DNA of 64,000 nucleotides, from assembly GCF_900095305.1 (NCBI RefSeq), contig NZ_FMDO01000005.1, positions 1 to 64,000 of the forward strand, written 5' to 3'. Under the pieces are notes generated by a model, which was not told the DNA's origin, did not search any database, and was given only the letters and a program-made list of their open reading frames with translations. Shown one piece after another: positions 1 through 64,000 of this stretch. Each line of letters starts with the position of its first letter. The stretch's first letter is position 1. This DNA comes from Proteiniborus sp. DW1 (GTDB taxonomy: Bacteria > Bacillota > Clostridia > Tissierellales > Proteiniboraceae). The position numbers were made by a program, and so were the translations under genes.

Positions 1-35
1 CCATATATCATGTATTAGTATAGAACCTTTTTAAA

Positions 36-284
36 TCATTCCATACCCAATAACCATAGTACACTTACCCCCAAAGCATCGGCAATAGCTACAAGCTCAA
101 TGTCAGTTACTGGTCTTGTTTTTGCTTCAATTTTAGATATAGTAGTTTTATCCAACTCAATGCCACGGACAGCAAGACGAGCTAAAAGGTCTATTTGAGT
201 TACTTTAGGCTTAACTCTATGACGAGCTTGACGAACACGATTGCCTATTAAGTTTTTCTCATTTGAATTTCTCATATTAGTCAT
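36..284 (-). CDS. XRE-family helix-turn-helix regulator
   Basis: Small 82-residue DNA-binding protein. Residues about 14-80 form one Cro/C1-type helix-turn-helix domain, with the typical pattern of an R-QAR helix, a recognition segment DKTTISKIEAKTRPV and a closing IADALGVSVLWLLG. There is no second domain, so it is a bare repressor of the XRE type. The ATG at 284 is preceded by AGGTGAT at good spacing. It is divergent from the Spo0E-like gene at 391 and the shared gap carries dyads that could be its operators. Target and inducer cannot be read from the sequence. Confidence 0.85.
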   Translation of the reverse strand: MTNMRNSNEKNLIGNRVRQARHRVKPKVTQIDLLARLAVRGIELDKTTISKIEAKTRPVTDIELVAIADALGVSVLWLLGME

Positions 285-311
285 AAAAGAATCACCTAAT
301 TATCTATTTAT

Positions 312-365
312 AAACTTGATTATAGAGCAAGTTTAATGTTATAATTTGCTTTATAAGCAAGTTTT
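312..365 (+). promoter_or_regulatory. Promoter of the Spo0E-like gene overlapped by dyad operators
   Basis: TTGATT (316-321) and TATAAT (340-345) are separated by 18 bp and face the Spo0E-like gene. AAACTTG (312-318) and CAAGTTT (328-334) form a dyad over the -35 element; TTGCTT-TAT-AAGCAA (344-358) is a second palindrome, and CAAGTTTT recurs at 358-365. The placement suits repression by the divergent XRE protein; that link is inferred. Confidence 0.5.
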
Positions 366-390
366 ATAAAATAATTGGGGGAATCTATAT

Positions 391-558
391 ATGAATGGTG
401 CAGAGGGACATGTAGAAGAACTAAAAGAACAACTAAACAAGCTTAGTGATGATATTAATAACTACGACTTAGAGAAGTTACTTAATATCAGTCTAGAATT
501 AGATAAGGTTATATATGAATATGGTAGAGAAAAGCAAAGACACGGTTTTTGTGGTTGA
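391..558 (+). CDS. Spo0E-like aspartyl-phosphate phosphatase
   Basis: Short 55-residue ORF beginning MNGAEGHVEELKEQLNKL. The segment LLNISLELDKVIYEYGREK matches the Spo0E-family signature (S-x-ELD-x-x-I-x-x-Y), a two-helix hairpin that dephosphorylates Spo0A~P or a related response regulator. The ATG at 391 is preceded by TGGGGGA. The family is normally 50-85 residues, so the gene looks complete. It has its own promoter next to an XRE regulator, so entry into sporulation may be modulated from here. A Spo0F-like receiver is encoded at 18242. The target regulator cannot be told from sequence. Confidence 0.8.
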   Translation: MNGAEGHVEELKEQLNKLSDDINNYDLEKLLNISLELDKVIYEYGREKQRHGFCG

Positions 559-659
559 CACACTCAGATATTTTTCATGGATACATTCTAGTATCTTTGA
601 CAAATGCTGGTTTTTGTAATAAGATGTTAATAAAAAGTAAAGTGAGGAGATGGTAACAG

Positions 660-1700
660 ATGAAAGCTTTGCCAAAGAAAAAGAAGGCAGTAATTGTTAC
701 TACTGTCTTGGCACTAACTATGTTTTTAACATCAGTAGCATTTGCACAAGGTACTTATAAAAACCTAAAGGCTTGGTTTGGCGATATTAAGATTTTTGTC
801 AATAATCAGCTAGTACAAATGGATGTGAAGCCATTTATAGTTGATGGTACTACATATGTTCCTGTAAGAGCTATAAGTAATATATTTAATAAAGATATTA
901 AATGGGATGGAGCAAATCTAAGAATAGACATTACTGACAGACCTAATCAAAATGATGCATATGTTACATATTTATCTCAACAATTAATTGAAAGACAAAA
1001 TAAAATAAATGAATTAGAAACAAAAGTTGCAAAGCTAGAAGCTGAACTAGCAACTACAAAAAAAGGTTCTAAGTATACCTTTAGTCAATTGGAAGACTAT
1101 CTTAATGATGAACATGGTGTATATCAGAAAATTTCATTTGATATTGAGTTATATGGAGACAAGGATGATATCGAAGTTGAAATTTATGTAGATCTTGATG
1201 ATGATTATTCTAGATGGAATTCATTGACTACTTCTAAAATAGAAGGCTATATTGAAGACGTAGTTGACGATATTTTATATAATTTTAAAGATGCAGACAT
1301 AACTGGATTTATAGAGGACAGCCACGAAGATGAAGTGCTTGTAGAATTCTATCTAAACTCAAAGGGGAAATTAGTAGTAGAGATTAAGGAGCACAGGTAT
1401 GCATATGATATAGATGAGTTGGAAGATTATCTAAACAGAAAACATGATTACTATGGAGGCGTATATTTTGATATAACGTTATCAGGTAACAAAGACATGA
1501 TTAGAGTATATGTTGAGACTGATGATGACGATTTAGACTATTTAAAAAAATATGAAATAGAAGATTACCTAGAGAAGTTATATTCAGAAATAGTATATGA
1601 ATACTCATATGTTGATGTGTATGGATATATTAAAGATGATTATACAAAATATTATTTTGATTTCGATTCAAGAGGAAATGTACATATGGAGGAGAACTAA
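660..1700 (+). CDS. Secreted stalk-domain protein with two acidic repeats
   Basis: 346-residue exported protein. A signal peptide spans residues 1-29 (KKKK, hydrophobic core, AFA). Residues about 41-90 are a copper-amine-oxidase-N-like stalk domain (VDGTTYVPVRAISNIF and KWDGANLRIDI), a module common in Firmicute surface proteins and not an enzyme. Residues about 100-135 are a short coiled coil. Two degenerate repeats of about 100 residues follow (about 138-243 and 250-343), each starting with LEDYLN and rich in Asp, Glu and Tyr. No membrane anchor or SLH domain is present. The acidic repeats could bind cations; the function is unknown. Confidence 0.75.
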   Translation: MKALPKKKKAVIVTTVLALTMFLTSVAFAQGTYKNLKAWFGDIKIFVNNQLVQMDVKPFIVDGTTYVPVRAISNIFNKDIKWDGANLRIDITDRPNQNDAYVTYLSQQLIERQNKINELETKVAKLEAELATTKKGSKYTFSQLEDYLNDEHGVYQKISFDIELYGDKDDIEVEIYVDLDDDYSRWNSLTTSKIEGYIEDVVDDILYNFKDADITGFIEDSHEDEVLVEFYLNSKGKLVVEIKEHRYAYDIDELEDYLNRKHDYYGGVYFDITLSGNKDMIRVYVETDDDDLDYLKKYEIEDYLEKLYSEIVYEYSYVDVYGYIKDDYTKYYFDFDSRGNVHMEEN

Positions 1701-1841
1701 TATATCAAGTTAATAACTAGTAGGTTTGTGGACACAAATTAAGACTAGAATAAGCTAGGGCAGATATTAAATGGATATTTTCTTTTGATTTTAATGAGAT
1801 AGTTTTCACTTTATATGTTTTTCTAAATCGAAAGTAAATAT

Positions 1842-1960
1842 AGTGAACCAATTCTTAGAGATTTGGTTCACTTTTCTATGTAAAGCCAAGCAAATTGCTT
1901 GGCCAGTTGTAGAAGTAAATACTATTAATATATAGATTGAAGTGCTAAGTCAATCTATAT
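1842..1960 (+). terminator. Terminator plus two further hairpins after the stalk-domain gene
   Basis: Three stem-loops occur in a row within the 516-bp gap 1701-2216. AGTGAACCAA (1842-1851) pairs with TTGGTTCACT (1863-1872) and runs into TTTT, a plausible terminator. GCCAAGCAA (1885-1893) pairs with TTGCTTGGC (1895-1903). ATATAGATTGA (1930-1940) pairs with TCAATCTATAT (1950-1960). The rest of the gap is AT-rich with no gene seen, apart from the promoter at 2138. Confidence 0.6.
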
Positions 1961-2137
1961 TTAAAGTTTATACCAAATTGGTTATGTAATCAATGACAAA
2001 AATTTGGAGAATATCCTATAAGTTTGAAAATAGCGTTTATACTAATTATATAATCAGTAAAGTATGTGTATAAAATAAAGTTTTAATATTTTGAAGTAAT
2101 ATTCTTAGGATTTTAATCTAATATAGTAGCACTCACC

Positions 2138-2167
2138 TTGATGTTATAGGTACAATTGTGCTATAAT
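2138..2167 (+). promoter_or_regulatory. Sigma-A-type promoter for the TolC-like gene
   Basis: TTGATG (2138-2143) and a perfect TATAAT (2162-2167) with an 18-bp spacer lie about 50 bp upstream of the GTG start at 2217. Confidence 0.5.
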
Positions 2168-2216
2168 CTAGGAAAATACATGTTTTTGTAAACATTATGG
2201 ATGGGAGGAGTTTATT

Positions 2217-3413
2217 GTGAAAAAATTTTTATCACTTACTGTAGCTATTGTTATGCTTTTTTCAATGAGTATTGTTACATATGCAGAGGGCAGTGTTAGT
2301 AATGAAATAGATCCAAATAAAGAGATACAACTAAGCCTTAATGACGCTATAGACTATGCGTTAAAACATAGTCGAGATGTAAAAATACAAGACTTAGAAA
2401 TGAAAGCAGCACAGCTAAAATATGAACAGAGTAGAAGTGGAGCAAGAGATATTAAAGATCAAATTGAGGAATATAACAATCTACCTGACGATATAAGAGG
2501 TGAAATTAGGGAAGAAGTCATACCTATTATAGAAAGTGAGTTAGTAGAGCTAGGAGTTATAGACAGACAAGCTAAGCTAACAAGGCAAATATCAGTATGG
2601 AATAAAGAAATAAAGGAAAATGAGATAAAATACAATGTAGAAAAAGCCTACTTTGATTTATTACAAAGTGAAATAGATATGGAAATAGCAAGAGAAGGCT
2701 TGGAGTTAGCCAATAAACAATATGAGCAAAGTAAAAAAATGTACGAGTTAGGAAGCATATCGCACCAACAGCTTTTATCAGTAGAACTTGCAGTATCTCA
2801 AGCCCAGTCAGGTCTTGATATGGCTATAATGGGATATGAACTGCAAAGGATGAGCTTTAATAATACTTTAGGACTTTCTTTAGGACAAAAGGTAAAATTA
2901 ACAGACAAGATAGAGTATAAAACACATGAAGATATAGAACTAGAGAAAGCTATAGAAGTTGCCAATGAAAATAGTGCTATGCTTAAAGCTGCTAAGGAAA
3001 GCTTCGAGCTTTCTGAGCTTACGCTTAAAGCTGTAAAAGCAAAACATGTTACTCCAAATCAATACAAGTATAGAGAACAGGAAATAGCAGTAGAGCAAGC
3101 AGCCAAAAACCTAGATACAACTAAAAATGGGGTGGAGATGGCAGTGAGATCTGCTTACCATAGCTTAATCACAGCAGAGAAACAGATAAAAACTTATGAA
3201 AAGGCAGTAGAAAATGCTCAAAAAGCATATGAACTAACTGAATTAAGCTATAGCCTAGGTCAAAACACTTCAAACGATGTGACCAAGGCTAGAATAGACT
3301 TAATGGATGCTAAGAAAAGCCTTACTAAACAAATACATGCATACAATCTTGCCTTATTAGATTTTAAATATGCTATAGGTTTAGGAAAAAATACAATAGG
3401 CGGTGGGTTTTAG
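2217..3413 (+). CDS. TolC/OEP-family coiled-coil protein with signal peptide
   Basis: 398-residue exported protein. The signal peptide is residues 1-23 (ending TYA). The mature part is almost all helix with two OEP-like halves: LSLNDAIDYALKHSRDVKIQ and a long heptad stretch to about residue 215, then KAIEVANENSAMLKAAKESF to the end. TolC-family proteins are outer-membrane export channels in diderms; monoderm Firmicutes carry relatives of unclear role. The GTG start follows GGGAGGAG at good spacing. The next gene begins 12 bp downstream, so it heads an envelope operon. No lipobox or SLH anchor is seen. Its role here is unknown. Confidence 0.75.
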   Translation: MKKFLSLTVAIVMLFSMSIVTYAEGSVSNEIDPNKEIQLSLNDAIDYALKHSRDVKIQDLEMKAAQLKYEQSRSGARDIKDQIEEYNNLPDDIRGEIREEVIPIIESELVELGVIDRQAKLTRQISVWNKEIKENEIKYNVEKAYFDLLQSEIDMEIAREGLELANKQYEQSKKMYELGSISHQQLLSVELAVSQAQSGLDMAIMGYELQRMSFNNTLGLSLGQKVKLTDKIEYKTHEDIELEKAIEVANENSAMLKAAKESFELSELTLKAVKAKHVTPNQYKYREQEIAVEQAAKNLDTTKNGVEMAVRSAYHSLITAEKQIKTYEKAVENAQKAYELTELSYSLGQNTSNDVTKARIDLMDAKKSLTKQIHAYNLALLDFKYAIGLGKNTIGGGF

Positions 3414-3433
3414 CATTTTAAGGAGTGATTCCC

Positions 3434-4516
3434 ATTAAATCAAGTGAAAATCCTAGGATTTTGCACATAGATGTTCTTAGAATTTTATCGATATATGCAG
3501 TTGTGATACTGCATATATCAGCTCCGTTTGCAGCAAATATGAATACTTATGGTGCCAGATGGTGGTGGATAGGCAACCTGGGTGACTCCGCCACCAGATG
3601 GTGTGTACCTGTACTTATTCTAATTAGCGGTAGGCTTATGCTTTGTAGTGACAGGGAAGAAAGTATACTCCTATTTCTGAGGAAAAGACTTTCAAAAGTA
3701 ATATTTCCTTTGATTTTTTGGAGTTTTCTATATTTAATTAATATGCTAAGAAAAAGCGAATTAGGTATCCAGTGGGATATGTCATTACTTAAGTTGTTTC
3801 TAACAAATCTTTACACAGGCAATGTACATATTCATCTATGGTATCTTTATATGCTAATTGGACTATATTTGATTACACCTATTATTAAGCCATATGTAAA
3901 TAATGTAAAAAAGGATAATTTTATTTACTTTATAGTCATATGGTTTATATCTAATGGGGTAATTGTATTTTTAGAAAAGTTTACAGTTTATAATATAGGC
4001 ATTAATTTAAGCTTTTTCCATTGGAGCCTAGGCTATTATATATTAGGCTTCTTGCTAGAAAGGTACAATCCTTCAGAAAAGCAAAGGAAAATAGCATATA
4101 TCTTTGGTTTCTTAGGATTTGTAGTAACTGCCTATGGAACGTACTTATTGACTGTGAATAATGTAGGACAGCTTGTGGAGCACTTATATTCATATTTAGC
4201 TCCTAATGTTATAGTCATGTCTATATCAGTATACATATTATTTAAGAATATCCATTGGGATAGAGTCATAGATAATATTCCTATACTAAATACCATAATA
4301 TCAAGCTTCAATAAGACCAGCTTTGGCATATATCTGGTACATTTGCTTGTATTAGATATTATCTATTCTGGCGAATTAGGTATTAGCATAAAAGCTTCAT
4401 CATTTAACCCCATAATAGGAATTCCATTAGTAAGTATTATTACATTCCTTGTATCTCACCTAGTAGTTCTAATCTTGCAAAAGATACCAATACTAAATAA
4501 AGCTGTTCCTAAATAA
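3434..4516 (+). CDS. Integral-membrane acyltransferase (acyltransferase-3 family)
   Basis: About 360-residue membrane protein with roughly ten hydrophobic segments. It opens with ILHIDVLRILSIYAVVILHI, the family's R-x-x-H-like start region, followed by the membrane bundle typical of OafA/WecH-like O-acyltransferases that modify surface glycans. The start is odd. AGGAG (3421-3425) lies 8 nt before an ATT codon at 3434; an in-frame GTG at 3425 overlaps the Shine-Dalgarno itself, and TTG at 3461 has a weak site. ATT is therefore chosen, with the GTG as the alternative. The acceptor may be a teichoic acid or cell-wall glycan, judging only from the neighbours. Confidence 0.75.
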   Translation: MKSSENPRILHIDVLRILSIYAVVILHISAPFAANMNTYGARWWWIGNLGDSATRWCVPVLILISGRLMLCSDREESILLFLRKRLSKVIFPLIFWSFLYLINMLRKSELGIQWDMSLLKLFLTNLYTGNVHIHLWYLYMLIGLYLITPIIKPYVNNVKKDNFIYFIVIWFISNGVIVFLEKFTVYNIGINLSFFHWSLGYYILGFLLERYNPSEKQRKIAYIFGFLGFVVTAYGTYLLTVNNVGQLVEHLYSYLAPNVIVMSISVYILFKNIHWDRVIDNIPILNTIISSFNKTSFGIYLVHLLVLDIIYSGELGISIKASSFNPIIGIPLVSIITFLVSHLVVLILQKIPILNKAVPK

Positions 4517-4517
4517 A

Positions 4518-6002
4518 ATGAGATATAATAATAGAAAACAAATAATATATGGAGTTGATTTTACGAATATGAACAGAAAAGTTTTTGGTTTAAAGAAGGG
4601 ACAGATTCTAGTAGTCATAGTATGTTTTTTTATGATTACTATGCTTTCAGATAGCGAAGCAATCTCATATGGTGTAGATTTTTATAGAGCTTACAATGAA
4701 AATGATATAAAGACTGATGCAAATATAGTAGACACCAAAGAAATTATAAACAAGATTGAATTAGAGCAAGTAGAGCTTGTACCTGAGGTATTAGTTTCTC
4801 ATGCTGGAGGAAGAGTAAAAGGTAAATCTTATACTAACTCAAAGGAATCTATAGATAAAAGTTATGAAAATGGGTACAGGTTTATTGAACTTGATTTTCA
4901 GTGGACTGCTGATGGAAATTTAGCTCTTATCCATGATTGGGATGGATATGTGAATACTGCCTTTGGTGTAGAATCTAAAATGTACAGCACTGAAGAGTTT
5001 AAAAGCTTTAATATGATAGAAGGACTTACTCAAATGATCTTGGATGATTTAGCAGAATGGCTTCATGTACACAATGACGTATATATAGTTACTGATATTA
5101 AGTATGACAATGTTAAAGCGTTAGGATATATAAAAGATAGGTATCCTGACCTAGTAGCTCAGTTTATTCCACAAATATATAGGATTGAACAGTTTGTACC
5201 TGTAAAAGAATTGGGATATAAAAATATTATATTAACTCTGTATGCATCTAACTATTCCGATGACGAGCTAATAGACTTTGTTAAAGCACATAGGGTTTTT
5301 GCCATTACTATGCCAATAGCTAGAGCAAAGACAGAACTGCCAAGAAAGCTAAAGGAAGAAAGTGTTTTCGTATATGCACACACAATCAACAGCCAAGAGC
5401 TAAGACAGGAACTAGAGCTTTGTGGAGTAGATGGGTTCTATACTGATGATATACTTCCATTAAGCTGGGGAATAGACCAAGTTGAGAAAGCGAGGGAATA
5501 TAACTTAGTTACAGATAGTATTATTGCAAACCTTCATCAGTATCTAACTAGAGAAGAGGTTTGTGAGTTATTAGTAAACTTATATGAAGCAATGTCAGAT
5601 AATAAAGCAGAGTTACCTGATTTTAATATCTTTACAGATACAGATAATCCAGAAGTGCTAAAGGCAAATGCATTAGGTTTAGTAAATGGAGTTAATGAAA
5701 CACAGTTTTTACCAAAAGCTAATATTACTAGGGAAGAAATGGCTACTATGATATATAGGACATTAGAGAAATTAGACGAATCTTTAATAGAAGATAGGTC
5801 TCATATTTACTTTGCTGATGTTATTGAGATTTCTAATTGGGCATTAGAGCCTATTAGTTTTTTAAGTGACCACAATATATTAATTGGTGTAGGCAGCAAT
5901 AGAGTAGCTCCTAAGGACAATGTTACAAGGGAGCAAGGGATTATATTAGTTAAAAGAGTCTATGAAAAATTTAAACTAGATTTAGATAATCATAATTTAT
6001 AG
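4518..6002 (+). CDS. Membrane-anchored GDPD-family phosphodiesterase with SLH motifs
   Basis: 494-residue surface protein. A hydrophobic segment at about 30-45 is a signal anchor. Residues about 90-325 are a glycerophosphodiester phosphodiesterase domain with the catalytic His in SHAGG (H95), the acidic pair in FIELDFQWT and the His-Asp of ALIHDW. Two SLH-like motifs follow (about 376-420 and 435-487, with NITREEMATMIYR and NVTREQGIILVKR), which would tether it to the cell-wall polymer. The ATG at 4518 follows the previous stop by 1 nt and has no clear Shine-Dalgarno, so translation may be coupled. The domain is a close paralogue of the C-terminus of the LTA synthase at 8193. Likely substrate: glycerophosphodiesters, possibly lipoteichoic acid. 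Confidence 0.8.
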   Translation: MRYNNRKQIIYGVDFTNMNRKVFGLKKGQILVVIVCFFMITMLSDSEAISYGVDFYRAYNENDIKTDANIVDTKEIINKIELEQVELVPEVLVSHAGGRVKGKSYTNSKESIDKSYENGYRFIELDFQWTADGNLALIHDWDGYVNTAFGVESKMYSTEEFKSFNMIEGLTQMILDDLAEWLHVHNDVYIVTDIKYDNVKALGYIKDRYPDLVAQFIPQIYRIEQFVPVKELGYKNIILTLYASNYSDDELIDFVKAHRVFAITMPIARAKTELPRKLKEESVFVYAHTINSQELRQELELCGVDGFYTDDILPLSWGIDQVEKAREYNLVTDSIIANLHQYLTREEVCELLVNLYEAMSDNKAELPDFNIFTDTDNPEVLKANALGLVNGVNETQFLPKANITREEMATMIYRTLEKLDESLIEDRSHIYFADVIEISNWALEPISFLSDHNILIGVGSNRVAPKDNVTREQGIILVKRVYEKFKLDLDNHNL

Positions 6003-6164
6003 CATAACTTACGGAACAAATATTCTCTCTTTTCGTCTAGAGTATTAGGTGATACATTGAAAGTAGCAAGAAAATGTTCTAAGTTTCATTTATTTTATCG
6101 AAGTTAGAAGGATTTAGGTATTATTTAAAGAATATATTATCTATTAAAGATAAAAGGGAGGGCG

Positions 6165-8060
6165 ATGTATTTTATGTACAGAAAAACAGCAAAGCATCTA
6201 AAAAAACTTTCACTTGTACTAGCTTTATTATTCATCTTTACAAGTACTTCAGCATTTGCACAAAACTTTAAAGATGTTCCTAGCACACATTGGGCTAAGA
6301 ACTACATAGATAAAGTTAGTAAGGCCGGTATTATTACAGGAGATGGAGCAGGAAATTTTAACCCAAATGGTGATGTGACTAAGTTACAAGCAGTTGTTAT
6401 GATGGCTAGAATGATGGGAATAGATTCATCTAAAACAGCACAGGCAAGACAAACATATCAAAGCTTTTTAACTAAGCAAAATATTCCATCATGGGGTCAA
6501 GATGCAGTAGCAGTAGCTTTAGCTGCAGGAATAATAACTGAAAACGAAGTAAAAGGCTTTTACTTAAATAATAAAGAAACTGTAGCTCAAAGAGTAGAGA
6601 TAGCTCGTTGGTTAACTAAAGCTATGGCTCTTGATGAAGAAGCTAAAAAACTAACTATAATTAGGCTAACATTTAAGGATACAGACTTTATCAGCACAGA
6701 AGATCAAAAATATGTATACATGATGATTAATAAAGGTATCATAAATCCTGAAGGAGATGCACAAGGAAAGTTCAACCCTACATCTCCTATAAAAAGAGAT
6801 GCAATGGCAAAGATGCTATCCATAGGATATGATTACTTGGTTTCAAACCTTCTATTAAATAGGCCGTTAGAAAGTCATGAAACATTAGCAGTAAAGACTA
6901 TTACTGGTACTATATCTAGTGTACTAAGAGCTCCAAATGAGCTATATGTTACACATGAAGATAGACTAGGAAATAAAACTACATATATAGTCAATGAGAA
7001 GACTGCTGTAAAACTAGATGGCAAAAAAGTAGACTACAAAGAGCTTATTGAAGGACTCAAGTTTACAGCAGAAGTTACAGAGGATAATAAAGTAGTATCA
7101 TTTGAAGCAGAAGGAATAAATGAAGAATATACAGGAAAGATAAAATCTATTTCTACATCTAGCCCTCAAATGCTTACTATAGAATATATTACTGACAAAA
7201 AATCAAAAACAACTGATAAAAAAGCTTTTTATCTAGACCCTAATGTGGACATAACATTAAATGGAGAAAGGGCATTTTTAAAAGATTTAAAATCAGGTGA
7301 TTCTATTGATATAATAGTAAGAAACAGTAAGATTATTGAAATAGAAGCAGTGAGTAAATATTTAAAAATTGAAGGCATTATTAAAGAAATTAAACTAACA
7401 TCCAGTGAGTATTCATTGGTTATTGAAGATGAAGATAAAGAAATATTTGAATATCCTATAGACAAGGATGTGTCTATATATAGAAGCAAAAGCAAATCAA
7501 AGGTTACAGACCTTAGAAAAGGCGATAAAGTAACTGTAGATATTGAAGATGGAGTAATAACTGATATAGAAGCGAAGATTGTTAAAAAAGAAGGGAAAGG
7601 TTATATAGTATCTATACTTCAAGCTAAAAAACCTGAGATCACTATAATGAACAGCAAGGGTGAAAAAGAGACTTATTATCTTGGACTTGGAGCAACTATA
7701 AGACTTGATAAAGAAAGAGCAGAGCTTTATGATTTGAAAGTAGGGTATTATGCAGACTTTTCAGTAGAAGGCGATGAAATAGTATCTGTTTATGCTACTA
7801 CTAGAGAGAAAAATCAAATTATCATAGGAAACATAAGCAGTATAACAACAAAGCATAGTATAATCACTGTAACAGTTGATGGAGATAGCACTTTATCTGA
7901 GGAGACTATAGTATATTCTAGAGATACTGTATTTATAGATTTATATGGAAATACAGTACGTGAAAGTAAATTAGAAGTTGGAGATGAATTAATCATTGTA
8001 GGTGATTATAATGATACTTTCATAGAAGCAAAAAGCATAATTTTACCATATGAAAAATAA
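6165..8060 (+). CDS. SLH surface protein with five tandem beta repeats
   Basis: 631-residue exported protein. The signal peptide ends at AFA (about residue 33). Three SLH domains cover about 34-225 (FKDVPSTHWAKNYIDKVSKA, the AVAVALAAGIIT block and a third with KFNPTSPIKRDAMAKML). The remainder is five tandem repeats of about 70-75 residues, beginning near ITGTISSV, YTGKIKSI, IEGIIKEI, GKGYIVSI and IIGNISSI. Each is a beta-rich unit with a central charged turn and a GD/GY step. It sits between the two GDPD genes. The ATG at 6165 follows AGGGAGGGCG closely. Probably a structural S-layer or wall-associated protein; no enzyme motif was seen. Confidence 0.8.
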   Translation: MYFMYRKTAKHLKKLSLVLALLFIFTSTSAFAQNFKDVPSTHWAKNYIDKVSKAGIITGDGAGNFNPNGDVTKLQAVVMMARMMGIDSSKTAQARQTYQSFLTKQNIPSWGQDAVAVALAAGIITENEVKGFYLNNKETVAQRVEIARWLTKAMALDEEAKKLTIIRLTFKDTDFISTEDQKYVYMMINKGIINPEGDAQGKFNPTSPIKRDAMAKMLSIGYDYLVSNLLLNRPLESHETLAVKTITGTISSVLRAPNELYVTHEDRLGNKTTYIVNEKTAVKLDGKKVDYKELIEGLKFTAEVTEDNKVVSFEAEGINEEYTGKIKSISTSSPQMLTIEYITDKKSKTTDKKAFYLDPNVDITLNGERAFLKDLKSGDSIDIIVRNSKIIEIEAVSKYLKIEGIIKEIKLTSSEYSLVIEDEDKEIFEYPIDKDVSIYRSKSKSKVTDLRKGDKVTVDIEDGVITDIEAKIVKKEGKGYIVSILQAKKPEITIMNSKGEKETYYLGLGATIRLDKERAELYDLKVGYYADFSVEGDEIVSVYATTREKNQIIIGNISSITTKHSIITVTVDGDSTLSEETIVYSRDTVFIDLYGNTVRESKLEVGDELIIVGDYNDTFIEAKSIILPYEK

Positions 8061-8074
8061 AGATTAACTATATA

Positions 8075-8114
8075 AAACCTAAGGTGAGATAAAATCTCAA
8101 GCCTTGGGTTTTTT
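8075..8114 (+). terminator. Rho-independent terminator after the SLH repeat protein
   Basis: AAACCTAAGG (8075-8084) pairs with CCTTGGGTTT (8102-8111, one G-U), with an inner TGAGAT/ATCTCA stem, followed by a T run. Confidence 0.85.
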
Positions 8115-8123
8115 ATTCTAAAG

Positions 8124-8152
8124 TTGCGACGATAAAGTTTGTATTATATAAT
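8124..8152 (+). promoter_or_regulatory. Promoter of the LtaS-GDPD gene
   Basis: TTGCGA (8124-8129) and TATAAT (8147-8152) with a 17-bp spacer lie 40 bp before the ATG at 8193. Together with the upstream terminator this makes the gene its own transcription unit. Confidence 0.6.
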
Positions 8153-8192
8153 TTCTATGTGATACAAATTATACTTTGTGAGGATGGTACTA

Positions 8193-10769
8193 ATGAATAC
8201 ACTTATTAAAATACAGAGAAAATATCTAATTGAGCTTATTGCACTTCTAATCCTTTTCTTTATAAAAGCACTTATTTTTAGTTCTTTTATTGGAAGTGGA
8301 AAGTTAAGTGTTATTTTAAGCCTAATAAGTTTAATATATATTATTTTTGCTATTGCATTAACTAATATATTAAAAGGAAAAAAGAAAGACATAGTTTTCG
8401 TAGCTATATATACATTAGTTTCTTTAATAATGTTTGCAGATGTGGCATATTTTAGGTATTTTAATCAGCTTACATCTGTAGTTGTACTAAAGCAGTTCAG
8501 TCAACTGGGAACAGTTGGTGAAAGCATATTATATGTGGTAAAGCCAACAGATATTTTGATAGTAGCTGACATAATACCCATTATTATTTATTATATCTTC
8601 ACTAGAAAAACTAAATCAACATATAGTACTTTTTTAGGTAGAAAACAATCTTTTAGTATTGTACTAGGTATATTAGCTATATTAATTTTATCAATAGTTT
8701 CTGTAAATAACTTTAGTGAAAATATCAATTTATCTAGACAAGAGTTTTTTACTTATCATATAAGTGATGTATACAACACTATCTTTTCTAAGGAAGAGGT
8801 CAGGGATACAGACCAGTTGCTAAAAGAATCAATAGAAAAAACAATTAATAAAGAGAAAAACTTTTATGGGGTAGCCAGAGGTAAAAATATAATTACTATT
8901 CAAGTGGAAGGTTTGCAGAACTTTGTGATAAATAGGGAATACAGCGGGCAGGAATTAACGCCTAATCTAAACAATCTAATAAAAGAAAATAGTATATATT
9001 TTGATAAGTATTATCAGCAACTAGGCAGGGGCAATACCTCTGATGCAGAGTTTGTTACACATAATTCATTGTATCCTGCCATGGATGGTCAAACCTATCT
9101 AAAATATTACAATAACACTTTTTATGGACTACCTTGGATACTAAAGGATAATGGATATAGCACAGCTGCCTTTCATGGATATAAAGCTTCTTTTTGGAAT
9201 AGGGATAAGGCTTATCCATATCAGGGATTTGACAGATACTATAATGGTGATGGAGATTATACTATTAAAGAGCCTATTATAGGTTTAGGCATAAATGACA
9301 GTGAGTTTTTCTCCCAGTCTACTGACTATATAAAAGCTATGAAAGAGCCTTACTATGCATTTCTAGTTACCCTATCTAGTCACCATCCATTTGAAATGCC
9401 TGATATATATAAGAAAATCAAATTAATGGAAGAGCATGAAGGGACTTTGTTTGGAAATTATATTCAATCCATTAATTATGCAGATGCTGCTTTAGGTGAG
9501 TTTATTGAGAGGCTTAAGCAAGAAGGACTTTATGAAAACACAATAATTAACATATACGGAGACCATTTTGGATTATCTTCAATAGATGAAGAAAATAAAA
9601 GAATTATGACTGAATACCTAGGGTTTGAATATGATTTCGATGAAATGATGAAAGTGCCATTAATTATTCATATGCCCGGGTCAGATATAAACCAGAGAAT
9701 AAGTATTACAGGTGGTCAAATAGATTTTCTGCCTACTGTATTAAACTTACTAGGAGTTGAAAATACAAAGGGTATTATGCTAGGACAAGATTTAGTAAAT
9801 GCTAAGGAAGGCTTTGTGGCTCAACAGACGTACATGTTAAAGGGCTCCTATATTAAAGAAAATATGGTATTTTCCATGTCTAGAGATGGGATATTCAAAA
9901 ATAGTAGGGCTTGGAATATAAATACTAGAGAAGCCATAGACTTAAGTAAATGTAGAGAGGACTATGAGAGAGCTATTGAAATGATAAATGAGTCAAATTA
10001 TATCTTAAAAAATGACTTGCTAAGTGAATATATTAAAGATAGAAAAGAATCATCTAATGGAACCGATAATGCAAATAAGAATCTTACACCAGAAAAATTG
10101 ATTTCTCATGCAGGTGGGCAAATAAACGGCTTGTACTATACTAATTCAAGGGAGGCTATTGATAAAAGCTATGAGAATGGATATAAGTTCATTGAACTAG
10201 ATTTTCAATGGACTTCTGATGAAAACCTAGTTCTCATTCACGACTGGGAAGAGAGAGTTGAAGAACTTTTCTCTGTAGAGCCTAAAATGTATACTACTGA
10301 GGAATTTAAGAATCTTAATATGATAAATGGCCTTACTCAGATGACCATAGAGGATTTAGCAGAGTGGCTTTATGAGCATAAGGATGTATATATAGTAACT
10401 GATATAAAAAGCGAAAATCAAAAGGCTTTAAAACTTATTAAGGAAAAGTATCCAGATTTAATAAACCAGTTCATACCACAGATATATAAATTAGACGAAT
10501 TTATTCCTGTACAAGGTTTAGGCTATTCAAATATTATACTGACCCTATATGCATCAACATATCCAGATGAAGAGCTGATAGATTTTGTAAGGAGACATGA
10601 GATCTTTGCTATTACTATGCCGATAGAAAGGGCAAGAACAGTACTTCCAGAAAAACTAAAGAAAGAGAATATTTTTGTGTATACTCATACCATTAATGAC
10701 TCTGAACTAAGAAAAGAACTAGAAGCAAAAGGAATAGATGGATTTTATACTGATGAAATATTGCCATAG
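8193..10769 (+). CDS. Lipoteichoic acid synthase (LtaS type) fused to a GDPD domain
   Basis: 858-residue membrane enzyme. Five hydrophobic segments occupy about 11-175, including the LtaS-like FADVAYFRYFNQL loop. The extracellular sulfatase-fold domain has the metal-binding Glu (IQVEGLQNF, E239), the nucleophile Thr in GRGNTSDAEF (T282), FHGYKASFWNRD, SSHHPFEMP and the Asp-His of IYGDHFG. LtaS enzymes transfer glycerophosphate from phosphatidylglycerol to the growing lipoteichoic acid chain. Uniquely here, about 230 C-terminal residues are a GDPD-type phosphodiesterase (ISHAGG, FIELDFQWT, VLIHDW), paralogous to the one at 4518. ATG 8193 is chosen over GTG 8178 because AGGA lies 8 nt upstream. 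A polymerase and a possible polymer hydrolase share one chain. Confidence 0.88.
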   Translation: MNTLIKIQRKYLIELIALLILFFIKALIFSSFIGSGKLSVILSLISLIYIIFAIALTNILKGKKKDIVFVAIYTLVSLIMFADVAYFRYFNQLTSVVVLKQFSQLGTVGESILYVVKPTDILIVADIIPIIIYYIFTRKTKSTYSTFLGRKQSFSIVLGILAILILSIVSVNNFSENINLSRQEFFTYHISDVYNTIFSKEEVRDTDQLLKESIEKTINKEKNFYGVARGKNIITIQVEGLQNFVINREYSGQELTPNLNNLIKENSIYFDKYYQQLGRGNTSDAEFVTHNSLYPAMDGQTYLKYYNNTFYGLPWILKDNGYSTAAFHGYKASFWNRDKAYPYQGFDRYYNGDGDYTIKEPIIGLGINDSEFFSQSTDYIKAMKEPYYAFLVTLSSHHPFEMPDIYKKIKLMEEHEGTLFGNYIQSINYADAALGEFIERLKQEGLYENTIINIYGDHFGLSSIDEENKRIMTEYLGFEYDFDEMMKVPLIIHMPGSDINQRISITGGQIDFLPTVLNLLGVENTKGIMLGQDLVNAKEGFVAQQTYMLKGSYIKENMVFSMSRDGIFKNSRAWNINTREAIDLSKCREDYERAIEMINESNYILKNDLLSEYIKDRKESSNGTDNANKNLTPEKLISHAGGQINGLYYTNSREAIDKSYENGYKFIELDFQWTSDENLVLIHDWEERVEELFSVEPKMYTTEEFKNLNMINGLTQMTIEDLAEWLYEHKDVYIVTDIKSENQKALKLIKEKYPDLINQFIPQIYKLDEFIPVQGLGYSNIILTLYASTYPDEELIDFVRRHEIFAITMPIERARTVLPEKLKKENIFVYTHTINDSELRKELEAKGIDGFYTDEILP

Positions 10770-10794
10770 AGATGGGTTTTTAATACAAGTGAAA

Positions 10795-10837
10795 AATATA
10801 GCCCTTAGGAAAAGCAATCCTAAGGGCTATATTTTTT
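10795..10837 (+). terminator. Strong terminator after LtaS-GDPD
   Basis: A perfect 16-bp stem, left arm 10795-10810 and right arm 10818-10833, with a 7-nt loop, runs into six T residues. Confidence 0.92.
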
Positions 10838-10983
10838 GTCTAAAAAAAGTTTAAATTAATCGTGGAAAAATGAATAAAACAAAGCTAGTCCTAATATATA
10901 TTATAAAAAAAGAAAGGAGGAACATGAAAGAATACTTTTAAAAATAATAACCAATAAATGAAGTGTAAAGGGGGGATTTACAG

Positions 10984-11835
10984 ATGAATTATAAAGAACT
11001 AATTAGACTAATATGCTTTATGTTGGTAATAGTCATATTCACGTCTATGATGCCATTACAAGCCTATGCAAGTGCAAGTGATATAGCTGGATATTGGGCA
11101 GAAGATGTAATTACTCAATGGATTGAAAAGGGATTAGTAAGTGGATACTCAGATGGTACCTTTAGACCTCAAAACTATATCACAAGGGCTGAATTCATGA
11201 GCCTAGTAAATAATGCGCTTAAGTTTACGGAAGAGACGGAAATAGACTATATAGATGTATCAGGGGACAGCTGGTATGCGAAAGCTGTGAAGATTGCAAA
11301 GGCTGCAGGATATATAAATGGCTATCAGGATGGGACTGTGAGGCCAGATGCCCCAATAACTAGAGAGGAAGCAGCTACTATTATTACAAAGATAACAAAT
11401 CTAAGCTTAAACGAAAAGGCTATAGAAGGATTTAAAGACAAAGACCAAATAAAGTGGAGTAAAGGATATATAGGTGCTGTAACTACTGCTAAATACATGG
11501 TAGGGTTTCCAGACGGGACATTTAAACCACTAAACAATATAACTAGAGGAGAAGCTATATATGCTTTAAACAATATAATAAGCAAAGAAGAAGTAAAACT
11601 AATAGCAAAACAAGACTTTTTTGGCATTACTTATATACAAGTAGTATGGAATAAGGGAGTAAAACCATTATCTGTAAAAGCTAACGGCAAAGACCTAACA
11701 TATGATGAAAAAGAAGGGAAATGGAAGGGCACATCTCTAGAATTAAATATAGGAGATACTGTTGAAATTGCAGTTTTAGAAAATGGAGCAGAATCTAAGG
11801 CTACTGTTGTTGTGGAAGATATCCTAGATAACTAG
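10984..11835 (+). CDS. SLH-domain surface protein
   Basis: 283-residue exported protein. The signal peptide ends near AYASA (about residue 31). Three SLH domains follow (about 32-85, 90-150 and 155-200), with the conserved turns YSDGTFRPQNYITRAEFMSL, YQDGTVRPDAPITREEAAT and FPDGTFKPLNNITRGEA. The last 80 residues are a small beta domain with VVWNKGVKPLSVKANGK and no known name. GGGGGGATTT precedes the ATG. It leads a three-gene run with short gaps (36 and 37 bp) to an Ig-like protein and a subtilase, so these three are probably co-transcribed and surface-located. Confidence 0.82.
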   Translation: MNYKELIRLICFMLVIVIFTSMMPLQAYASASDIAGYWAEDVITQWIEKGLVSGYSDGTFRPQNYITRAEFMSLVNNALKFTEETEIDYIDVSGDSWYAKAVKIAKAAGYINGYQDGTVRPDAPITREEAATIITKITNLSLNEKAIEGFKDKDQIKWSKGYIGAVTTAKYMVGFPDGTFKPLNNITRGEAIYALNNIISKEEVKLIAKQDFFGITYIQVVWNKGVKPLSVKANGKDLTYDEKEGKWKGTSLELNIGDTVEIAVLENGAESKATVVVEDILDN

Positions 11836-11870
11836 GAAGTCTTATAAAAAAATTAGTAGGAGGGTTTACA

Positions 11871-13763
11871 TTGAAGAAAAAATTTTTTGTAAAAAGGCTA
11901 CTTTCATTGATGATGGCTGTATTGATGGTATTCCCAGCAATAGGACTAGCATCCAATGATGGGGCAGATGGCTTAATAGAAGCTGTTTGTTTTCAAGACG
12001 ATAATGGCAACATGGTATTTGTAGACTATGCAGAAGCAATTAGGCAGTCCATAGAAGATGAGGATTCCACTCTCTACAACGCAATAAGGGAACATGTAGG
12101 AGCTGCAGAGGAAAAGGGAAGACCTGTATATGTAAAGCTGTTCAATGGCAAGGTACTGGATTATAGTCTTGCAATGTTAAACAATTTATTTTTATTAGCT
12201 CAAATTATGGACAAAGAGGAATACAAAGTAGATGGAGAAATTAAATGTACTCATGAACTAAAAGTAATTGATGGGAAGGCAGTTATAGTTGAAATTAAAG
12301 AAGGTAAAGATTCAGAGTATACTATTGAAATCGGTGGGCCAGAAACATTGGAATTAGGTGAAACTGCTTACTATGATATTAGGGCTTATGGAGATGGAAA
12401 GGGCAATATAGATTATAGAGCTACATTTGAGTATACCATAACTGGTGGTACTGGCAAATTGGAATACTTAGAAGACGGTACTTGGAAAGGAATACCTCTA
12501 ACGGGCTACTTCGGACCAAAAGATGGACTTACTTTAACTCCTAACTGGAACTTAATTACTAAGATAAGATTTACTCCTGATGTGGAAGGAACATTTTCAA
12601 TTGAACTATTATTAGAAGATTTAGATAAAGATAGGACTTTGGCTGAAGCTGATTATACTTTTACTGTTTTAAAACCAGCAGAAGAACCTGCTAAACTAGT
12701 AAGCATAACTCCAGTACAAGGTATAGAAGTAGAGGTAGGTACTGCTGAAAAGATAGTAAAAGAAAAACTATCTAAGACTACTACTATATTAGATAGCAGG
12801 GATAAGGTTCATACTGTAAAACTAAACTGGACTATAGAAAATTACAATAAAGATATAGAAGGCGAGTACAAAGCCATAGGAACCTTTGAACTACCAGCTG
12901 GAGTTGTAAAACCTGACGGATTAGACCTAAAAGTAGAAGCTATAGTAAAAGTATATGCACCTGTAGTTGAACCAGAATGGCCAATGGAAGTAGAAAGTGT
13001 ATTTGTAGGAAAGAGTGAAATCACTGGAAACACATATGCAAACATAAAGATAAAAGCAGAGTATGTATCTTTTGTTAAAGCTGTATATGTAGATGGTAAA
13101 GTAGCCAATAAAATAGAGACAGATATATCTCAATGGAGAATTCAAGTGCCACATGGTACAAAGGCAGAAGACCTTAAGGGAAATATATCAGTTGTATTAG
13201 ATACTACAATGATTGCCTATATAAAACCAGTAGAAGATGTAAGCGTAGAATTTGGGACTCCTAAAGCAGATGCAATAGCCAAACTATCTCCAACAACAAC
13301 CATAAAGGACAATATAGGAAAATCTTATACAGTAGATTTAGAATGGGAAATAGAAGGCTACAATGGCAACTTACCAGGTAATTATAATGCAGTAGCTACT
13401 TTTGAACTACCAGAAGGAGTAGAAGAAAATCCAAGTATAGAATTAAAGGTAAAGGCAACTGTAAAAGTAATGGAGAAAGTCATATTGACTGAATTCTTTA
13501 AGGATCAATTACTTGGAGATGGTTTTGGACTAGGCAAGTTAATAGCTTATAAGGAAATAGCAAAAGGCTATGAAAATGCTAGTAAATACGCAGTAGTGTA
13601 TACTGTAGGAAACAGTGATGTTGAAGTGACTACAGATATGGCAGGCTTTGGAGAGGCACCAAAGGATTTGGTTCAACACATAGAAGGTGTAAATAAAGTT
13701 GACATCATTCTCTACGATGCTTATGGCAATGCAATAGTAAGAATAGAAAATATAATGGAATAA
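11871..13763 (+). CDS. Secreted protein with two bacterial Ig-like (group 4) domains
   Basis: 630-residue exported protein with a signal peptide ending near GLAS (about residue 27). Two Big_4-like Ig domains are visible, at about 275-365 and 445-540. They share the pattern VEVGT or VEFGT, a Lys-Leu-Ser/Thr-Thr-Thr turn, W-x-IE-x-YN and GTFELP or ATFELP. The N-terminal region has a segment RPVYVKLFNGKVLDY that resembles one in the subtilase encoded next. A C-terminal region of about 90 residues is unassigned. No SLH or LPXTG anchor is present. The start is TTG after GGAGGG. Probably an adhesion or scaffold partner of its operon neighbours; the role is not established. Confidence 0.72.
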   Translation: MKKKFFVKRLLSLMMAVLMVFPAIGLASNDGADGLIEAVCFQDDNGNMVFVDYAEAIRQSIEDEDSTLYNAIREHVGAAEEKGRPVYVKLFNGKVLDYSLAMLNNLFLLAQIMDKEEYKVDGEIKCTHELKVIDGKAVIVEIKEGKDSEYTIEIGGPETLELGETAYYDIRAYGDGKGNIDYRATFEYTITGGTGKLEYLEDGTWKGIPLTGYFGPKDGLTLTPNWNLITKIRFTPDVEGTFSIELLLEDLDKDRTLAEADYTFTVLKPAEEPAKLVSITPVQGIEVEVGTAEKIVKEKLSKTTTILDSRDKVHTVKLNWTIENYNKDIEGEYKAIGTFELPAGVVKPDGLDLKVEAIVKVYAPVVEPEWPMEVESVFVGKSEITGNTYANIKIKAEYVSFVKAVYVDGKVANKIETDISQWRIQVPHGTKAEDLKGNISVVLDTTMIAYIKPVEDVSVEFGTPKADAIAKLSPTTTIKDNIGKSYTVDLEWEIEGYNGNLPGNYNAVATFELPEGVEENPSIELKVKATVKVMEKVILTEFFKDQLLGDGFGLGKLIAYKEIAKGYENASKYAVVYTVGNSDVEVTTDMAGFGEAPKDLVQHIEGVNKVDIILYDAYGNAIVRIENIME

Positions 13764-13799
13764 ACTATAATTGTAAACTAATATAAGGAGGGAAAAATC

Positions 13800-16700
13800 T
13801 TGAGAATTAAAAAATACTTATCGTTTCTATTAGTTTTAGTGCTGGTTACTTCAGGAATAGTTTCCTATGCTGCGCCTAGAGAAGCAGATGACTTATTAGA
13901 TGGTTTTAAAGAAGTTAATATGTTTCCTAAGGAGCCAGATAAAATAGATGTAGTGACATATGATGATATTTACAAAGACAATGATTATGTAAGAATTATT
14001 GTCCAACTAAAAGATGAACCAGCAATCTCCTATAGTCAGAGAAATGTTAGAAAATATTCAGAGCTTTCCAGTGACAGAAAGCTTAAGCTTGAAGGAACAG
14101 TACTAGATAGTCAAAGAACTTTGCAAAATGAATTATCAGAGCAAGGAATATATTTAGATACTATAAACAATATGACTGTGGCAGTCAATGCCTTTAGTAG
14201 TATGGCAAAAGTAGAAGAAATAGAAAAGATAAAAGCTAATCCAAGAGTTAAAGATGTATATATAGCAAATGAATACTTTAGACCTGAAAATCCAGAGATG
14301 ATAACTAGTAATGATATGATAGGCTCCTACTATATCTGGGATAATCTTGGATACAAGGGAGAAGGTATGGTTGTAGCCATCATCGATACAGGAATAGATC
14401 CTTCACATAAAGATATGAAAATATCAGAAGGTGTTGAAGCAAAATTAGATGAGAGATTTGTAAATGCTCAAAAACTTCCAGGAAAATATTTTACAGAGAA
14501 AGTACCATATGGATACAACTATTTTGACCGCAATCAAACAATATTAAATGTAGACCCTAGTTCTCATGGTATGCATGTTGCAGGTACTGTGGGGGCCAAC
14601 GGAGAGATTAAAGGGGTAGCACCAGAAGCTCAACTGCTTGCAATGAAAGTATTCAGCAATGATCCTGATTTCCCATCTACATATGATGATATATATATGA
14701 AAGCTATTGATGACGCTATTAAACTAGGTGTAGATGTAATCAATATGAGTATAGGAAGTCCGGCAGGTTTTTATATTCCTAATAGTGCTATGGATGAGAT
14801 AATCACAAATGCACGAAAGCATGGTGTTGTATTTTCTATTTCAGCAGGGAATGCTGCTCATTCAACTGATGGATACATTCATGGCTATCCTTATAGGGAA
14901 AACCCAGATATTGGTATGGTAGGTTCTCCATCCTTAAATAAGGATTCCATATCTGTTGCATCTATTGAAAATACACATAGTCAAACCAATTATATCGCTT
15001 ATGGGGAAAATGGTAAGGCACAGTATGTTCTAGCAGGCAGTATTCCTTTGGCAGGAATATTTGATGGACCTGTGGAGTTTGTGGATGTTGGATTTGGATA
15101 TCCAGAGGATTATGAAGGTAAAGACTTAAATGGGAAAGTGGCTCTAATTTCTCGAGGGCAAATTGACTTCGTTTCTAAAATCATGAATGCACAAAATGCA
15201 GGAGCAGCAGTAGCTATAGTTTATAACAATGCTGGTGATGATTTAATAAGCATGGTGTATCCAGATGAAGGTAAGATACCAGCTGCATTTATAGGAAATA
15301 CAAGTGGAAAAGAATTAAAATCACTAGAAGTTAAAGAAATGTCTTTCCCAAAAGACTTACTCAGTGTACCTAACCCAAATGCATGGGAAATGGCGGATTC
15401 CACTTCATGGGGAACAACACCAACCTTAGATATGAAGCCAGAGATAACGGCTCCAGGAGCAAAAATATACTCAACTCTTGAGAACGATAACTATGGAATT
15501 ATGAGTGGTACATCTATGGCAGCACCTCATGTTTCAGGAGGAACAGCTTTAGTTCTACAGCGTCTGAAAAAAGAGTTTCCAAATATGTCATACGAAGAAT
15601 TGTCTGAATTTTCAAAGATTTTATTAATGAATACAGCAAAGCCTGTTAAAGATAGGTATGAGTATCCTTATTCACCTAGAAGACAAGGTGCAGGACTAAT
15701 GAACCTAACAGGCGCACTAACTACTCCAGTTACAGTAGTAAATAAAGCCGATGGAGAGGCTAAAGTACAACTAAGGGATTTTGACTCTAAGGTATTTAGT
15801 ATTAACTTACTAGCGACTAATCATTCAGATAGAACAGTTGATTATGATATTGAAGTAGATGTACTAGGAGAGTGGATACATCCTCAAGGCCTTAGTTTCT
15901 TAGATGTGGCACCATTAATTGGTGCAAAGGTTACAGGAGATACATCTGTTACTTTAAATGCTGGTGAAACTAAGGAGATTTCCTTAAAAGTAGATATTTC
16001 AAATGCAAAAGTTCCAGGTATAGAGACTCCTATAGAGCCAAATATGTTTGTAGAAGGATTTGTAAGGCTTGTGGCACCAACTCAAGTTGCTGTAGATGAA
16101 GTGGAAGAAGAACTTTATCCAAGCCTAGTAGTTCCTTATGTAGGCTTCTATGGAGACTGGTATGGGGAAAACAGTCCAAGAATTCTTGATGGAATGCCTA
16201 GATTTGGTGAAGAGTCCTACTATGGATATGCAGGTATAGTAAATCAGAACGGACAGTATATGGGCTTTGACCCAGTAAACGGGTTTAGCAACTCTATTGA
16301 TAGGTTAGCAATTTCACCTGATTCTAAAGAAGAAGAGGCAAATACTCATATAATTCCAGTACTATCATTCATGAGGAATGCAGAAGAAATACAGTTCAAT
16401 GTAGTAGATGGAAGTGGAAGGCAAATAAGAAGAATAAAAACAGAAAGCTGGGTAAGAAAGACTTATTATAATGCCCAAAATATTTGGTTTTCATATGTAT
16501 CAAATAGAGGTTGGGATGGGAAAGCCAACGGTAAAATTGTAGAAGATGGCCTATACTTTTATGAAATAAAAGCTAAACCACAAAATGGTGACTGGCAAGT
16601 ATATAGATATCCTGTACATGTAGACACAGTAGCTCCAGAGATATTAAATCTCAAATATAAAGACAGCAAATTGACTTGGGAAGCTTCTGATAGGGGCATA

Positions 16701-17747
16701 GGAATATCACACTTTACAATATATGTAGGCGATAAAGAACTTGAAGTAGTAATACCAACTATTGATGGAAAATATCAATTGGAAATTGAAGTTCCAGAAG
16801 AGACAGAAATTACTTTACTGGCTCAAGATTATGCAGGAAATGTATCTAGGGCAACAGTTAAATCTACTATAGGGCAAAAGCCTTCAATTACCTTCGAAAC
16901 ACCACAGCCATTTGACCTATATAAAACTAATAGTATAACAATAAAGGGTAGCGTAAAGGCTGAAGAGGGACTTAAGAGCCTAATTGCTTATATTACTCCA
17001 GATGGAATAGAAGAAGATACATTAGAAGTAAACATAGATATAAATGATGAAGGCCAGTTTAATAAAGTAGTAGAGAACTTAGAAGATGCTGTGTATTATA
17101 TAAGACTTGTTGCTATTGATAATGCAGATCAGAATTCTGAAATATTTAGATACTTCCATATAGACACCACAGCTCCTGTAATCAAGAATGTACAAGTAGA
17201 AATAGAGGAATCTGATGGAGAAACTATAGATAAACAAATGCCTAATGGTGGAGTTGCTATAGTGATACCACATCTACAAGAAGCATATCATAGAGACTAT
17301 ATAACTAAAAATACAGTTGCTAAAAATAAATTTAACCAAGCAATTGCATCAGGTAAAGATGTTTATGTTAAATTAGCTAATAATGTATTTGTTAACTATG
17401 AAGGGAAATTAGTGACTCAAGATAATGTGCCTGCACTAACCTATTATAATTCACAAGGTTTTGTGGAGAAATATGATGAAAATGGGAACTATATAGTTAC
17501 GGCAACAAAGATTGCTAAGTTTAGATTAGAAGTAGAAGAAAACCATGGATACTTTGAGGTTTACGTGAATGGTAGCCAAGAATATATTCAAAAAGAATAT
17601 GGATTAATCGAAAGAAAGCCTTTTGATGGAACTATAGAATTTAGTATTGAAGTAGCAGATAGTATAACTGAATTCGAAATTGTTATAGAAGATAATGTAG
17701 GAAATAAAGTGTCAGAAAAGGTAGGCTTAGACCTAGCTAAAAGATAA
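13800..17747 (+). CDS. Cell-envelope subtilisin-like serine peptidase (S8) with PA insert
   Basis: 1315-residue secreted protease. A signal peptide is followed by an inhibitor-I9-like propeptide (about 60-145), then the catalytic domain with Asp in VVAIIDTGIDPSHKDM, His in SSHGMHVAGTVGANG and Ser in GIMSGTSMAAPHVSGG. A protease-associated domain (about 410-500) is inserted between His and Ser, as in lactocepin and C5a-peptidase relatives. After the catalytic part come an Fn3-like domain, a FlgD-Ig-like segment (RGWDGKANGKIVEDGLYFYE) and further beta domains. There is no visible LPXTG or SLH anchor. The TTG start follows AAGGAGGG. Third gene of a run with the SLH and Ig-like proteins. Probable role: protein and peptide breakdown outside the cell. 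Confidence 0.9.
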   Translation: MRIKKYLSFLLVLVLVTSGIVSYAAPREADDLLDGFKEVNMFPKEPDKIDVVTYDDIYKDNDYVRIIVQLKDEPAISYSQRNVRKYSELSSDRKLKLEGTVLDSQRTLQNELSEQGIYLDTINNMTVAVNAFSSMAKVEEIEKIKANPRVKDVYIANEYFRPENPEMITSNDMIGSYYIWDNLGYKGEGMVVAIIDTGIDPSHKDMKISEGVEAKLDERFVNAQKLPGKYFTEKVPYGYNYFDRNQTILNVDPSSHGMHVAGTVGANGEIKGVAPEAQLLAMKVFSNDPDFPSTYDDIYMKAIDDAIKLGVDVINMSIGSPAGFYIPNSAMDEIITNARKHGVVFSISAGNAAHSTDGYIHGYPYRENPDIGMVGSPSLNKDSISVASIENTHSQTNYIAYGENGKAQYVLAGSIPLAGIFDGPVEFVDVGFGYPEDYEGKDLNGKVALISRGQIDFVSKIMNAQNAGAAVAIVYNNAGDDLISMVYPDEGKIPAAFIGNTSGKELKSLEVKEMSFPKDLLSVPNPNAWEMADSTSWGTTPTLDMKPEITAPGAKIYSTLENDNYGIMSGTSMAAPHVSGGTALVLQRLKKEFPNMSYEELSEFSKILLMNTAKPVKDRYEYPYSPRRQGAGLMNLTGALTTPVTVVNKADGEAKVQLRDFDSKVFSINLLATNHSDRTVDYDIEVDVLGEWIHPQGLSFLDVAPLIGAKVTGDTSVTLNAGETKEISLKVDISNAKVPGIETPIEPNMFVEGFVRLVAPTQVAVDEVEEELYPSLVVPYVGFYGDWYGENSPRILDGMPRFGEESYYGYAGIVNQNGQYMGFDPVNGFSNSIDRLAISPDSKEEEANTHIIPVLSFMRNAEEIQFNVVDGSGRQIRRIKTESWVRKTYYNAQNIWFSYVSNRGWDGKANGKIVEDGLYFYEIKAKPQNGDWQVYRYPVHVDTVAPEILNLKYKDSKLTWEASDRGIGISHFTIYVGDKELEVVIPTIDGKYQLEIEVPEETEITLLAQDYAGNVSRATVKSTIGQKPSITFETPQPFDLYKTNSITIKGSVKAEEGLKSLIAYITPDGIEEDTLEVNIDINDEGQFNKVVENLEDAVYYIRLVAIDNADQNSEIFRYFHIDTTAPVIKNVQVEIEESDGETIDKQMPNGGVAIVIPHLQEAYHRDYITKNTVAKNKFNQAIASGKDVYVKLANNVFVNYEGKLVTQDNVPALTYYNSQGFVEKYDENGNYIVTATKIAKFRLEVEENHGYFEVYVNGSQEYIQKEYGLIERKPFDGTIEFSIEVADSITEFEIVIEDNVGNKVSEKVGLDLAKR

Positions 17748-17814
17748 TAATACAAGGATACTTGAAGAAAAAAATATCTAATTAATTTCAGAAAAACAAA
17801 TCAAGGAACACTAG

Positions 17815-17857
17815 ATCAAGGCGAGGTAGTGACCATATCTCGTCTTGATTTTATCTT
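17815..17857 (+). terminator. Terminator after the subtilase
   Basis: ATCAAGGCGAG (17815-17825) pairs with CTCGTCTTGAT (17839-17849, one G-U), followed by TTTTATCTTTT. It ends the SLH/Ig/subtilase unit. Confidence 0.85.
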
Positions 17858-18241
17858 TTGATTATAAAAATCTCCATAGACAAGAAAGCATATGATATAT
17901 CAGCAGATATACCAGTGAAAATAAATGCAAAAATAAGGGAAAATATACACATATATCTAGAACATAAGGATGCAAAGGTAAATACTTTTAAATTTTTTTC
18001 CTACAAAAAACAACATTTACTTTCAATTATTTACAAAATTTCATGTAACTTTTTGGATTAATATAAAACTAAAACAATAATAATGTAATAAATTGTCAAA
18101 TATGGTTGAAAAGTTTTTCTGAACAGAACATATTTTCGGAAGGTATTTATTCTAAAAAGATGAAATACTTATAATGAAAATTGAAAATTTATTAAATATT
18201 TGAAGCGGTCAAGGGGGAATTTTTGTGGGGGAATAGTTTCA
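17858..18241 (+). other. AT-rich upstream region of the Spo0F-like gene
   Basis: No convincing gene lies in this 384-bp stretch. TTGTCAAA (18093-18100) resembles a Spo0A box (TGTCGAA-like) with one mismatch. The stretch 18138-18175 could hold a promoter, but no sigma-A or sigma-H match is clear. Confidence 0.3.
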
Positions 18242-18625
18242 GTGAATCCTAGGGTCTTATGTGTAGATGACCAATATGGCATCAGAGTATTACTTAAAGA
18301 AATCTTAAAATCAGACTATGAAGTCATGACTGTAGAAACAGGAGAGGAAGCCATAGAAAATGTTTGGAAATTTGCTCCTCATGTAGTAATACTAGATATG
18401 AAACTATCAAAAATGAAGGGAACAGATGTTTTAAAATCCATAAAAGAAATTAATTGTAGTATAGGTACTATAATCTTGACAGGCTATCAAGACAGCGACT
18501 TAATCAATGAAATTAAAAAATCAAATCCTGAAAAAATCATTTTTAAACCATTTGACATTGAGCAAATTAAAAACAGTGTTAAGGAACTTGTAGAAAATTC
18601 TATAGAAAATACGCAGGTAAGTTAG
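18242..18625 (+). CDS. Spo0F-like single-domain response regulator
   Basis: 127-residue receiver domain with nothing after it. The acidic pocket is D9/D10, the phospho-acceptor is D52 (VVILDMKL), with T80 (IILTGY) and K102 (IIFKPFDIEQIK). The segment VDDQYGIRVLLKE reproduces the Spo0F contact helix, including Gln-Tyr-Gly-Ile-Arg. Spo0F passes phosphate from kinases to Spo0B in the Bacillus phosphorelay. GTG 18242 is chosen: GGGGGA lies about 10 nt upstream and the receiver begins at once, whereas an in-frame TTG at 18200 adds an unlikely 14-residue tail. Its position shortly before fba and tal matches Bacillus spo0F. Most clostridia lack the relay, so the partner is unknown. Confidence 0.75.
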   Translation: MNPRVLCVDDQYGIRVLLKEILKSDYEVMTVETGEEAIENVWKFAPHVVILDMKLSKMKGTDVLKSIKEINCSIGTIILTGYQDSDLINEIKKSNPEKIIFKPFDIEQIKNSVKELVENSIENTQVS

Positions 18626-18639
18626 ATAGAGATAAGCAG

Positions 18640-18664
18640 AGAGAGCGATAATGCTCTCTTTGTT
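18640..18664 (+). terminator. Terminator after the Spo0F-like gene
   Basis: AGAGAGC (18640-18646), loop GATAAT, GCTCTCT (18653-18659), then TTGTTTG. Confidence 0.75.
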
Positions 18665-18703
18665 TGTTGCTTTGCTAAATAATTGTCATAATTGCTTAAT
18701 TAA

Positions 18704-18733
18704 TTGCTAAATATTATGAGTATCCTGTATAAT
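18704..18733 (+). promoter_or_regulatory. Promoter of kal-kce
   Basis: TTGCTA (18704-18709) and TATAAT (18728-18733) with an 18-bp spacer. AATTGCTTAATTAATTGCTAA-like near-repeats lie over the -35 region and could be regulator sites. Confidence 0.5.
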
Positions 18734-18765
18734 GTAATTAAGGAGAAAAACAGGAGGGGAACATT

Positions 18766-19155
18766 ATGAAGGCAATGATAAGAGTTAGAATGAGTATGCA
18801 TGATGCTCACTATGGGGGAAATCTAGTTGATGGGGCAAAGATGCTTCAACTATTTGGAGATGTGGCAACTGAATTATTAATAAGACATGATGGAGATGAA
18901 GGGCTTTTTGTAGCATATGAAAGCGTTGAATTTAAAGCACCTGTTTATGCAGGAGATTTTATTGAAGCTGTAGGTGAAATAACTCAGGTTGGTAATTCTT
19001 CTAGAAAGATGGTATTCGAAGCTAGAAAGGTCATAGCTCCAAGACCAGATATTAGTGATTCTGCTTGCGATGTTCTAGAGGAGCCTATAGTAGTATGTAA
19101 AGCAGTGGGTACTTGTGTAGTACCTAAAGATAAGCAAAGAAAAAAGGGGGAATAG
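18766..19155 (+). CDS. kal: 3-aminobutyryl-CoA ammonia-lyase
   Basis: 129-residue hot-dog-fold protein. In lysine fermentation, Kal removes ammonia from L-3-aminobutyryl-CoA to give crotonyl-CoA. The N-terminus ([20 protein letters not shown]), [20 protein letters not shown] and the C-terminal [14 protein letters not shown] are as I know them from the Kal group, and the length fits. The kce gene starts 3 nt after its stop, which supports the assignment. The remaining lysine pathway genes (kamA, kamDE, kdd) are not in this window. A generic hot-dog thioesterase is the alternative. Confidence 0.85.
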
Positions 19156-19158
19156 TAA

Positions 19159-19971
19159 ATGGATAAGTTAATCATTACAGCAGCACTAACAGGGGCAGAG
19201 GTAACTAGAAAAGAACAGCCTAATTTACCATTGACTCCAGATGAAATAGCAGAGGCAGCATACGAAGCATATAAGGCAGGGGCAGCTATGGTTCATGTCC
19301 ATGCAAGAGATAGTGAAGGAAATCCTACACAGGATTATGAAGTATATAAAGAAATCAAAGAAAAAATCGAAGCTAAATGCCCAGTGATATTCCAACCTTC
19401 AACTGGTGGAGCAGTATGGCATTCGCCAGAGGAAAGACTTCAACCTGTTGAGCTAAAGCCAGAAATGGCTACCCTAAGCTGCGGAACCTGCAACTTTGGC
19501 TCTGATGTATTTATGAACAGTGAAGAATACATGGAGAAGTTTGCAAAAAGAATGAAGGAACTTGGAGTAAAACCTGAGATTGAAGTCTTTGAAAGAGGTA
19601 TGATAAACAATGCTTTAAAGCTTGTTAAAAAGGGACTAGTAGATACGCCACTACATTTTGACTTTGTAATGGGTGTTCCAGGAGCTATTACTGCAGAGCT
19701 TAGAGATTTACTGTACTTAGTAGAAAGTATTCCAGCAGGTTCTACTTGGACTGTTGCAGGGATAGGTAGATTTGAGCTTCCATTAGCAGTAGCTGCTATA
19801 ACTCTTGGAGGCCATGTGAGAGTTGGATTTGAGGATAATGTATATTATAGCAAAGGAGTTCTAGCAAAGTCTAATGCTGAACTTGTGGAAAGAATAGTTA
19901 GAATAGCTAAGGAGCTAGGTAGGGAAGTAGCCACTCCAGATGAAGCGAGAGAGATATTAGGACTTAAATAA
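19159..19971 (+). CDS. kce: 3-keto-5-aminohexanoate cleavage enzyme
   Basis: 270-residue BKACE-family enzyme. Kce condenses 3-keto-5-aminohexanoate with acetyl-CoA to give 3-aminobutyryl-CoA and acetoacetate, the step just before Kal. Visible family marks are AAMVHVHARDSEG (zinc-binding His-x-His and Arg), FQPSTGG, FERGM and VGFEDNVYYSKG near the C-terminus. Length is typical. It follows kal directly with GGGGGA as its Shine-Dalgarno and ends at a strong terminator, so the two form a small operon. The CoA-transferase and thiolase at 54-57 kb could use its acetoacetate. Confidence 0.92.
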   Translation: MDKLIITAALTGAEVTRKEQPNLPLTPDEIAEAAYEAYKAGAAMVHVHARDSEGNPTQDYEVYKEIKEKIEAKCPVIFQPSTGGAVWHSPEERLQPVELKPEMATLSCGTCNFGSDVFMNSEEYMEKFAKRMKELGVKPEIEVFERGMINNALKLVKKGLVDTPLHFDFVMGVPGAITAELRDLLYLVESIPAGSTWTVAGIGRFELPLAVAAITLGGHVRVGFEDNVYYSKGVLAKSNAELVERIVRIAKELGREVATPDEAREILGLK

Positions 19972-20000
19972 TAACAATTAAAAAATATTATTTATTATAC

Positions 20001-20043
20001 AAAAAGTAGCTTTCAGGTAATGTACCTGTACAAGCTACTTTTT
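20001..20043 (+). terminator. Terminator after kce
   Basis: AAAAAGTAGCTT (20001-20012) pairs with AAGCTACTTTTT (20032-20043), with a nested CAGGTA/TACCTG stem. The A-flank and T-flank make it potentially bidirectional. Confidence 0.9.
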
Positions 20044-20121
20044 GTTTTGAATTTATATTTTAATTTAAGAAGGAATTATTATGTGAATGAAGAATTAAAG
20101 TATAATAAGGAGGGAAATGCC

Positions 20122-20781
20122 ATGCTTGTTAATACTAAGATAGCTATTGCTGTAAGGTGTGGGACATGTGATAGTCTTAATGTGCATGAGACTACTTTAT
20201 TTGAGCTTTTTTCAAATAAAGTAACAGATCTAGATTGTAGCTGTGGCCAGCGTATTGCTATTATAAGAGCTAATGACTACAAATCTTTGCAGATGGATAT
20301 AGACTGCTGTGTATGTGAAGATAAGCATACATTTAAATATACATTAAAACAACTCCTAAAAGGAAATATAATAACTAGATGCATAGAAACAGGAGTAGAA
20401 ATCTGTCTCATGGTAAATAATGGAGATGCTGGGGAGTTAATAGATAATTTTAAAGTGAATTCAGATGGCATATATGGAGAATTAGAATTTTTAGATTATT
20501 TTAATGCCCCAGACATAATGATGAAGTCACTTAACAGGATAAAGGAACTAGATAATGATGGACGTATAGGATGTAGCTGTGGAGAAAACAGTATAGAAAT
20601 GAATATATTTCCAGATAGAATAGAGTTAAAATGTATGAAATGTAAGGGTATAAAACTCATATATGCAGAAAATAATGAGGACTATTGGAACTTTGTTTCT
20701 AAGGATAAGATAATTATTCGCGAAAACAGATTTGAATGTATAGATGCAATAAATCAAAATCAAGATACAGAGAACAAATAG
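20122..20781 (+). CDS. Cys-rich zinc-ribbon-like protein of unknown function
   Basis: 219-residue soluble protein that I cannot assign to a named family. It has repeated paired cysteines: VRCGTCDSL (C13/C16), DCSCGQ, DCCVC, GCSCGEN and KCMKCKG. These suggest two or three zinc ribbons or another metal site. No membrane segment or signal is present. ATG 20122 is chosen because AAGGAGG lies just upstream; the longer in-frame version from 20020 starts inside the kce terminator. It lies between kce and fba, with 77 bp to fba. The charged, low-complexity tail (INQNQDTENK) is probably disordered. Confidence 0.65.
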   Translation: MLVNTKIAIAVRCGTCDSLNVHETTLFELFSNKVTDLDCSCGQRIAIIRANDYKSLQMDIDCCVCEDKHTFKYTLKQLLKGNIITRCIETGVEICLMVNNGDAGELIDNFKVNSDGIYGELEFLDYFNAPDIMMKSLNRIKELDNDGRIGCSCGENSIEMNIFPDRIELKCMKCKGIKLIYAENNEDYWNFVSKDKIIIRENRFECIDAINQNQDTENK

Positions 20782-20858
20782 TCTAGTCATAAAAAGTTAT
20801 TAAATTACCATATAGATAACTAATAATATAGATAGAAAAATATAAGGAGGTTTTTTTA

Positions 20859-21710
20859 ATGCTTGTATCAGGTAAGGAAGTGCTACAACACGCACACAAA
20901 AATGGATATGCTGTAGGTGCATTCAATGTAAACAATATGGAGATAGTACAAGCTATAGTATCAGCTGCTGAGGAAACAAATTCGCCAGTTATTCTTCAAG
21001 CTAGTCAGGGTGGACTTAAATATGCAGGTGTAGAATATATTGCTAAAATGGCTCAAATAGCTGCAAATAACGCAAAAGTGCCAGTAGTTATACATTTGGA
21101 CCATGGAACAGACTTCGTTCAAATAATGCAGTGTATTAGACATGGCTTTACATCAGTTATGATAGATGGTTCAAAATATGACCTAGAAAGAAACATTGAA
21201 ATTACTAAGAAAATAATTGAATTAGCTCATGCAGTAGGAGTATCTGTTGAAGCAGAGCTTGGGAAAATAGGCGGTACAGAAGACGATATTACAGTATCAG
21301 ATAGAGATGCTACATTCACAGATGTTGATGAAGCTGATAGGTTTGTTAGAGAAACAGGTGTAGACTCATTAGCTATAGCAATAGGTACTGCTCATGGCCC
21401 ATATAAAGGAGAGCCAAAGCTAGACTTTGATAGACTAAAAGCTATAAAGGAAAGATTAAATATACCTATAGTGCTTCATGGCTCATCAGGAGTTCCAGAA
21501 GAAAGCATTAAAAAGGCAGTAAGTCTTGGAGTTAATAAAATAAACATAGATACAGATATTAGATTTGCTTTTTCTAATGCAGTGAGAGAAGTAGTTACAA
21601 ACAACCCTAATGAATACGACCCAAGAAAACTACTAGACCCTGCAAGAAAAGCTATGCAGAAGATAATAGCTGAGAAAATGATAATGTTTGGGTCAGCAGG
21701 AAGGGCATAG
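20859..21710 (+). CDS. fba: Class II fructose-1,6-bisphosphate aldolase
   Basis: 283-residue zinc-dependent aldolase that splits fructose-1,6-bisphosphate into dihydroxyacetone phosphate and glyceraldehyde-3-phosphate. Marks include GAFNVNNMEIVQAI, the zinc ligand region IHLDHGTDF, VEAELGKIGGTED, AIAIGTAHGPYKG, LHGSSGVP and INIDTDIR. The length fits the fba/gatY group; glycolytic FbaA is favoured over tagatose-bisphosphate aldolase because the Spo0F-like gene precedes it and the transaldolase gene follows, as in Bacillus. AAGGAGG precedes the ATG. Confidence 0.93.
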   Translation: MLVSGKEVLQHAHKNGYAVGAFNVNNMEIVQAIVSAAEETNSPVILQASQGGLKYAGVEYIAKMAQIAANNAKVPVVIHLDHGTDFVQIMQCIRHGFTSVMIDGSKYDLERNIEITKKIIELAHAVGVSVEAELGKIGGTEDDITVSDRDATFTDVDEADRFVRETGVDSLAIAIGTAHGPYKGEPKLDFDRLKAIKERLNIPIVLHGSSGVPEESIKKAVSLGVNKINIDTDIRFAFSNAVREVVTNNPNEYDPRKLLDPARKAMQKIIAEKMIMFGSAGRA

Positions 21711-21775
21711 TTAATAGTTAATTGAGAATTAGGAAATATTGTTATATTAAGTACTGTAAGCTGATATGTACTTTG

Positions 21776-21854
21776 TAGCCCTGAGACGATTTGCTAGGTC
21801 AATTATAACTTGTTACCTTGAGATGGGAGGGTAATCCTTACTTACGAAGGGCTA
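21776..21854 (+). promoter_or_regulatory. Possible structured leader before the transaldolase gene
   Basis: TAGCCCT (21776-21782) can pair with AGGGCTA (21848-21854), enclosing TTACC (21813-21817) paired with GGTAA (21830-21834). The structure ends next to the Shine-Dalgarno of the TTG start at 21874. It matches no riboswitch class I recognise. Confidence 0.3.
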
Positions 21855-21873
21855 AGAATGGAGGGAAAATAAA

Positions 21874-22518
21874 TTGAAGCTTTTTATTGATACAGCCAAT
21901 ATAGAAGAGATAAAAGAAGTAAATGATTGGGGAGTAATCTGTGGTGTTACTACGAACCCATCACTTATAGCAAAGGAAGGCAGAGATTTCAAACAAGTTA
22001 TCTACGAGATAACAGATATAGTAGATGGACCAATTAGTGCAGAGGTTATCAGTTTAAATGCTGATGAGATGGTAGAAGAGGCATTAGAATTAGCTAAAAT
22101 TCATAAAAACATAGTTATAAAGATACCTATGACTAAGGATGGGCTAAAAGCAGTTAGCATGCTTAGCAAAAAGAAAATTAAAACAAATGTGACCCTTATA
22201 TTTTCAGCTAGCCAAGCACTACTTGCAGCTAGAGCAGGTGCTACATATGTAAGTCCATTTGTAGGAAGAATGGATGACATAAGCAATGAGGGCATGAACT
22301 TGATAGAAGATATAGTGGATATATTTGATTTACATGGAATAAATACTGAAATAATATCTGCTAGTATAAGACATCCAATGCATGTAATCCAATCAGCAAA
22401 AGCAGGAGCACACATAGCTACAGTACCATATAAGGTATTTCAAGCTATGTTAAACCACCCTTTAACTGATATAGGTATAGAAAAGTTTTTAAAGGATTGG
22501 GAAGGCGTGTCGAAATAA
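21874..22518 (+). CDS. tal: Transaldolase / fructose-6-phosphate aldolase family
   Basis: 214-residue short transaldolase of the TalC/FSA group. It carries [25 protein letters not shown], the Schiff-base Lys in [44 protein letters not shown] and SASIRHP. Such proteins move dihydroxyacetone units in the pentose phosphate pathway or act as aldolases; sequence alone does not decide between them. The start is TTG after GGAGGG. It follows fba as ywjH (tal) does in Bacillus and ends at a terminator. Confidence 0.88.
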
Positions 22519-22564
22519 GTACAAATAATCTAATTTTAAGCATATAAAATTGATAGTATCAAGA

Positions 22565-22601
22565 AGAGAAGATTACCTTTTTAGGTATTTTCTCTTTTTT
22601 T
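22565..22601 (+). terminator. Terminator after the transaldolase gene
   Basis: AGAGAA (22565-22570) and the following TTACC pair with GGTA and TTCTCT (22590-22595) with a small bulge, followed by seven T residues. Confidence 0.8.
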
Positions 22602-22678
22602 ATTAAAATAAACGACAAAATTTTTGAAATTTCTCGATAATTTTACAAAAAGTACTTTTAATTATTAAGAAAATGATA

Positions 22679-22707
22679 TATAATAAATTTAGGTAAACGA
22701 TTACCTA
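22679..22707 (+). promoter_or_regulatory. Promoter -10 with LacI-type operator
   Basis: TATAAT (22679-22684) is followed at once by TAGGTAAACGATTACCTA (22690-22707), a near-perfect palindrome around a central CG as bound by LacI/RbsR/CcpA-family proteins. It covers the expected start of transcription, so binding of the downstream LacI-family product should repress its own operon. The -35 (TTTTAA near 22656) is weak. Confidence 0.7.
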
Positions 22708-22742
22708 GGCGATAAATTGAGATAGCGAGGAAAGATTATTAT

Positions 22743-23723
22743 ATGAGTATTAGTAAAATAGCTAAATTGGCAGGAGTATCGACTGCTACCGTATCGAAAA
22801 TACTAAATGGAAAAGATCAAGCCATAAGCGAGAAAACTAGACAAAAGGTTTTGAAAATCGTAGAAAGTGAAGGATATATTCCCAATGCGATAGCTAAAAG
22901 TCTTAAAATAAAGAACACAAAAACTATAGGGCTAATAGTACCTGACGTAATGAACTTATTCTTTAGTGAATTAGCTAGGGGAGTAGAAGATTCGGCTGAT
23001 AGGTTGGGCTATTCAGTAATACTTTGTAATACTGACAATAATTCGGACAAGGAAAAAAAATACCTACAGGTATTGCAGTCAAAAAGAGTCGACGGGATTA
23101 TTATATCTGCTGTAGAGAGCAATAAAAATATTTGCTTTAGCAACTGTATCACGCCAATAGTGTTAATGGATAGAGATATCGAAACAGATAAACCTGTTGG
23201 CAGAATAAAAGTAGATAACATAGGATGTACTTATGATGCAACTACACATTTACTATCAAAAGGCTGTACTAATATTGGATTTATTTCCTCTGATACAACT
23301 AATGTTCTGTCAAGGGATCGCTTGAAAGGATATATCAAGGCATTAGAGGACAACAATATGCCCTATATAGAAGCCGCTGTGTATCTTAAGGATTATTCTA
23401 TAGAAACCGGATATCTTGGTGCTAAAAAACTGCTAGATAATAATAAAATAGATGGGATTTGTTGCGGAAATGATTTAATAGCAATCGGAGCAATTAAAGC
23501 TCTTAAGGAGAAGGGAATTCATGTTCCCAAACATGTCAAAGTAATCGGTCTTGATGATATATTTATAAGTAGCTATTTTGATCCGCCGTTAACTACTATT
23601 AAACAACCTATATACGGCATGGGGCATGAGGCTGTTAATCTTCTTATAGATATGATAGAAAAAAAAGAAACTAATTTATTGCGAGTTTTAAACCATAGGT
23701 TAGTTGAAAGGATGAGTACCTAG
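22743..23723 (+). CDS. LacI-family transcriptional regulator (RbsR-like)
   Basis: 326-residue repressor. The N-terminal helix-turn-helix reads SISKIAKLAGVSTATVSKIL, followed by the hinge region and a periplasmic-binding-type effector domain (NTKTIGLIVPDVMNLFFSEL, DGIICGN-like DGICCGNDLIA, and VIGLDDIFISSYF). It is the first gene of the operon and has a palindromic operator over its own promoter, so autoregulation is likely. The next gene is ribokinase, which points to ribose or a nucleoside as effector. The ribokinase GTG overlaps its stop by 1 nt. Confidence 0.9.
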   Translation: MSISKIAKLAGVSTATVSKILNGKDQAISEKTRQKVLKIVESEGYIPNAIAKSLKIKNTKTIGLIVPDVMNLFFSELARGVEDSADRLGYSVILCNTDNNSDKEKKYLQVLQSKRVDGIIISAVESNKNICFSNCITPIVLMDRDIETDKPVGRIKVDNIGCTYDATTHLLSKGCTNIGFISSDTTNVLSRDRLKGYIKALEDNNMPYIEAAVYLKDYSIETGYLGAKKLLDNNKIDGICCGNDLIAIGAIKALKEKGIHVPKHVKVIGLDDIFISSYFDPPLTTIKQPIYGMGHEAVNLLIDMIEKKETNLLRVLNHRLVERMST

Positions 23724-24661
23724 TGAGCAGTGATATCATTGTGATTGGCAGTATCAATATGGATATTGTTGTAAAGACTAAAGAAATTCCCAAAGTAGGC
23801 GAAACTGTTATTGGCAGAGAGATTACTGAAAATCCAGGAGGGAAAGGTGCCAATCAAGCAGCTGCACTAGCTAAGCTAGGAACAAAAGTCAGCTTTCTTG
23901 GGATGGTTGGTAACGATACAAACGGAAAAAAACTCTTATCATCAATGCAAGAATCTGGTGTAAACACTAGCCTTATTAAATCAATAGAAGGTTCTTCAGG
24001 CACTGCATTTATTTCTGTTGATGATGAAGGAAACAATAGTATTATTGTAGTTCCAGGAGCTAATGATAAAGTAGATAAAAACTATTTAGAAGAGAATATA
24101 AATGCTATAAAAGAAACTAAGTTTGTACTTCTTCAACAAGAAATACCAATGGAAACGGTAAAGGAAGCAGTTTTACTTTCAAAAAAACTTGGAAAGACAA
24201 TTATACTAAATCCTGCTCCAGCCCATTGCCTAGATGAAGAAGTATTGAAAAATATTGATATACTTATTCCCAATGAACATGAGCTAGCTAGATTATCTAA
24301 CAGAGAAATAAAAGATATAGATTCTATCATAGAAGCTTCAAAGTATCTAATAAGTGTGGGAGTGTCGAAGATAATAACTACCCTAGGGGAAAAGGGAGCT
24401 ATATATGTTGACGAAGCTGTAGTACAACACTTTAAACCCTTTACTGCTAAGGTTATAGACACAACAGCTGCTGGTGACAGTTTTATTGGAGGATTTTTGC
24501 ACAGTTATTTAGATACAGGAAATATATTTAAGTCAATTGAATTTGGTCAAAAGGCTGCTACGATAACTATTCAAAAATATGGAGCTCAGGTCTCTCTACC
24601 TACTATAGAAGAGATTAACAATTACGGGTTTTATAAGAAAAGCGAGGTGATAGTAGATTGA
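23723..24661 (+). CDS. rbsK: Ribokinase
   Basis: 312-residue PfkB-family sugar kinase. It has SINMDIVVKTKEIPKVGETV, NPGGKGANQAAALAKLG (substrate-binding Gly-Gly motif), ILNPAPA and the catalytic Asp region DTTAAGDSFIGGF. Ribokinase converts ribose to ribose-5-phosphate. The GTG start overlaps the repressor stop, and its own stop overlaps the nucleoside hydrolase start, so the three are translationally coupled. No ribose ABC system (rbsABC type) is present; ribose is more likely to arise inside the cell from the nucleoside hydrolase. Confidence 0.92.
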   Translation: MSSDIIVIGSINMDIVVKTKEIPKVGETVIGREITENPGGKGANQAAALAKLGTKVSFLGMVGNDTNGKKLLSSMQESGVNTSLIKSIEGSSGTAFISVDDEGNNSIIVVPGANDKVDKNYLEENINAIKETKFVLLQQEIPMETVKEAVLLSKKLGKTIILNPAPAHCLDEEVLKNIDILIPNEHELARLSNREIKDIDSIIEASKYLISVGVSKIITTLGEKGAIYVDEAVVQHFKPFTAKVIDTTAAGDSFIGGFLHSYLDTGNIFKSIEFGQKAATITIQKYGAQVSLPTIEEINNYGFYKKSEVIVD

Positions 24662-25581
24662 AGCAGGTTATTATAGACGTAGATACTGGCATAGATGATG
24701 CACTTGCTTTGATTTTAGCTATTAATAGCGGAAAGCTGGATATTAGAGGAGTCACTACTGTATGTGGCAATGTGCCAGTAGAGCTTGCAACTGAAAACAC
24801 CTTAAAAGTATTGAAATTATTAGGTAGGGAAGATATTGAAGTTTATGAAGGCTGTAATACTCCTAAGACTAGGCATATCTCTTTTAGTGAGTCAATTCAT
24901 GGAGAGAATGGCTTAGGTGGGCAGTTAAAAGAAGCTGTGACAAAAGAAAAAAACTCTATGCATGCGGTTGACTTCATTATAAGTCAGGTTAATGAACATC
25001 CAAATGAAATATCCCTGATAATGCTTGCTCCACTTACAAACCTTGCAAAGGCATTTGAAAAAGAACCTCAAATAAAGAGCAAGATAAAGGAATTATATAT
25101 AATGGGGGGAGTAGTAAATGGACCTGGCAATGAAAGTGCTGTAGCAGAGTTCAATTTTTATACAGATCCCGAAAGTGCTTACGAGGTGTTGAATAGTGGT
25201 GTACCTATTAATTTAATAGGTTTAGATGTGACTAGAAAAGCACAGTTTTTTGAAGCAGACTTAGACAATTTTCCAAATGACTCAAGCTTAACACAATTTG
25301 TAAGAAATGTTATTAGTCATTATATAAATAGAGTTTCATTAGGCAAAACAGTAAGGAGATGCTTACTTCATGACCCACTTGCAGTTGCAGTAGCCATAGA
25401 TGAAGACGTTGTTGTTATGAAAGATTATTTTGTAGATGTAGAGTATTCCAGCAGACTATGTGATGGACAAAGCATTTGCGATTTTAACAATAAATACGAT
25501 AAAGAACCAAATGTCAAATTAGCTTTAGAGTTAAATAAAGACAAGTTCATGGATATGTTTTTACAGAGCATTATGAAGTAA
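24658..25581 (+). CDS. Nucleoside hydrolase (IunH family)
   Basis: 307-residue N-ribosyl hydrolase that splits ribonucleosides into base and ribose. The N-terminal Asp cluster IIDVDTGIDDALAL binds calcium and the ribose. Further marks are VRGVTTVCGN-like RGVTTVCGNVPVELAT, MLAPLTNLA, MGGVVNGPGN, EFNFYTDPESA and the C-terminal His in LLHDPLAVA. The substrate range (inosine, uridine, mixed) cannot be read. TTG at 24658 overlaps the rbsK stop by 4 nt. With rbsK it forms a nucleoside-to-ribose-5-phosphate route. Confidence 0.92.
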   Translation: MKQVIIDVDTGIDDALALILAINSGKLDIRGVTTVCGNVPVELATENTLKVLKLLGREDIEVYEGCNTPKTRHISFSESIHGENGLGGQLKEAVTKEKNSMHAVDFIISQVNEHPNEISLIMLAPLTNLAKAFEKEPQIKSKIKELYIMGGVVNGPGNESAVAEFNFYTDPESAYEVLNSGVPINLIGLDVTRKAQFFEADLDNFPNDSSLTQFVRNVISHYINRVSLGKTVRRCLLHDPLAVAVAIDEDVVVMKDYFVDVEYSSRLCDGQSICDFNNKYDKEPNVKLALELNKDKFMDMFLQSIMK

Positions 25582-25614
25582 ATGTCTATAAATTCAAAAG
25601 AGAGGATGGTGTAA

Positions 25615-26439
25615 GTGAAAAAATACTCATTTTACTTACTTTTAGCTCCGGGTTTTCTATTTCTGTTTGTTTTTGCAATCCTTCCACTTATTATTGTCAT
25701 TTCAGGTTCGTTTATAAGTGAGGAAGGTATTACAATAAGTAGATACATTGATTTTTTTAAGGACTCTTATTATACAAGTATTTTATTAAGAACATTAAAG
25801 CTGGCTTTAATAGCTACCTTGATTTCAGCAATATTAGGATTTCCAACAGCTTATTATATTAGCAAAACCAGCATTAACAGGAGAGGACTCTATATAGCAT
25901 TGGCAGTGTTCCCTATGCTAACAAGCCCTGTAGTTAGGTCTTTTAGCTGGATGGTTATATTAGGAAAATACGGAATAGTGAATAATACTCTTATGAAGCT
26001 AGGTTTGATAAAAGAACCTCTATCATTGCTATATAATGAGTTTTCAATTGTTATAGGTTTTGTGTACCTATTTATGCCCCTTATGATTTTATCTTTAATA
26101 GGAGTATTAGAGAATATAGATAAGGACTTAGTTGCGGCTGCAGAGAGCTTAGGGGCAACAAGATTTAAAGCCTTTATGAAGGTGGTCTTTCCTTTAAGTA
26201 TACCTGGCCTAATAGTAGGAAGTGTGTTAGTGTTTACTGGGAGTTTGACGGCATATACTACTCCTCAGCTATTAGGTGGAACTAAATCAAGAGTACTAGC
26301 AACTGTTATGTATCAGAATGCTATGACATTATTTGATTGGGATACTGCTGCAGTAGTGGCTACTGTAATGATAGTAGTTACAATATTAATAAGTGGTGTA
26401 ATTAACTCCTTTGCAAGGAAATTAAACTCTAGGGGGTGA
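25615..26439 (+). CDS. ABC transporter permease, PotB-like
   Basis: 274-residue membrane protein with six predicted segments and the cytoplasmic EAA loop AAAESLGATRFKAFMKVVFP that docks on the ATPase. It belongs to the permease group used by spermidine/putrescine and related importers. GTG start after GAGGATGGT. The second permease gene overlaps its stop. Substrate is not fixed by the permease; context suggests a nucleoside-like compound or a polyamine conjugate. Confidence 0.85.
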   Translation: MKKYSFYLLLAPGFLFLFVFAILPLIIVISGSFISEEGITISRYIDFFKDSYYTSILLRTLKLALIATLISAILGFPTAYYISKTSINRRGLYIALAVFPMLTSPVVRSFSWMVILGKYGIVNNTLMKLGLIKEPLSLLYNEFSIVIGFVYLFMPLMILSLIGVLENIDKDLVAAAESLGATRFKAFMKVVFPLSIPGLIVGSVLVFTGSLTAYTTPQLLGGTKSRVLATVMYQNAMTLFDWDTAAVVATVMIVVTILISGVINSFARKLNSRG

Positions 26440-26444
26440 TGTCC

Positions 26445-27230
26445 ATGAATAGAACTAGCAAAGGACTAAAAATATTTGCGTTTTTAGTGTATTTCTTTTT
26501 ATTGGCTCCGTTAGTTATCATTTTTATAGCATCCTTTGGAGCTGAAAAATCATTAGTATTTCCCCCAAAGGGATTATCATTGAAATGGATGTTAAATATA
26601 TTCAAAATAGAGATGTTCAGAAAGACATTTTTAATCAGTATTCAACTATCTGTTATTGGAACCATAATAGCTCTAATATTAGGAATTCCAGCTGCATATG
26701 CACTTAGCAGATATGATTTCAAAGGAAAGAGCTTATTTAACGGAGTATTTCTATCACCAGTTCTAATACCAGGGATAGTACTAGGATTTTCACTATTAAA
26801 ATATCTAGTTATATCTTTTAAATTGCCTGTTTATGCAAGCTTATTAATTGGACATGTTATCATTATGATTCCTTATATTATAAGGGTCATTTCTTCTAGC
26901 TTAAGTAACTTTGATTATTCAATAGAAGAGGCTTCTATGAGTTTAGGAGCCAATAAAGTGAAGACATTTTTCACTGTAGTGTTACCTAATATTAGGTCTG
27001 GGGTCATAGCTGCATTTATTCTTGCATTTATAAACTCATTTAATAATGTGCCAATATCATTGTTTTTAACAGGTCCTGGCGTTAGTACCTTACCTATACA
27101 GATGTTAATACACGTGGAGTACAATTTTGACCCAACGATTGCGGCTTTGTCGGTAGTGCTTATGGCAATGACAGCAGTACTCATGCTCATTATTGAAAAG
27201 ACATTAGGCTTAGCATATTTTGCAAAGTAG
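26445..27230 (+). CDS. ABC transporter permease, PotC-like
   Basis: About 261-residue membrane protein, partner of the preceding permease. The EAA loop is EEASMSLGANKVKTFFTVVL. Three possible starts lie close together (GTG 26436, ATG 26439, ATG 26445). The last is chosen because GGTGA (26434-26438) then has normal spacing. The gene overlaps or abuts the previous stop, so the two permeases are made together. Confidence 0.85.
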   Translation: MNRTSKGLKIFAFLVYFFLLAPLVIIFIASFGAEKSLVFPPKGLSLKWMLNIFKIEMFRKTFLISIQLSVIGTIIALILGIPAAYALSRYDFKGKSLFNGVFLSPVLIPGIVLGFSLLKYLVISFKLPVYASLLIGHVIIMIPYIIRVISSSLSNFDYSIEEASMSLGANKVKTFFTVVLPNIRSGVIAAFILAFINSFNNVPISLFLTGPGVSTLPIQMLIHVEYNFDPTIAALSVVLMAMTAVLMLIIEKTLGLAYFAK

Positions 27231-27257
27231 ATTTAAATAGAATTGGGAGGGTAGCAG

Positions 27258-28319
27258 ATGTCACTTATTAGTTTGGAGAAAGTAACAGTTGCATATGGTA
27301 ACAATGTTATTTTAAAGGATTTAGACCTAAGAGTAGAAAAAGGGCAGCTTGTGTCTTTGCTAGGACCAAGTGGTTGTGGTAAAACTACTACATTAAGATT
27401 AATTGCAGGATTTTTAAATTCACAAGGTGGAAAATTCATCTTTGATGGCAAAGATTATTCTAATATACCTGTGCATAAAAGAAACTTTGGTTTGGTTTTT
27501 CAAAGTTACGCATTATTTCCACATCTAAATGTCTTTGACAATGTAGCTTTTGGACTAAACCTAAGAAAAGTTGAAAAGGAAGAAATAAGAAAAAGAGTTG
27601 TAGAGATACTTGAAATCGTAGACTTACTTGAATATCAAAAGAGATTTCCAGCAGAACTATCTGGTGGTCAAAGGCAAAGGGTTGCTCTAGCAAGAGCTTT
27701 AGTAATTAAACCTGATCTGTTATTACTAGATGAACCATTGAGTAATCTTGATGCGAAACTAAGAGTTAAAATGAGAGTAGAAATAAGAAAAATACAACAA
27801 GAGCTAGGAATTACAACTATATATGTTACTCATGATCAAGAGGAGTGTTTCTCAATTTCTGATAATGTTGCCATTATGAATAATGGAGTTATTGAACAGA
27901 TGGATGAACCAGCAAAGATTTACAAGTATCCAAGTAGTGAGTTTGTAGCAAGGTTTGTTGGTTTTGAGAATTTTATTGATTTAAAATTATTATCTAGAAA
28001 TGGAAAAACCTTAAAATTGATATCTAAAAATAATACTAGTTTCATCGTAGATGACTTAGATATTTATAATAATATTGAGCCTACTAAGGGTGCCATAAGA
28101 CCAGATGACTTAAAAATTAGCAGTTCAAATTTAGAAGGAGATTCAAATATTATAAGTGGTAAGATTATAGTCAGAACATTCTTAGGGAGAGATTATCAGT
28201 ATGAGGTAAAAACAGACCTTGGGAACTTCCTAGTAAATCATGAAGCTTTAGAAACCTTTGAGGTAGGGGATAATGTGAGTATATATTTTCCAACAGATAA
28301 GATTGTTTTAGTAAGATAA
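27258..28319 (+). CDS. ABC transporter ATP-binding protein, PotA-like
   Basis: 353-residue ATPase. Walker A is GPSGCGKTT, the Q loop FQSYALFPH, the signature LSGGQRQRVALARAL, Walker B LLLLDEP and the switch THDQEE. The C-terminal third (about 240-353) is a TOBE-like regulatory domain, as in PotA, UgpC and FbpC. It energises the two permeases upstream. GGGAGGG precedes the ATG. The organisation PotB-PotC-PotA-binding protein is complete. Confidence 0.92.
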   Translation: MSLISLEKVTVAYGNNVILKDLDLRVEKGQLVSLLGPSGCGKTTTLRLIAGFLNSQGGKFIFDGKDYSNIPVHKRNFGLVFQSYALFPHLNVFDNVAFGLNLRKVEKEEIRKRVVEILEIVDLLEYQKRFPAELSGGQRQRVALARALVIKPDLLLLDEPLSNLDAKLRVKMRVEIRKIQQELGITTIYVTHDQEECFSISDNVAIMNNGVIEQMDEPAKIYKYPSSEFVARFVGFENFIDLKLLSRNGKTLKLISKNNTSFIVDDLDIYNNIEPTKGAIRPDDLKISSSNLEGDSNIISGKIIVRTFLGRDYQYEVKTDLGNFLVNHEALETFEVGDNVSIYFPTDKIVLVR

Positions 28320-28385
28320 ATAAAAAGCAAGACTAAAGAGGAATTGATTTTTAATTATATCTTTAATAAAAAAATATAGGTTAAA

Positions 28386-28403
28386 CAGTGATTTTATTCA
28401 CTG
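28386..28403 (+). other. Stem-loop before the binding-protein gene
   Basis: CAGTGA, loop TTTTAT, TCACTG. There is no T run, so it is not a terminator. Such hairpins often mark processing or stabilisation ahead of an abundant binding-protein message; that role is inferred. Confidence 0.4.
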
Positions 28404-28438
28404 ATTAATACAATATTAATTGTCAAGGAGGATTTAAC

Positions 28439-29542
28439 ATGAAAAAAATAAGTCTACTATTAGTATTATTAATGACGTTGTCAATGTTCATGGTGGCTTG
28501 TTCACCTGCATCAGACAATAATACTGATACCAATCAACCTAACGGAGATGCTTCAAATCAAAGTAGTTCAGGTAAACCAACAGAATTAGTTATTTCAACT
28601 TGGGGCTTCAATGAAGAACTACTAAGAAAAAACATCTACGAACCATTTGAAAAAGCACATAATGTAAAAATTGTTTTAGAAGTAGGAAATAATGCGGACA
28701 GACTTAATAAAATAAGACTTGGAAGCAGCAATGTAGATATTATTCAGATAGCAGAAGGCTTTGCAATTCAAGCAATAGAAGAAGGTTTATTTGAAAAAAT
28801 TGACCGTTCAAAAATACCAAACATAGAAAATCTATATGATGTTGCTAAGGCGCCATTTGGTGAAGATTATGGTCCTGCATATACTGTAGGAAGATTTGGA
28901 ATTATGTATGATGAAGCCAAAGTAAGCAAACCAATTGAATCATGGGCTGATTTATGGGATGAGTCTTTAGCTAAACAAGTAACAATTCCTGATATCACAA
29001 CAACAGCTGGACCTTTTCTTCCTTTCATAGTAGCTGATATAGAAGGACTTGACGTTAAAGCTGATACAGATGCAATTTTTGATAAAATTAAAGCTATAGA
29101 CAAGAATCTAGTAAAGATTTACTCAAAGTCATCTGAAGTTGTAAATATGTTTAGCCAAGGAGAAGTAGCTGCAGTTGCTGGACAAGATTTTTCATTTGGG
29201 CAAGTTAAAGAAGCAGTTCCTACAGCAAAATGGGTAGATCCTAAGGAAGGTGCTTATGCAGTAGTAAATACAATTAATATTGTAAAAGGAACTAAAAATA
29301 AAGAGCTAGCAGAAAAGTTTATAGATTGGATTTTAAGTGAAGAGGTACAAAAAGCTAATGCTATTGATAAAGTAGATTCACCAGCCAACAAAAATGTAGT
29401 ATTAACTGAGGAAGAGGCTGAAGGCTTGACTTATGGAGCAGAAATAATAGACAAATTGATACTAGCAGATTGGGAATATATCAATAGTGTTAATAAAGAG
29501 TGGATAGACAGATGGAACAAGGAAATAACAGGCAGCAACTAA
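28439..29542 (+). CDS. Extracellular solute-binding lipoprotein, PotD-like
   Basis: 367-residue lipoprotein. The signal and lipobox are MFMVACSP (Cys at residue 21), followed by a Ser/Asn-rich linker and a two-lobed binding domain (ELVISTWGFNEELLRKNIYE, VGRFGIMYDEAKV, WADLWDE, AAVAGQDFSFGQV). It resembles spermidine/putrescine-binding proteins but the ligand is unknown. It supplies the ABC transporter encoded just upstream and is separated from it by 119 bp with a hairpin, then followed by a terminator-like palindrome. Confidence 0.88.
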   Translation: MKKISLLLVLLMTLSMFMVACSPASDNNTDTNQPNGDASNQSSSGKPTELVISTWGFNEELLRKNIYEPFEKAHNVKIVLEVGNNADRLNKIRLGSSNVDIIQIAEGFAIQAIEEGLFEKIDRSKIPNIENLYDVAKAPFGEDYGPAYTVGRFGIMYDEAKVSKPIESWADLWDESLAKQVTIPDITTTAGPFLPFIVADIEGLDVKADTDAIFDKIKAIDKNLVKIYSKSSEVVNMFSQGEVAAVAGQDFSFGQVKEAVPTAKWVDPKEGAYAVVNTINIVKGTKNKELAEKFIDWILSEEVQKANAIDKVDSPANKNVVLTEEEAEGLTYGAEIIDKLILADWEYINSVNKEWIDRWNKEITGSN

Positions 29543-29549
29543 TAGTGTA

Positions 29550-29574
29550 AGCACCTAGATATCTAGGTGCTTTT
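29550..29574 (+). terminator. Terminator or attenuator after the binding-protein gene
   Basis: AGCACCTAGAT (29550-29560) directly abuts its complement (29561-29571), with TTTT after. The short T run and continuing genes suggest partial read-through. Confidence 0.7.
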
Positions 29575-29612
29575 CATATAATATTAGATTATACAAGGAG
29601 GTAATTAAGTAC

Positions 29613-30917
29613 ATGTTAATAAAAAATGTAACTGTTTTAACAATGAACTCCAATAAAGACATAATTGAAGATGGAGTAGTTGTAACTGATAAAGAGCTTA
29701 TTATAGACATTGGAGGAAGGGAGTTATTAGAAAAATACTCTCATCATGAAGTAATAGATGGTGAAGGGGGGATTTTAATCCCTGGCTTTGTAAATGCCCA
29801 TACCCATTGTGCTATGTCAGTTTTTAGAAGCCTAGGAGATGATGTTGCTGATAGGCTAAGGAGATTCCTGTTTCCGTTAGAAAAAATGCTAGTAGACAGG
29901 GAATTAGTTTCTTTAGGTTCCAGATATGGTATTTGTGAAATGGCATTGGCTGGGGTTACCACTTTTGCAGATATGTATTATTATGAAGACGAAGTAGCAG
30001 AATCGACAAAACAAATAGGCTTAAGAGGAGTGCTTGGGGAAACAATAGTAGACTTCGTAGCTCCTGATGCAAGTAAACCCTATGAAGGATTAGAGTATTG
30101 TAGATGGTTTATAGATAAATGGAAAGATGATGATATGATTATTCCTTCTGTTGCGCCTCATGCACCATATAGTAACGATACAGCACACCTTCAAGAAGCT
30201 TTCAATCTTGCGGAGAGTAAAGATGTACCTATAATCATGCATATAGCGGAAATGGAATTTGAAACTGAAAAATATAAAAAGGAATATGGGTTAACTCCTG
30301 TACAGTATCTAGACAAAATAGGAATACTAAATAACAGAATGATTGGGGCACATCTCATAAATGTAAACGATGAGGATTTAAAAATATTAAAGGAAAAGAA
30401 AGTAGGCATCTCTCATAATATTGGAGCCAATGCCAAAGGAGCTCATGGTGTTGCACCTGCATATAAAATGTATAGCATGGATTTAAAGCTTGGGCTAGGT
30501 ACAGATGGACCTATGAGTGGAAATACTCTAGATATGTTTACTCAAATGGGTCTAGTTGCCAAGATACACAAATTAGTAAATAATGATAGAACCATTTTTT
30601 CGGCAGATCAAATACTAGAAATGGCTACCTTAGGTGGAGCAAGAGCTTTGAATTTAGATAGCAAAATAGGCTCTATTGAAATAGGTAAGAAAGCTGATTT
30701 TGTTATAGTTGAAACTAAATCCATAAATATGCAGCCAATTTATGACTATTACTCAGTGTTAGTATACTCAGCTAATGCAAGCAATGTTTCTTCAGTGGTG
30801 GTAAATGGAAAGTTTATTGTAAGAGACAAAGTTTTATTAACTCAAGACTATAGCATTTTATCTAAAGAGTTTAAGAAGATAAGAGATAAAATAATGGCTG
30901 TTGCCAAGACTTTATAA
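29613..30917 (+). CDS. Amidohydrolase, adenosine/MTA/SAH-deaminase-like (TrzN/SsnA group)
   Basis: 434-residue metal-dependent hydrolase. Metal ligands are visible as PGFVNAHTHCAMS (His-x-His), SVAPHAPYSN, IMHIAEMEFE and the Asp in GLGTDGPMSGN. This pattern fits the group that deaminates S-adenosylhomocysteine, methylthioadenosine, adenosine or guanine; the exact substrate is undetermined. The start has AAGGAGG. It sits after a nucleoside hydrolase and transporter, so deamination of an imported nucleoside or base is the simplest reading. An atrazine-chlorohydrolase-type or other amidohydrolase activity is possible. Confidence 0.8.
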   Translation: MLIKNVTVLTMNSNKDIIEDGVVVTDKELIIDIGGRELLEKYSHHEVIDGEGGILIPGFVNAHTHCAMSVFRSLGDDVADRLRRFLFPLEKMLVDRELVSLGSRYGICEMALAGVTTFADMYYYEDEVAESTKQIGLRGVLGETIVDFVAPDASKPYEGLEYCRWFIDKWKDDDMIIPSVAPHAPYSNDTAHLQEAFNLAESKDVPIIMHIAEMEFETEKYKKEYGLTPVQYLDKIGILNNRMIGAHLINVNDEDLKILKEKKVGISHNIGANAKGAHGVAPAYKMYSMDLKLGLGTDGPMSGNTLDMFTQMGLVAKIHKLVNNDRTIFSADQILEMATLGGARALNLDSKIGSIEIGKKADFVIVETKSINMQPIYDYYSVLVYSANASNVSSVVVNGKFIVRDKVLLTQDYSILSKEFKKIRDKIMAVAKTL

Positions 30918-30949
30918 TAAAGGTTATAGTACGTCTTAGGAGGGATTAT

Positions 30950-32137
30950 ATGGATGAAAGATATAAGGAGTATTTGGATAGAGTATTAGATGAAATAGAT
31001 AATAACAAAGAAAGTTTTATAAGCACATCTACCTATATATGGGAAAACCCAGAGATTGGACATAAAGAATTTAAAGCTATGGAAGCTTTAGTGGAACTAT
31101 TGAGGAATAATGGATTTCAAATAGAAACTAGGGTTGCTGGGCTTGATACAGCTTTTTTAGCTACGGTAAAAGGCAAAAAACCAGGTCCAACTATTGCATT
31201 AATGGCTGAGTACGATGCCTTGGAGGGGCTAGGACATGCATGTGGGCATAATTTGTTTTCTGTATCAGCGGTGGCTACGGCTATTGGATTAAAAAAAGTA
31301 ATACAGGAAATAGGAGGTACTATAAAGGTTATCGGAACTCCTGCTGAAGAGGGAACAGTGAAAAATGCAGGAGGCAAGGCTATTATGGCGGAAAAGGGTA
31401 TATTTGATGATGTTGATATTGCCATGATATGTCATGCGGAAGGGAGAACTATAATTGAAAGAAGACTAGTTGCAGCAACTGTAATGGAAGTAAGCTTTAC
31501 AGGTAAGGCTGCACATGCAGGAGGCTCGCCAGAAAAAGGTATCAATGCGTTGACAGCAGGAGTATTAACTATTAACAATATAAATGCACTTAGACAACAT
31601 TTTTTACAAGGTACTATTGTCAATCCTGTCATCATAGAAGGAGGTATAGGACATAATACTATTCCCCATAAATGTGAAATGAAAATGAGTATAAGAGCTA
31701 CTAATAGAGAAATATTAAAGGATGTATTGGAAATGGTTGAGAGATGTATATCAGCAAGTGCATATGTTACTGGATGTAAGTATAGCATTAATATGCCTAA
31801 TAAAGTATATGAAGATTTGAGGCCAAACCATTCTCTAGCATTAGTTTTTAAAGAAGCACTGGAGTATTTAGGAATAGATTATATACAGGCAGAGGATGCT
31901 AATTATTCTTGGGATGCAGGTAATATTAGTCATCTATGTCCTACTATTGCCCCTTACATTAAAATCGGAAGCCCAGAACTGGTAGGGCATACTGAAGAAT
32001 TTAAAAAAGCTTCTTGTTCTAAAGAAGGTTTTAATGGGATGATAGTAGGAGCTAAGGCAATGGCTATGACAGCTTTAAAGTATATATTAGATAAGGATTT
32101 TAGAGATAGGGTGAGTAAAGAGTTTTTAGCTAAATAA
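30950..32137 (+). CDS. M20-family amidohydrolase (AbgB/ACY1L2-like)
   Basis: 395-residue zinc hydrolase. Visible are ALMAEYDALEGLGHACGHNL (metal ligands), GTPAEEG, MICHAEGRT and the dimerisation region with AAHAGGSPEKGINALTA. M20 enzymes of this type cleave amide bonds of N-acyl amino acids, p-aminobenzoyl-glutamate or peptides. It follows the deaminase-like gene by 32 bp with GGAGGG and is the last gene of the operon. Its presence suggests that the imported compound contains an amide or ureido link to an amino acid; this is inference from context. Confidence 0.85.
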   Translation: MDERYKEYLDRVLDEIDNNKESFISTSTYIWENPEIGHKEFKAMEALVELLRNNGFQIETRVAGLDTAFLATVKGKKPGPTIALMAEYDALEGLGHACGHNLFSVSAVATAIGLKKVIQEIGGTIKVIGTPAEEGTVKNAGGKAIMAEKGIFDDVDIAMICHAEGRTIIERRLVAATVMEVSFTGKAAHAGGSPEKGINALTAGVLTINNINALRQHFLQGTIVNPVIIEGGIGHNTIPHKCEMKMSIRATNREILKDVLEMVERCISASAYVTGCKYSINMPNKVYEDLRPNHSLALVFKEALEYLGIDYIQAEDANYSWDAGNISHLCPTIAPYIKIGSPELVGHTEEFKKASCSKEGFNGMIVGAKAMAMTALKYILDKDFRDRVSKEFLAK

Positions 32138-32231
32138 TTGCTTTGTGATATACTTTTGACAAAAAGATACTAAATAGAATATACTATATTATATAAAAAA
32201 CTGAAGAATGCTAAACCTAGGAGGGGAATAT

Positions 32232-33203
32232 ATGGATAGAAATCTAGCTTTGAACTTAGTTAGGGTCACAGAAGCTGCTGCATTATCTAGCGCAAGATAC
32301 TTAGGACGAGGAGATAAAAACGCAGCAGATCAAGCTGCAGTAGACGGTATGAGGAAAATGTTTGATACACTCAGTATCGATGGCATTGTAGTTATTGGCG
32401 AAGGAGAAATGGATGAGGCTCCTATGCTTTATATTGGAGAGCAAATAGGTAGATGTATAAACAATAGCTTAAAGGTAGACGTTGCAGTAGATCCAGTAGA
32501 TGGTACTACAGCAGTAGCAAAAGGGCTTCCTAATGCTATTTCAGTAGTGGCTATGGCACCTAGAGGCTGTTTACTTCATGCACCAGATATGTATATGGAT
32601 AAAATTGCTGTAGGACCAAAGGCTGCAGGCAAAATAAATATAGATGCACCTGTAGAAGAAAATTTAATTGCAGTTGCTAAGGCCTTAAATAAGGACATAT
32701 CTGATTTGACAGTTACTATAATAGACCGACCAAGACATACTGAGCTTATAGAAAAGGTGAGAAAAGCAGGTGCTAGAATAAAGCTGTTTTCAGATGGGGA
32801 CGTGGCAGCAGCTATGGCTACTTGCTTTGAACACTCAGGCGTTGACATACTTTTAGGAATAGGTGGAGCACCAGAGGGAGTTATTGCAGCAGCAGCGCTA
32901 AAGTGCATGGGCGGAGAATTTCAAGGAAGACTATACCCTATGAATGATGAAGAAAGAGAAAGATGTAAAGCAATGGGCATAGGAGATATAGACCGAGTAC
33001 TTACTATGGACGATTTGGTGAAAGGAAATGAAGTGTTTTTTGCTGCTACAGGTATTTCAGACGGAGAACTTCTAAGGGGTGTAGTTTATCACCAAAACAA
33101 TATAGCTAAGACACATTCAATGGTTGCAAGATCAGAGACTGGAACTGTTAGATTTATTGAGACTATTCATAAACTAGATAAAAAGCCTGAATATGCAAAA
33201 TAA
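32232..33203 (+). CDS. glpX: Class II fructose-1,6-bisphosphatase
   Basis: 323-residue GlpX-type phosphatase of gluconeogenesis. It shows ALNLVRVTEAAALSSARYLG, KNAADQAAVDGMR, VVIGEGEMDEAPMLYIGE, the metal-binding VAVDPVDGTTAVAKG and LGIGGAPEGVIAAAAL. ATG 32232 is used because AGGAGGGG precedes it; an upstream in-frame TTG at 32208 lies before that site. It stands immediately before rho, as ywjI does in Bacillus. Confidence 0.94.
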   Translation: MDRNLALNLVRVTEAAALSSARYLGRGDKNAADQAAVDGMRKMFDTLSIDGIVVIGEGEMDEAPMLYIGEQIGRCINNSLKVDVAVDPVDGTTAVAKGLPNAISVVAMAPRGCLLHAPDMYMDKIAVGPKAAGKINIDAPVEENLIAVAKALNKDISDLTVTIIDRPRHTELIEKVRKAGARIKLFSDGDVAAAMATCFEHSGVDILLGIGGAPEGVIAAAALKCMGGEFQGRLYPMNDEERERCKAMGIGDIDRVLTMDDLVKGNEVFFAATGISDGELLRGVVYHQNNIAKTHSMVARSETGTVRFIETIHKLDKKPEYAK

Positions 33204-33224
33204 AATGCCCACCTTGGGCATTTT
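33202..33224 (+). terminator. Terminator after glpX
   Basis: AAAATGCCCA (33202-33211) pairs with TGGGCATTTT (33215-33224) and overlaps the stop codon. Confidence 0.85.
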
Positions 33225-33405
33225 GTTGTATATTAAATACTAATTCTTGACTATAATCTAATATAATGGTATCATAAGTATGGTTAATACACTTCTCTTG
33301 GCTTTTCTTGTGTTATTTCATTGTTTCGTTAAGTCTTAATTTTCCCATATATTATGACTATATTGTGGAATTTAATTATATATATTATATTTTGGAGGTG
33401 TAAAT

Positions 33406-34767
33406 TTGAATCTTGATGATTTACAGAAAAAGAAGTTAGATGAACTTCGCCAGATAGCTAAAAGTCTGGATATTAAAAGTATTACAAAATACAAAAAGGA
33501 CGAACTAATTGACATTATTTTACAGAATTCTGCAAAGGAAGAACCCCATGGTTTAGAGCCTGTTAGCTTAGAAGAAAGCGATGGATTTACATTGACTGAA
33601 ACAATTGCCAAAAGGCCGCCTGAAAAGTTACAGATACAGATGCAAAACGGAGAATCTACAGAAGCTGAAGGGATACTAGAGCTTCATGCTGATGGTTATG
33701 GTTTTTTGCGTTCTGCAAATTATTTATCCGGAGATGACGATATATATGTATCCCCTTCTCAGATAAGAAGATTTAATTTAGGTACAGGAGATAAAATATT
33801 TGGTATTACCAGACCACCTAAATCAGGAGAGAGATATAGAGCTTTATTGTATGTAAAGAGTGTAAATGGTGAAAATCCAGAAACTGCAACTAAGAGACCA
33901 GATTTTGAGACATTGACTCCTATTTTCCCTAATGAGAGAATATCTCTAGAAACAAACCACAGTGAGTTATCTACAAGATTGTTAGATCTAATAGCACCCA
34001 TAGGAAAAGGACAAAGAGGAATGATAGTAGCACCCCCTAAAGCAGGTAAAACTACTTTTCTTAAAAAAATCGCCAACGGAATTGCACAAAATCATCCTGA
34101 AATTGAAATTATTATATTGCTAATAGATGAGAGACCTGAAGAGGTTACAGATATGAAAAGATCAGTCAAAGGTGATGTTGTCTATTCTACATTTGACGAG
34201 CTTCCTGGAAACCATGTAAAGGTTGCAGAAATTGTTCTTGAAAGAGCAAAAAGATTAGTAGAGCATGGTAAGGATGTAGTCATACTTTTAGACAGTATCA
34301 CAAGGCTAGCAAGAGCCTACAACCTGACTATACCACCAACAGGTAGGACATTATCAGGAGGATTAGATCCTGGCGCATTACATAAACCTAAAAGATTTTT
34401 TGGTGCAGCAAGAAATATTGAAGAAGGCGGCAGTTTAACAATACTTGCTACAGCTCTAGTAGAGACAGGTAGTAGAATGGATGATGTAATATTTGAAGAA
34501 TTTAAGGGAACAGGAAATATGGAAATACACCTAGATAGAAAGCTTTCTGAGAAGAGAATCTTCCCAGCCATAGATATTAATAGATCTGGTACAAGAAGAG
34601 AAGATTTACTTATGAACCATAAAGAGCTTGAAACAATTTGGGGAATAAGAAAGGCACTAAGCAATGCACCAGTATCAGAGGTTACAGAGACCTTAATAAA
34701 TCAATTGGTACTTACAAAGACTAATGATGAATTTATAAACAATGTTAGAAATAAAATGTGGGATTAG
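33406..34767 (+). CDS. rho: Transcription termination factor Rho
   Basis: 453-residue RNA-dependent ATPase. The N-terminal Rho-N domain ([20 protein letters not shown]) is followed by the cold-shock-like RNA-binding domain ([20 protein letters not shown]) and the RecA-like motor with Walker [23 protein letters not shown] and [13 protein letters not shown]. Length is typical. The start is TTG with GGAGGTG upstream. Single gene with rpmE downstream in the conserved glpX-rho-rpmE order. Confidence 0.97.
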
Positions 34768-34833
34768 AATAGCATGAAACAGTGGTTAAGCAATTGCTAA
34801 ACCATAGTCAAACTATTACTAAACAATATTCTG

Positions 34834-34862
34834 TTGAAATGGTTAGAAATTTATGCTATACT
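34834..34862 (+). promoter_or_regulatory. Promoter of rpmE
   Basis: TTGAAA (34834-34839) and TATACT (34857-34862) with a 17-bp spacer, about 65 bp before the rpmE ATG. Confidence 0.6.
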
Positions 34863-34928
34863 ATACTAGTTGAAAACTGATTACTTTTAAATATACAGTT
34901 AAGAGACTTTTGAAAAGAGGTGAAATCA

Positions 34929-35129
34929 ATGAAAGAAGGAATCCATCCAAATTACAAAAAAGCGACTGTAACATGTGCATGTGGAAATACTTTTGAAACA
35001 GGTTCAGTTAAGGATGAATTAAGAGTAGAAATTTGTTCAGAATGTCATCCATTCTTTACAGGACGTCAAAAATTTGTTGACAAAGGCGGACGTGTTGATA
35101 AATTTAAGAAAAAATACGGTATTGAGTAA
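34929..35129 (+). CDS. rpmE: Ribosomal protein L31 (zinc-binding type)
   Basis: 66-residue large-subunit protein. It opens [20 protein letters not shown] and has CAC and CSEC cysteine pairs, the zinc-binding (C+) form. ATG 34929 is used, with AAGAGGTGA before it, rather than GTG 34920. Length is normal. The presence of the zinc form suggests no zinc-saving switch at this locus. Confidence 0.96.
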
Positions 35130-35151
35130 TAACTATTTAGGTCTGTCTGAT

Positions 35152-35184
35152 AGGTTAGTTGCCATTGGCTTCTAACCTTTATTG
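35152..35184 (+). terminator. Terminator after rpmE
   Basis: AGGTTAG (35152-35158) pairs with CTAACCT (35172-35178), with an inner GCC/GGC, followed by a T-rich tail. Confidence 0.65.
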
Positions 35185-35260
35185 TTTATTTTTGCTATTT
35201 TAAATACTGGTGAAGAACTTTGGTTTTGTTTGATTCATAATTTTCCGGGGGTGTGGAAAT

Positions 35261-35848
35261 ATGGCTAAGCTGTATTTTAGATATGGAGCAATGAACTGTG
35301 GAAAATCGACTAACTTGATGCAAGTAGCATACAACTATGAAGAGAGAGGTATGAAGGTTATCATAGTAAAGCCTTTAATAGATACTAAGGGAGGAAATAA
35401 GGTAGTATCAAGGCTAGGTATAGATAGAGAGGTTGATCTAATACTATGTAAAGACCAAAATGCTTATGAAGAAGTTCAGAAATGGAATAAAGAAAAATGG
35501 AAAATAGATTGTATCTTAGTAGATGAAGCACAGTTTTTTACAAAGAAGCAAATTGATGAGTTTTTTGAGATAGCAGTAAAGATGAATATTCCAGTCATTT
35601 GCTATGGACTAAGAACTGATTTTCAAATGAAGGGCTTTGAAGGTAGCGAAAGACTGTTACTTATAGCACATAGTATAGAAGAATTAAAAACTATTTGTGC
35701 ATGTGGAAAGAAAGCAATATTTAATGGAAGAAAAATCAATGGGAAATTTGTCTTTGAAGGTGAACAAGTAGCCATCGAAGATGAAAAAGATATTGTATAT
35801 GAATCACTCTGTGGAGAATGCTATTTAAAGAAAAGAGACAACAGGTAG
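35261..35848 (+). CDS. tdk: Thymidine kinase (type II)
   Basis: 195-residue kinase that phosphorylates thymidine. Walker A is GAMNCGKSTN, the DxD/E-like LVDEAQFF follows, then CYGLRTDF and a zinc site from CACGKK and CGECYLKK. Length fits. ATG 35261 is preceded by GGGGGTG. Adjacent to rpmE as in Bacillus. Confidence 0.96.
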   Translation: MAKLYFRYGAMNCGKSTNLMQVAYNYEERGMKVIIVKPLIDTKGGNKVVSRLGIDREVDLILCKDQNAYEEVQKWNKEKWKIDCILVDEAQFFTKKQIDEFFEIAVKMNIPVICYGLRTDFQMKGFEGSERLLLIAHSIEELKTICACGKKAIFNGRKINGKFVFEGEQVAIEDEKDIVYESLCGECYLKKRDNR

Positions 35849-35880
35849 AGAACTGGAGACTATAAAGATATTAGATTGCC

Positions 35881-35972
35881 CAGAAACTATTACCCTGAGG
35901 GAGCGAATGGGTATCAAGACAGCAGGGACAGTTCTTTTTGACTCGCTTTTTGACTCAAAAGGAACCTGTCTC
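35881..35972 (+). repeat. Palindromic repeat after tdk (GGGACAGTTC family)
   Basis: A segment at 35881-35916 (with GAGGGAGCGAATGGGT) also occurs within prmC at 43788-43825. Next, GGGACAGTTCTTTTTG (35925-35940) is followed by an inverted AAAAGGAACCTGTCTC (35957-35972). The first half recurs at 37413 and the second at 54063. The remainder of the gap to 36148 is AT-rich with no gene seen. Confidence 0.7.
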
Positions 35973-36148
35973 ATTTTATTTTTTGACTAGAAAAGCCAAA
36001 TGAAAGATATAGTTCTTTTTCTTTGATGCCTATAAAAGATATGTTTTCAATAAAGCTAAACAATATTGTACTATTGATAATAAAATAGTAATATATTTCA
36101 TATTATACAAAGTTCTTAGAGTATAAGTATGTAAAGGAGAATTAGAAA

Positions 36149-37435
36149 ATGAATAGAAAGAAAAAACGTCTTGCCATTATATTATTGATTTTTATATTGT
36201 CCTTATCATTTACAGCTTTCTCTTATGCAAAAAGAAATACTGTAACCATTTCAATAGCAGGAGATACTTTACTAGGAGATTTTATGGGTAATCACATAGA
36301 CACTCATGGAGTAGATTATCCCTGGGAAAGTGTAAAAAAAGTCTTTCAAAAATCTGACTTAGTTTTAGTTAATCTAGAATGTACAGTGGGTACTACTGGA
36401 GAGCCTCAGGACAAGCAGTATACATACAGAGCAAAGCCAGAAACTCTACAAGGTCTTGTAAATGCAGGAGTTAAAGGAGTGTCCCTAGGCAACAATCACT
36501 CTCTTGACTATGGAAGAGAATGCTTTGTAGAGACCTTAGATAATTTAGAGAAATACAATATCAAATATACTGGTGGTGGAAGAAACATAAAAGATGCCTT
36601 AGAGCCTGCCATATGGGAGATAAATGGATTAAAGATTGGCTTTATAGGGTTTTCAAGAGTGACACCACATGTAGATTGGTATGCTACAGAAAGCAGGGCT
36701 GGAATCGTCAATGGATATGACAGCAATGCAAATAATGTGATACAAGCAGTGAAGCAAGCAAAGGAAAAGGTAGACTTTTTAATAGTGTCTCTTCATTGGG
36801 GAACTGAATTAGCTGACTATCCTAGAGATAATGACGTGACCATAGCTAAAGAACTAATAGATAATGGTGCTGACTGTATAATGGGACATCATCCTCATGT
36901 GCTTCAAGGCATTGAGTTTTACAATAATAGACCTATAGTATATAGCTTAGGTAACTTTGTTTTTGGTGCAAAGGTAGGCGCTAGAACTTCTCAGACCATG
37001 ATATTTAATATGGAAATAAACAAGGATGGTATAATAAATACAAGTATTGTTCCCGGGATAATCAAGTTTGGAAAACCAACTATTTCTGAAGAAGACAGAG
37101 AGACTATAATAAGTTTAATAAACCGATTGTCAGCAGACTGGGGTACAAAGGTCTTAGAAGATGGCAATATCGTTGGCAATATTGAATATGTAGTTCATAA
37201 TGAGTTAGAACCTGAAGAAAATAATCAGATTGAAAATGAAGAGATAATCCATAATAGTACTGAAGCTAAAAACTTTCATGAGGAAAACCAAAGAGATGTA
37301 AAACATGGCAAATTTAGCCTTGAAGATTTTATAGACTTTTTGACCGAATATGGACTGAGGATTTTTATAATTAGTAGTATCTTGTTTGTAGTGTTGCTCG
37401 TTATTATGCAACGGGGACGGTTCTTTTTGCATTAG
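36149..37435 (+). CDS. CapA-family (PGA-capsule-like) metallophosphatase-fold protein
   Basis: 428-residue membrane-attached extracellular protein. A signal anchor (about 8-27) precedes the CapA domain: ISIAGDTLLGDFMG, LVNLECTVG, VSLGNNHSLDYG, LHWGTELADYP, IMGHHPHVLQGIEFY and YSLGNFVFG. The family resembles metallophosphatases and is tied to poly-gamma-glutamate in Bacillus, though most homologues are uncharacterised. A C-terminal hydrophobic segment (about 400-420) ends in QRGRFFLH, whose last codons and stop lie in a copy of the GGGGACGGTTC repeat, so the natural tail may have been replaced. pstS follows. Confidence 0.85.
   Translation: MNRKKKRLAIILLIFILSLSFTAFSYAKRNTVTISIAGDTLLGDFMGNHIDTHGVDYPWESVKKVFQKSDLVLVNLECTVGTTGEPQDKQYTYRAKPETLQGLVNAGVKGVSLGNNHSLDYGRECFVETLDNLEKYNIKYTGGGRNIKDALEPAIWEINGLKIGFIGFSRVTPHVDWYATESRAGIVNGYDSNANNVIQAVKQAKEKVDFLIVSLHWGTELADYPRDNDVTIAKELIDNGADCIMGHHPHVLQGIEFYNNRPIVYSLGNFVFGAKVGARTSQTMIFNMEINKDGIINTSIVPGIIKFGKPTISEEDRETIISLINRLSADWGTKVLEDGNIVGNIEYVVHNELEPEENNQIENEEIIHNSTEAKNFHEENQRDVKHGKFSLEDFIDFLTEYGLRIFIISSILFVVLLVIMQRGRFFLH
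37413..37429 (+). repeat. Repeat copy at the 3' end of the capA-like gene
   Basis: GGGGACGGTTCTTTTTG matches the copy at 35925 and supplies the last codons of the gene. Confidence 0.7.
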
Positions 37436-37576
37436 AAATGGTTATTTTGATTTATCACTATTGAAATTATCTATAGATAAAGATAAAACTATAGATAAAA
37501 ACTATTAGAAAAAATCTTCTATTCATATTAGAATTCTATAGGAACAAATAAAACAAGCTTTACTAGGAGGCGTACT

Positions 37577-38518
37577 ATGAAAACAAGAAAACCTGTAGTT
37601 ATTCTACTAAGTTTATTATTAGTTTTTGCATTGACACTAACAGGATGTACTACAAATACTCCTTCATCACCAGATGCTGGGAACAATCAAGTAGAAGAAA
37701 ATAATGAAAAAAGTGGATTTAAGGCTCAGATAACTTTTAATGGCTCATCTACTTTAGCACCAGTAATGTCAGCTATTGCAACTGACTTCATAGAAGGATA
37801 TACAACTTGGAACAATGTAGATGCAAGCTTTCCAGAAGAAAATATAGCTATTTACATATCTGCTGGAGGTTCAGGAGCAGGAGTTAAGGCAGTTTTAGAC
37901 AATACTGCTGATTTTGGAATGTTAGCTAGAGAAATCAAAGATGAAGAATTAGAGAAAATAGGAGATGCTAAGGTATTTAAGCTAGGAATTGATGCATTAA
38001 CAATAGCTGTTAACCCAGAAAATCCTATTTTACAAGTTAAAGATGATTTATCAACAGAAGAAGTTAGAAAGATATTTGCAGGAGAATATAAATATTGGGA
38101 TGAGGTAGATAGCAGCCTTCCACATAGTGAAATAGTAGTAGTTATTAGAGATTTAAGTGGTGGGGCTCATGAAGTATTCCAAAAAAGTGTAATGGGAGAT
38201 GCTCAAATCAGAGAAGATGCTATTCAATCACCTTCAATGGGGGCATTAGTTACAAAAATAATTGAAAATAAAGATGCTATAGGATATGCATCATATGGAA
38301 TGGTTAATCAAAATGTGGGTAAACTTATTCCTCTAAAGGTTGATGGAGTTGAAGCTACAGAGGAAAACATAGTAAATGGTTCATACAAAATATCTAGACC
38401 ACTCATTGCAGTTAAAAGAGGAGAATTAACTCCTGAGCAAAAAGCATTTATGGATGTAGTGACATCTGAAAAGGGGCTTGTTATTATAGAAGAGATGGGA
38501 TTTGTGCCTGTAAGATAG
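37577..38518 (+). CDS. pstS: Phosphate-binding lipoprotein PstS
   Basis: 313-residue high-affinity phosphate receptor. The lipobox is TLTGCTTN (Cys at about 22). The binding domain has FNGSSTLAPVMSAIATDF, SAGGSGAGVKAV, DFGMLAREI and VIRDLSGGAHEVFQKS. First gene of a complete pstSCAB set. AGGAGG precedes the ATG. Two CTATAGATAAA direct repeats 80-105 bp upstream are candidate regulator sites for phosphate control. Confidence 0.93.
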   Translation: MKTRKPVVILLSLLLVFALTLTGCTTNTPSSPDAGNNQVEENNEKSGFKAQITFNGSSTLAPVMSAIATDFIEGYTTWNNVDASFPEENIAIYISAGGSGAGVKAVLDNTADFGMLAREIKDEELEKIGDAKVFKLGIDALTIAVNPENPILQVKDDLSTEEVRKIFAGEYKYWDEVDSSLPHSEIVVVIRDLSGGAHEVFQKSVMGDAQIREDAIQSPSMGALVTKIIENKDAIGYASYGMVNQNVGKLIPLKVDGVEATEENIVNGSYKISRPLIAVKRGELTPEQKAFMDVVTSEKGLVIIEEMGFVPVR

Positions 38519-38532
38519 GTAAAGATTTAATT

Positions 38533-38560
38533 CAGGGGATGTTTTACTCCCCTGTTTTTT
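38533..38560 (+). terminator. Attenuating terminator between pstS and pstC
   Basis: CAGGGGA (38533-38539) pairs with TCCCCTG (38548-38554), then six T residues. Such a site allows more PstS than permease. Confidence 0.8.
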
Positions 38561-38577
38561 GATTAGATGAGTTCCTT

Positions 38578-38637
38578 TGCCAAGGCTCAGGACGACAAGT
38601 GTGCTATTTGTCTTATCCTGAATCTAGTGAAGGATTT
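38578..38637 (+). repeat. GTCATCCTGA-family palindromic repeat before pstC
   Basis: GGCTCAGGACGACAA faces TTGTCTTATCCTGAATC and AGTGAAGGA, the inverted halves of the repeat family seen at 43922, 45245, 48531, 55497 and 56957. It encodes the false AKAQDDK peptide when pstC is read from the upstream ATG at 38567. Confidence 0.7.
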
Positions 38638-38653
38638 CTTTGTGAGGTGGCAT

Positions 38654-39517
38654 ATGTATAAGTTACTAGATAAAGCCTTCAGTATTTTAATAAAGCTGCT
38701 AACCGTATTTTCCCTATTGTTGTTAGCATTTGTTTTAATATTTATATTCAAAGAAAGTACTGCTTTTTTTAAGGAAGTGTCAATATTTAAATTTATAACA
38801 GGTAGAACATGGAATCCCCTATCATCTCCAGATAAGTTATCAATATTAAATGTAATACTAGGAACATTATATGTATCTTTTGTTGCTATTGTTATAGCAT
38901 TGCCCATAGGGGTAGGTAGCGCATTATTATTGTCTGGGTATATTAAGGGTAGAGGAAAAACTATCATTAGAGGAATTATAGATATCCTTGGAGGAATACC
39001 TTCTGTAATATATGGATTTATAGGTCTTTTAGTCTTGGTCAAATTCTTCGAGATTAGATTTGGTTTTCCTACAGGCGAATCTGTCCTTGCAGGAGGCATA
39101 CTACTTTCACTAATGGTGCTTCCATATATAATATCTACTTGTAATGAAACTATGGAAAAGGTATATAATGATCATTTATCATCTTCTCAGGCGTTAGGTG
39201 TTTCAAAAAACTATTTCTTACGAAAGATTGTCCTAGCTGAGAGTAAAAAAGGTATAATAGCTGCAACAGTATTAGCATTAGGCAGAGCTATGGGTGAGAC
39301 TATGGCAGTCATGATGGTTATTGGAAATGCACCTATTACACCTAGATTGCTTGGAAAGGCTCAGACAATACCTTCACTTATTGCATTAGAGATGGGAATG
39401 GCAGAAGTAGGTAGCTTACATTATCATGCTCTTTTCGCTTCAGGGTTTGTATTGATGATTATTTTGTTGATAATCAACATAATAGTATATTATGTAAAGA
39501 AAAGCATAAGCTTATAA
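38654..39517 (+). CDS. pstC: Phosphate ABC transporter permease PstC
   Basis: 287-residue inner-membrane permease with about six segments and the conserved NPLSSPDKLSILNVILGTLY, GGIPSVIYGFIGL and GRAMGETMAVMMV. ATG 38654 is chosen: GAGGTGG lies in front and the first membrane helix follows at the usual distance. The longer reading frame from 38567 runs through a repeat element and is judged false. Confidence 0.92.
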   Translation: MYKLLDKAFSILIKLLTVFSLLLLAFVLIFIFKESTAFFKEVSIFKFITGRTWNPLSSPDKLSILNVILGTLYVSFVAIVIALPIGVGSALLLSGYIKGRGKTIIRGIIDILGGIPSVIYGFIGLLVLVKFFEIRFGFPTGESVLAGGILLSLMVLPYIISTCNETMEKVYNDHLSSSQALGVSKNYFLRKIVLAESKKGIIAATVLALGRAMGETMAVMMVIGNAPITPRLLGKAQTIPSLIALEMGMAEVGSLHYHALFASGFVLMIILLIINIIVYYVKKSISL

Positions 39518-39535
39518 ATTTGTGAGGACGATATT

Positions 39536-40375
39536 ATGGGAGAAAAGATTAAGTCAAGTCTATTTAATTTATGGATTATATTAAGTACGATAATAGTGCT
39601 TTCCTCCATAGCATTTATATTCATATATATTATAAAAAATGGAGCAGGCTCTATAAACCTTGAGTTCATTTTAGGTAAACCTAAGGGCATACCATTAGGC
39701 TCAGAAGGTGGAATATTGCCAGCTATTGTAGGTAGCCTGTTATTGACCCTTATTGCTTGCATATTTGCTACAGTACTAGCTATATCTACTGCAATTTATG
39801 TAGTATTTTATTGTAATTCCAAGAGAATAGAAGGGATAGTTCATGTTATAGTACAGTGTATGGCAGGAGTTCCTTCAATAGTTTTAGGTCTTTTTGGCTA
39901 CACACTATTGGTAGTTAATTTAAAACTGGGGAGATCACTATTATCAGGAGGAATAACTCTAGGAATAATGATATTTCCTTTTATACAAGTAAGGGTAGAA
40001 AAGACATTGAGAGAAATCAGCACTTCTCTCATTAATTCCTCCTATGCTCTTGGCGTGTCAAAGTCATACACTCTTTTTAAACTAGTGCTACCTATGTGCA
40101 AATCAGACATAGTATCAGCTATAACACTGGCAGGAGGCTTTGCAATGGGAGCTGCTGCGCCTATAATTCTTACAGCAGCAGTAATATTTGCTCCAATTCC
40201 AGAATCCTTATCTTCTCCAGTAATGGCGCTACCGTTTCATCTTTACATACTTACAGGAGAAGGAATATCACTAGAGAAATCATATGCCACTGCATTAGTA
40301 TTGATAATGCTTTTGTTTATAATTAACTTGTTGTCATTATTGACCCTAAATAGGAAATACAATAGAAATATTTAG
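39536..40375 (+). CDS. pstA: Phosphate ABC transporter permease PstA
   Basis: 279-residue permease partner of PstC. It has GGILPAIVGSLLLT, MAGVPSIVLGLFGY and GFAMGAAAPIILTAAVIF. It follows pstC by 18 bp. The last 20 coding bases (40352-40371) are one arm of a perfect 20-bp inverted repeat whose other arm lies before pstB, so an element may have inserted at its 3' end. Confidence 0.92.
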   Translation: MGEKIKSSLFNLWIILSTIIVLSSIAFIFIYIIKNGAGSINLEFILGKPKGIPLGSEGGILPAIVGSLLLTLIACIFATVLAISTAIYVVFYCNSKRIEGIVHVIVQCMAGVPSIVLGLFGYTLLVVNLKLGRSLLSGGITLGIMIFPFIQVRVEKTLREISTSLINSSYALGVSKSYTLFKLVLPMCKSDIVSAITLAGGFAMGAAAPIILTAAVIFAPIPESLSSPVMALPFHLYILTGEGISLEKSYATALVLIMLLFIINLLSLLTLNRKYNRNI

Positions 40376-40609
40376 TGAACATTTGCAGGATACGACTATA
40401 ATTCTTAGCGAAGGCAGATATAAAATCCGTTAAGCAATTATGCTAAGGTAAGGCCAGCATACGCTGGCATAAGGAGTTACAACGAAATCAAAGATTTCTG
40501 TAACTCCATTAAGCGTAGCGAGTTTGCAAGCTGTAGGATTTTATATCGGAATGAGCTTTAGAATTATTCGTGTCCGAAACCGTGAGCGGATATTTCTATT
40601 GTATTTCCT
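40352..40609 (+). repeat. 258-bp nested palindromic element between pstA and pstB
   Basis: Perfect 20-bp terminal inverted repeats: AGGAAATACAATAGAAATAT (40352-40371) and its complement (40590-40609). Nested inside are ATAATTCT/AGAATTAT (40398-40405, 40560-40567), GATATAAAATCC/GGATTTTATATC (40417-40428, 40536-40547), GCCAGC/GCTGGC (40453-40458, 40463-40468) and GGAGTTACA/TGTAACTCC (40473-40481, 40499-40507). No ORF is visible. It may be a MITE-like element or a structured RNA. It fills the 263-bp pstA-pstB gap. Confidence 0.8.
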
Positions 40610-40638
40610 TAACCTTTAACCGAAAGGAGCTGAAATAA

Positions 40639-41382
40639 ATGGATATAATTGAATTAGCATCCTTAAATGCATACTATGGAAATAAAAAAATACTAAATAA
40701 TATAAATATGAAAATCAAGAAGAATAAAATAACTGCTATAATAGGTCCATCAGGCTGTGGTAAATCTACCCTACTAGCTGCTTTAAATAGAATGCTTGAA
40801 GAAAACGGTGGAAATGTTCAAGGCGACATAATATTTGATGGGGAAAATATATTTTCTTACCCAAAAGAAGATGTGCGAAAAAGAATAGGAATAGTTTTTC
40901 AAAAGCCAGCTCCTTTTCCTATGTCTATATATAAAAATCTCACATATGCTCCTGTGTATTATGGAATTAGGAATAAAAAGAAGCTAGACGAGATAGTACA
41001 AAACAAGCTTAAAGTATCAGGGCTTCTTGATGAAGTAAAAAATGATCTGGATATGTCTGCGTTGAAGTTGTCAGGAGGGCAACAACAAAGGCTTTGTATA
41101 GCTAGAGCACTTACAGTAGAGCCAGAGGTTCTACTATTAGACGAGCCTTGTTCTGCACTAGATGTGAAAAACACAGCTAATATTGAAGATATGCTTTTAA
41201 AGCTTTCAGATAATTATACTATAATCATAGTCACACATAATCTACAGCAAGCTAAGAGAATATCAGATTATACAGCATTCATACTGGATGGAGAGCTTAT
41301 TGAGTATGATGAAACCGAAAAGATATTTAATAACCCAGAGGATAAAAGAACAAAAGAATATATCGAAGGAATATATGGTTAA
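40639..41382 (+). CDS. pstB: Phosphate ABC transporter ATP-binding protein PstB
   Basis: 247-residue ATPase of the Pst importer. Walker A is GPSGCGKST, then ALNRMLEENGGNVQGDI, FQKPAPFPMSIYKNL, signature LSGGQQQRLCIARAL and LLLDEPCSALD. AAAGGAG precedes the ATG. It is separated from pstA by the palindromic element but otherwise completes the operon. phoU is absent here. Confidence 0.94.
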   Translation: MDIIELASLNAYYGNKKILNNINMKIKKNKITAIIGPSGCGKSTLLAALNRMLEENGGNVQGDIIFDGENIFSYPKEDVRKRIGIVFQKPAPFPMSIYKNLTYAPVYYGIRNKKKLDEIVQNKLKVSGLLDEVKNDLDMSALKLSGGQQQRLCIARALTVEPEVLLLDEPCSALDVKNTANIEDMLLKLSDNYTIIIVTHNLQQAKRISDYTAFILDGELIEYDETEKIFNNPEDKRTKEYIEGIYG

Positions 41383-41396
41383 TGGGGAGGAATTAA

Positions 41397-41867
41397 ATGT
41401 TAATTTATAACATACCTGGTAGAGACAGAATAGAAATAGAAAATGTTGTATTTGATTATAATGGCACAGTTGCTGTAGATGGAAAACTTATAGATGATGC
41501 AAGAGAGCTAATACTAAAGTTAAAGGAATATGTGAATATATACATTCTAACAGCTGATACCTATGGAACAGTAGAAAGCCAATGCAAAGAGCTAGGAGTA
41601 AAGGTAGCCACATTCCCAAAGGAGATGGCTAGCCTTTCTAAAAAGGAGATAGTAGAAGGTCTAGGTCCAGAAAAGACTATTTGTGTTGGAAATGGATTCA
41701 ATGATATAGAAATGTTTAAAATATGTAAGATATCAGTGGCTGTTATGGAAAATGAGGGATGTAGCGGAAAGTTATTATCCTATTCAGATATAGTGACTAA
41801 GTCTATAAAGGATGCTATAGAAATCATTTTAAGCGAAAATAGGATGAAGGCCACATTGAGAAATTAA
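41397..41867 (+). CDS. Small HAD-superfamily hydrolase (soluble P-type-ATPase-like)
   Basis: 156-residue HAD protein. Motif I is VFDYNGTVAVDG (Asp nucleophile, with Asn in the second position), motif II ILTADT and the motif III/IV region CVGNGFNDIEMF. It resembles the phosphorylation domain of P-type ATPases without membrane parts; the substrate is unknown. It starts 14 bp after pstB with GGGGAGG, so it probably belongs to the pst operon, hinting at a phosphate-related role. Confidence 0.8.
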   Translation: MLIYNIPGRDRIEIENVVFDYNGTVAVDGKLIDDARELILKLKEYVNIYILTADTYGTVESQCKELGVKVATFPKEMASLSKKEIVEGLGPEKTICVGNGFNDIEMFKICKISVAVMENEGCSGKLLSYSDIVTKSIKDAIEIILSENRMKATLRN

Positions 41868-41880
41868 TTTTATAGTATTA

Positions 41881-41905
41881 GGTCAGAGTACAATCTCTGG
41901 CCTTT
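41881..41905 (+). terminator. Terminator after the HAD gene
   Basis: GGTCAGAG (41881-41888) pairs with CTCTGGCC (41895-41902), one G-U, followed by TTTA. Confidence 0.6.
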
Positions 41906-41975
41906 ACTTTTCTATTCATTATTATGATTATGTGTTATAATAACATTTATAGACTATAGTTTAGGAGTGGTTTTT

Positions 41976-42935
41976 TTGCCAAAAATAAAAGATATAGAGA
42001 GAAAACCAAAGCACTGCACCACTATTGGTGGTCAGGCATTAATTGAAGGAGTAATGATGAAAGGGCCAAGAGATATAGCAATAGCTGTAAGAAAGCCTGA
42101 TAATCAAATAGAGCTAAAAAAAGAACCTATAAAGTCGCCATCTACTAAGTATAAATTTTTGAAGTGGCCATTTATAAGAGGAGTAGTAGGGCTTGTAGAA
42201 GCAATGGTTGTTGGCGTGGATTCTCTAATGTATTCAGCACAGTTCTACGAGGAAGAAGAAGTAACTGAACCTGGAAAAATAGACAAGTTTTTTGATAAGC
42301 TTTTCAAGGACAATGCAGAAAAAATAGCAATGTATATCTCAGTATTTATTTCTATGGTAATTGGAGTAGGGGTATTTATGCTAGGACCAACACTAATAAC
42401 AAACCTTATAAAAAGATCAATTGAAGCACCAATAATCCTTAATTTAATGGAAGGATTTATAAGGATATTAATGTTTCTAGTGTATGTAACTGCTATTTCT
42501 AAAATGAAAGATATCCAAAGAGTATTTCAGTATCATGGAGCAGAGCACAAGACTATTCACTGCTACGAACATGAGGAAGAGCTTATCGTAGAAAATGTAA
42601 AGAAATATCCTATTCTACATCCTAGGTGTGGTACTAGTTTTCTATTTATGGTAATGATAATAAGCATATTAGTATTTTCATTTTTTGGATGGCCAAATCC
42701 ATTGATGAGATTTTTAATTAGAATTGCTATGCTTCCAGTAATAGCAGGAATATCATACGAAATAAATAGAATCATCGGAAGAAGCAATAGCAAGCTAGCA
42801 TACTGGCTGTCTTATCCAGGATTATTTGTTCAAAAGATAGCTACAGTAAAAGAGCCAGATGGCCCACAAATAGAAGTTGCTATAGAAGCACTAAAGGGAG
42901 TATTAGTTGATGACAAGGAGGCAGACCTTTGGTAA
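41976..42935 (+). CDS. DUF1385 membrane protein, YqhQ-like
   Basis: 319-residue membrane protein with the family marks GGQALIEGVMMKGP, YHGAEHKTIHCYE (His-rich) and HPRCGTSFLFMVM and four hydrophobic segments. Function is not established; the His/Cys residues could bind metal. TTG 41976 is preferred to GTG 41967 because TAGGAG lies 8 nt in front of it. The prmC start overlaps its end, a common clostridial arrangement (DUF1385-prmC-prfA). Confidence 0.85.
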   Translation: MPKIKDIERKPKHCTTIGGQALIEGVMMKGPRDIAIAVRKPDNQIELKKEPIKSPSTKYKFLKWPFIRGVVGLVEAMVVGVDSLMYSAQFYEEEEVTEPGKIDKFFDKLFKDNAEKIAMYISVFISMVIGVGVFMLGPTLITNLIKRSIEAPIILNLMEGFIRILMFLVYVTAISKMKDIQRVFQYHGAEHKTIHCYEHEEELIVENVKKYPILHPRCGTSFLFMVMIISILVFSFFGWPNPLMRFLIRIAMLPVIAGISYEINRIIGRSNSKLAYWLSYPGLFVQKIATVKEPDGPQIEVAIEALKGVLVDDKEADLW

Positions 42936-43915
42936 AGGCCTACACAATAGAAGATTTAATTAAGATAGGAATAGAGACTTTAGGAGAAGGGGAATTTAAT
43001 AATCCCCTTCTTGACTCTCAACTTTTATTATGTCATGTGCTTAATGTTGATAAAATCTATACTTATACACATAAGACTGAAATAGTTGATAGTTATTCTG
43101 TGGATAAGTTTTTAAAACTCATTGATAAAAGGAAAAGTGGATATCCTATTCAATATATATTAGGAAAACAGGAATTTATGGGTTTAGACTTTTTTATAAA
43201 AGAAGGAGTTCTTGTTCCAAGACCTGATACAGAAATTCTAGTTGAATATATAATAGACATTGTAAATAAAGGATATTTTAAGGGAAAAGACCAGTTAAAA
43301 ATTGTAGATATCGGTACAGGAAGTGGTGCTATTACATTAAGCTTAGCACATTATTTAAAAAATGTTCATATTTACTCAGTAGATATAAGTGACATTGCTC
43401 TCCAAGTGGCTACAGAAAATTCACGAAGATTGGGCTTAGAGTCAAAGGTAACTTTTCTAAAGGGGGATTTATTCGAGCCACTGGATAATCTAGGACTATA
43501 CAGGTCAATAGACATAATCGTATCAAACCCACCATACATCCCAACAAAAGATATAGAGGAACTACAAAGAGAAGTAGCCGAATACGAGCCTAAACTTGCA
43601 CTTGATGGAGGAGAAGATGGACTAGACTTTTACAGAAGAATAGTAAACGAGTATGATAAGTATCTTTCTGAACGTGGAATTTTAGCAATGGAAATAGGTT
43701 ATGACCAAGGGCCTGCCATTAAAAAACTACTAGATTTAAAGGAGCAGGCGACAAGAGAAGAGACAAGGGGACAGATCTCCTGTCTTATAGAAGCTGTTAC
43801 TTTGAGAGAGGCGAATGGGTCTCGGAAAGGATGTAAAAATAACCATCCTCATTGTATAGAGATAATTAAGGATCTTGCAGAACATGATAGGGTGGTGGTT
43901 CTAAAGACAATTTAG
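42929..43915 (+). CDS. prmC: Release-factor glutamine methyltransferase with repeat-derived insert
   Basis: 328-residue enzyme that methylates the Gln of the GGQ motif in release factors. It has the N-terminal helical domain, PIQYILGKQEFMGLDF, VLVPRPDTEILVE, the SAM site VDIGTGSGAITLSL and the substrate motif VSNPPYIP. The C-terminal end IIKDLAEHDRVVVLKTI is normal. Between LLDLKEQ and it lies an extra stretch of about 35-40 residues (near 272-311) that is encoded by repeat DNA also found after tdk. The insert stays in frame and lies in a surface loop region near the end, so activity may remain. TTG start; prfA lies 224 bp downstream. Confidence 0.93.
   Translation: MVKAYTIEDLIKIGIETLGEGEFNNPLLDSQLLLCHVLNVDKIYTYTHKTEIVDSYSVDKFLKLIDKRKSGYPIQYILGKQEFMGLDFFIKEGVLVPRPDTEILVEYIIDIVNKGYFKGKDQLKIVDIGTGSGAITLSLAHYLKNVHIYSVDISDIALQVATENSRRLGLESKVTFLKGDLFEPLDNLGLYRSIDIIVSNPPYIPTKDIEELQREVAEYEPKLALDGGEDGLDFYRRIVNEYDKYLSERGILAMEIGYDQGPAIKKLLDLKEQATREETRGQISCLIEAVTLREANGSRKGCKNNHPHCIEIIKDLAEHDRVVVLKTI
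43788..43825 (+). repeat. Repeat segment inside prmC, shared with the tdk downstream region
   Basis: The segment with TTTGAGAGAGGCGAATGGGT aligns with 35881-35916 (CCTGAGGGAGCGAATGGGT). Flanking palindromes AAGGGGACAGATCTCCTGTC and GGATG...CATCC belong to the same inserted stretch (about 43745-43855). Confidence 0.7.
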
Positions 43916-43921
43916 AGAGAC

Positions 43922-43947
43922 CTGTCATCCTGAGCGTTAAGGAAGGA
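43922..43947 (+). repeat. GTCATCCTGA-family half repeat after prmC
   Basis: CTGTCATCCTGAGCGTTAAG followed by GAAGGA. Single arm of the dispersed family. The rest of the prmC-prfA gap holds palindromic TTAAAC/GTTTAA-like runs (about 44005-44056). Confidence 0.6.
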
Positions 43948-44139
43948 GTTAGTTTTAGAAAAATAAAATTATAGAGGGATAGTTATGTAATAGTGTAGTA
44001 GAAGTTTAGCCATAGTTAAACAATCGCTTAACTACTGTTAAACTCTTATTAAGAGAGATAATGAAAAAATGATAGCATATATTAAAAAATTATGATATAA
44101 TATTACACTGGACAATTCCGTAGTGATGAGGTGAGAATC

Positions 44140-45207
44140 GTGTTAGATAAATTGAAGTTTACAGAAGAGAGATATGAAGAATTGAGCAAAAAGATAAGTG
44201 ATCCAGAGATAATAAATAACATTTCGGAATGGCAAAAATATGTAAAGGAACATGCTGAAATTGAGCCTATAGTATTGAAATATAGAGAATACAACGAAGC
44301 TGTTAATCAATTAGAAGATTCCAAAGAAATGCTTAAGGAAAAGTTAGATGATGACTTTAGAGAGCTTGTAAAGCTTGAAGTTGAGGAGCTTACACAAAAA
44401 TGTGATGAGCTAACGGAAGAGCTAAGGACACTTCTTATTCCAAAGGACCCAAATGACGATAAGAACGTTATAGTAGAGATTCGTGCAGGAGCTGGAGGAG
44501 ATGAAGCGGGTATCTTTGCAGGGGATTTATTTAGAATGTATACTAGATACGCAGAAAGACAGCGCTGGAAAGTTGAAATGATGAGCTCCAATGATCAAGG
44601 TATCGGCGGTTTTAAAGAAGTTATATTTATGATAAAGGGTAAGGGTGCATATAGCAAACTAAAATATGAAAGTGGTGTTCATAGAGTTCAGAGGGTTCCT
44701 GCTACTGAATCAAGTGGAAGAATCCACACATCTACTGCTACTGTAGCTGTATTACCAGAGGTAGATGATATAGACATTGAAATCAATCCAGCAGATGTAC
44801 GTGTTGACGTATACCGTTCTTCAGGTAATGGAGGACAAAGTGTTAACACTACAGACTCGGCTGTTAGACTTACTCACATACCTACAGGTATGGTAGTAGC
44901 ATGTCAGGATGAAAAGTCTCAGTTAAAGAACAAAGAAAAAGCCTTTAAAATACTAAAGGCTAGACTTTACGACCAAATGATGGAAGAGCAAAATGCAGAA
45001 ATTGCAGAAACTAGAAGAAATCAAGTAGGAACTGGAGATAGAAGCGCAAAAATAAGAACATACAACTTCCCACAAGGAAGAATCACAGATCACAGAATAA
45101 ATTTAACTGTATATAAACTAGAAGCATTTCTAGACGGAGACATAACTGAAATGCTTGATGCACTAATAACAAGTGCCCAAGCAGAAAGACTTCAACAAGC
45201 AGAATAA
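44140..45207 (+). CDS. prfA: Peptide chain release factor 1
   Basis: 355-residue RF1 that ends translation at UAA and UAG. The start GTG 44140 gives the family's [26 protein letters not shown] lies 5 nt upstream, so the earlier GTG 44131 is not used. The anticodon-like PAT motif lies in [14 protein letters not shown] and the catalytic GGQ in [18 protein letters not shown], the Gln that PrmC methylates. The gene ends at a terminator interrupted by a repeat. Confidence 0.96.
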
Positions 45208-45210
45208 AAA

Positions 45211-45376
45211 AGTCAGACTTAGCTAAGATTACTGAGAAAGTTTTCTTCTGTCATCTTGAACGTTGTCGAAGGAACTCTCATGTACTAAGAACATGAGATT
45301 CTTCGACTACGTCTTAGAATGACAGGTAGAAGAATTTAGAACTTTTAGTAGCCTTGTATAGTCTGACTGTTTTTTT
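45211..45376. terminator. Bidirectional prfA/ZIP terminator with a repeat in its loop
   Basis: AGTCAGACT (45211-45219) after an A run pairs with AGTCTGACT (45360-45368) before seven T residues. Both strands therefore end in T runs, suiting the convergent genes. About 140 bp, mainly a palindromic repeat, fill the loop. Confidence 0.7.
45245..45331. repeat. Complete GTCATCCTGA-family palindrome
   Basis: CTGTCATCTTGAACG, GTCGAAG and CTCATGT face ACATGAG, CTTCGAC and AATGACAG. It is the most complete copy of the family in the window, forming a long hairpin. Confidence 0.8.
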
Positions 45377-45403
45377 ATCAAAAACTCTAACCTGTTCTCT
45401 ATC

Positions 45404-46144
45404 TTACAAACTCATCGACACCACAATCCCAATAATAAATCCAACAACAATACCTAAACTCGATGCCCTGCCACTATGTAATGACTTAGCATCTGGAATC
45501 ATTTCTCCGCAGGTTATATAGAGCATAGTTCCACCAGCAAAAGCTAAGCACAACCCAATTAAAAAATTTGATACACTTCCCAATACTGCTCCTATAAAGG
45601 CACCTATACCAGTAGGTATTCCAGCCATAACAGTTAAAAATATCACCTTTACAGTAGAGGAGCCGCTTAATCTTAGTGGAGCAGCCATGGCTAACCCTTC
45701 GGGAAGGTCATGTAATGCAATTATTATAGCCATAGTTATACCCATCTTAGAAGTGTACATATATCCAGAGCCTATGGCCAAGCCTTCAGGAAAATTATGT
45801 ATAGCTATGGCTATTCCTATAAGAGCACCGGTTCTAAAAAAATGACTCTTAGAACTAGATGGTTTTTTATTTTTATTATCAGGAAAAAACTTTTCAATAA
45901 ACACTACGACAATAACTCCCAGAAGTATACCTAGTATTTCTGTTCCTAAGCCAGCTATATTATAAGCCTCAGGGAGAAGATCAAATGCAACTACACTTAG
46001 CATGAGACCACTAGTAATTCCAAAAAGAACCCCTAAAAATTTTGAGCTAGGTTTAACTATAAATAAAGATATCAAACCGCCTAAGCCAGTCCCAATAGTA
46101 CCTACAAGTGTACCAATAATAGTAATCACCACAACTTCAGTCAA
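45404..46144 (-). CDS. ZIP-family metal transporter (ZupT/GufA-like)
   Basis: 246-residue membrane protein with about eight segments. The metal-binding helices show AIHNFPEGLAIGSG and ALHDLPEGLAMAAPL, the ZIP signature for zinc or iron uptake. TTG at 46144 is chosen because AAGGAG lies exactly 8 nt upstream; an in-frame GTG at 46153 overlaps that site. It is the only gene on the minus strand in the 18-64 kb part, sitting between prfA and tsaC. Confidence 0.88.
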   Translation of the reverse strand: MTEVVVITIIGTLVGTIGTGLGGLISLFIVKPSSKFLGVLFGITSGLMLSVVAFDLLPEAYNIAGLGTEILGILLGVIVVVFIEKFFPDNKNKKPSSSKSHFFRTGALIGIAIAIHNFPEGLAIGSGYMYTSKMGITMAIIIALHDLPEGLAMAAPLRLSGSSTVKVIFLTVMAGIPTGIGAFIGAVLGSVSNFLIGLCLAFAGGTMLYITCGEMIPDAKSLHSGRASSLGIVVGFIIGIVVSMSL

Positions 46145-46438
46145 ACATATCACTCCTTGTCATAAAAATGTATGTATTGAAACCTAATCTATATTGCACT
46201 TTAAATTCATAATGAAACAGCTTTCACGAGAGCCTTTAAAATCAAAATTTGAACTATAGAGTGTTAACACTGTATTTTCTGTTGAATTATTTGTAAAGCT
46301 AATATAATATATATTTTAAGAAAGTAGATAATAGAATTGTAAAGAGTGAATATCAGTTGACAATTCTTAAGAAAACTAAGAAAATACCAGTAGCTAGAAC
46401 AGATATTTATCCAGCTAAACTAAGGAAAGGAATTAGCA
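46145..46438. other. Intergenic region between the ZIP and Sua5 genes
   Basis: The 294-bp divergent gap holds the palindrome AGTGTTAACACT (46260-46271), a possible regulator site, and a TATAAT (46303-46308) facing tsaC with only a 15-bp spacer from TTGAAT. No gene seen. Confidence 0.4.
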
Positions 46439-47503
46439 ATGAAGGGAAAAAATACTACAACATTAACAAAGATATTAACAATAGATCCATCACATCCAGA
46501 AATAGATAAAATTTTAGAGGCAGCAAAAATAATCAGCGATGGTGGAACTGTAGCATTTCCTACAGAAACCGTATATGGTTTAGGTGCAAATGCATTAGAT
46601 GAAAAAGCCATAGAAAAAATATTCACAGCTAAGGGCAGACCTCAAGACAATCCTTTAATAATTCATATAAGTGATGTTACTCAGCTACAAGAGCTTGTAG
46701 AAGACATACCACAGCATGCCTACATACTAATGGAAAAATTCTGGCCAGGACCTCTGACCTTAATTTTTAAAAGGACCAATAAAGTCCCGGACAGAATAAC
46801 AGGGGGCTTATCCACAGTAGCCATAAGGATGCCAGCTCATAATATAGCATTAGAGCTAATAAGACATTCACAGCTTCCTATAGCGGCCCCAAGTGCCAAT
46901 ACTTCAGGTAAACCAAGTCCTACAAATTCTTCACATGTAATGAATGATTTATCAGGTAAAGTCGATATGATAATAGATGGAGGGAATACAGGAGTAGGTC
47001 TAGAATCTACGGTTCTAGATATTTCTGGAGATGTACCTACTATATTAAGACCAGGTGGTATCACTATTGAAGACTTATTAGACGTTTTGCCTAAGGTAGA
47101 ATATGATAAAGCCATTGAGATGTCTAATGAAAACATAATACCAAAATCACCTGGACAGAAATATAAGCATTATTCACCAGATGCAAATATGATTATAGTC
47201 AAGGGAAATGTAGAGGAAATTGTGAAGAAGATTATGAAATTATGCAAAGAATATGAAGCACAAGGAATGAATGTAGGAATAATGGCTACAAAACAAACCT
47301 TTGATAAATATGAAAATGACAATATACTAGTAGTTGGAGATAGGAGTTTTCCGGAAACCATAGCATCAAATCTTTTTAATGTTTTAAGGAGGTTTGATGA
47401 AAAAAAGGTTGATATTATAATAGCTGAAGCTGTAGAGGAGAAAGGCATCGGAATAGCTATAATGAATAGAATGAAGAAGGCAGCAGGAGGTAAAATGATA
47501 TGA
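46439..47503 (+). CDS. tsaC: L-threonylcarbamoyladenylate synthase (Sua5/YwlC)
   Basis: 354-residue enzyme that makes threonylcarbamoyl-AMP for the t6A modification of tRNA. The YrdC domain has GGTVAFPTETVYGLGANA, AKGRPQDNPLIIHI and APSANTSGKPSPT. The Sua5 domain follows (about 215-354), so it is the long Sua5 form. The ATG follows AAGGAAAGGA. The ywlE start overlaps its stop by 4 nt, matching the ywlC-ywlE-rpiB order of Bacillus. Confidence 0.94.
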   Translation: MKGKNTTTLTKILTIDPSHPEIDKILEAAKIISDGGTVAFPTETVYGLGANALDEKAIEKIFTAKGRPQDNPLIIHISDVTQLQELVEDIPQHAYILMEKFWPGPLTLIFKRTNKVPDRITGGLSTVAIRMPAHNIALELIRHSQLPIAAPSANTSGKPSPTNSSHVMNDLSGKVDMIIDGGNTGVGLESTVLDISGDVPTILRPGGITIEDLLDVLPKVEYDKAIEMSNENIIPKSPGQKYKHYSPDANMIIVKGNVEEIVKKIMKLCKEYEAQGMNVGIMATKQTFDKYENDNILVVGDRSFPETIASNLFNVLRRFDEKKVDIIIAEAVEEKGIGIAIMNRMKKAAGGKMI

Positions 47504-47976
47504 ATGTTCTTTTCGTGTGTACTGGAAATACTTGTAGAAGCAGTATGGCTGAAGGTCTATTTAGACATATGATAGATAAAAATGGCTTAGGAAATGAAAT
47601 AAATGTAGAGTCAGCAGGAGTATTTGCAGAATCAGGTTCTTCTGCATCAAATCAGGCTATTGAAGCCATGGAAAAACACTCCGTTGACATATCTAATCAC
47701 AAATCTAGGCAACTTACAAAAGAAATGATTGATAAGGCAGATTTAATCCTCACTATGACTAATAGCCATAAAAGAGCAATAATATCTATGAACGACAAGG
47801 CCTTAGACAAAACATTTACTTTAACTGAATATGCTTATGGAAATAATAAGAGCACTGATATTGTGGACCCGTTTGGAGCTCCTGTACAGGTATATGAAGA
47901 ATGCTTAATAGAGATAAAGAATGCACTTAATGTTATAATAAAAAAACTAATAGAAAAAAATAAGGAGGAAAAATAA
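47500..47976 (+). CDS. ywlE: Protein-arginine phosphatase, YwlE-like (LMW-PTP family)
   Basis: 158-residue low-molecular-weight phosphatase. The P-loop is VCTGNTCRSSMAEGL with the catalytic Cys and Arg; the general acid lies in VDPFGAP. The Thr in GNTCRS replaces the Ile or Leu of tyrosine phosphatases and is the residue linked to arginine specificity in YwlE. Overlaps tsaC by 4 nt and rpiB starts directly after its stop, so these three are coupled. Confidence 0.88.
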   Translation: MNVLFVCTGNTCRSSMAEGLFRHMIDKNGLGNEINVESAGVFAESGSSASNQAIEAMEKHSVDISNHKSRQLTKEMIDKADLILTMTNSHKRAIISMNDKALDKTFTLTEYAYGNNKSTDIVDPFGAPVQVYEECLIEIKNALNVIIKKLIEKNKEEK

Positions 47977-48426
47977 ATGAAAATTGCATTAGGCTGTGAT
48001 CACGCAGGATACGAACTTAAAGGATATATTAAAGAATACTTAGATAAAAAAGGTATAGAATATGTAGATTTTGGAACAAATTCTATAGAGTCGGTAGACT
48101 ACCCAGAATTTGGTGAAAAAGTTGCTGAGGCAGTGAAAAGTGGTGAGTGTGATAAAGGAATTGTTTGCTGTGGTACTGGAATAGGGATATCAATTTCCGC
48201 TAATAAAGTTCCAGGAATTAGGTGTGCTTTATGCAGTGACTGTTATTCTGCAAGGATGTCAATTGAGCATAATAACGCTAATGTACTAGCGATTGGAGCC
48301 AGAGTAATTGGAAAAGATTTAGCTCTTGAGATTATAGATACATGGCTTAAAGCAGAATTCCAAGGTGGAAAACATGAAAGAAGAGTAAATAAAATTAGAG
48401 ACATAGAAAGCAAGTATGTGATATAA
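47977..48426 (+). CDS. rpiB: Ribose-5-phosphate isomerase B
   Basis: 149-residue isomerase linking ribose-5-phosphate and ribulose-5-phosphate. It starts IALGCDHAGYELKGYIKEYL and has the catalytic Cys in IVCCGTGIGISISANK and NVLAIGARVIG. TAAGGAGG precedes the ATG. Could receive ribose-5-phosphate from RbsK in this organism. Confidence 0.95.
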   Translation: MKIALGCDHAGYELKGYIKEYLDKKGIEYVDFGTNSIESVDYPEFGEKVAEAVKSGECDKGIVCCGTGIGISISANKVPGIRCALCSDCYSARMSIEHNNANVLAIGARVIGKDLALEIIDTWLKAEFQGGKHERRVNKIRDIESKYVI

Positions 48427-48530
48427 TACTACAGACTATGGAAAAGAGAGATCCTTTTGAGACTTTAATTCCTGCCATAGTGTAATAATTAGGAATACCT
48501 TTGGCTTTAGGCTTTTAGATGACTAAGCAG

Positions 48531-48562
48531 ATGTCATCATGAACGATAGTGAAGGATCTGAC
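48531..48562 (+). repeat. GTCATCCTGA-family repeat between rpiB and upp
   Basis: ATGTCATCATGAACGATAGT followed by GAAGGATCT; AAGGATCT (48552-48559) is complementary to AGATCCTT at 48449-48456. Confidence 0.6.
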
Positions 48563-48577
48563 TTGTTTAAGAGCTAA

Positions 48578-49230
<653 letters not shown>

Positions 49231-49231
<1 letters not shown>

Positions 49232-49258
49232 AGATGGGGGAACCCATCTTGTTTTTTT
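49231..49258 (+). terminator. Terminator after upp
   Basis: AAGATGGG (49231-49238) pairs with CCCATCTT (49243-49250), followed by GTTTTTTT. Confidence 0.9.
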
Positions 49259-49365
49259 ACGTCAAAGAAGTAATACAATTGGAAACTGATAATTATTAAT
49301 TATTAAGGAGAATTATGAATTAAAGGTTTTAAGAATTGAAAATATTGTTATACTGAGATGTAGGA

Positions 49366-49392
49366 GGGCTGGTTTCCATGCCAACCCATTAG
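49366..49392 (+). repeat. GGCTGGTTT...GCCARCCCATAG repeat before the dCMP deaminase gene
   Basis: GGGCTGGTTTCCATGCCAAC and the following CCATTAG align with 63148-63185 before atpG, which carries about 12 extra bases. Confidence 0.55.
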
Positions 49393-49419
49393 TTCTATTA
49401 TTAAAAAGGGGGCAGTTAC

Positions 49420-49860
49420 ATGAGACCATCATGGGATGCTTATTTTATGGAGATAGTAAATGTAGTGAAAAAAAGATCAACCTGTATTAGACGACAGGTT
49501 GGGGCGCTTATAGTTTTAGATAAAAGGATTCTGTCAACAGGCTATAATGGAGCTCCTACAGGATTAAAGCACTGTTCAGAAGTAGGATGTTTAAGAGATA
49601 AACTTGGAGTGCCATCAGGTCAAAGACACGAGCTGTGTAGGGGACTACATGCTGAGCAAAATGCTATAGTACAGGCTGCAAATTCAGGTGTCAGCATAAA
49701 GGGTGGTACAATATATGTAACGAACCAACCATGTGTACTATGTGCAAAGATGATAATAAATGCGGGAATTATAAGAGTAGTCTTTAGTGGAGAATATCCT
49801 GATGAATTGTCTACAGAAATGCTCAAGGAAGCAGGGGTAGACCTAATAAAGATTGACTAA
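49420..49860 (+). CDS. dCMP deaminase / ComEB-like cytidine deaminase family
   Basis: 146-residue zinc deaminase. Zinc ligands lie in [13 protein letters not shown] and [17 protein letters not shown]. The substrate-side loop has [17 protein letters not shown]. dCMP deaminases feed dUMP to thymidylate synthesis; the same fold includes ComEB. AAAGGGGG precedes the ATG. Regular clostridial neighbour of upp and wecA. Confidence 0.92.
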
Positions 49861-49973
49861 TCTTGCTAATTAGAGTAAAATCAGAGTTAGGAAATATACT
49901 TATCAAGCAATATTTACCATAATTCAGCTTGGCAATATATCAAGCCTGATCCGAAAGAAGAGGAGTGTTAATT

Positions 49974-51032
49974 ATGACTAATTATTATATAGTCTTTCTT
50001 ATACCAATAATATTATCCTATCTACTTACACCATTGGCTAAATACACAGCAAAGAAAATTGGAGCCATTGATGTGCCTAAGGATGATAGAAGAGTTCACA
50101 ATGTCCCCATACCTAGACTAGGTGGGCTTGCTATTTATTTAGCTACAATGATATCCATGCTTATTTTTTTAGATATTGATAAATCTATAATTTCTATTAT
50201 GATAGGAAGTACCATAATCGTAATAACAGGAATAATAGATGATGTCAAACCTATGTCGGCAAGGTGGAAGCTAGTATTTCAGATAATAGCAGCAGCAGTT
50301 TTAATTATAGGAGATGTTAGAATAGAGTTTCTTGGGAACCCTTTTGTTAAAAATGGAATTATTGACTTAGGTATTTTCTCTATACCAGTAACTATTTTTT
50401 GGGTAGTTGGTATTACTAATACCCTAAACCTTATTGATGGTCTAGATGGACTTTCAGCAGGTGTAGGAGCTATAGCAGCTGTATCACTATTCTTTGTAGC
50501 AGCAAGTATAGATTATATTGATACTAGTATGGTTATGATAATGTGTGCAATTATAGCTGGTTCAGCCTTTGGATTTCTTCCGCATAACTTTAATCCAGCT
50601 AAGATATTTATGGGGGATACAGGAGCCTTATTTTTAGGATATATGCTTTCTGTAGTAGCTGTTGAAGGAGTTATGAAAAGTGTGGCAACCATAACTATAG
50701 TAGTGCCTATATTAGCTTTAGGTCTGCCAATATTTGATACTACATTTGCCATAGTCAGAAGACTTATTAACAAAAGACCCATATCAGAAGCAGACAAGGG
50801 CCATGTTCACCATAGACTATTGGATAAAGGACTTAGTCAAAAGCAAGCAGTTTTAATACTTTATATAGTAAGTGCTGTATTTGGTACATCAGCGGTACTT
50901 ATGGCTGGACTAAGGCCTGAATATGGAGTAGTAGTTGTAGGTATAGTTCTGACACTGGTATTTTTAGGAGCTGTAAGATTTGGGATTATAGGAGTTGTTG
51001 ATATCAAGAAGAAGAATAGAGAGAAAAGATAG
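49974..51032 (+). CDS. Undecaprenyl-phosphate GlcNAc-1-phosphate transferase (WecA/TagO type)
   Basis: 352-residue MraY-like membrane enzyme with about ten segments. It shows DDRRVHNVPIPRLGGLAIYL, the Asp motif IIDDVKPM, NTLNLIDGLDGLSAG, FMGDTGALFLGYML and the His motif DKGHVHHRLLDKGLSQKQA. It starts linkage-unit synthesis for wall teichoic acids or similar polymers. ATG 49974 has AGGAG 8 nt upstream. wecB follows by 12 bp, so both serve the same glycan. Confidence 0.92.
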   Translation: MTNYYIVFLIPIILSYLLTPLAKYTAKKIGAIDVPKDDRRVHNVPIPRLGGLAIYLATMISMLIFLDIDKSIISIMIGSTIIVITGIIDDVKPMSARWKLVFQIIAAAVLIIGDVRIEFLGNPFVKNGIIDLGIFSIPVTIFWVVGITNTLNLIDGLDGLSAGVGAIAAVSLFFVAASIDYIDTSMVMIMCAIIAGSAFGFLPHNFNPAKIFMGDTGALFLGYMLSVVAVEGVMKSVATITIVVPILALGLPIFDTTFAIVRRLINKRPISEADKGHVHHRLLDKGLSQKQAVLILYIVSAVFGTSAVLMAGLRPEYGVVVVGIVLTLVFLGAVRFGIIGVVDIKKKNREKR

Positions 51033-51044
51033 GAGCATATAAAC

Positions 51045-52175
51045 ATGAAGAAAATAAAAGTTCTAACTGTTTTTGGGACAAGACCAGAGGCTACAAAAAT
51101 GTGTGTAGTTGTAAAAAAACTAAATGCAAATCCTTTTATTGAGCATAAGCTTTGTGTAACAGCACAGCATAGAGAGATGCTGGACCAAGTTCTTAATATA
51201 TTCGATGTAGTTCCTGATTATGACTTAAATATATTTGAAGCAGGGCAAAGTCTTAGTCAAATTACAACTAGAGCCTTAAATGGCCTTGAATCTGTAATAA
51301 AGGAGTTCAAACCTGACTTAATATTAGTTCAGGGAGATACTACTACAGTGTTTGCAGGCGCCTTAGCAGCTTTTTATAACAAGGTAAAGGTTGGACATGT
51401 AGAGGCAGGGCTTAGAAGCCACAATCTATATTCACCTTTTCCAGAAGAAGCTAATAGAATGCTTACAGGGATAGTTGCAGATTTTCATTTTTGTCCTACA
51501 GAGGAAAGTAAGCAAAATCTATTGAGAGAAGGCTATGACCCTAGTAAAATCTATGTGACAGGGAACACTGCTATAGATGCCTTATTAGAAACAGTATCTG
51601 ACACCTATGTATTTGAAGATGAGTTTTTAAATAAATTAGATTATAAAAATAAAAAAATAATATATATGACTTGCCATAGAAGTGAAAACATAGGAAAACC
51701 TATGGAAGATATATTTACTGCTATGTCTCATATAATAGACAAAAATCAAGACGCAGAATTAGTTTTTCCAATGCACTTAAATCCAAAGGTAAGAGAAATC
51801 GCCTATAGGGTATTAAGGGATAAACCTAGGATACATCTTATGGAACCTTTAGACTATGAAGCATCAGTTAATATGCAGGCGAGATGTTATCTTGTAGTTA
51901 CAGATTCTGGAGGATTGCAAGAAGAGGCGCCTACATTAGGTAAGCCTGTTCTAGTAGTTAGAAGAGAAACAGAAAGACCTGAAGGAATAAAAGCAGGTAC
52001 AGCTAGGCTTATAGGTGTAGAATATGAAAATGTATTTAATCAGATAGATTTGCTTTTAAATAATAAGGAAGAATATAATAAAATGGCTAATGCAGTAAAT
52101 CCATATGGAGATGGACATGCAGCTGAGAGAATAGTGGAAATCATAGTAAGGCAATTGAAAAGTGCTAACTACTAA
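51045..52175 (+). CDS. wecB: UDP-N-acetylglucosamine 2-epimerase
   Basis: 376-residue non-hydrolysing epimerase that turns UDP-GlcNAc into UDP-ManNAc for wall polymers. Marks are VFGTRPEATKMCVVVKKL, VQGDTTTVFAGALAAFY, HVEAGLRSHN, SPFPEEANRMLT, TCHRSENIGKP and TDSGGLQEEAPTLGKPVLV. Coupled to the WecA/TagO-like gene upstream and ended by a terminator. Confidence 0.95.
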   Translation: MKKIKVLTVFGTRPEATKMCVVVKKLNANPFIEHKLCVTAQHREMLDQVLNIFDVVPDYDLNIFEAGQSLSQITTRALNGLESVIKEFKPDLILVQGDTTTVFAGALAAFYNKVKVGHVEAGLRSHNLYSPFPEEANRMLTGIVADFHFCPTEESKQNLLREGYDPSKIYVTGNTAIDALLETVSDTYVFEDEFLNKLDYKNKKIIYMTCHRSENIGKPMEDIFTAMSHIIDKNQDAELVFPMHLNPKVREIAYRVLRDKPRIHLMEPLDYEASVNMQARCYLVVTDSGGLQEEAPTLGKPVLVVRRETERPEGIKAGTARLIGVEYENVFNQIDLLLNNKEEYNKMANAVNPYGDGHAAERIVEIIVRQLKSANY

Positions 52176-52211
52176 TCAAAGATTAATAATAGAAAATTAA
52201 GAGTTTTATTG

Positions 52212-52236
52212 AGACGGCCCCTGGTCGTCTTTTTGT
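52212..52236 (+). terminator. Terminator after wecB
   Basis: AGACGGCC (52212-52219) pairs with GGTCGTCT (52223-52230, one G-U), then a T run. Confidence 0.8.
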
Positions 52237-52415
52237 TTAACATCATGTTAGTATGAACAAAGGGAAGGGGATCTCTTATACATTTGAACTTCTAATTTTA
52301 ACTATTAATCTTTATTAATGTATAATCCTTAATTACAAATGGAAGGATTCCAGATATAAAATGTAGAATATATTATACACTATCTTTACAATAGTAGGTA
52401 TTAGAGGGTGAGATT

Positions 52416-53852
52416 GTGGAGTCTAAAGATATCTTAAATAAAACCAAGGAAGAAGAAGCCATTCAGTATGAATTAAAAAAGCTAGCACAAAGCCTAGATG
52501 TCATGAAGGACATATTAGATCATGAGTATCAAGGTATGGTTCTTGTAGACACTGAGGGGAAAATTCTTAAATTTAACTATGAAAAGTTAATGGGTATAAA
52601 AGAAAAGGATGTAATAGGAAGGCATGTGGATGAAGTCATAGATAATACAAGGCTACCTATAGTCATTAAAACAGGAAAAAAAGAAATAAATGATATTCAA
52701 AAGATACAGGGCAAGGACATGATAGCTACTCGTATTCCTGTAGTAAAGGATGGAAAGGTAATAGGAGCAATAGGGAGTGTAGTTTTTAAGGATGTTAGGG
52801 AGCTTAAGCCTCTGATTCAAAGAATAGAAACATTTGAAAAGACCTTCAATAAATACAAAGGCGAAATTAAAAAGATGCACGAAGCTACTTATTCATTTGA
52901 CCATATAATAACTCAGAGTAAAAGAATGAACCATCTTAAGGAAGTAGCTAAGAGAGCAGCTGAAAGCAATTCTACAGTATTGATTCAAGGAGAAAGTGGA
53001 ACGGGTAAGGAATATTTTGCTCATGGAATTCATAAAGCCAGCCATCGAAGATATGGAGCCTTTGTACGGATAAATTGTGCAGCTATACCTAAGGAGCTTT
53101 TAGAGGCAGAGCTTTTTGGATATGAAGAGGGAGCTTTTACAGGAGCTAAAAAGGAAGGCAAGTTAGGAAAGCTGGAAATAGCCAATGGTGGTACAGTACT
53201 ACTAGACGAAATAGGAACCATGCCACTTGAAATGCAAGCAAAGCTACTTAGGGTTTTAGAAGAAAGAGAATTTGAAAGGATAGGTGGTACAGAGAGAATA
53301 GGACTAGATATACGAGTGATAGCCTCAACAAATGAAGAATTAGAGGAAGCTATAGTTAAAGGAAAGTTTCGGCAAGACTTATATTATCGTCTTAATGTCA
53401 TAAGAATAAATGTCCCACCTTTGAGAGAAAGGTTAGATGATATACCTCTTCTTACTAGACATATGATAAAAGATTTATCTAATAGAATTGGGGTAGATTC
53501 TAAAGAAATAGCTCCTGAAACTATGGATATTTTACAGAGCTATAGTTGGCCTGGTAATGTAAGGGAGCTTAGAAATGTATTAGAATCAGCTTTGAACCTT
53601 GTAAAAGGAAAAGTAATTTATCCTGAGCATTTGCCTGAACATATGGTACAACATTCATGTAAAGAGAAAATAAATGCAGAAGAAGGACTTTTACTTAAGG
53701 ATATAGTAGCACAGGCTGAGATAAAAGCCATAAAAGAAGCACTCAGGAAAGCTAAAGGAAGCAGAACAGAGGCAGCAAAGATGCTAGGTATTCACAGAAC
53801 AGCTTTGTACAAGAAGCTAGGTGCATATGGGTTGGACATTACAAAACTATAA
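52416..53852 (+). CDS. Sigma-54-dependent activator with PAS domain
   Basis: 478-residue enhancer-binding protein. A PAS sensor domain (about 35-130, with GMVLVDTEGKILKFNYEKLM) is followed by the AAA+ domain with Walker A GESGTGKEYFAHGIH, the sigma-54 contact GAFTGA in EEGAFTGAKKEGK and GTVLLDEIGTMPLEMQ. The C-terminal Fis-type helix-turn-helix reads RTEAAKMLGIHRTALYKKLG. GTG start after AGAGGGTGA. A perfect -24/-12 promoter lies 340 bp downstream before thl, so control of the thl-ctfAB-atoE operon is very likely. The PAS ligand is unknown. Confidence 0.93.
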   Translation: MESKDILNKTKEEEAIQYELKKLAQSLDVMKDILDHEYQGMVLVDTEGKILKFNYEKLMGIKEKDVIGRHVDEVIDNTRLPIVIKTGKKEINDIQKIQGKDMIATRIPVVKDGKVIGAIGSVVFKDVRELKPLIQRIETFEKTFNKYKGEIKKMHEATYSFDHIITQSKRMNHLKEVAKRAAESNSTVLIQGESGTGKEYFAHGIHKASHRRYGAFVRINCAAIPKELLEAELFGYEEGAFTGAKKEGKLGKLEIANGGTVLLDEIGTMPLEMQAKLLRVLEEREFERIGGTERIGLDIRVIASTNEELEEAIVKGKFRQDLYYRLNVIRINVPPLRERLDDIPLLTRHMIKDLSNRIGVDSKEIAPETMDILQSYSWPGNVRELRNVLESALNLVKGKVIYPEHLPEHMVQHSCKEKINAEEGLLLKDIVAQAEIKAIKEALRKAKGSRTEAAKMLGIHRTALYKKLGAYGLDITKL

Positions 53853-53979
53853 TTAAAAATTTATCATAATAAAAATTAAGAAATAAGAATTAACAAATGA
53901 AAAGCTATGGCAAACTATTGTTTGACTACTGCTAGGATAATCTTAAAACAAACAGTACTAATTTATTGAGGAAGCTACC

Positions 53980-54040
53980 AATAGATGTAGCCAGACTTCT
54001 ACAAAGAATCTATTTTTGTAGAAGTCTGGCTACATCTATT
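53980..54040 (+). terminator. 26-bp perfect inverted repeat after the activator gene
   Basis: Left arm 53980-54005 and right arm 54015-54040 are perfectly complementary with a 9-nt loop, followed by TTTTG. It looks like a strong terminator. The loop-near part carries TTCTACAA/TTGTAGAA, the same word as in the dyad at 54078, so it may also bind the activator. Confidence 0.7.
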
Positions 54041-54062
54041 TTTGTTGAATTATACCCTTTAA

Positions 54063-54077
54063 GTCAAAAGGAACCTG
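54063..54077 (+). repeat. Partial GGGACAGTTC-family copy
   Basis: GTCAAAAGGAACCTG matches the inverted arm of the element at 35957-35972. Confidence 0.5.
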
Positions 54078-54107
54078 AAATATTGTAGATAATTTTCTAC
54101 AATATTT
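54078..54107 (+). promoter_or_regulatory. Candidate upstream activator site
   Basis: AAATATTGTAGA (54078-54089), six bases, TCTACAATATTT (54096-54107) form a perfect dyad about 90-120 bp before the sigma-54 promoter, the usual distance for an enhancer site. Confidence 0.55.
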
Positions 54108-54194
54108 AAATTTTCTGACAATTAACATTCGAATACAAATTTGCAGATTTGATTATGATATTGGAAATAAGCCATTTTTAATAAACATCAGATA

Positions 54195-54211
54195 TTGGCA
54201 CAGAGATTGCT
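54195..54211 (+). promoter_or_regulatory. Sigma-54 (-24/-12) promoter of thl-ctfAB-atoE
   Basis: TTGGCACAGAGATTGCT matches the consensus TTGGCAC-N5-TTGCW at every fixed position, with GG (54197-54198) and GC (54209-54210) 10 bp apart. It lies 41 bp before the thl ATG. Confidence 0.88.
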
Positions 54212-54251
54212 ATATAAAAAGATATAACACAATATAAAGGAGGGCTTTTCA

Positions 54252-55430
54252 ATGAGAGAAGTAGTAATAGTTGGTGCAGCTAGAACACCAATAGGAAGCT
54301 TTGGAGGTGCATTTACTTCACTGTCAGCAATTGATTTAGGTGCAATAGCAGCTAAAGAAGCGATAAAAAGAGCAGGTATCAAGCCTGAAGACATTGATGA
54401 AGTCATCATTGGAAACGTTCTATCAGCAGGACTGGGACAAAATCCAGCAAGACAAGTAGCAATAGCTGCAGGGCTACCAGACACTACACCTGCAACTACA
54501 ATAAACAAAGTATGTGGTTCAGGACTAAGATCAGTTAGTATGGCGGCTCAGTTTATTATGCTAGGAGACGCAGATGTAGTGTTAGCAGGAGGAACAGAAA
54601 GTATGTCAAACGCTCCTTATCTAATACCAAGTGCAAGATGGGGACATAGAATGGGAGACGGTAAGGTAGTAGACTACATGGTTCACGATGGATTAACTGA
54701 TATATTTAACAATTATCACATGGGAATAACAGCAGAAAACATAGCTGAACAGTGGAAGCTAACAAGAGAAGAGCAAGATAATTTTGCATTAGAGAGTCAA
54801 TTAAAAGCAGAAAAAGCACAAAAGGAAGGAAAATTTAAAGATGAAATAGTTCCAGTAGAAGTACCACAAAGAAAAGGTGATCCAATAATAGTAGCAGATG
54901 ATGAATATCCAAAACATGGTACTACTATAGAAAAACTAGCAAAACTAAGACCAGCATTCAAAAAAGACGGAACAGTAACAGCTGGAAATGCATCAGGAAT
55001 TAATGACGGAGCAGCAATGCTAATAATCATGTCAAAAGAAAAAGCAGATCAACTAGGACTAAAGCCATTAGCAAAGATAAAATCCTATGCATCAGCAGGA
55101 GTGGATCCAAAGATAATGGGATATGGACCTGTACCAGCAACTAGAAAAGCACTAGAGAGAGCAGGTTTAACAGTAGATGAACTAGATCTAGTAGAAGCAA
55201 ACGAAGCATTTGCAGCACAATCACTATCAGTAGTAAAAGACTTAGGATTAAATCCTGAAAAAGTAAACGTAAATGGTGGAGCTATAGCTCTAGGTCATCC
55301 AATAGGTGCATCGGGAGCTAGAATCCTTATATCCTTAATCTATGAAATGGAAAGAAGAAATGCGAAAACAGGTCTTGCAACACTCTGTATAGGTGGAGGA
55401 CAAGGAACAGCGGTTATAGTGGAGAGATAA
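54252..55430 (+). CDS. thl: Acetyl-CoA C-acetyltransferase (thiolase)
   Basis: 392-residue thiolase joining or splitting acetoacetyl-CoA and two acetyl-CoA. Catalytic Cys lies in [14 protein letters not shown], the His in [13 protein letters not shown] and the second Cys in TLCIGGGQG. Length is typical. AAGGAGGG precedes the ATG. First gene behind the sigma-54 promoter; with the CoA-transferase it can turn acetoacetate into acetyl-CoA, e.g. acetoacetate from Kce. Confidence 0.95.
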
Positions 55431-55496
55431 GGCTAAAAGATAATTGAAAATAAAAGATTGAAAATTAGAAAAGATAGTGGAATTGAGAATAAAAGG

Positions 55497-55565
55497 TGAG
55501 ATTTCTTACGTTTGTCCGGAATGACAATCAGTTTGTCATCCTGATTAGGAGAAGGTTCTTTCTTT
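55497..55565 (+). repeat. GTCATCCTGA-family repeat between thl and the CoA-transferase
   Basis: GTCCGGAATGACA faces TGTCATCCTGAT and AGGAGAAGG. Degenerate palindrome of the dispersed family. Confidence 0.65.
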
Positions 55566-55600
55566 TAGAATTATTATGATAACTTTATCGGAGGTGCAAT

Positions 55601-56254
55601 ATGAACAAAATCGTGTCCATGAATGAAGCTTTAGAGCATGTTAAAGACGGTATGACAGTAATAATAGGAGGATTTCTTGGAACAGGTAATCCTCACAAGA
55701 TTATCGATGCTCTTCTAGAAAAAGGTGTTAAAGATCTTACTATTATTGCTAATGATACTGCATTCCCAGAGGTAGGCATAGGTAAATTAATAGTAAATAA
55801 AAGAGTTAAGAAAGCAATAGTATCTCACATAGGCACAAATCCAGAAACAGGAAATCAGATGAATGCAGGAGAATTAGAAGTAGACCTTGTACCACAGGGA
55901 ACTCTCATAGAGCAAATTAGAGCAGGTGGAGCAGGTCTAGGAGGATTCTTAACACCTACAGGAATAGGTACAGTAGTAGAAGAAGGAAAAAGAAAAATTG
56001 AAGTAGATGGAAAAGAATATCTGCTAGAGAAACCATTAAAGGCAGATGTAGCATTGATATTTGGTTCTATCGTAGATAAGAAAGGAAATATCTTCTTCAA
56101 TAAAGCTACAAGAAACTTCAACAAATTTGGTGCAACAGCTGCTGAAGTAGTAATAGTTGAAGCAGAAAAAATAGTAGAGGTTGGAGAAATAGATCCAAAC
56201 GTAGTCGAGGTTCCAGGACTCTTCGTAGACTATATAGTTAGGGGGGATGAATAA
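55601..56254 (+). CDS. ctfA: Acetoacetate/butyrate-type CoA-transferase, subunit A
   Basis: 217-residue alpha subunit of a 3-oxoacid CoA-transferase (AtoD/CtfA/ScoA group). It has [51 protein letters not shown] and [12 protein letters not shown]. It works as a complex with the B subunit encoded next, whose ATG shares the A base of its stop codon. Likely reaction: move CoA between acetoacetate and acetate or butyrate. Exact acid use is not readable. Confidence 0.9.
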
Positions 56255-56913
56255 TGGATAAAAATATGATAAGAGAAATTATAGCTAAGAGAGTAGCAAA
56301 GGAGCTAAAAGACGGTGATGTTGTAAACCTTGGTATTGGCTTACCTACTCTTGTTGCTAACTATATTCCAGAAGATATAGATGTAACATTCCAATCAGAA
56401 AATGGCTTTGTAGGCTTAGGTCCAGCTCCTGAGCCAGGACAAGAAGACAAAGATCTTGTAAATGCAGGAGGACAACCTGTAACTATAAAACCAGGTGGAG
56501 CATTTTTCGATAGCTCAATGTCATTTGCAATAATTAGAGGAGGCCATGTAGATGCCACAGTGCTTGGTGCCCTTCAAGTAGACCAAAAAGGGAACTTAGC
56601 AAACTGGATGATTCCTGGTAAAATGGTGCCAGGAATGGGAGGAGCTATGGACCTAGTAGTTGGGGCAAAGAAAGTCATAGTGGCAATGGAGCATACAGCT
56701 AAAGGCAATCCAAAAATATTAAAAGAATGTACTCTTCCATTGACAGCGGCAGGAGAGGTTAATTTAATAGTCACAGAGATGGCAGTTATAGAAGTGACAG
56801 AAAAAGGATTAGTTCTTAAAGAATTAGGGCCAGAAGCAACAGTAGAAGATGTAATTGCAGCAACAGAAGCAGAACTAATTATCTCAGAGGACTTAAAAGT
56901 AATGAATATTTAA
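56254..56913 (+). CDS. ctfB: Acetoacetate/butyrate-type CoA-transferase, subunit B
   Basis: 219-residue beta subunit. The catalytic Glu lies in [14 protein letters not shown]; other marks are [19 protein letters not shown] and [17 protein letters not shown]. Overlaps ctfA by 1 nt, ensuring equal amounts. GGGGGG-rich Shine-Dalgarno upstream. Confidence 0.92.
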
Positions 56914-56956
56914 ACCTCTAAGTGGGCAAGAGACATTTAAGTTCCTGATTATATTC

Positions 56957-57020
56957 CAGTCATACTGAGCGTTAGAGAAGAATCTCTCTATTAGATTCTT
57001 CGCAACGTTCAGTATGATAA
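56957..57020 (+). repeat. GTCATCCTGA-family hairpin between ctfB and atoE
   Basis: TCATACTGAGCGTT (56960-56973) and GAAGAATCT (56977-56985) face AGATTCTTC (56993-57001) and AACGTTCAGTATGA (57004-57017). A nearly perfect hairpin of the family. Confidence 0.8.
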
Positions 57021-57075
57021 TTTCATTTACTATCTTGTCTCGAGCTTGCTATTAATAAAAAGAAGGAGAGATAGT

Positions 57076-58428
57076 ATGTTCAAAAAAATTACAAATGGCT
57101 GCGTTGCACTTGTGCAGAGGTACCTTCCAGATCCGTTCTTATTTGCTGCAATTCTTACTATTCTTGTTTTTATCTTAGGTATTATCGCTACAGGTCAAGG
57201 ACCACTACAAATGGTAGTGCACTGGGGTAACGGTTTTTGGAGTTTACTTCTATTTTCTATGCAAATGGCGCTTGTATTGGTTACAGGACACACACTAGCT
57301 AGTGCACCAGTAATTAAAAGAGGACTTTCTAAGTTAGCATCGTTCTGTAAAACTCCAGGTCAAGCAATACTTGCGGTTTCACTAGTTTCTGGTATTGCAT
57401 GCTGGATTAACTGGGGATTTGGACTAGTTGTCGGGGCATTATATGCTAGAGAATTAGCAAGACAAGTAAAAGGCGTTGACTACAGACTTTTAATCGCGGC
57501 TGCTTATTCAGGCTTTTTAGTATGGCATGGTGGAATATCAGGTTCCATACCACTTTCACTAGCTACAGATGCACAAGAATTAGCAAAGGTTACTTCTGGT
57601 GCAGTTACAGAAATAATACCAACAACTCAAACAATATTTGCACCATTCAATTTAATCATTTCCGCTATTCTTATAATCACATTACCATTAATAAATAAAG
57701 CAATGCATCCAACTCCAGACAAGGTTTTTGCTGTAGACCCAGAGCTATTAACTGAACCTGAAGAGGAGACTGCTGTTGCAAAAGAAAACATGACTCCTGC
57801 AGAAAAAATGGAAAACAGCCCTGTTCTTTCGATGATAATAGGCTTACTTGGTCTTTCATATATTGTTTATCATTTTAGCACAAAAGGTTTTGACTTAAAT
57901 CTAAATATAGTTAATTTAATATTCTTGACTCTAGGAATAATACTTCACATTACACCAAGAAGATACTTAAATGCATTAGGGGAGGCAGCTAAAGGAACTG
58001 GTGGTATTATACTGCAATTCCCATTCTATGCAGGTATAATGGGTATGATGACCGGTGGAAATGCAGAGGGTGTATCATTAGCAGGTCAAATGTCAGAAAT
58101 GTTCGTAGCCATATCTACACCAAAAACATTCCCACTATTCTCATTTTGGAGTGCAGGATTAGTTAATTTCTTTGTACCTTCAGGTGGTGGGCAATGGACA
58201 GTACAAGCTCCTATTATGATGCCAGCAGGATTAGATATTGGAGTACCTGCAGCTAAGACTGCCATGTCCATAGCTTGGGGAGATGCGTGGACTAATATGA
58301 TTCAGCCATTCTGGGCCCTTCCAGCACTAGGAATAGCTAAATTAGGTGCGAGAGATATTATGGGTTATTGCCTAATAGATTTAATTTATTCCGGACTAGT
58401 TATAAGTGCAGTTTTATTGATATTTTAA
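57076..58428 (+). CDS. atoE: Short-chain fatty acid transporter, AtoE family
   Basis: 450-residue membrane protein with about eleven segments. It shows YLPDPFLFAAILTILVFIL, CWINWGFGLVVGALYAREL, the WHGGISGSIPL block and FFVPSGGGQWTVQAPIMMPA, marks of AtoE. ATG 57076 is used with AAGGAGAG upstream; an earlier TTG at 57046 has none. Last gene of the sigma-54 operon; probably moves acetoacetate, butyrate or similar acids. Confidence 0.92.
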   Translation: MFKKITNGCVALVQRYLPDPFLFAAILTILVFILGIIATGQGPLQMVVHWGNGFWSLLLFSMQMALVLVTGHTLASAPVIKRGLSKLASFCKTPGQAILAVSLVSGIACWINWGFGLVVGALYARELARQVKGVDYRLLIAAAYSGFLVWHGGISGSIPLSLATDAQELAKVTSGAVTEIIPTTQTIFAPFNLIISAILIITLPLINKAMHPTPDKVFAVDPELLTEPEEETAVAKENMTPAEKMENSPVLSMIIGLLGLSYIVYHFSTKGFDLNLNIVNLIFLTLGIILHITPRRYLNALGEAAKGTGGIILQFPFYAGIMGMMTGGNAEGVSLAGQMSEMFVAISTPKTFPLFSFWSAGLVNFFVPSGGGQWTVQAPIMMPAGLDIGVPAAKTAMSIAWGDAWTNMIQPFWALPALGIAKLGARDIMGYCLIDLIYSGLVISAVLLIF

Positions 58429-58484
58429 AAAGATATGGAATTAAAAAATCAGAGGGATTGATATGATACTTCCAAAGTAGACAG

Positions 58485-58507
58485 TCTAATTAAAAATTAG
58501 ATTTTTT
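58485..58507 (+). terminator. Terminator after atoE
   Basis: TCTAAT (58485-58490) pairs with ATTAGA (58496-58501), then six T residues. Outer bases TACTTCCAA and TTGGAGGTA can extend the stem. Confidence 0.75.
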
Positions 58508-58706
58508 ACTTGGAGGTATTTTTTTATGTTTGGCAAAAACCCTTGCAAAACCATATCAAAATATTATATAGTATCAAATATAGGACAAAATAATAACAGA
58601 CTAAAATCTGGATTTTGTTACTTATTTAAAAATAGACAAGAATATGCGATTTGTAACTTTTTTATTAAAAGTGGGCAAATCTCCATATGAACTGGGGTGT
58701 TTAAAG

Positions 58707-58931
58707 TTGAAATCAAATGGAAACTCAAAAATTCTACAGAACCTAGTTCTCGTATCTCAAATAGGCATATCAATGCTAGTCCCTATACTAGGAGGGGGCT
58801 TATTAGGTACATTTATCGATAAAAAAATAGGTACAGGAATACTTTTTTTTATAATTTTTATTATCCTAGGAATAATCTCGGCATTTGTAACTTTGTTTAA
58901 AATTACAGTAGGAAGTAACAAAAGGAAGTGA
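58707..58931 (+). CDS. AtpZ/AtpI-family small membrane protein
   Basis: 74-residue protein with two hydrophobic segments: SQIGISMLVPILGGGLLGTF and a second ending in ISAFVTLFKITVG. This is the AtpZ-like family found before F-ATPase genes, thought to help assembly or Mg2+ supply. TTG 58707 is chosen with GGGGTG 7 nt upstream. An ATG at 58644 has no Shine-Dalgarno. Starts the atp operon. Confidence 0.82.
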   Translation: MKSNGNSKILQNLVLVSQIGISMLVPILGGGLLGTFIDKKIGTGILFFIIFIILGIISAFVTLFKITVGSNKRK

Positions 58932-58935
58932 TATA

Positions 58936-59343
58936 ATGAGAATGTTTGAAGGAAATTATCAGCAAAAAATAATAATAAGAGCATTAGTATTAGCACTGAT
59001 AATTTCAGGAATAATTTTATTAATACTTCCAAATCCTAAACAATACATATATGGGTTAATTTTTAGTACATCAATAAATGTGTTGAATTTTAGACTTATG
59101 GGACTTACTTTTGAAAAAGCTGTCAATATGCCTAAAAATAGGGCTGTAGGATACGTAGTGATAAACTATTTTGTAAGATATATAATTTATGGAATAATGT
59201 TAACGATTTCTGCGATAGCAGATTATATAAGTTTATATACTGCAATTTTAGGTCTTTTTATGGTGAAAATTGTTATATTATCAAGTCCATTTTATGATAT
59301 TATATTTAATAAGTCTAAAAAAGAAAATAAAGCTGGTCGCTAA
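58936..59343 (+). CDS. atpI: ATP synthase subunit I (AtpI-like)
   Basis: 135-residue membrane protein with four hydrophobic segments (ALVLALIISGIILLILP, YIYGLIFSTSINVLNFRLMG and two more). It resembles the ATP synthase I family, a chaperone for c-ring assembly. It begins 4 nt after the AtpZ-like gene. The AtpZ-AtpI pair is typical for Na+-linked clostridial ATPases. Confidence 0.8.
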   Translation: MRMFEGNYQQKIIIRALVLALIISGIILLILPNPKQYIYGLIFSTSINVLNFRLMGLTFEKAVNMPKNRAVGYVVINYFVRYIIYGIMLTISAIADYISLYTAILGLFMVKIVILSSPFYDIIFNKSKKENKAGR

Positions 59344-59406
59344 TATCCAGCTGATTCTTTGAAGATATAACTACTAACTACTTTTACATGAAAGGAGGTA
59401 AGAGAC

Positions 59407-60117
59407 ATGGCACCTGGGATTACGTTTACAGCCTTTGGGACACAAATCTATATACATGACAGTGTCGTAAATTCGTGGATTATAGTTATTTTGCTATCAA
59501 TACTTTCTATTGTTGTAAGTAGAAAAATAAAAAAAGCAAGCATAGAAGAAAAACCTAGTGGACTATTACATGTTATGGAAATTTTTGTAGAAACTATTGA
59601 GTCTTTAGTTAAAACTACCATGGGTCCAACTAGAATAGGCTTTGCTCCTTTTATTGGAACACTAGCCTTATATTTAGCCTGTGCTAATCTATTTGGGCTA
59701 TTAGGCTTCACACCGCCCACATCAGATTATAGTGTCACATTAGCATTAGCAATTATCACAACTGTATTGATTCATTTCTTTGGAATCAAGACAAAAGGAA
59801 TAGGAAGCTATTTAAAAGGCTTCTTTGAACCTATCCCACTATTGTTTCCTATAAACCTATTAGGAGAGTTAGCAACACCAATTTCATTGTCTTTCCGTTT
59901 ATTTGGAAACATTCTAAGTGGTGTTATCATTATGTCACTTGTCTACAGTGCTTTAAATAGCATATCAATGGTTATAACACCTTTTGTAGCACCAATTTTA
60001 CATGCATATTTTGATTTATTCTCAGGTTTAATTCAAACATTTATATTTATTATGCTCACAATGGTAAACATATCTAGTAGTATGGCCGATGAGGAGCCTG
60101 AAGGAGCAACAAAATAG
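59407..60117 (+). CDS. atpB: F0F1 ATP synthase subunit a
   Basis: 236-residue stator channel subunit. The essential Arg lies in SLSFRLFGNILSG and the following helices FIFIMLTMVNISSS end the protein. AAAGGAGG precedes the ATG. Works with the c ring to pass ions. Confidence 0.95.
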   Translation: MAPGITFTAFGTQIYIHDSVVNSWIIVILLSILSIVVSRKIKKASIEEKPSGLLHVMEIFVETIESLVKTTMGPTRIGFAPFIGTLALYLACANLFGLLGFTPPTSDYSVTLALAIITTVLIHFFGIKTKGIGSYLKGFFEPIPLLFPINLLGELATPISLSFRLFGNILSGVIIMSLVYSALNSISMVITPFVAPILHAYFDLFSGLIQTFIFIMLTMVNISSSMADEEPEGATK

Positions 60118-60157
60118 TTTCAAATAAAATTAATTATAAAAATATTTTGATATTTAA

Positions 60158-60439
<282 letters not shown>

Positions 60440-60448
60440 AAAATACAA

Positions 60449-60478
60449 AGAGGTGGGGAATAAAGCCCATCTCTTGTT
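60449..60478 (+). terminator. Attenuating terminator after atpE
   Basis: AGAGGTGGG (60449-60457) pairs with CCCATCTCT (60466-60474, one G-U), then TTGTTT. Partial stop here would favour more c subunit than downstream subunits. Confidence 0.65.
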
Positions 60479-60557
60479 TCTGCATTCATTGTTAAGACTA
60501 AAACATATGGAAAGCCATTTTATATACACTTCATAGCAAGGAAGGGAGGCTTAAAGC

Positions 60558-61070
60558 ATGGATATTCAAATAAATGTATTACCAGATCTGGTCAATTTTT
60601 CGCTACAGATAGCAGCGACAATAGTACTATTTTTGGTAATGAGACATTTTTTATTTAAATCAGTTTCAGAATTCTTAGCTGCTAGAAAAGAAAGAATAGC
60701 GAAAGACATAGAAGAAGCTAAACTTCAAAGAGAAGAAGCTGAAAATCTAAGAAAAGAATATGAGGCTAGAATAGATGAAGCTAAAAATGAAGCGAGAGGC
60801 ATAGTAGAATCTGCTAAGAAGAGAGGCGAAGAGCTTAAGGATCAAATCTTAGTGGAAGCAAAAACAGAGGCTAGTAATGTACTAGCTAAAGCAAGAAATG
60901 ACATAGAAAGAGAAAAAGAAAAAACCATGGCTGAACTAAAGTCAGAGGTTGTTCAAATAGCTATGATGGCAGCAGAAAAAGTAGTTGAGAAAAGCTTAGA
61001 TGAAAAGGCTCATAAAGATATGATTAAAAAGTTTGTTGATGAGGTAGGGGAAGCACAATGGCAGAATTAG
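60558..61070 (+). CDS. atpF: F0F1 ATP synthase subunit b
   Basis: 170-residue stator stalk. One N-terminal membrane helix (about 12-30) is followed by a long charged coiled coil (SEFLAARKERIAKDIEEAKL onwards). GAAGGGAGG precedes the ATG. Overlaps atpH by 13 nt. Confidence 0.94.
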   Translation: MDIQINVLPDLVNFSLQIAATIVLFLVMRHFLFKSVSEFLAARKERIAKDIEEAKLQREEAENLRKEYEARIDEAKNEARGIVESAKKRGEELKDQILVEAKTEASNVLAKARNDIEREKEKTMAELKSEVVQIAMMAAEKVVEKSLDEKAHKDMIKKFVDEVGEAQWQN

Positions 61071-61609
61071 TAGGAAAAAGGTATGCCGAAGCCCTATTTG
61101 AAGTTGCTCTTGAACTTAATAAACTTGAAGTATTTAAAGAAGAAATAAAAGCCATATCACAGGTGCTAAATAGCGAGCCTAAGCTAAAAACCATATTTGA
61201 GCACCCTAAGCTTTCAAAGGATGAAAAGAAAGACATTATAAACTCTATTTTTAAGGATAGAGTATCACAAGAGATTATAAATCTATGCTATATAGTTATA
61301 GATAAAGGTCGAGAGGCCTATTTAACTCAGATTAGTGAAGAGTACACAAAACTATCTAATGAGAGTCAAGGAATAGTAGAGGCCAAGGCTATTACTGCAA
61401 TTCCTATGGATGAAGAAGAAATGAAGAAGCTGGAAAATCAACTATCTAAGAAATTAGACAAAAAGGTTCTTCTTTCAAATGAAATAGATAGCACCATAGT
61501 AGGTGGAGTTCTTGTAAAGATAGGAGATAAAATTATAGACGCAAGTATTAAGGGCAGATTTGAAAAGCTTTACAAGGACTTAAATACGCAAAGAGTAAGA
61601 ATAGGATAG
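61058..61609 (+). CDS. atpH: F0F1 ATP synthase subunit delta
   Basis: 183-residue subunit linking the stator to F1. It opens ELVGKRYAEALFEVALELNK and closes with VGGVLVKIGDKIIDASIKGR, both typical. Overlaps atpF, and atpA follows by 14 bp. Confidence 0.94.
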   Translation: MAELVGKRYAEALFEVALELNKLEVFKEEIKAISQVLNSEPKLKTIFEHPKLSKDEKKDIINSIFKDRVSQEIINLCYIVIDKGREAYLTQISEEYTKLSNESQGIVEAKAITAIPMDEEEMKKLENQLSKKLDKKVLLSNEIDSTIVGGVLVKIGDKIIDASIKGRFEKLYKDLNTQRVRIG

Positions 61610-61623
61610 GGGTGAAGAACTAA

Positions 61624-63129
<1,506 letters not shown>

Positions 63130-63147
63130 GGTTGATTTCTGTGAAGA

Positions 63148-63203
63148 GGCTGGTTTTGCCAGCCTGTATCCACGCCAGCCCATAGGGCGACCATTGGTCG
63201 TCC
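63148..63203 (+). repeat. Paired hairpins between atpA and atpG
   Basis: GGCTGG (63148-63153)/GCCAGCC (63158-63164) and GGGCGACC (63185-63192)/GGTCGTCC (63196-63203). The first part aligns with the repeat at 49366. Unusual inside the normally compact atp operon. Confidence 0.6.
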
Positions 63204-63237
63204 ACCTGTGATTCAAAGAGAAGAGAGGTGATCACAC

Positions 63238-64000
63238 ATGGCTCAATCGATGAAGGATATCAAAAGAAGAATCAAAAGTGTTGGTGGTATTAAGCAGATA
63301 ACAAAGGCAATGGAGCTTGTTTCATCAGCTAAGCTTAGAAAGGCTAGACAAAGACTTGAGATGAGTAGACCTTATTATCAAACACTAGTTAGAAGCATCC
63401 AAGAAATTCTTTCATCTACAACCGGAATAAAGCATCCCTTGCTTGAAAAGCGAGAAGTAAAGAATAAGGCTTTTATAGTCATAACTGGAGATAGGGGCTT
63501 AGCAGGTGGATATAATGGTAATGTTATAAGACTTGCGGAAAGCCTGATAGGCGACAAGGAGCGAGACGTTATATTAGCTGTTGGACAAAAGGGTAGAGAC
63601 TACTTTAGAAGAAGAAAATATAATATAGCTGGAGAATTCCTAAATATTTCTGAAGAGCCACACTTTATAGATGCCAGCAGTATAGGTAGCCTTGCCATAG
63701 AGCTTTATGAAGAGGGTAAAGTAGATGAAGTAAATATTATATATAGTAGATTTAAAAGCGCAATGTCACAGGAACCAGCAGTGCTAAAGCTTTTACCTGC
63801 AGAAGGTATAGGAGAAGAAGAACAGGGTACGAAGACATTAGTAGAATATGAGCCTTCTCCAGAGGTAGTACTTGACTATTTAATTCCTAAATATATCCAT
63901 AGTGCCATATATGGAGCTTTAATTGAGTCTTCTGCAAGTGAGCAAGGAGCTAGAAGAGTTGCCATGGAAGCAGCCACAGACAATGCAGAAGAGATGATAG
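63238..64000 (+). CDS. atpG: F0F1 ATP synthase subunit gamma (partial, cut by window end)
   Basis: The first 254 residues of the central rotor subunit are present, opening MAQSMKDIKRRIKSVGGIKQ and ITKAMELVSSAKLRKARQRL, with FIVITGDRGLAGGYNGNVI. The frame stays open to the end of the window near the C-terminal helix (SEQGARRVAMEAATDNAEEM), so about 30 residues are missing. GAGAGGTGATC precedes the ATG. atpD and atpC should follow outside. Confidence 0.95.
   Translation, partial: MAQSMKDIKRRIKSVGGIKQITKAMELVSSAKLRKARQRLEMSRPYYQTLVRSIQEILSSTTGIKHPLLEKREVKNKAFIVITGDRGLAGGYNGNVIRLAESLIGDKERDVILAVGQKGRDYFRRRKYNIAGEFLNISEEPHFIDASSIGSLAIELYEEGKVDEVNIIYSRFKSAMSQEPAVLKLLPAEGIGEEEQGTKTLVEYEPSPEVVLDYLIPKYIHSAIYGALIESSASEQGARRVAMEAATDNAEEMI

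Follow-up and report, generated by a model that had tools for sequence, protein, structure and literature searches.

The window analysed here comprises 64,000 nucleotides of Proteiniborus sp. DW1 (contig NZ_FMDO01000005.1, positions 1 to 64,000) and carries a gene in which a lipoteichoic acid synthase (LtaS) is joined to a phosphodiesterase of the GDPD type (Table 1). The gene is a single unbroken frame with a ribosome-binding site 9 bases 5' of its ATG. Upstream lies a terminator-like hairpin with a T run (~8078-8114), so the gene is probably its own transcription unit. Both domains score above the curated Pfam cut-offs within the same 858-residue frame: Sulfatase (PF00884) at residues 231-522 with an E-value of 2.5e-38, and GDPD (PF03009) at residues 648-856 with an E-value of 1.8e-15 and 58 bits against a cut-off of 23.6. 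The union of the two domains, which a first-pass annotation of this DNA had proposed, is real.

The solved structures nearest to the LtaS half are LtaS and LtaP of Listeria, B. subtilis and S. aureus (4uoo, 2w8d, 2w5q; E ~1e-64), and those nearest to the second half are GDPDs. Five long helices, in line with the hydropathy, also appear in a low-confidence AlphaFold model of the full-length protein (4 rows; pLDDT 43), which is too poor to judge the placement of the domains. A model of the GDPD half (2 rows; mean pLDDT 67) is of moderate quality and serves as a basis for the fold only; its best PDB match is B. subtilis GlpQ (E 4e-9), followed by T. maritima GDPD, phage K gp155, S. aureus GDPD and others. 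The linker between the halves is poorly conserved, with 32-50% identity within the genus and a variable length.

Table 1. Positions in the window of the fusion gene, its domains and motifs, and two neighbouring genes.
Feature	Position	Strand	Basis or remark
Membrane O-acyltransferase gene, directly 5' of the stand-alone GDPD gene	3425..4516	+	pairing repeated in G002
Stand-alone exported GDPD with S-layer homology (SLH) domains	4518..6002	+	69% identical to the fused GDPD, same lineage
LtaS-GDPD fusion gene, 858 aa	8193..10769	+	single ORF (ATG 8193, stop 10769); ribosome-binding site GAGG 8180-8183
N-terminal membrane domain, ~five transmembrane helices, residues 9-178	8217..8726	+	hydropathy
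Extracellular LtaS catalytic domain (Sulfatase fold), residues 231-522	8883..9758	+	Pfam and solved-structure matches
Codon of the nucleophile Thr282, in GRGNTSDAEF	9036..9038	+	aligned with Thr-300 of S. aureus LtaS
Linker joining the LtaS and GDPD domains, residues 611-638, ~28 residues	10023..10106	+	
GDPD barrel, HAxG subfamily, residues 639-858	10107..10766	+	Pfam, residues, fold match
HAGG motif: catalytic His639, Ala640 replacing GlpQ Arg-44	10107..10118	+	
Glu668-x-Asp670, metal ligands by homology	10194..10202	+	
His683-Asp-Trp, second catalytic His	10239..10247	+	
Asp737-x-Lys739, third metal ligand and Lys	10401..10409	+	

LtaS is known for its five-helix architecture, its catalytic Thr and its metal and phosphate ligands (PMC4192460). 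The LtaS half of the fusion contains the full catalytic set (E239, T282, W335, R337, H397, D457 and H458), which matches the catalytic Thr, the metal ligands and the phosphate ligands of LtaS. Thus, the expectation that the metal ligands and the nucleophile are kept was borne out at all seven residues, with T282 lying in GRGNTSDAEF. The protein misses the NCBIfam equivalog cut-off for LtaS (353 versus 970 bits); judged by fold and motifs, we assign it to the LtaS family, outside the narrow equivalog model. With the LtaS and LtaP proteins of S. aureus, B. subtilis and L. monocytogenes (2w5q, 2w8d, 4uoo, 4uop) it has in common the five helices, the sulfatase-fold extracellular domain, the catalytic Thr and the metal and phosphate ligands. 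However, the known LtaS proteins stop after the eLtaS domain, whereas the fusion protein continues with a GDPD barrel. It is the sole strong LtaS match in the genome. A second, distant sulfatase-fold protein (L005:1327-3198; G000 contig C7, ~273271-274764; 24% identity, 33 bits on the LtaS model) is possibly another phosphoglycerol or phosphoethanolamine transferase.

The GDPD half, likewise extracellular, also contains a full catalytic set (H639, E668, D670, H683, D684, D737 and K739), including two catalytic His (H639, H683) and three acidic metal ligands (E668, D670, D737). The catalytic residues of GlpQ are His-43, Arg-44, Glu-70, Asp-72, His-85 and Glu-152 (PMC7086022); H639, E668, D670, H683 and D737 correspond to His-43, Glu-70, Asp-72, His-85 and Glu-152, and K739 is additional. 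The HR dipeptide of canonical GlpQ (His-43/Arg-44) is absent and is replaced by HA. The first-pass annotation had listed the His, Glu-Asp and His-Asp motifs as kept, and all are present, but it overlooked that the first reads HA and not HR. GlpQ and bacterial GDPDs (5t91/5t9b, 1o1z, 2oog) share with the fusion GDPD the barrel fold and the His, Glu-x-Asp, His and acidic-x-Lys elements. In contrast to GlpQ, the fusion GDPD has HAxG instead of HRG, an Asp for Glu-152, and a tether to a polymer synthase. On these residues, we class it as a GDPD-fold relative and not as a canonical GlpQ.

Ala or Gly follows the first His in all intact relatives of this kind, fused and stand-alone, and HA or HG also occurs in stand-alone proteins of family f50, elsewhere in the phylum. 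We refer to these Arg-less GDPDs with Ala or Gly after the first His as the HAxG subfamily. Its intact members, both fused and stand-alone, show little or no variation at the tabulated catalytic and pocket residues (H, E, D, H, D, K, Q, Y, T, H, T, N, D), and the residue after the second His varies (D, E or S). Since the remaining tabulated residues hardly change, if at all, the subfamily has the look of active enzymes with their own specificity and not of a decayed GlpQ. Could its reaction be the formation of phosphodiesters, with the barrel acting as a transferase that decorates or caps the chain, like AvrBs2 or agrocinopine synthase? A GDPD-derived synthetase has a precedent: AvrBs2 forms phosphodiesters from UDP-galactose and has a family-specific motif, R544/D547 (PMC12807533). 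These enzymes share GDPD-like catalytic residues with the fusion GDPD, and the AvrBs2 family model hits a short stretch of it (E 6e-4). However, this weak, motif-level match spans only 35 residues around the shared GDPD motifs, and a nucleotide-sugar donor is not expected outside the membrane. We consider a transferase very improbable and the least likely of the alternatives discussed here.

Is the fusion a common architecture? An HAxG-type domain was found in 51 of 249 genomes of the same order, and in 47 of these in an ORF of at least 600 aa; the 47 were counted by ORF length, and an LtaS-type half was present in all of the ~35 long ORFs in which it was checked. The same LtaS-GDPD junction occurs in families f1, f2, f4, f5, f7, f13, f16 and f17. 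Searches with the GDPD half returned only stand-alone forms from 398 genomes of the phylum and, from 245 genomes of the class, one fusion outside the order (G654), with a degenerate GDPD. In a search of 199 phylum genomes with the LtaS half, all LtaS frames outside the order were at most 722 aa long, too short to hold a GDPD. The fusion is characteristic of one order and almost entirely confined to it. An assembly artefact or chance as its origin is ruled out by the same junction in dozens of genomes, and a fusion unique to Proteiniborus sp. DW1 by the same architecture across the order; a wide spread in Bacillota was not seen in the samples, which gave only the one fusion beyond the order. 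The nearest named matches come from two MAGs, one of Clostridiales (60% identity; its contig breaks off ahead of the GDPD) and one of Bacillota. Our literature search found no paper describing an LtaS-GDPD fusion, in agreement with the first-pass annotation, whose author knew of no described enzyme with this domain order. The architecture is apparently an order-level variant of two known families, undescribed in the literature searched.

Across the order, we found the fusion in three states. Both halves are intact in the window genus (G000, G001, G002), in f17 (G018, G031), f13 (G028, G063) and f5 (G084), and in one f4 genome (G022), whose LtaS half has a Ser in place of the Thr. Between intact members of the window genus, f17, f13 and f5, the pairwise identities of the GDPD and LtaS catalytic halves were 82/85, 74/76, 66/73, 56/64, 52/58 and 49/57%, and in these lineages the constraint on the GDPD half comes close to that on the LtaS half. 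In f17, a calcineurin-like metallophosphoesterase gene (L046:7115-7993) overlaps the start of the LtaS-GDPD frame of G031, and G018 has a gene with a comparable start and length upstream of its fusion gene. In the second state, seen in many members of f2, f5, f7, f13 and f16, LtaS is intact and the GDPD is catalytically dead, its HAGG and His-Asp segments being deleted or replaced. Neither of two dead barrels tested was recognised by Pfam, so domain databases probably under-count the architecture.

The third state is the reverse and occurs in f4, where proteins of 613-681 aa that lack the membrane domain have a complete GDPD set and a dead LtaS, its Thr and metal ligands mostly replaced (for example, GDH by GAN, GKN or GTN). 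In two f4 genomes (G075, G095) such a protein coexists with a separate live LtaS. Live f4 LtaS proteins have C-terminal extensions of ~300-340 aa (L096:9595-10512, L097:5289-6233, L098:5390-6406), probably degenerate GDPD-like repeats. Comparison of this extension (A4) with GDPD by hhalign gave 92% over 70 columns, and 82% for the first half; with this moderate support, the extension is probably a further degenerate GDPD-like domain.

How often was catalysis lost? With the intact fusion set taken as ancestral and three long-branched f4 rows omitted, we counted at least six losses of GDPD catalysis on the best LtaS tree, and at least four after collapsing all branches with SH-aLRT below 95. The intact state was taken as ancestral because regain of a full catalytic set is implausible. 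The GDPD and LtaS trees agree in placing f13 with f5 and in separating f1, f17 and f4, although the deep branches of the GDPD tree are weak; this agreement is as expected for one ancestral fusion that was inherited vertically. The three states among relatives imply that the GDPD half was ancestrally catalytic, and the GDPD scaffold seems to be useful even without catalysis. The repeated and reciprocal loss of catalysis is the more surprising part of the finding.

These losses raise the possibility that the fused barrel is mainly a non-catalytic module, for binding the growing glycerophosphate chain or a membrane lipid or for keeping LtaS within a complex, any residual catalysis being incidental. 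The catalytic residues disappeared several times independently with the barrel kept in frame, and 177 columns of the intact profile still align with the dead barrels as a set (E 1e-42). Their dN/dS of ~0.08-0.33, a rough value as synonymous sites are near saturation, indicates that they are kept by purifying selection for something other than catalysis. Binding or scaffolding is likely the role of the dead barrels and possible for the protein encoded in the window. As the main role of the fused barrel, however, we consider it unlikely: the full catalytic set is kept over a large divergence in the window genus, f17, f13, f5 and members of f4, and pure binding leaves unexplained why the GDPD half evolves nearly as slowly as the LtaS half.

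A further alternative concerns the substrate. The GDPD half could hydrolyse, and thereby recycle, lysophosphatidylglycerol, glycerophosphoglycerol or other deacylated lipids at the membrane, with the fusion serving as an anchor only. The GDPD fold also matches the LPG phospholipase D of S. aureus (LpgD; 8ghh), a member of the GDPD family that acts in membrane lipid homeostasis (PMC10404611). In addition, a close paralogue is the separate SLH-bearing protein encoded upstream in the window, an example of the barrel in use apart from LtaS. This protein and its G002 counterpart nest inside the fused GDPDs of the genus (support 98/92), which implies that the fused barrel was copied into a wall-type protein or that both exchanged sequence; no counterpart was found among the G001 matches. 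The only other GDPD in the genome is an ordinary one. Yet it is the fusion to LtaS, and not to another anchor, that was retained across many families, and in the f4 proteins the GDPD keeps a dead LtaS domain. A role in lipid recycling alone is therefore doubtful in our estimation.

We tentatively favour, at somewhat less than even probability, a synthase whose GDPD half edits or turns over the polyglycerophosphate made by the attached LtaS. The membrane-anchored LtaS half would take glycerophosphate from phosphatidylglycerol and polymerise it outside the membrane. The tethered HAxG barrel, presumed to be metal-dependent with two catalytic His, would hydrolyse a glycerophosphodiester where synthesis takes place, either in that polymer or in a by-product, and chains would thereby be trimmed, released or recycled during synthesis. 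Lipoteichoic acid (LTA) synthesis by the LtaS half is predicted from homology, and we infer hydrolysis by the GDPD half with the polymer as its substrate.

The first-pass annotation had suggested that one protein could both polymerise and cut; in its favour, both catalytic sets are kept in the genus and the halves are conserved nearly equally. Its simplest form, in which the GDPD half just cuts the glycerophosphodiesters of LTA, is not supported: canonical GlpQ does not attack intact LTA, the Arg is missing and many fused relatives are dead. GlpQ is specific for sn-glycerol-3-phosphate and cleaves WTA, but does not attack intact LTA, which consists of sn-glycerol-1-phosphate (PMC7086022). An LTA-active GDPD must therefore differ in its pocket or specificity, and we conjecture that the missing Arg is a natural place for such a difference. 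GlpQ-type catalysis also needs a free C2 hydroxyl (PMC7086022). We searched the genome for DltB and found none, so the chains may have free C2 hydroxyls, unblocked by D-alanyl esters. The live LtaS beside an LtaS-dead, GDPD-intact protein in two f4 genomes is what one would expect of two activities in a single pathway. On the other hand, the GDPD is dead in many relatives, so cutting cannot be the sole role across the family. The interpretation given in the first-pass annotation is plausible but incomplete. The idea of editing resembles that of the teichoic acid hydrolase WhyD of Streptococcus pneumoniae, which also acts in the envelope and tailors a polymer of the cell surface (PMC9208761); unlike the fusion, WhyD is a separate protein.

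The three states could be combined if an ancestral bifunctional polymerase and editor gave rise to duplicated copies that kept synthesis only or hydrolysis only, the dead partner becoming a chain-binding or complex-forming module and complementary pairs coming to lie in one genome. We regard this history as possible, at clearly less than even chances. To our knowledge, the control of LTA chain length and turnover is not settled, and an enzyme that combines a synthase with a phosphodiesterase would be an immediate candidate for the editing of LTA. The natural versions with one half dead, together with those in which both are live, represent ready-made separation-of-function variants.

Other genes in the window are shared within the genus. 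A protein of the TolC/outer-membrane efflux family (2217-3413) is conserved in G001 and G002; the genome that carries it also encodes S-layer homology proteins and LtaS, as in a Gram-positive-type envelope. A gene pair at 18766-19971, which we take to resemble lysine-fermentation enzymes, is ~90-96% identical to its G001 and G002 versions.
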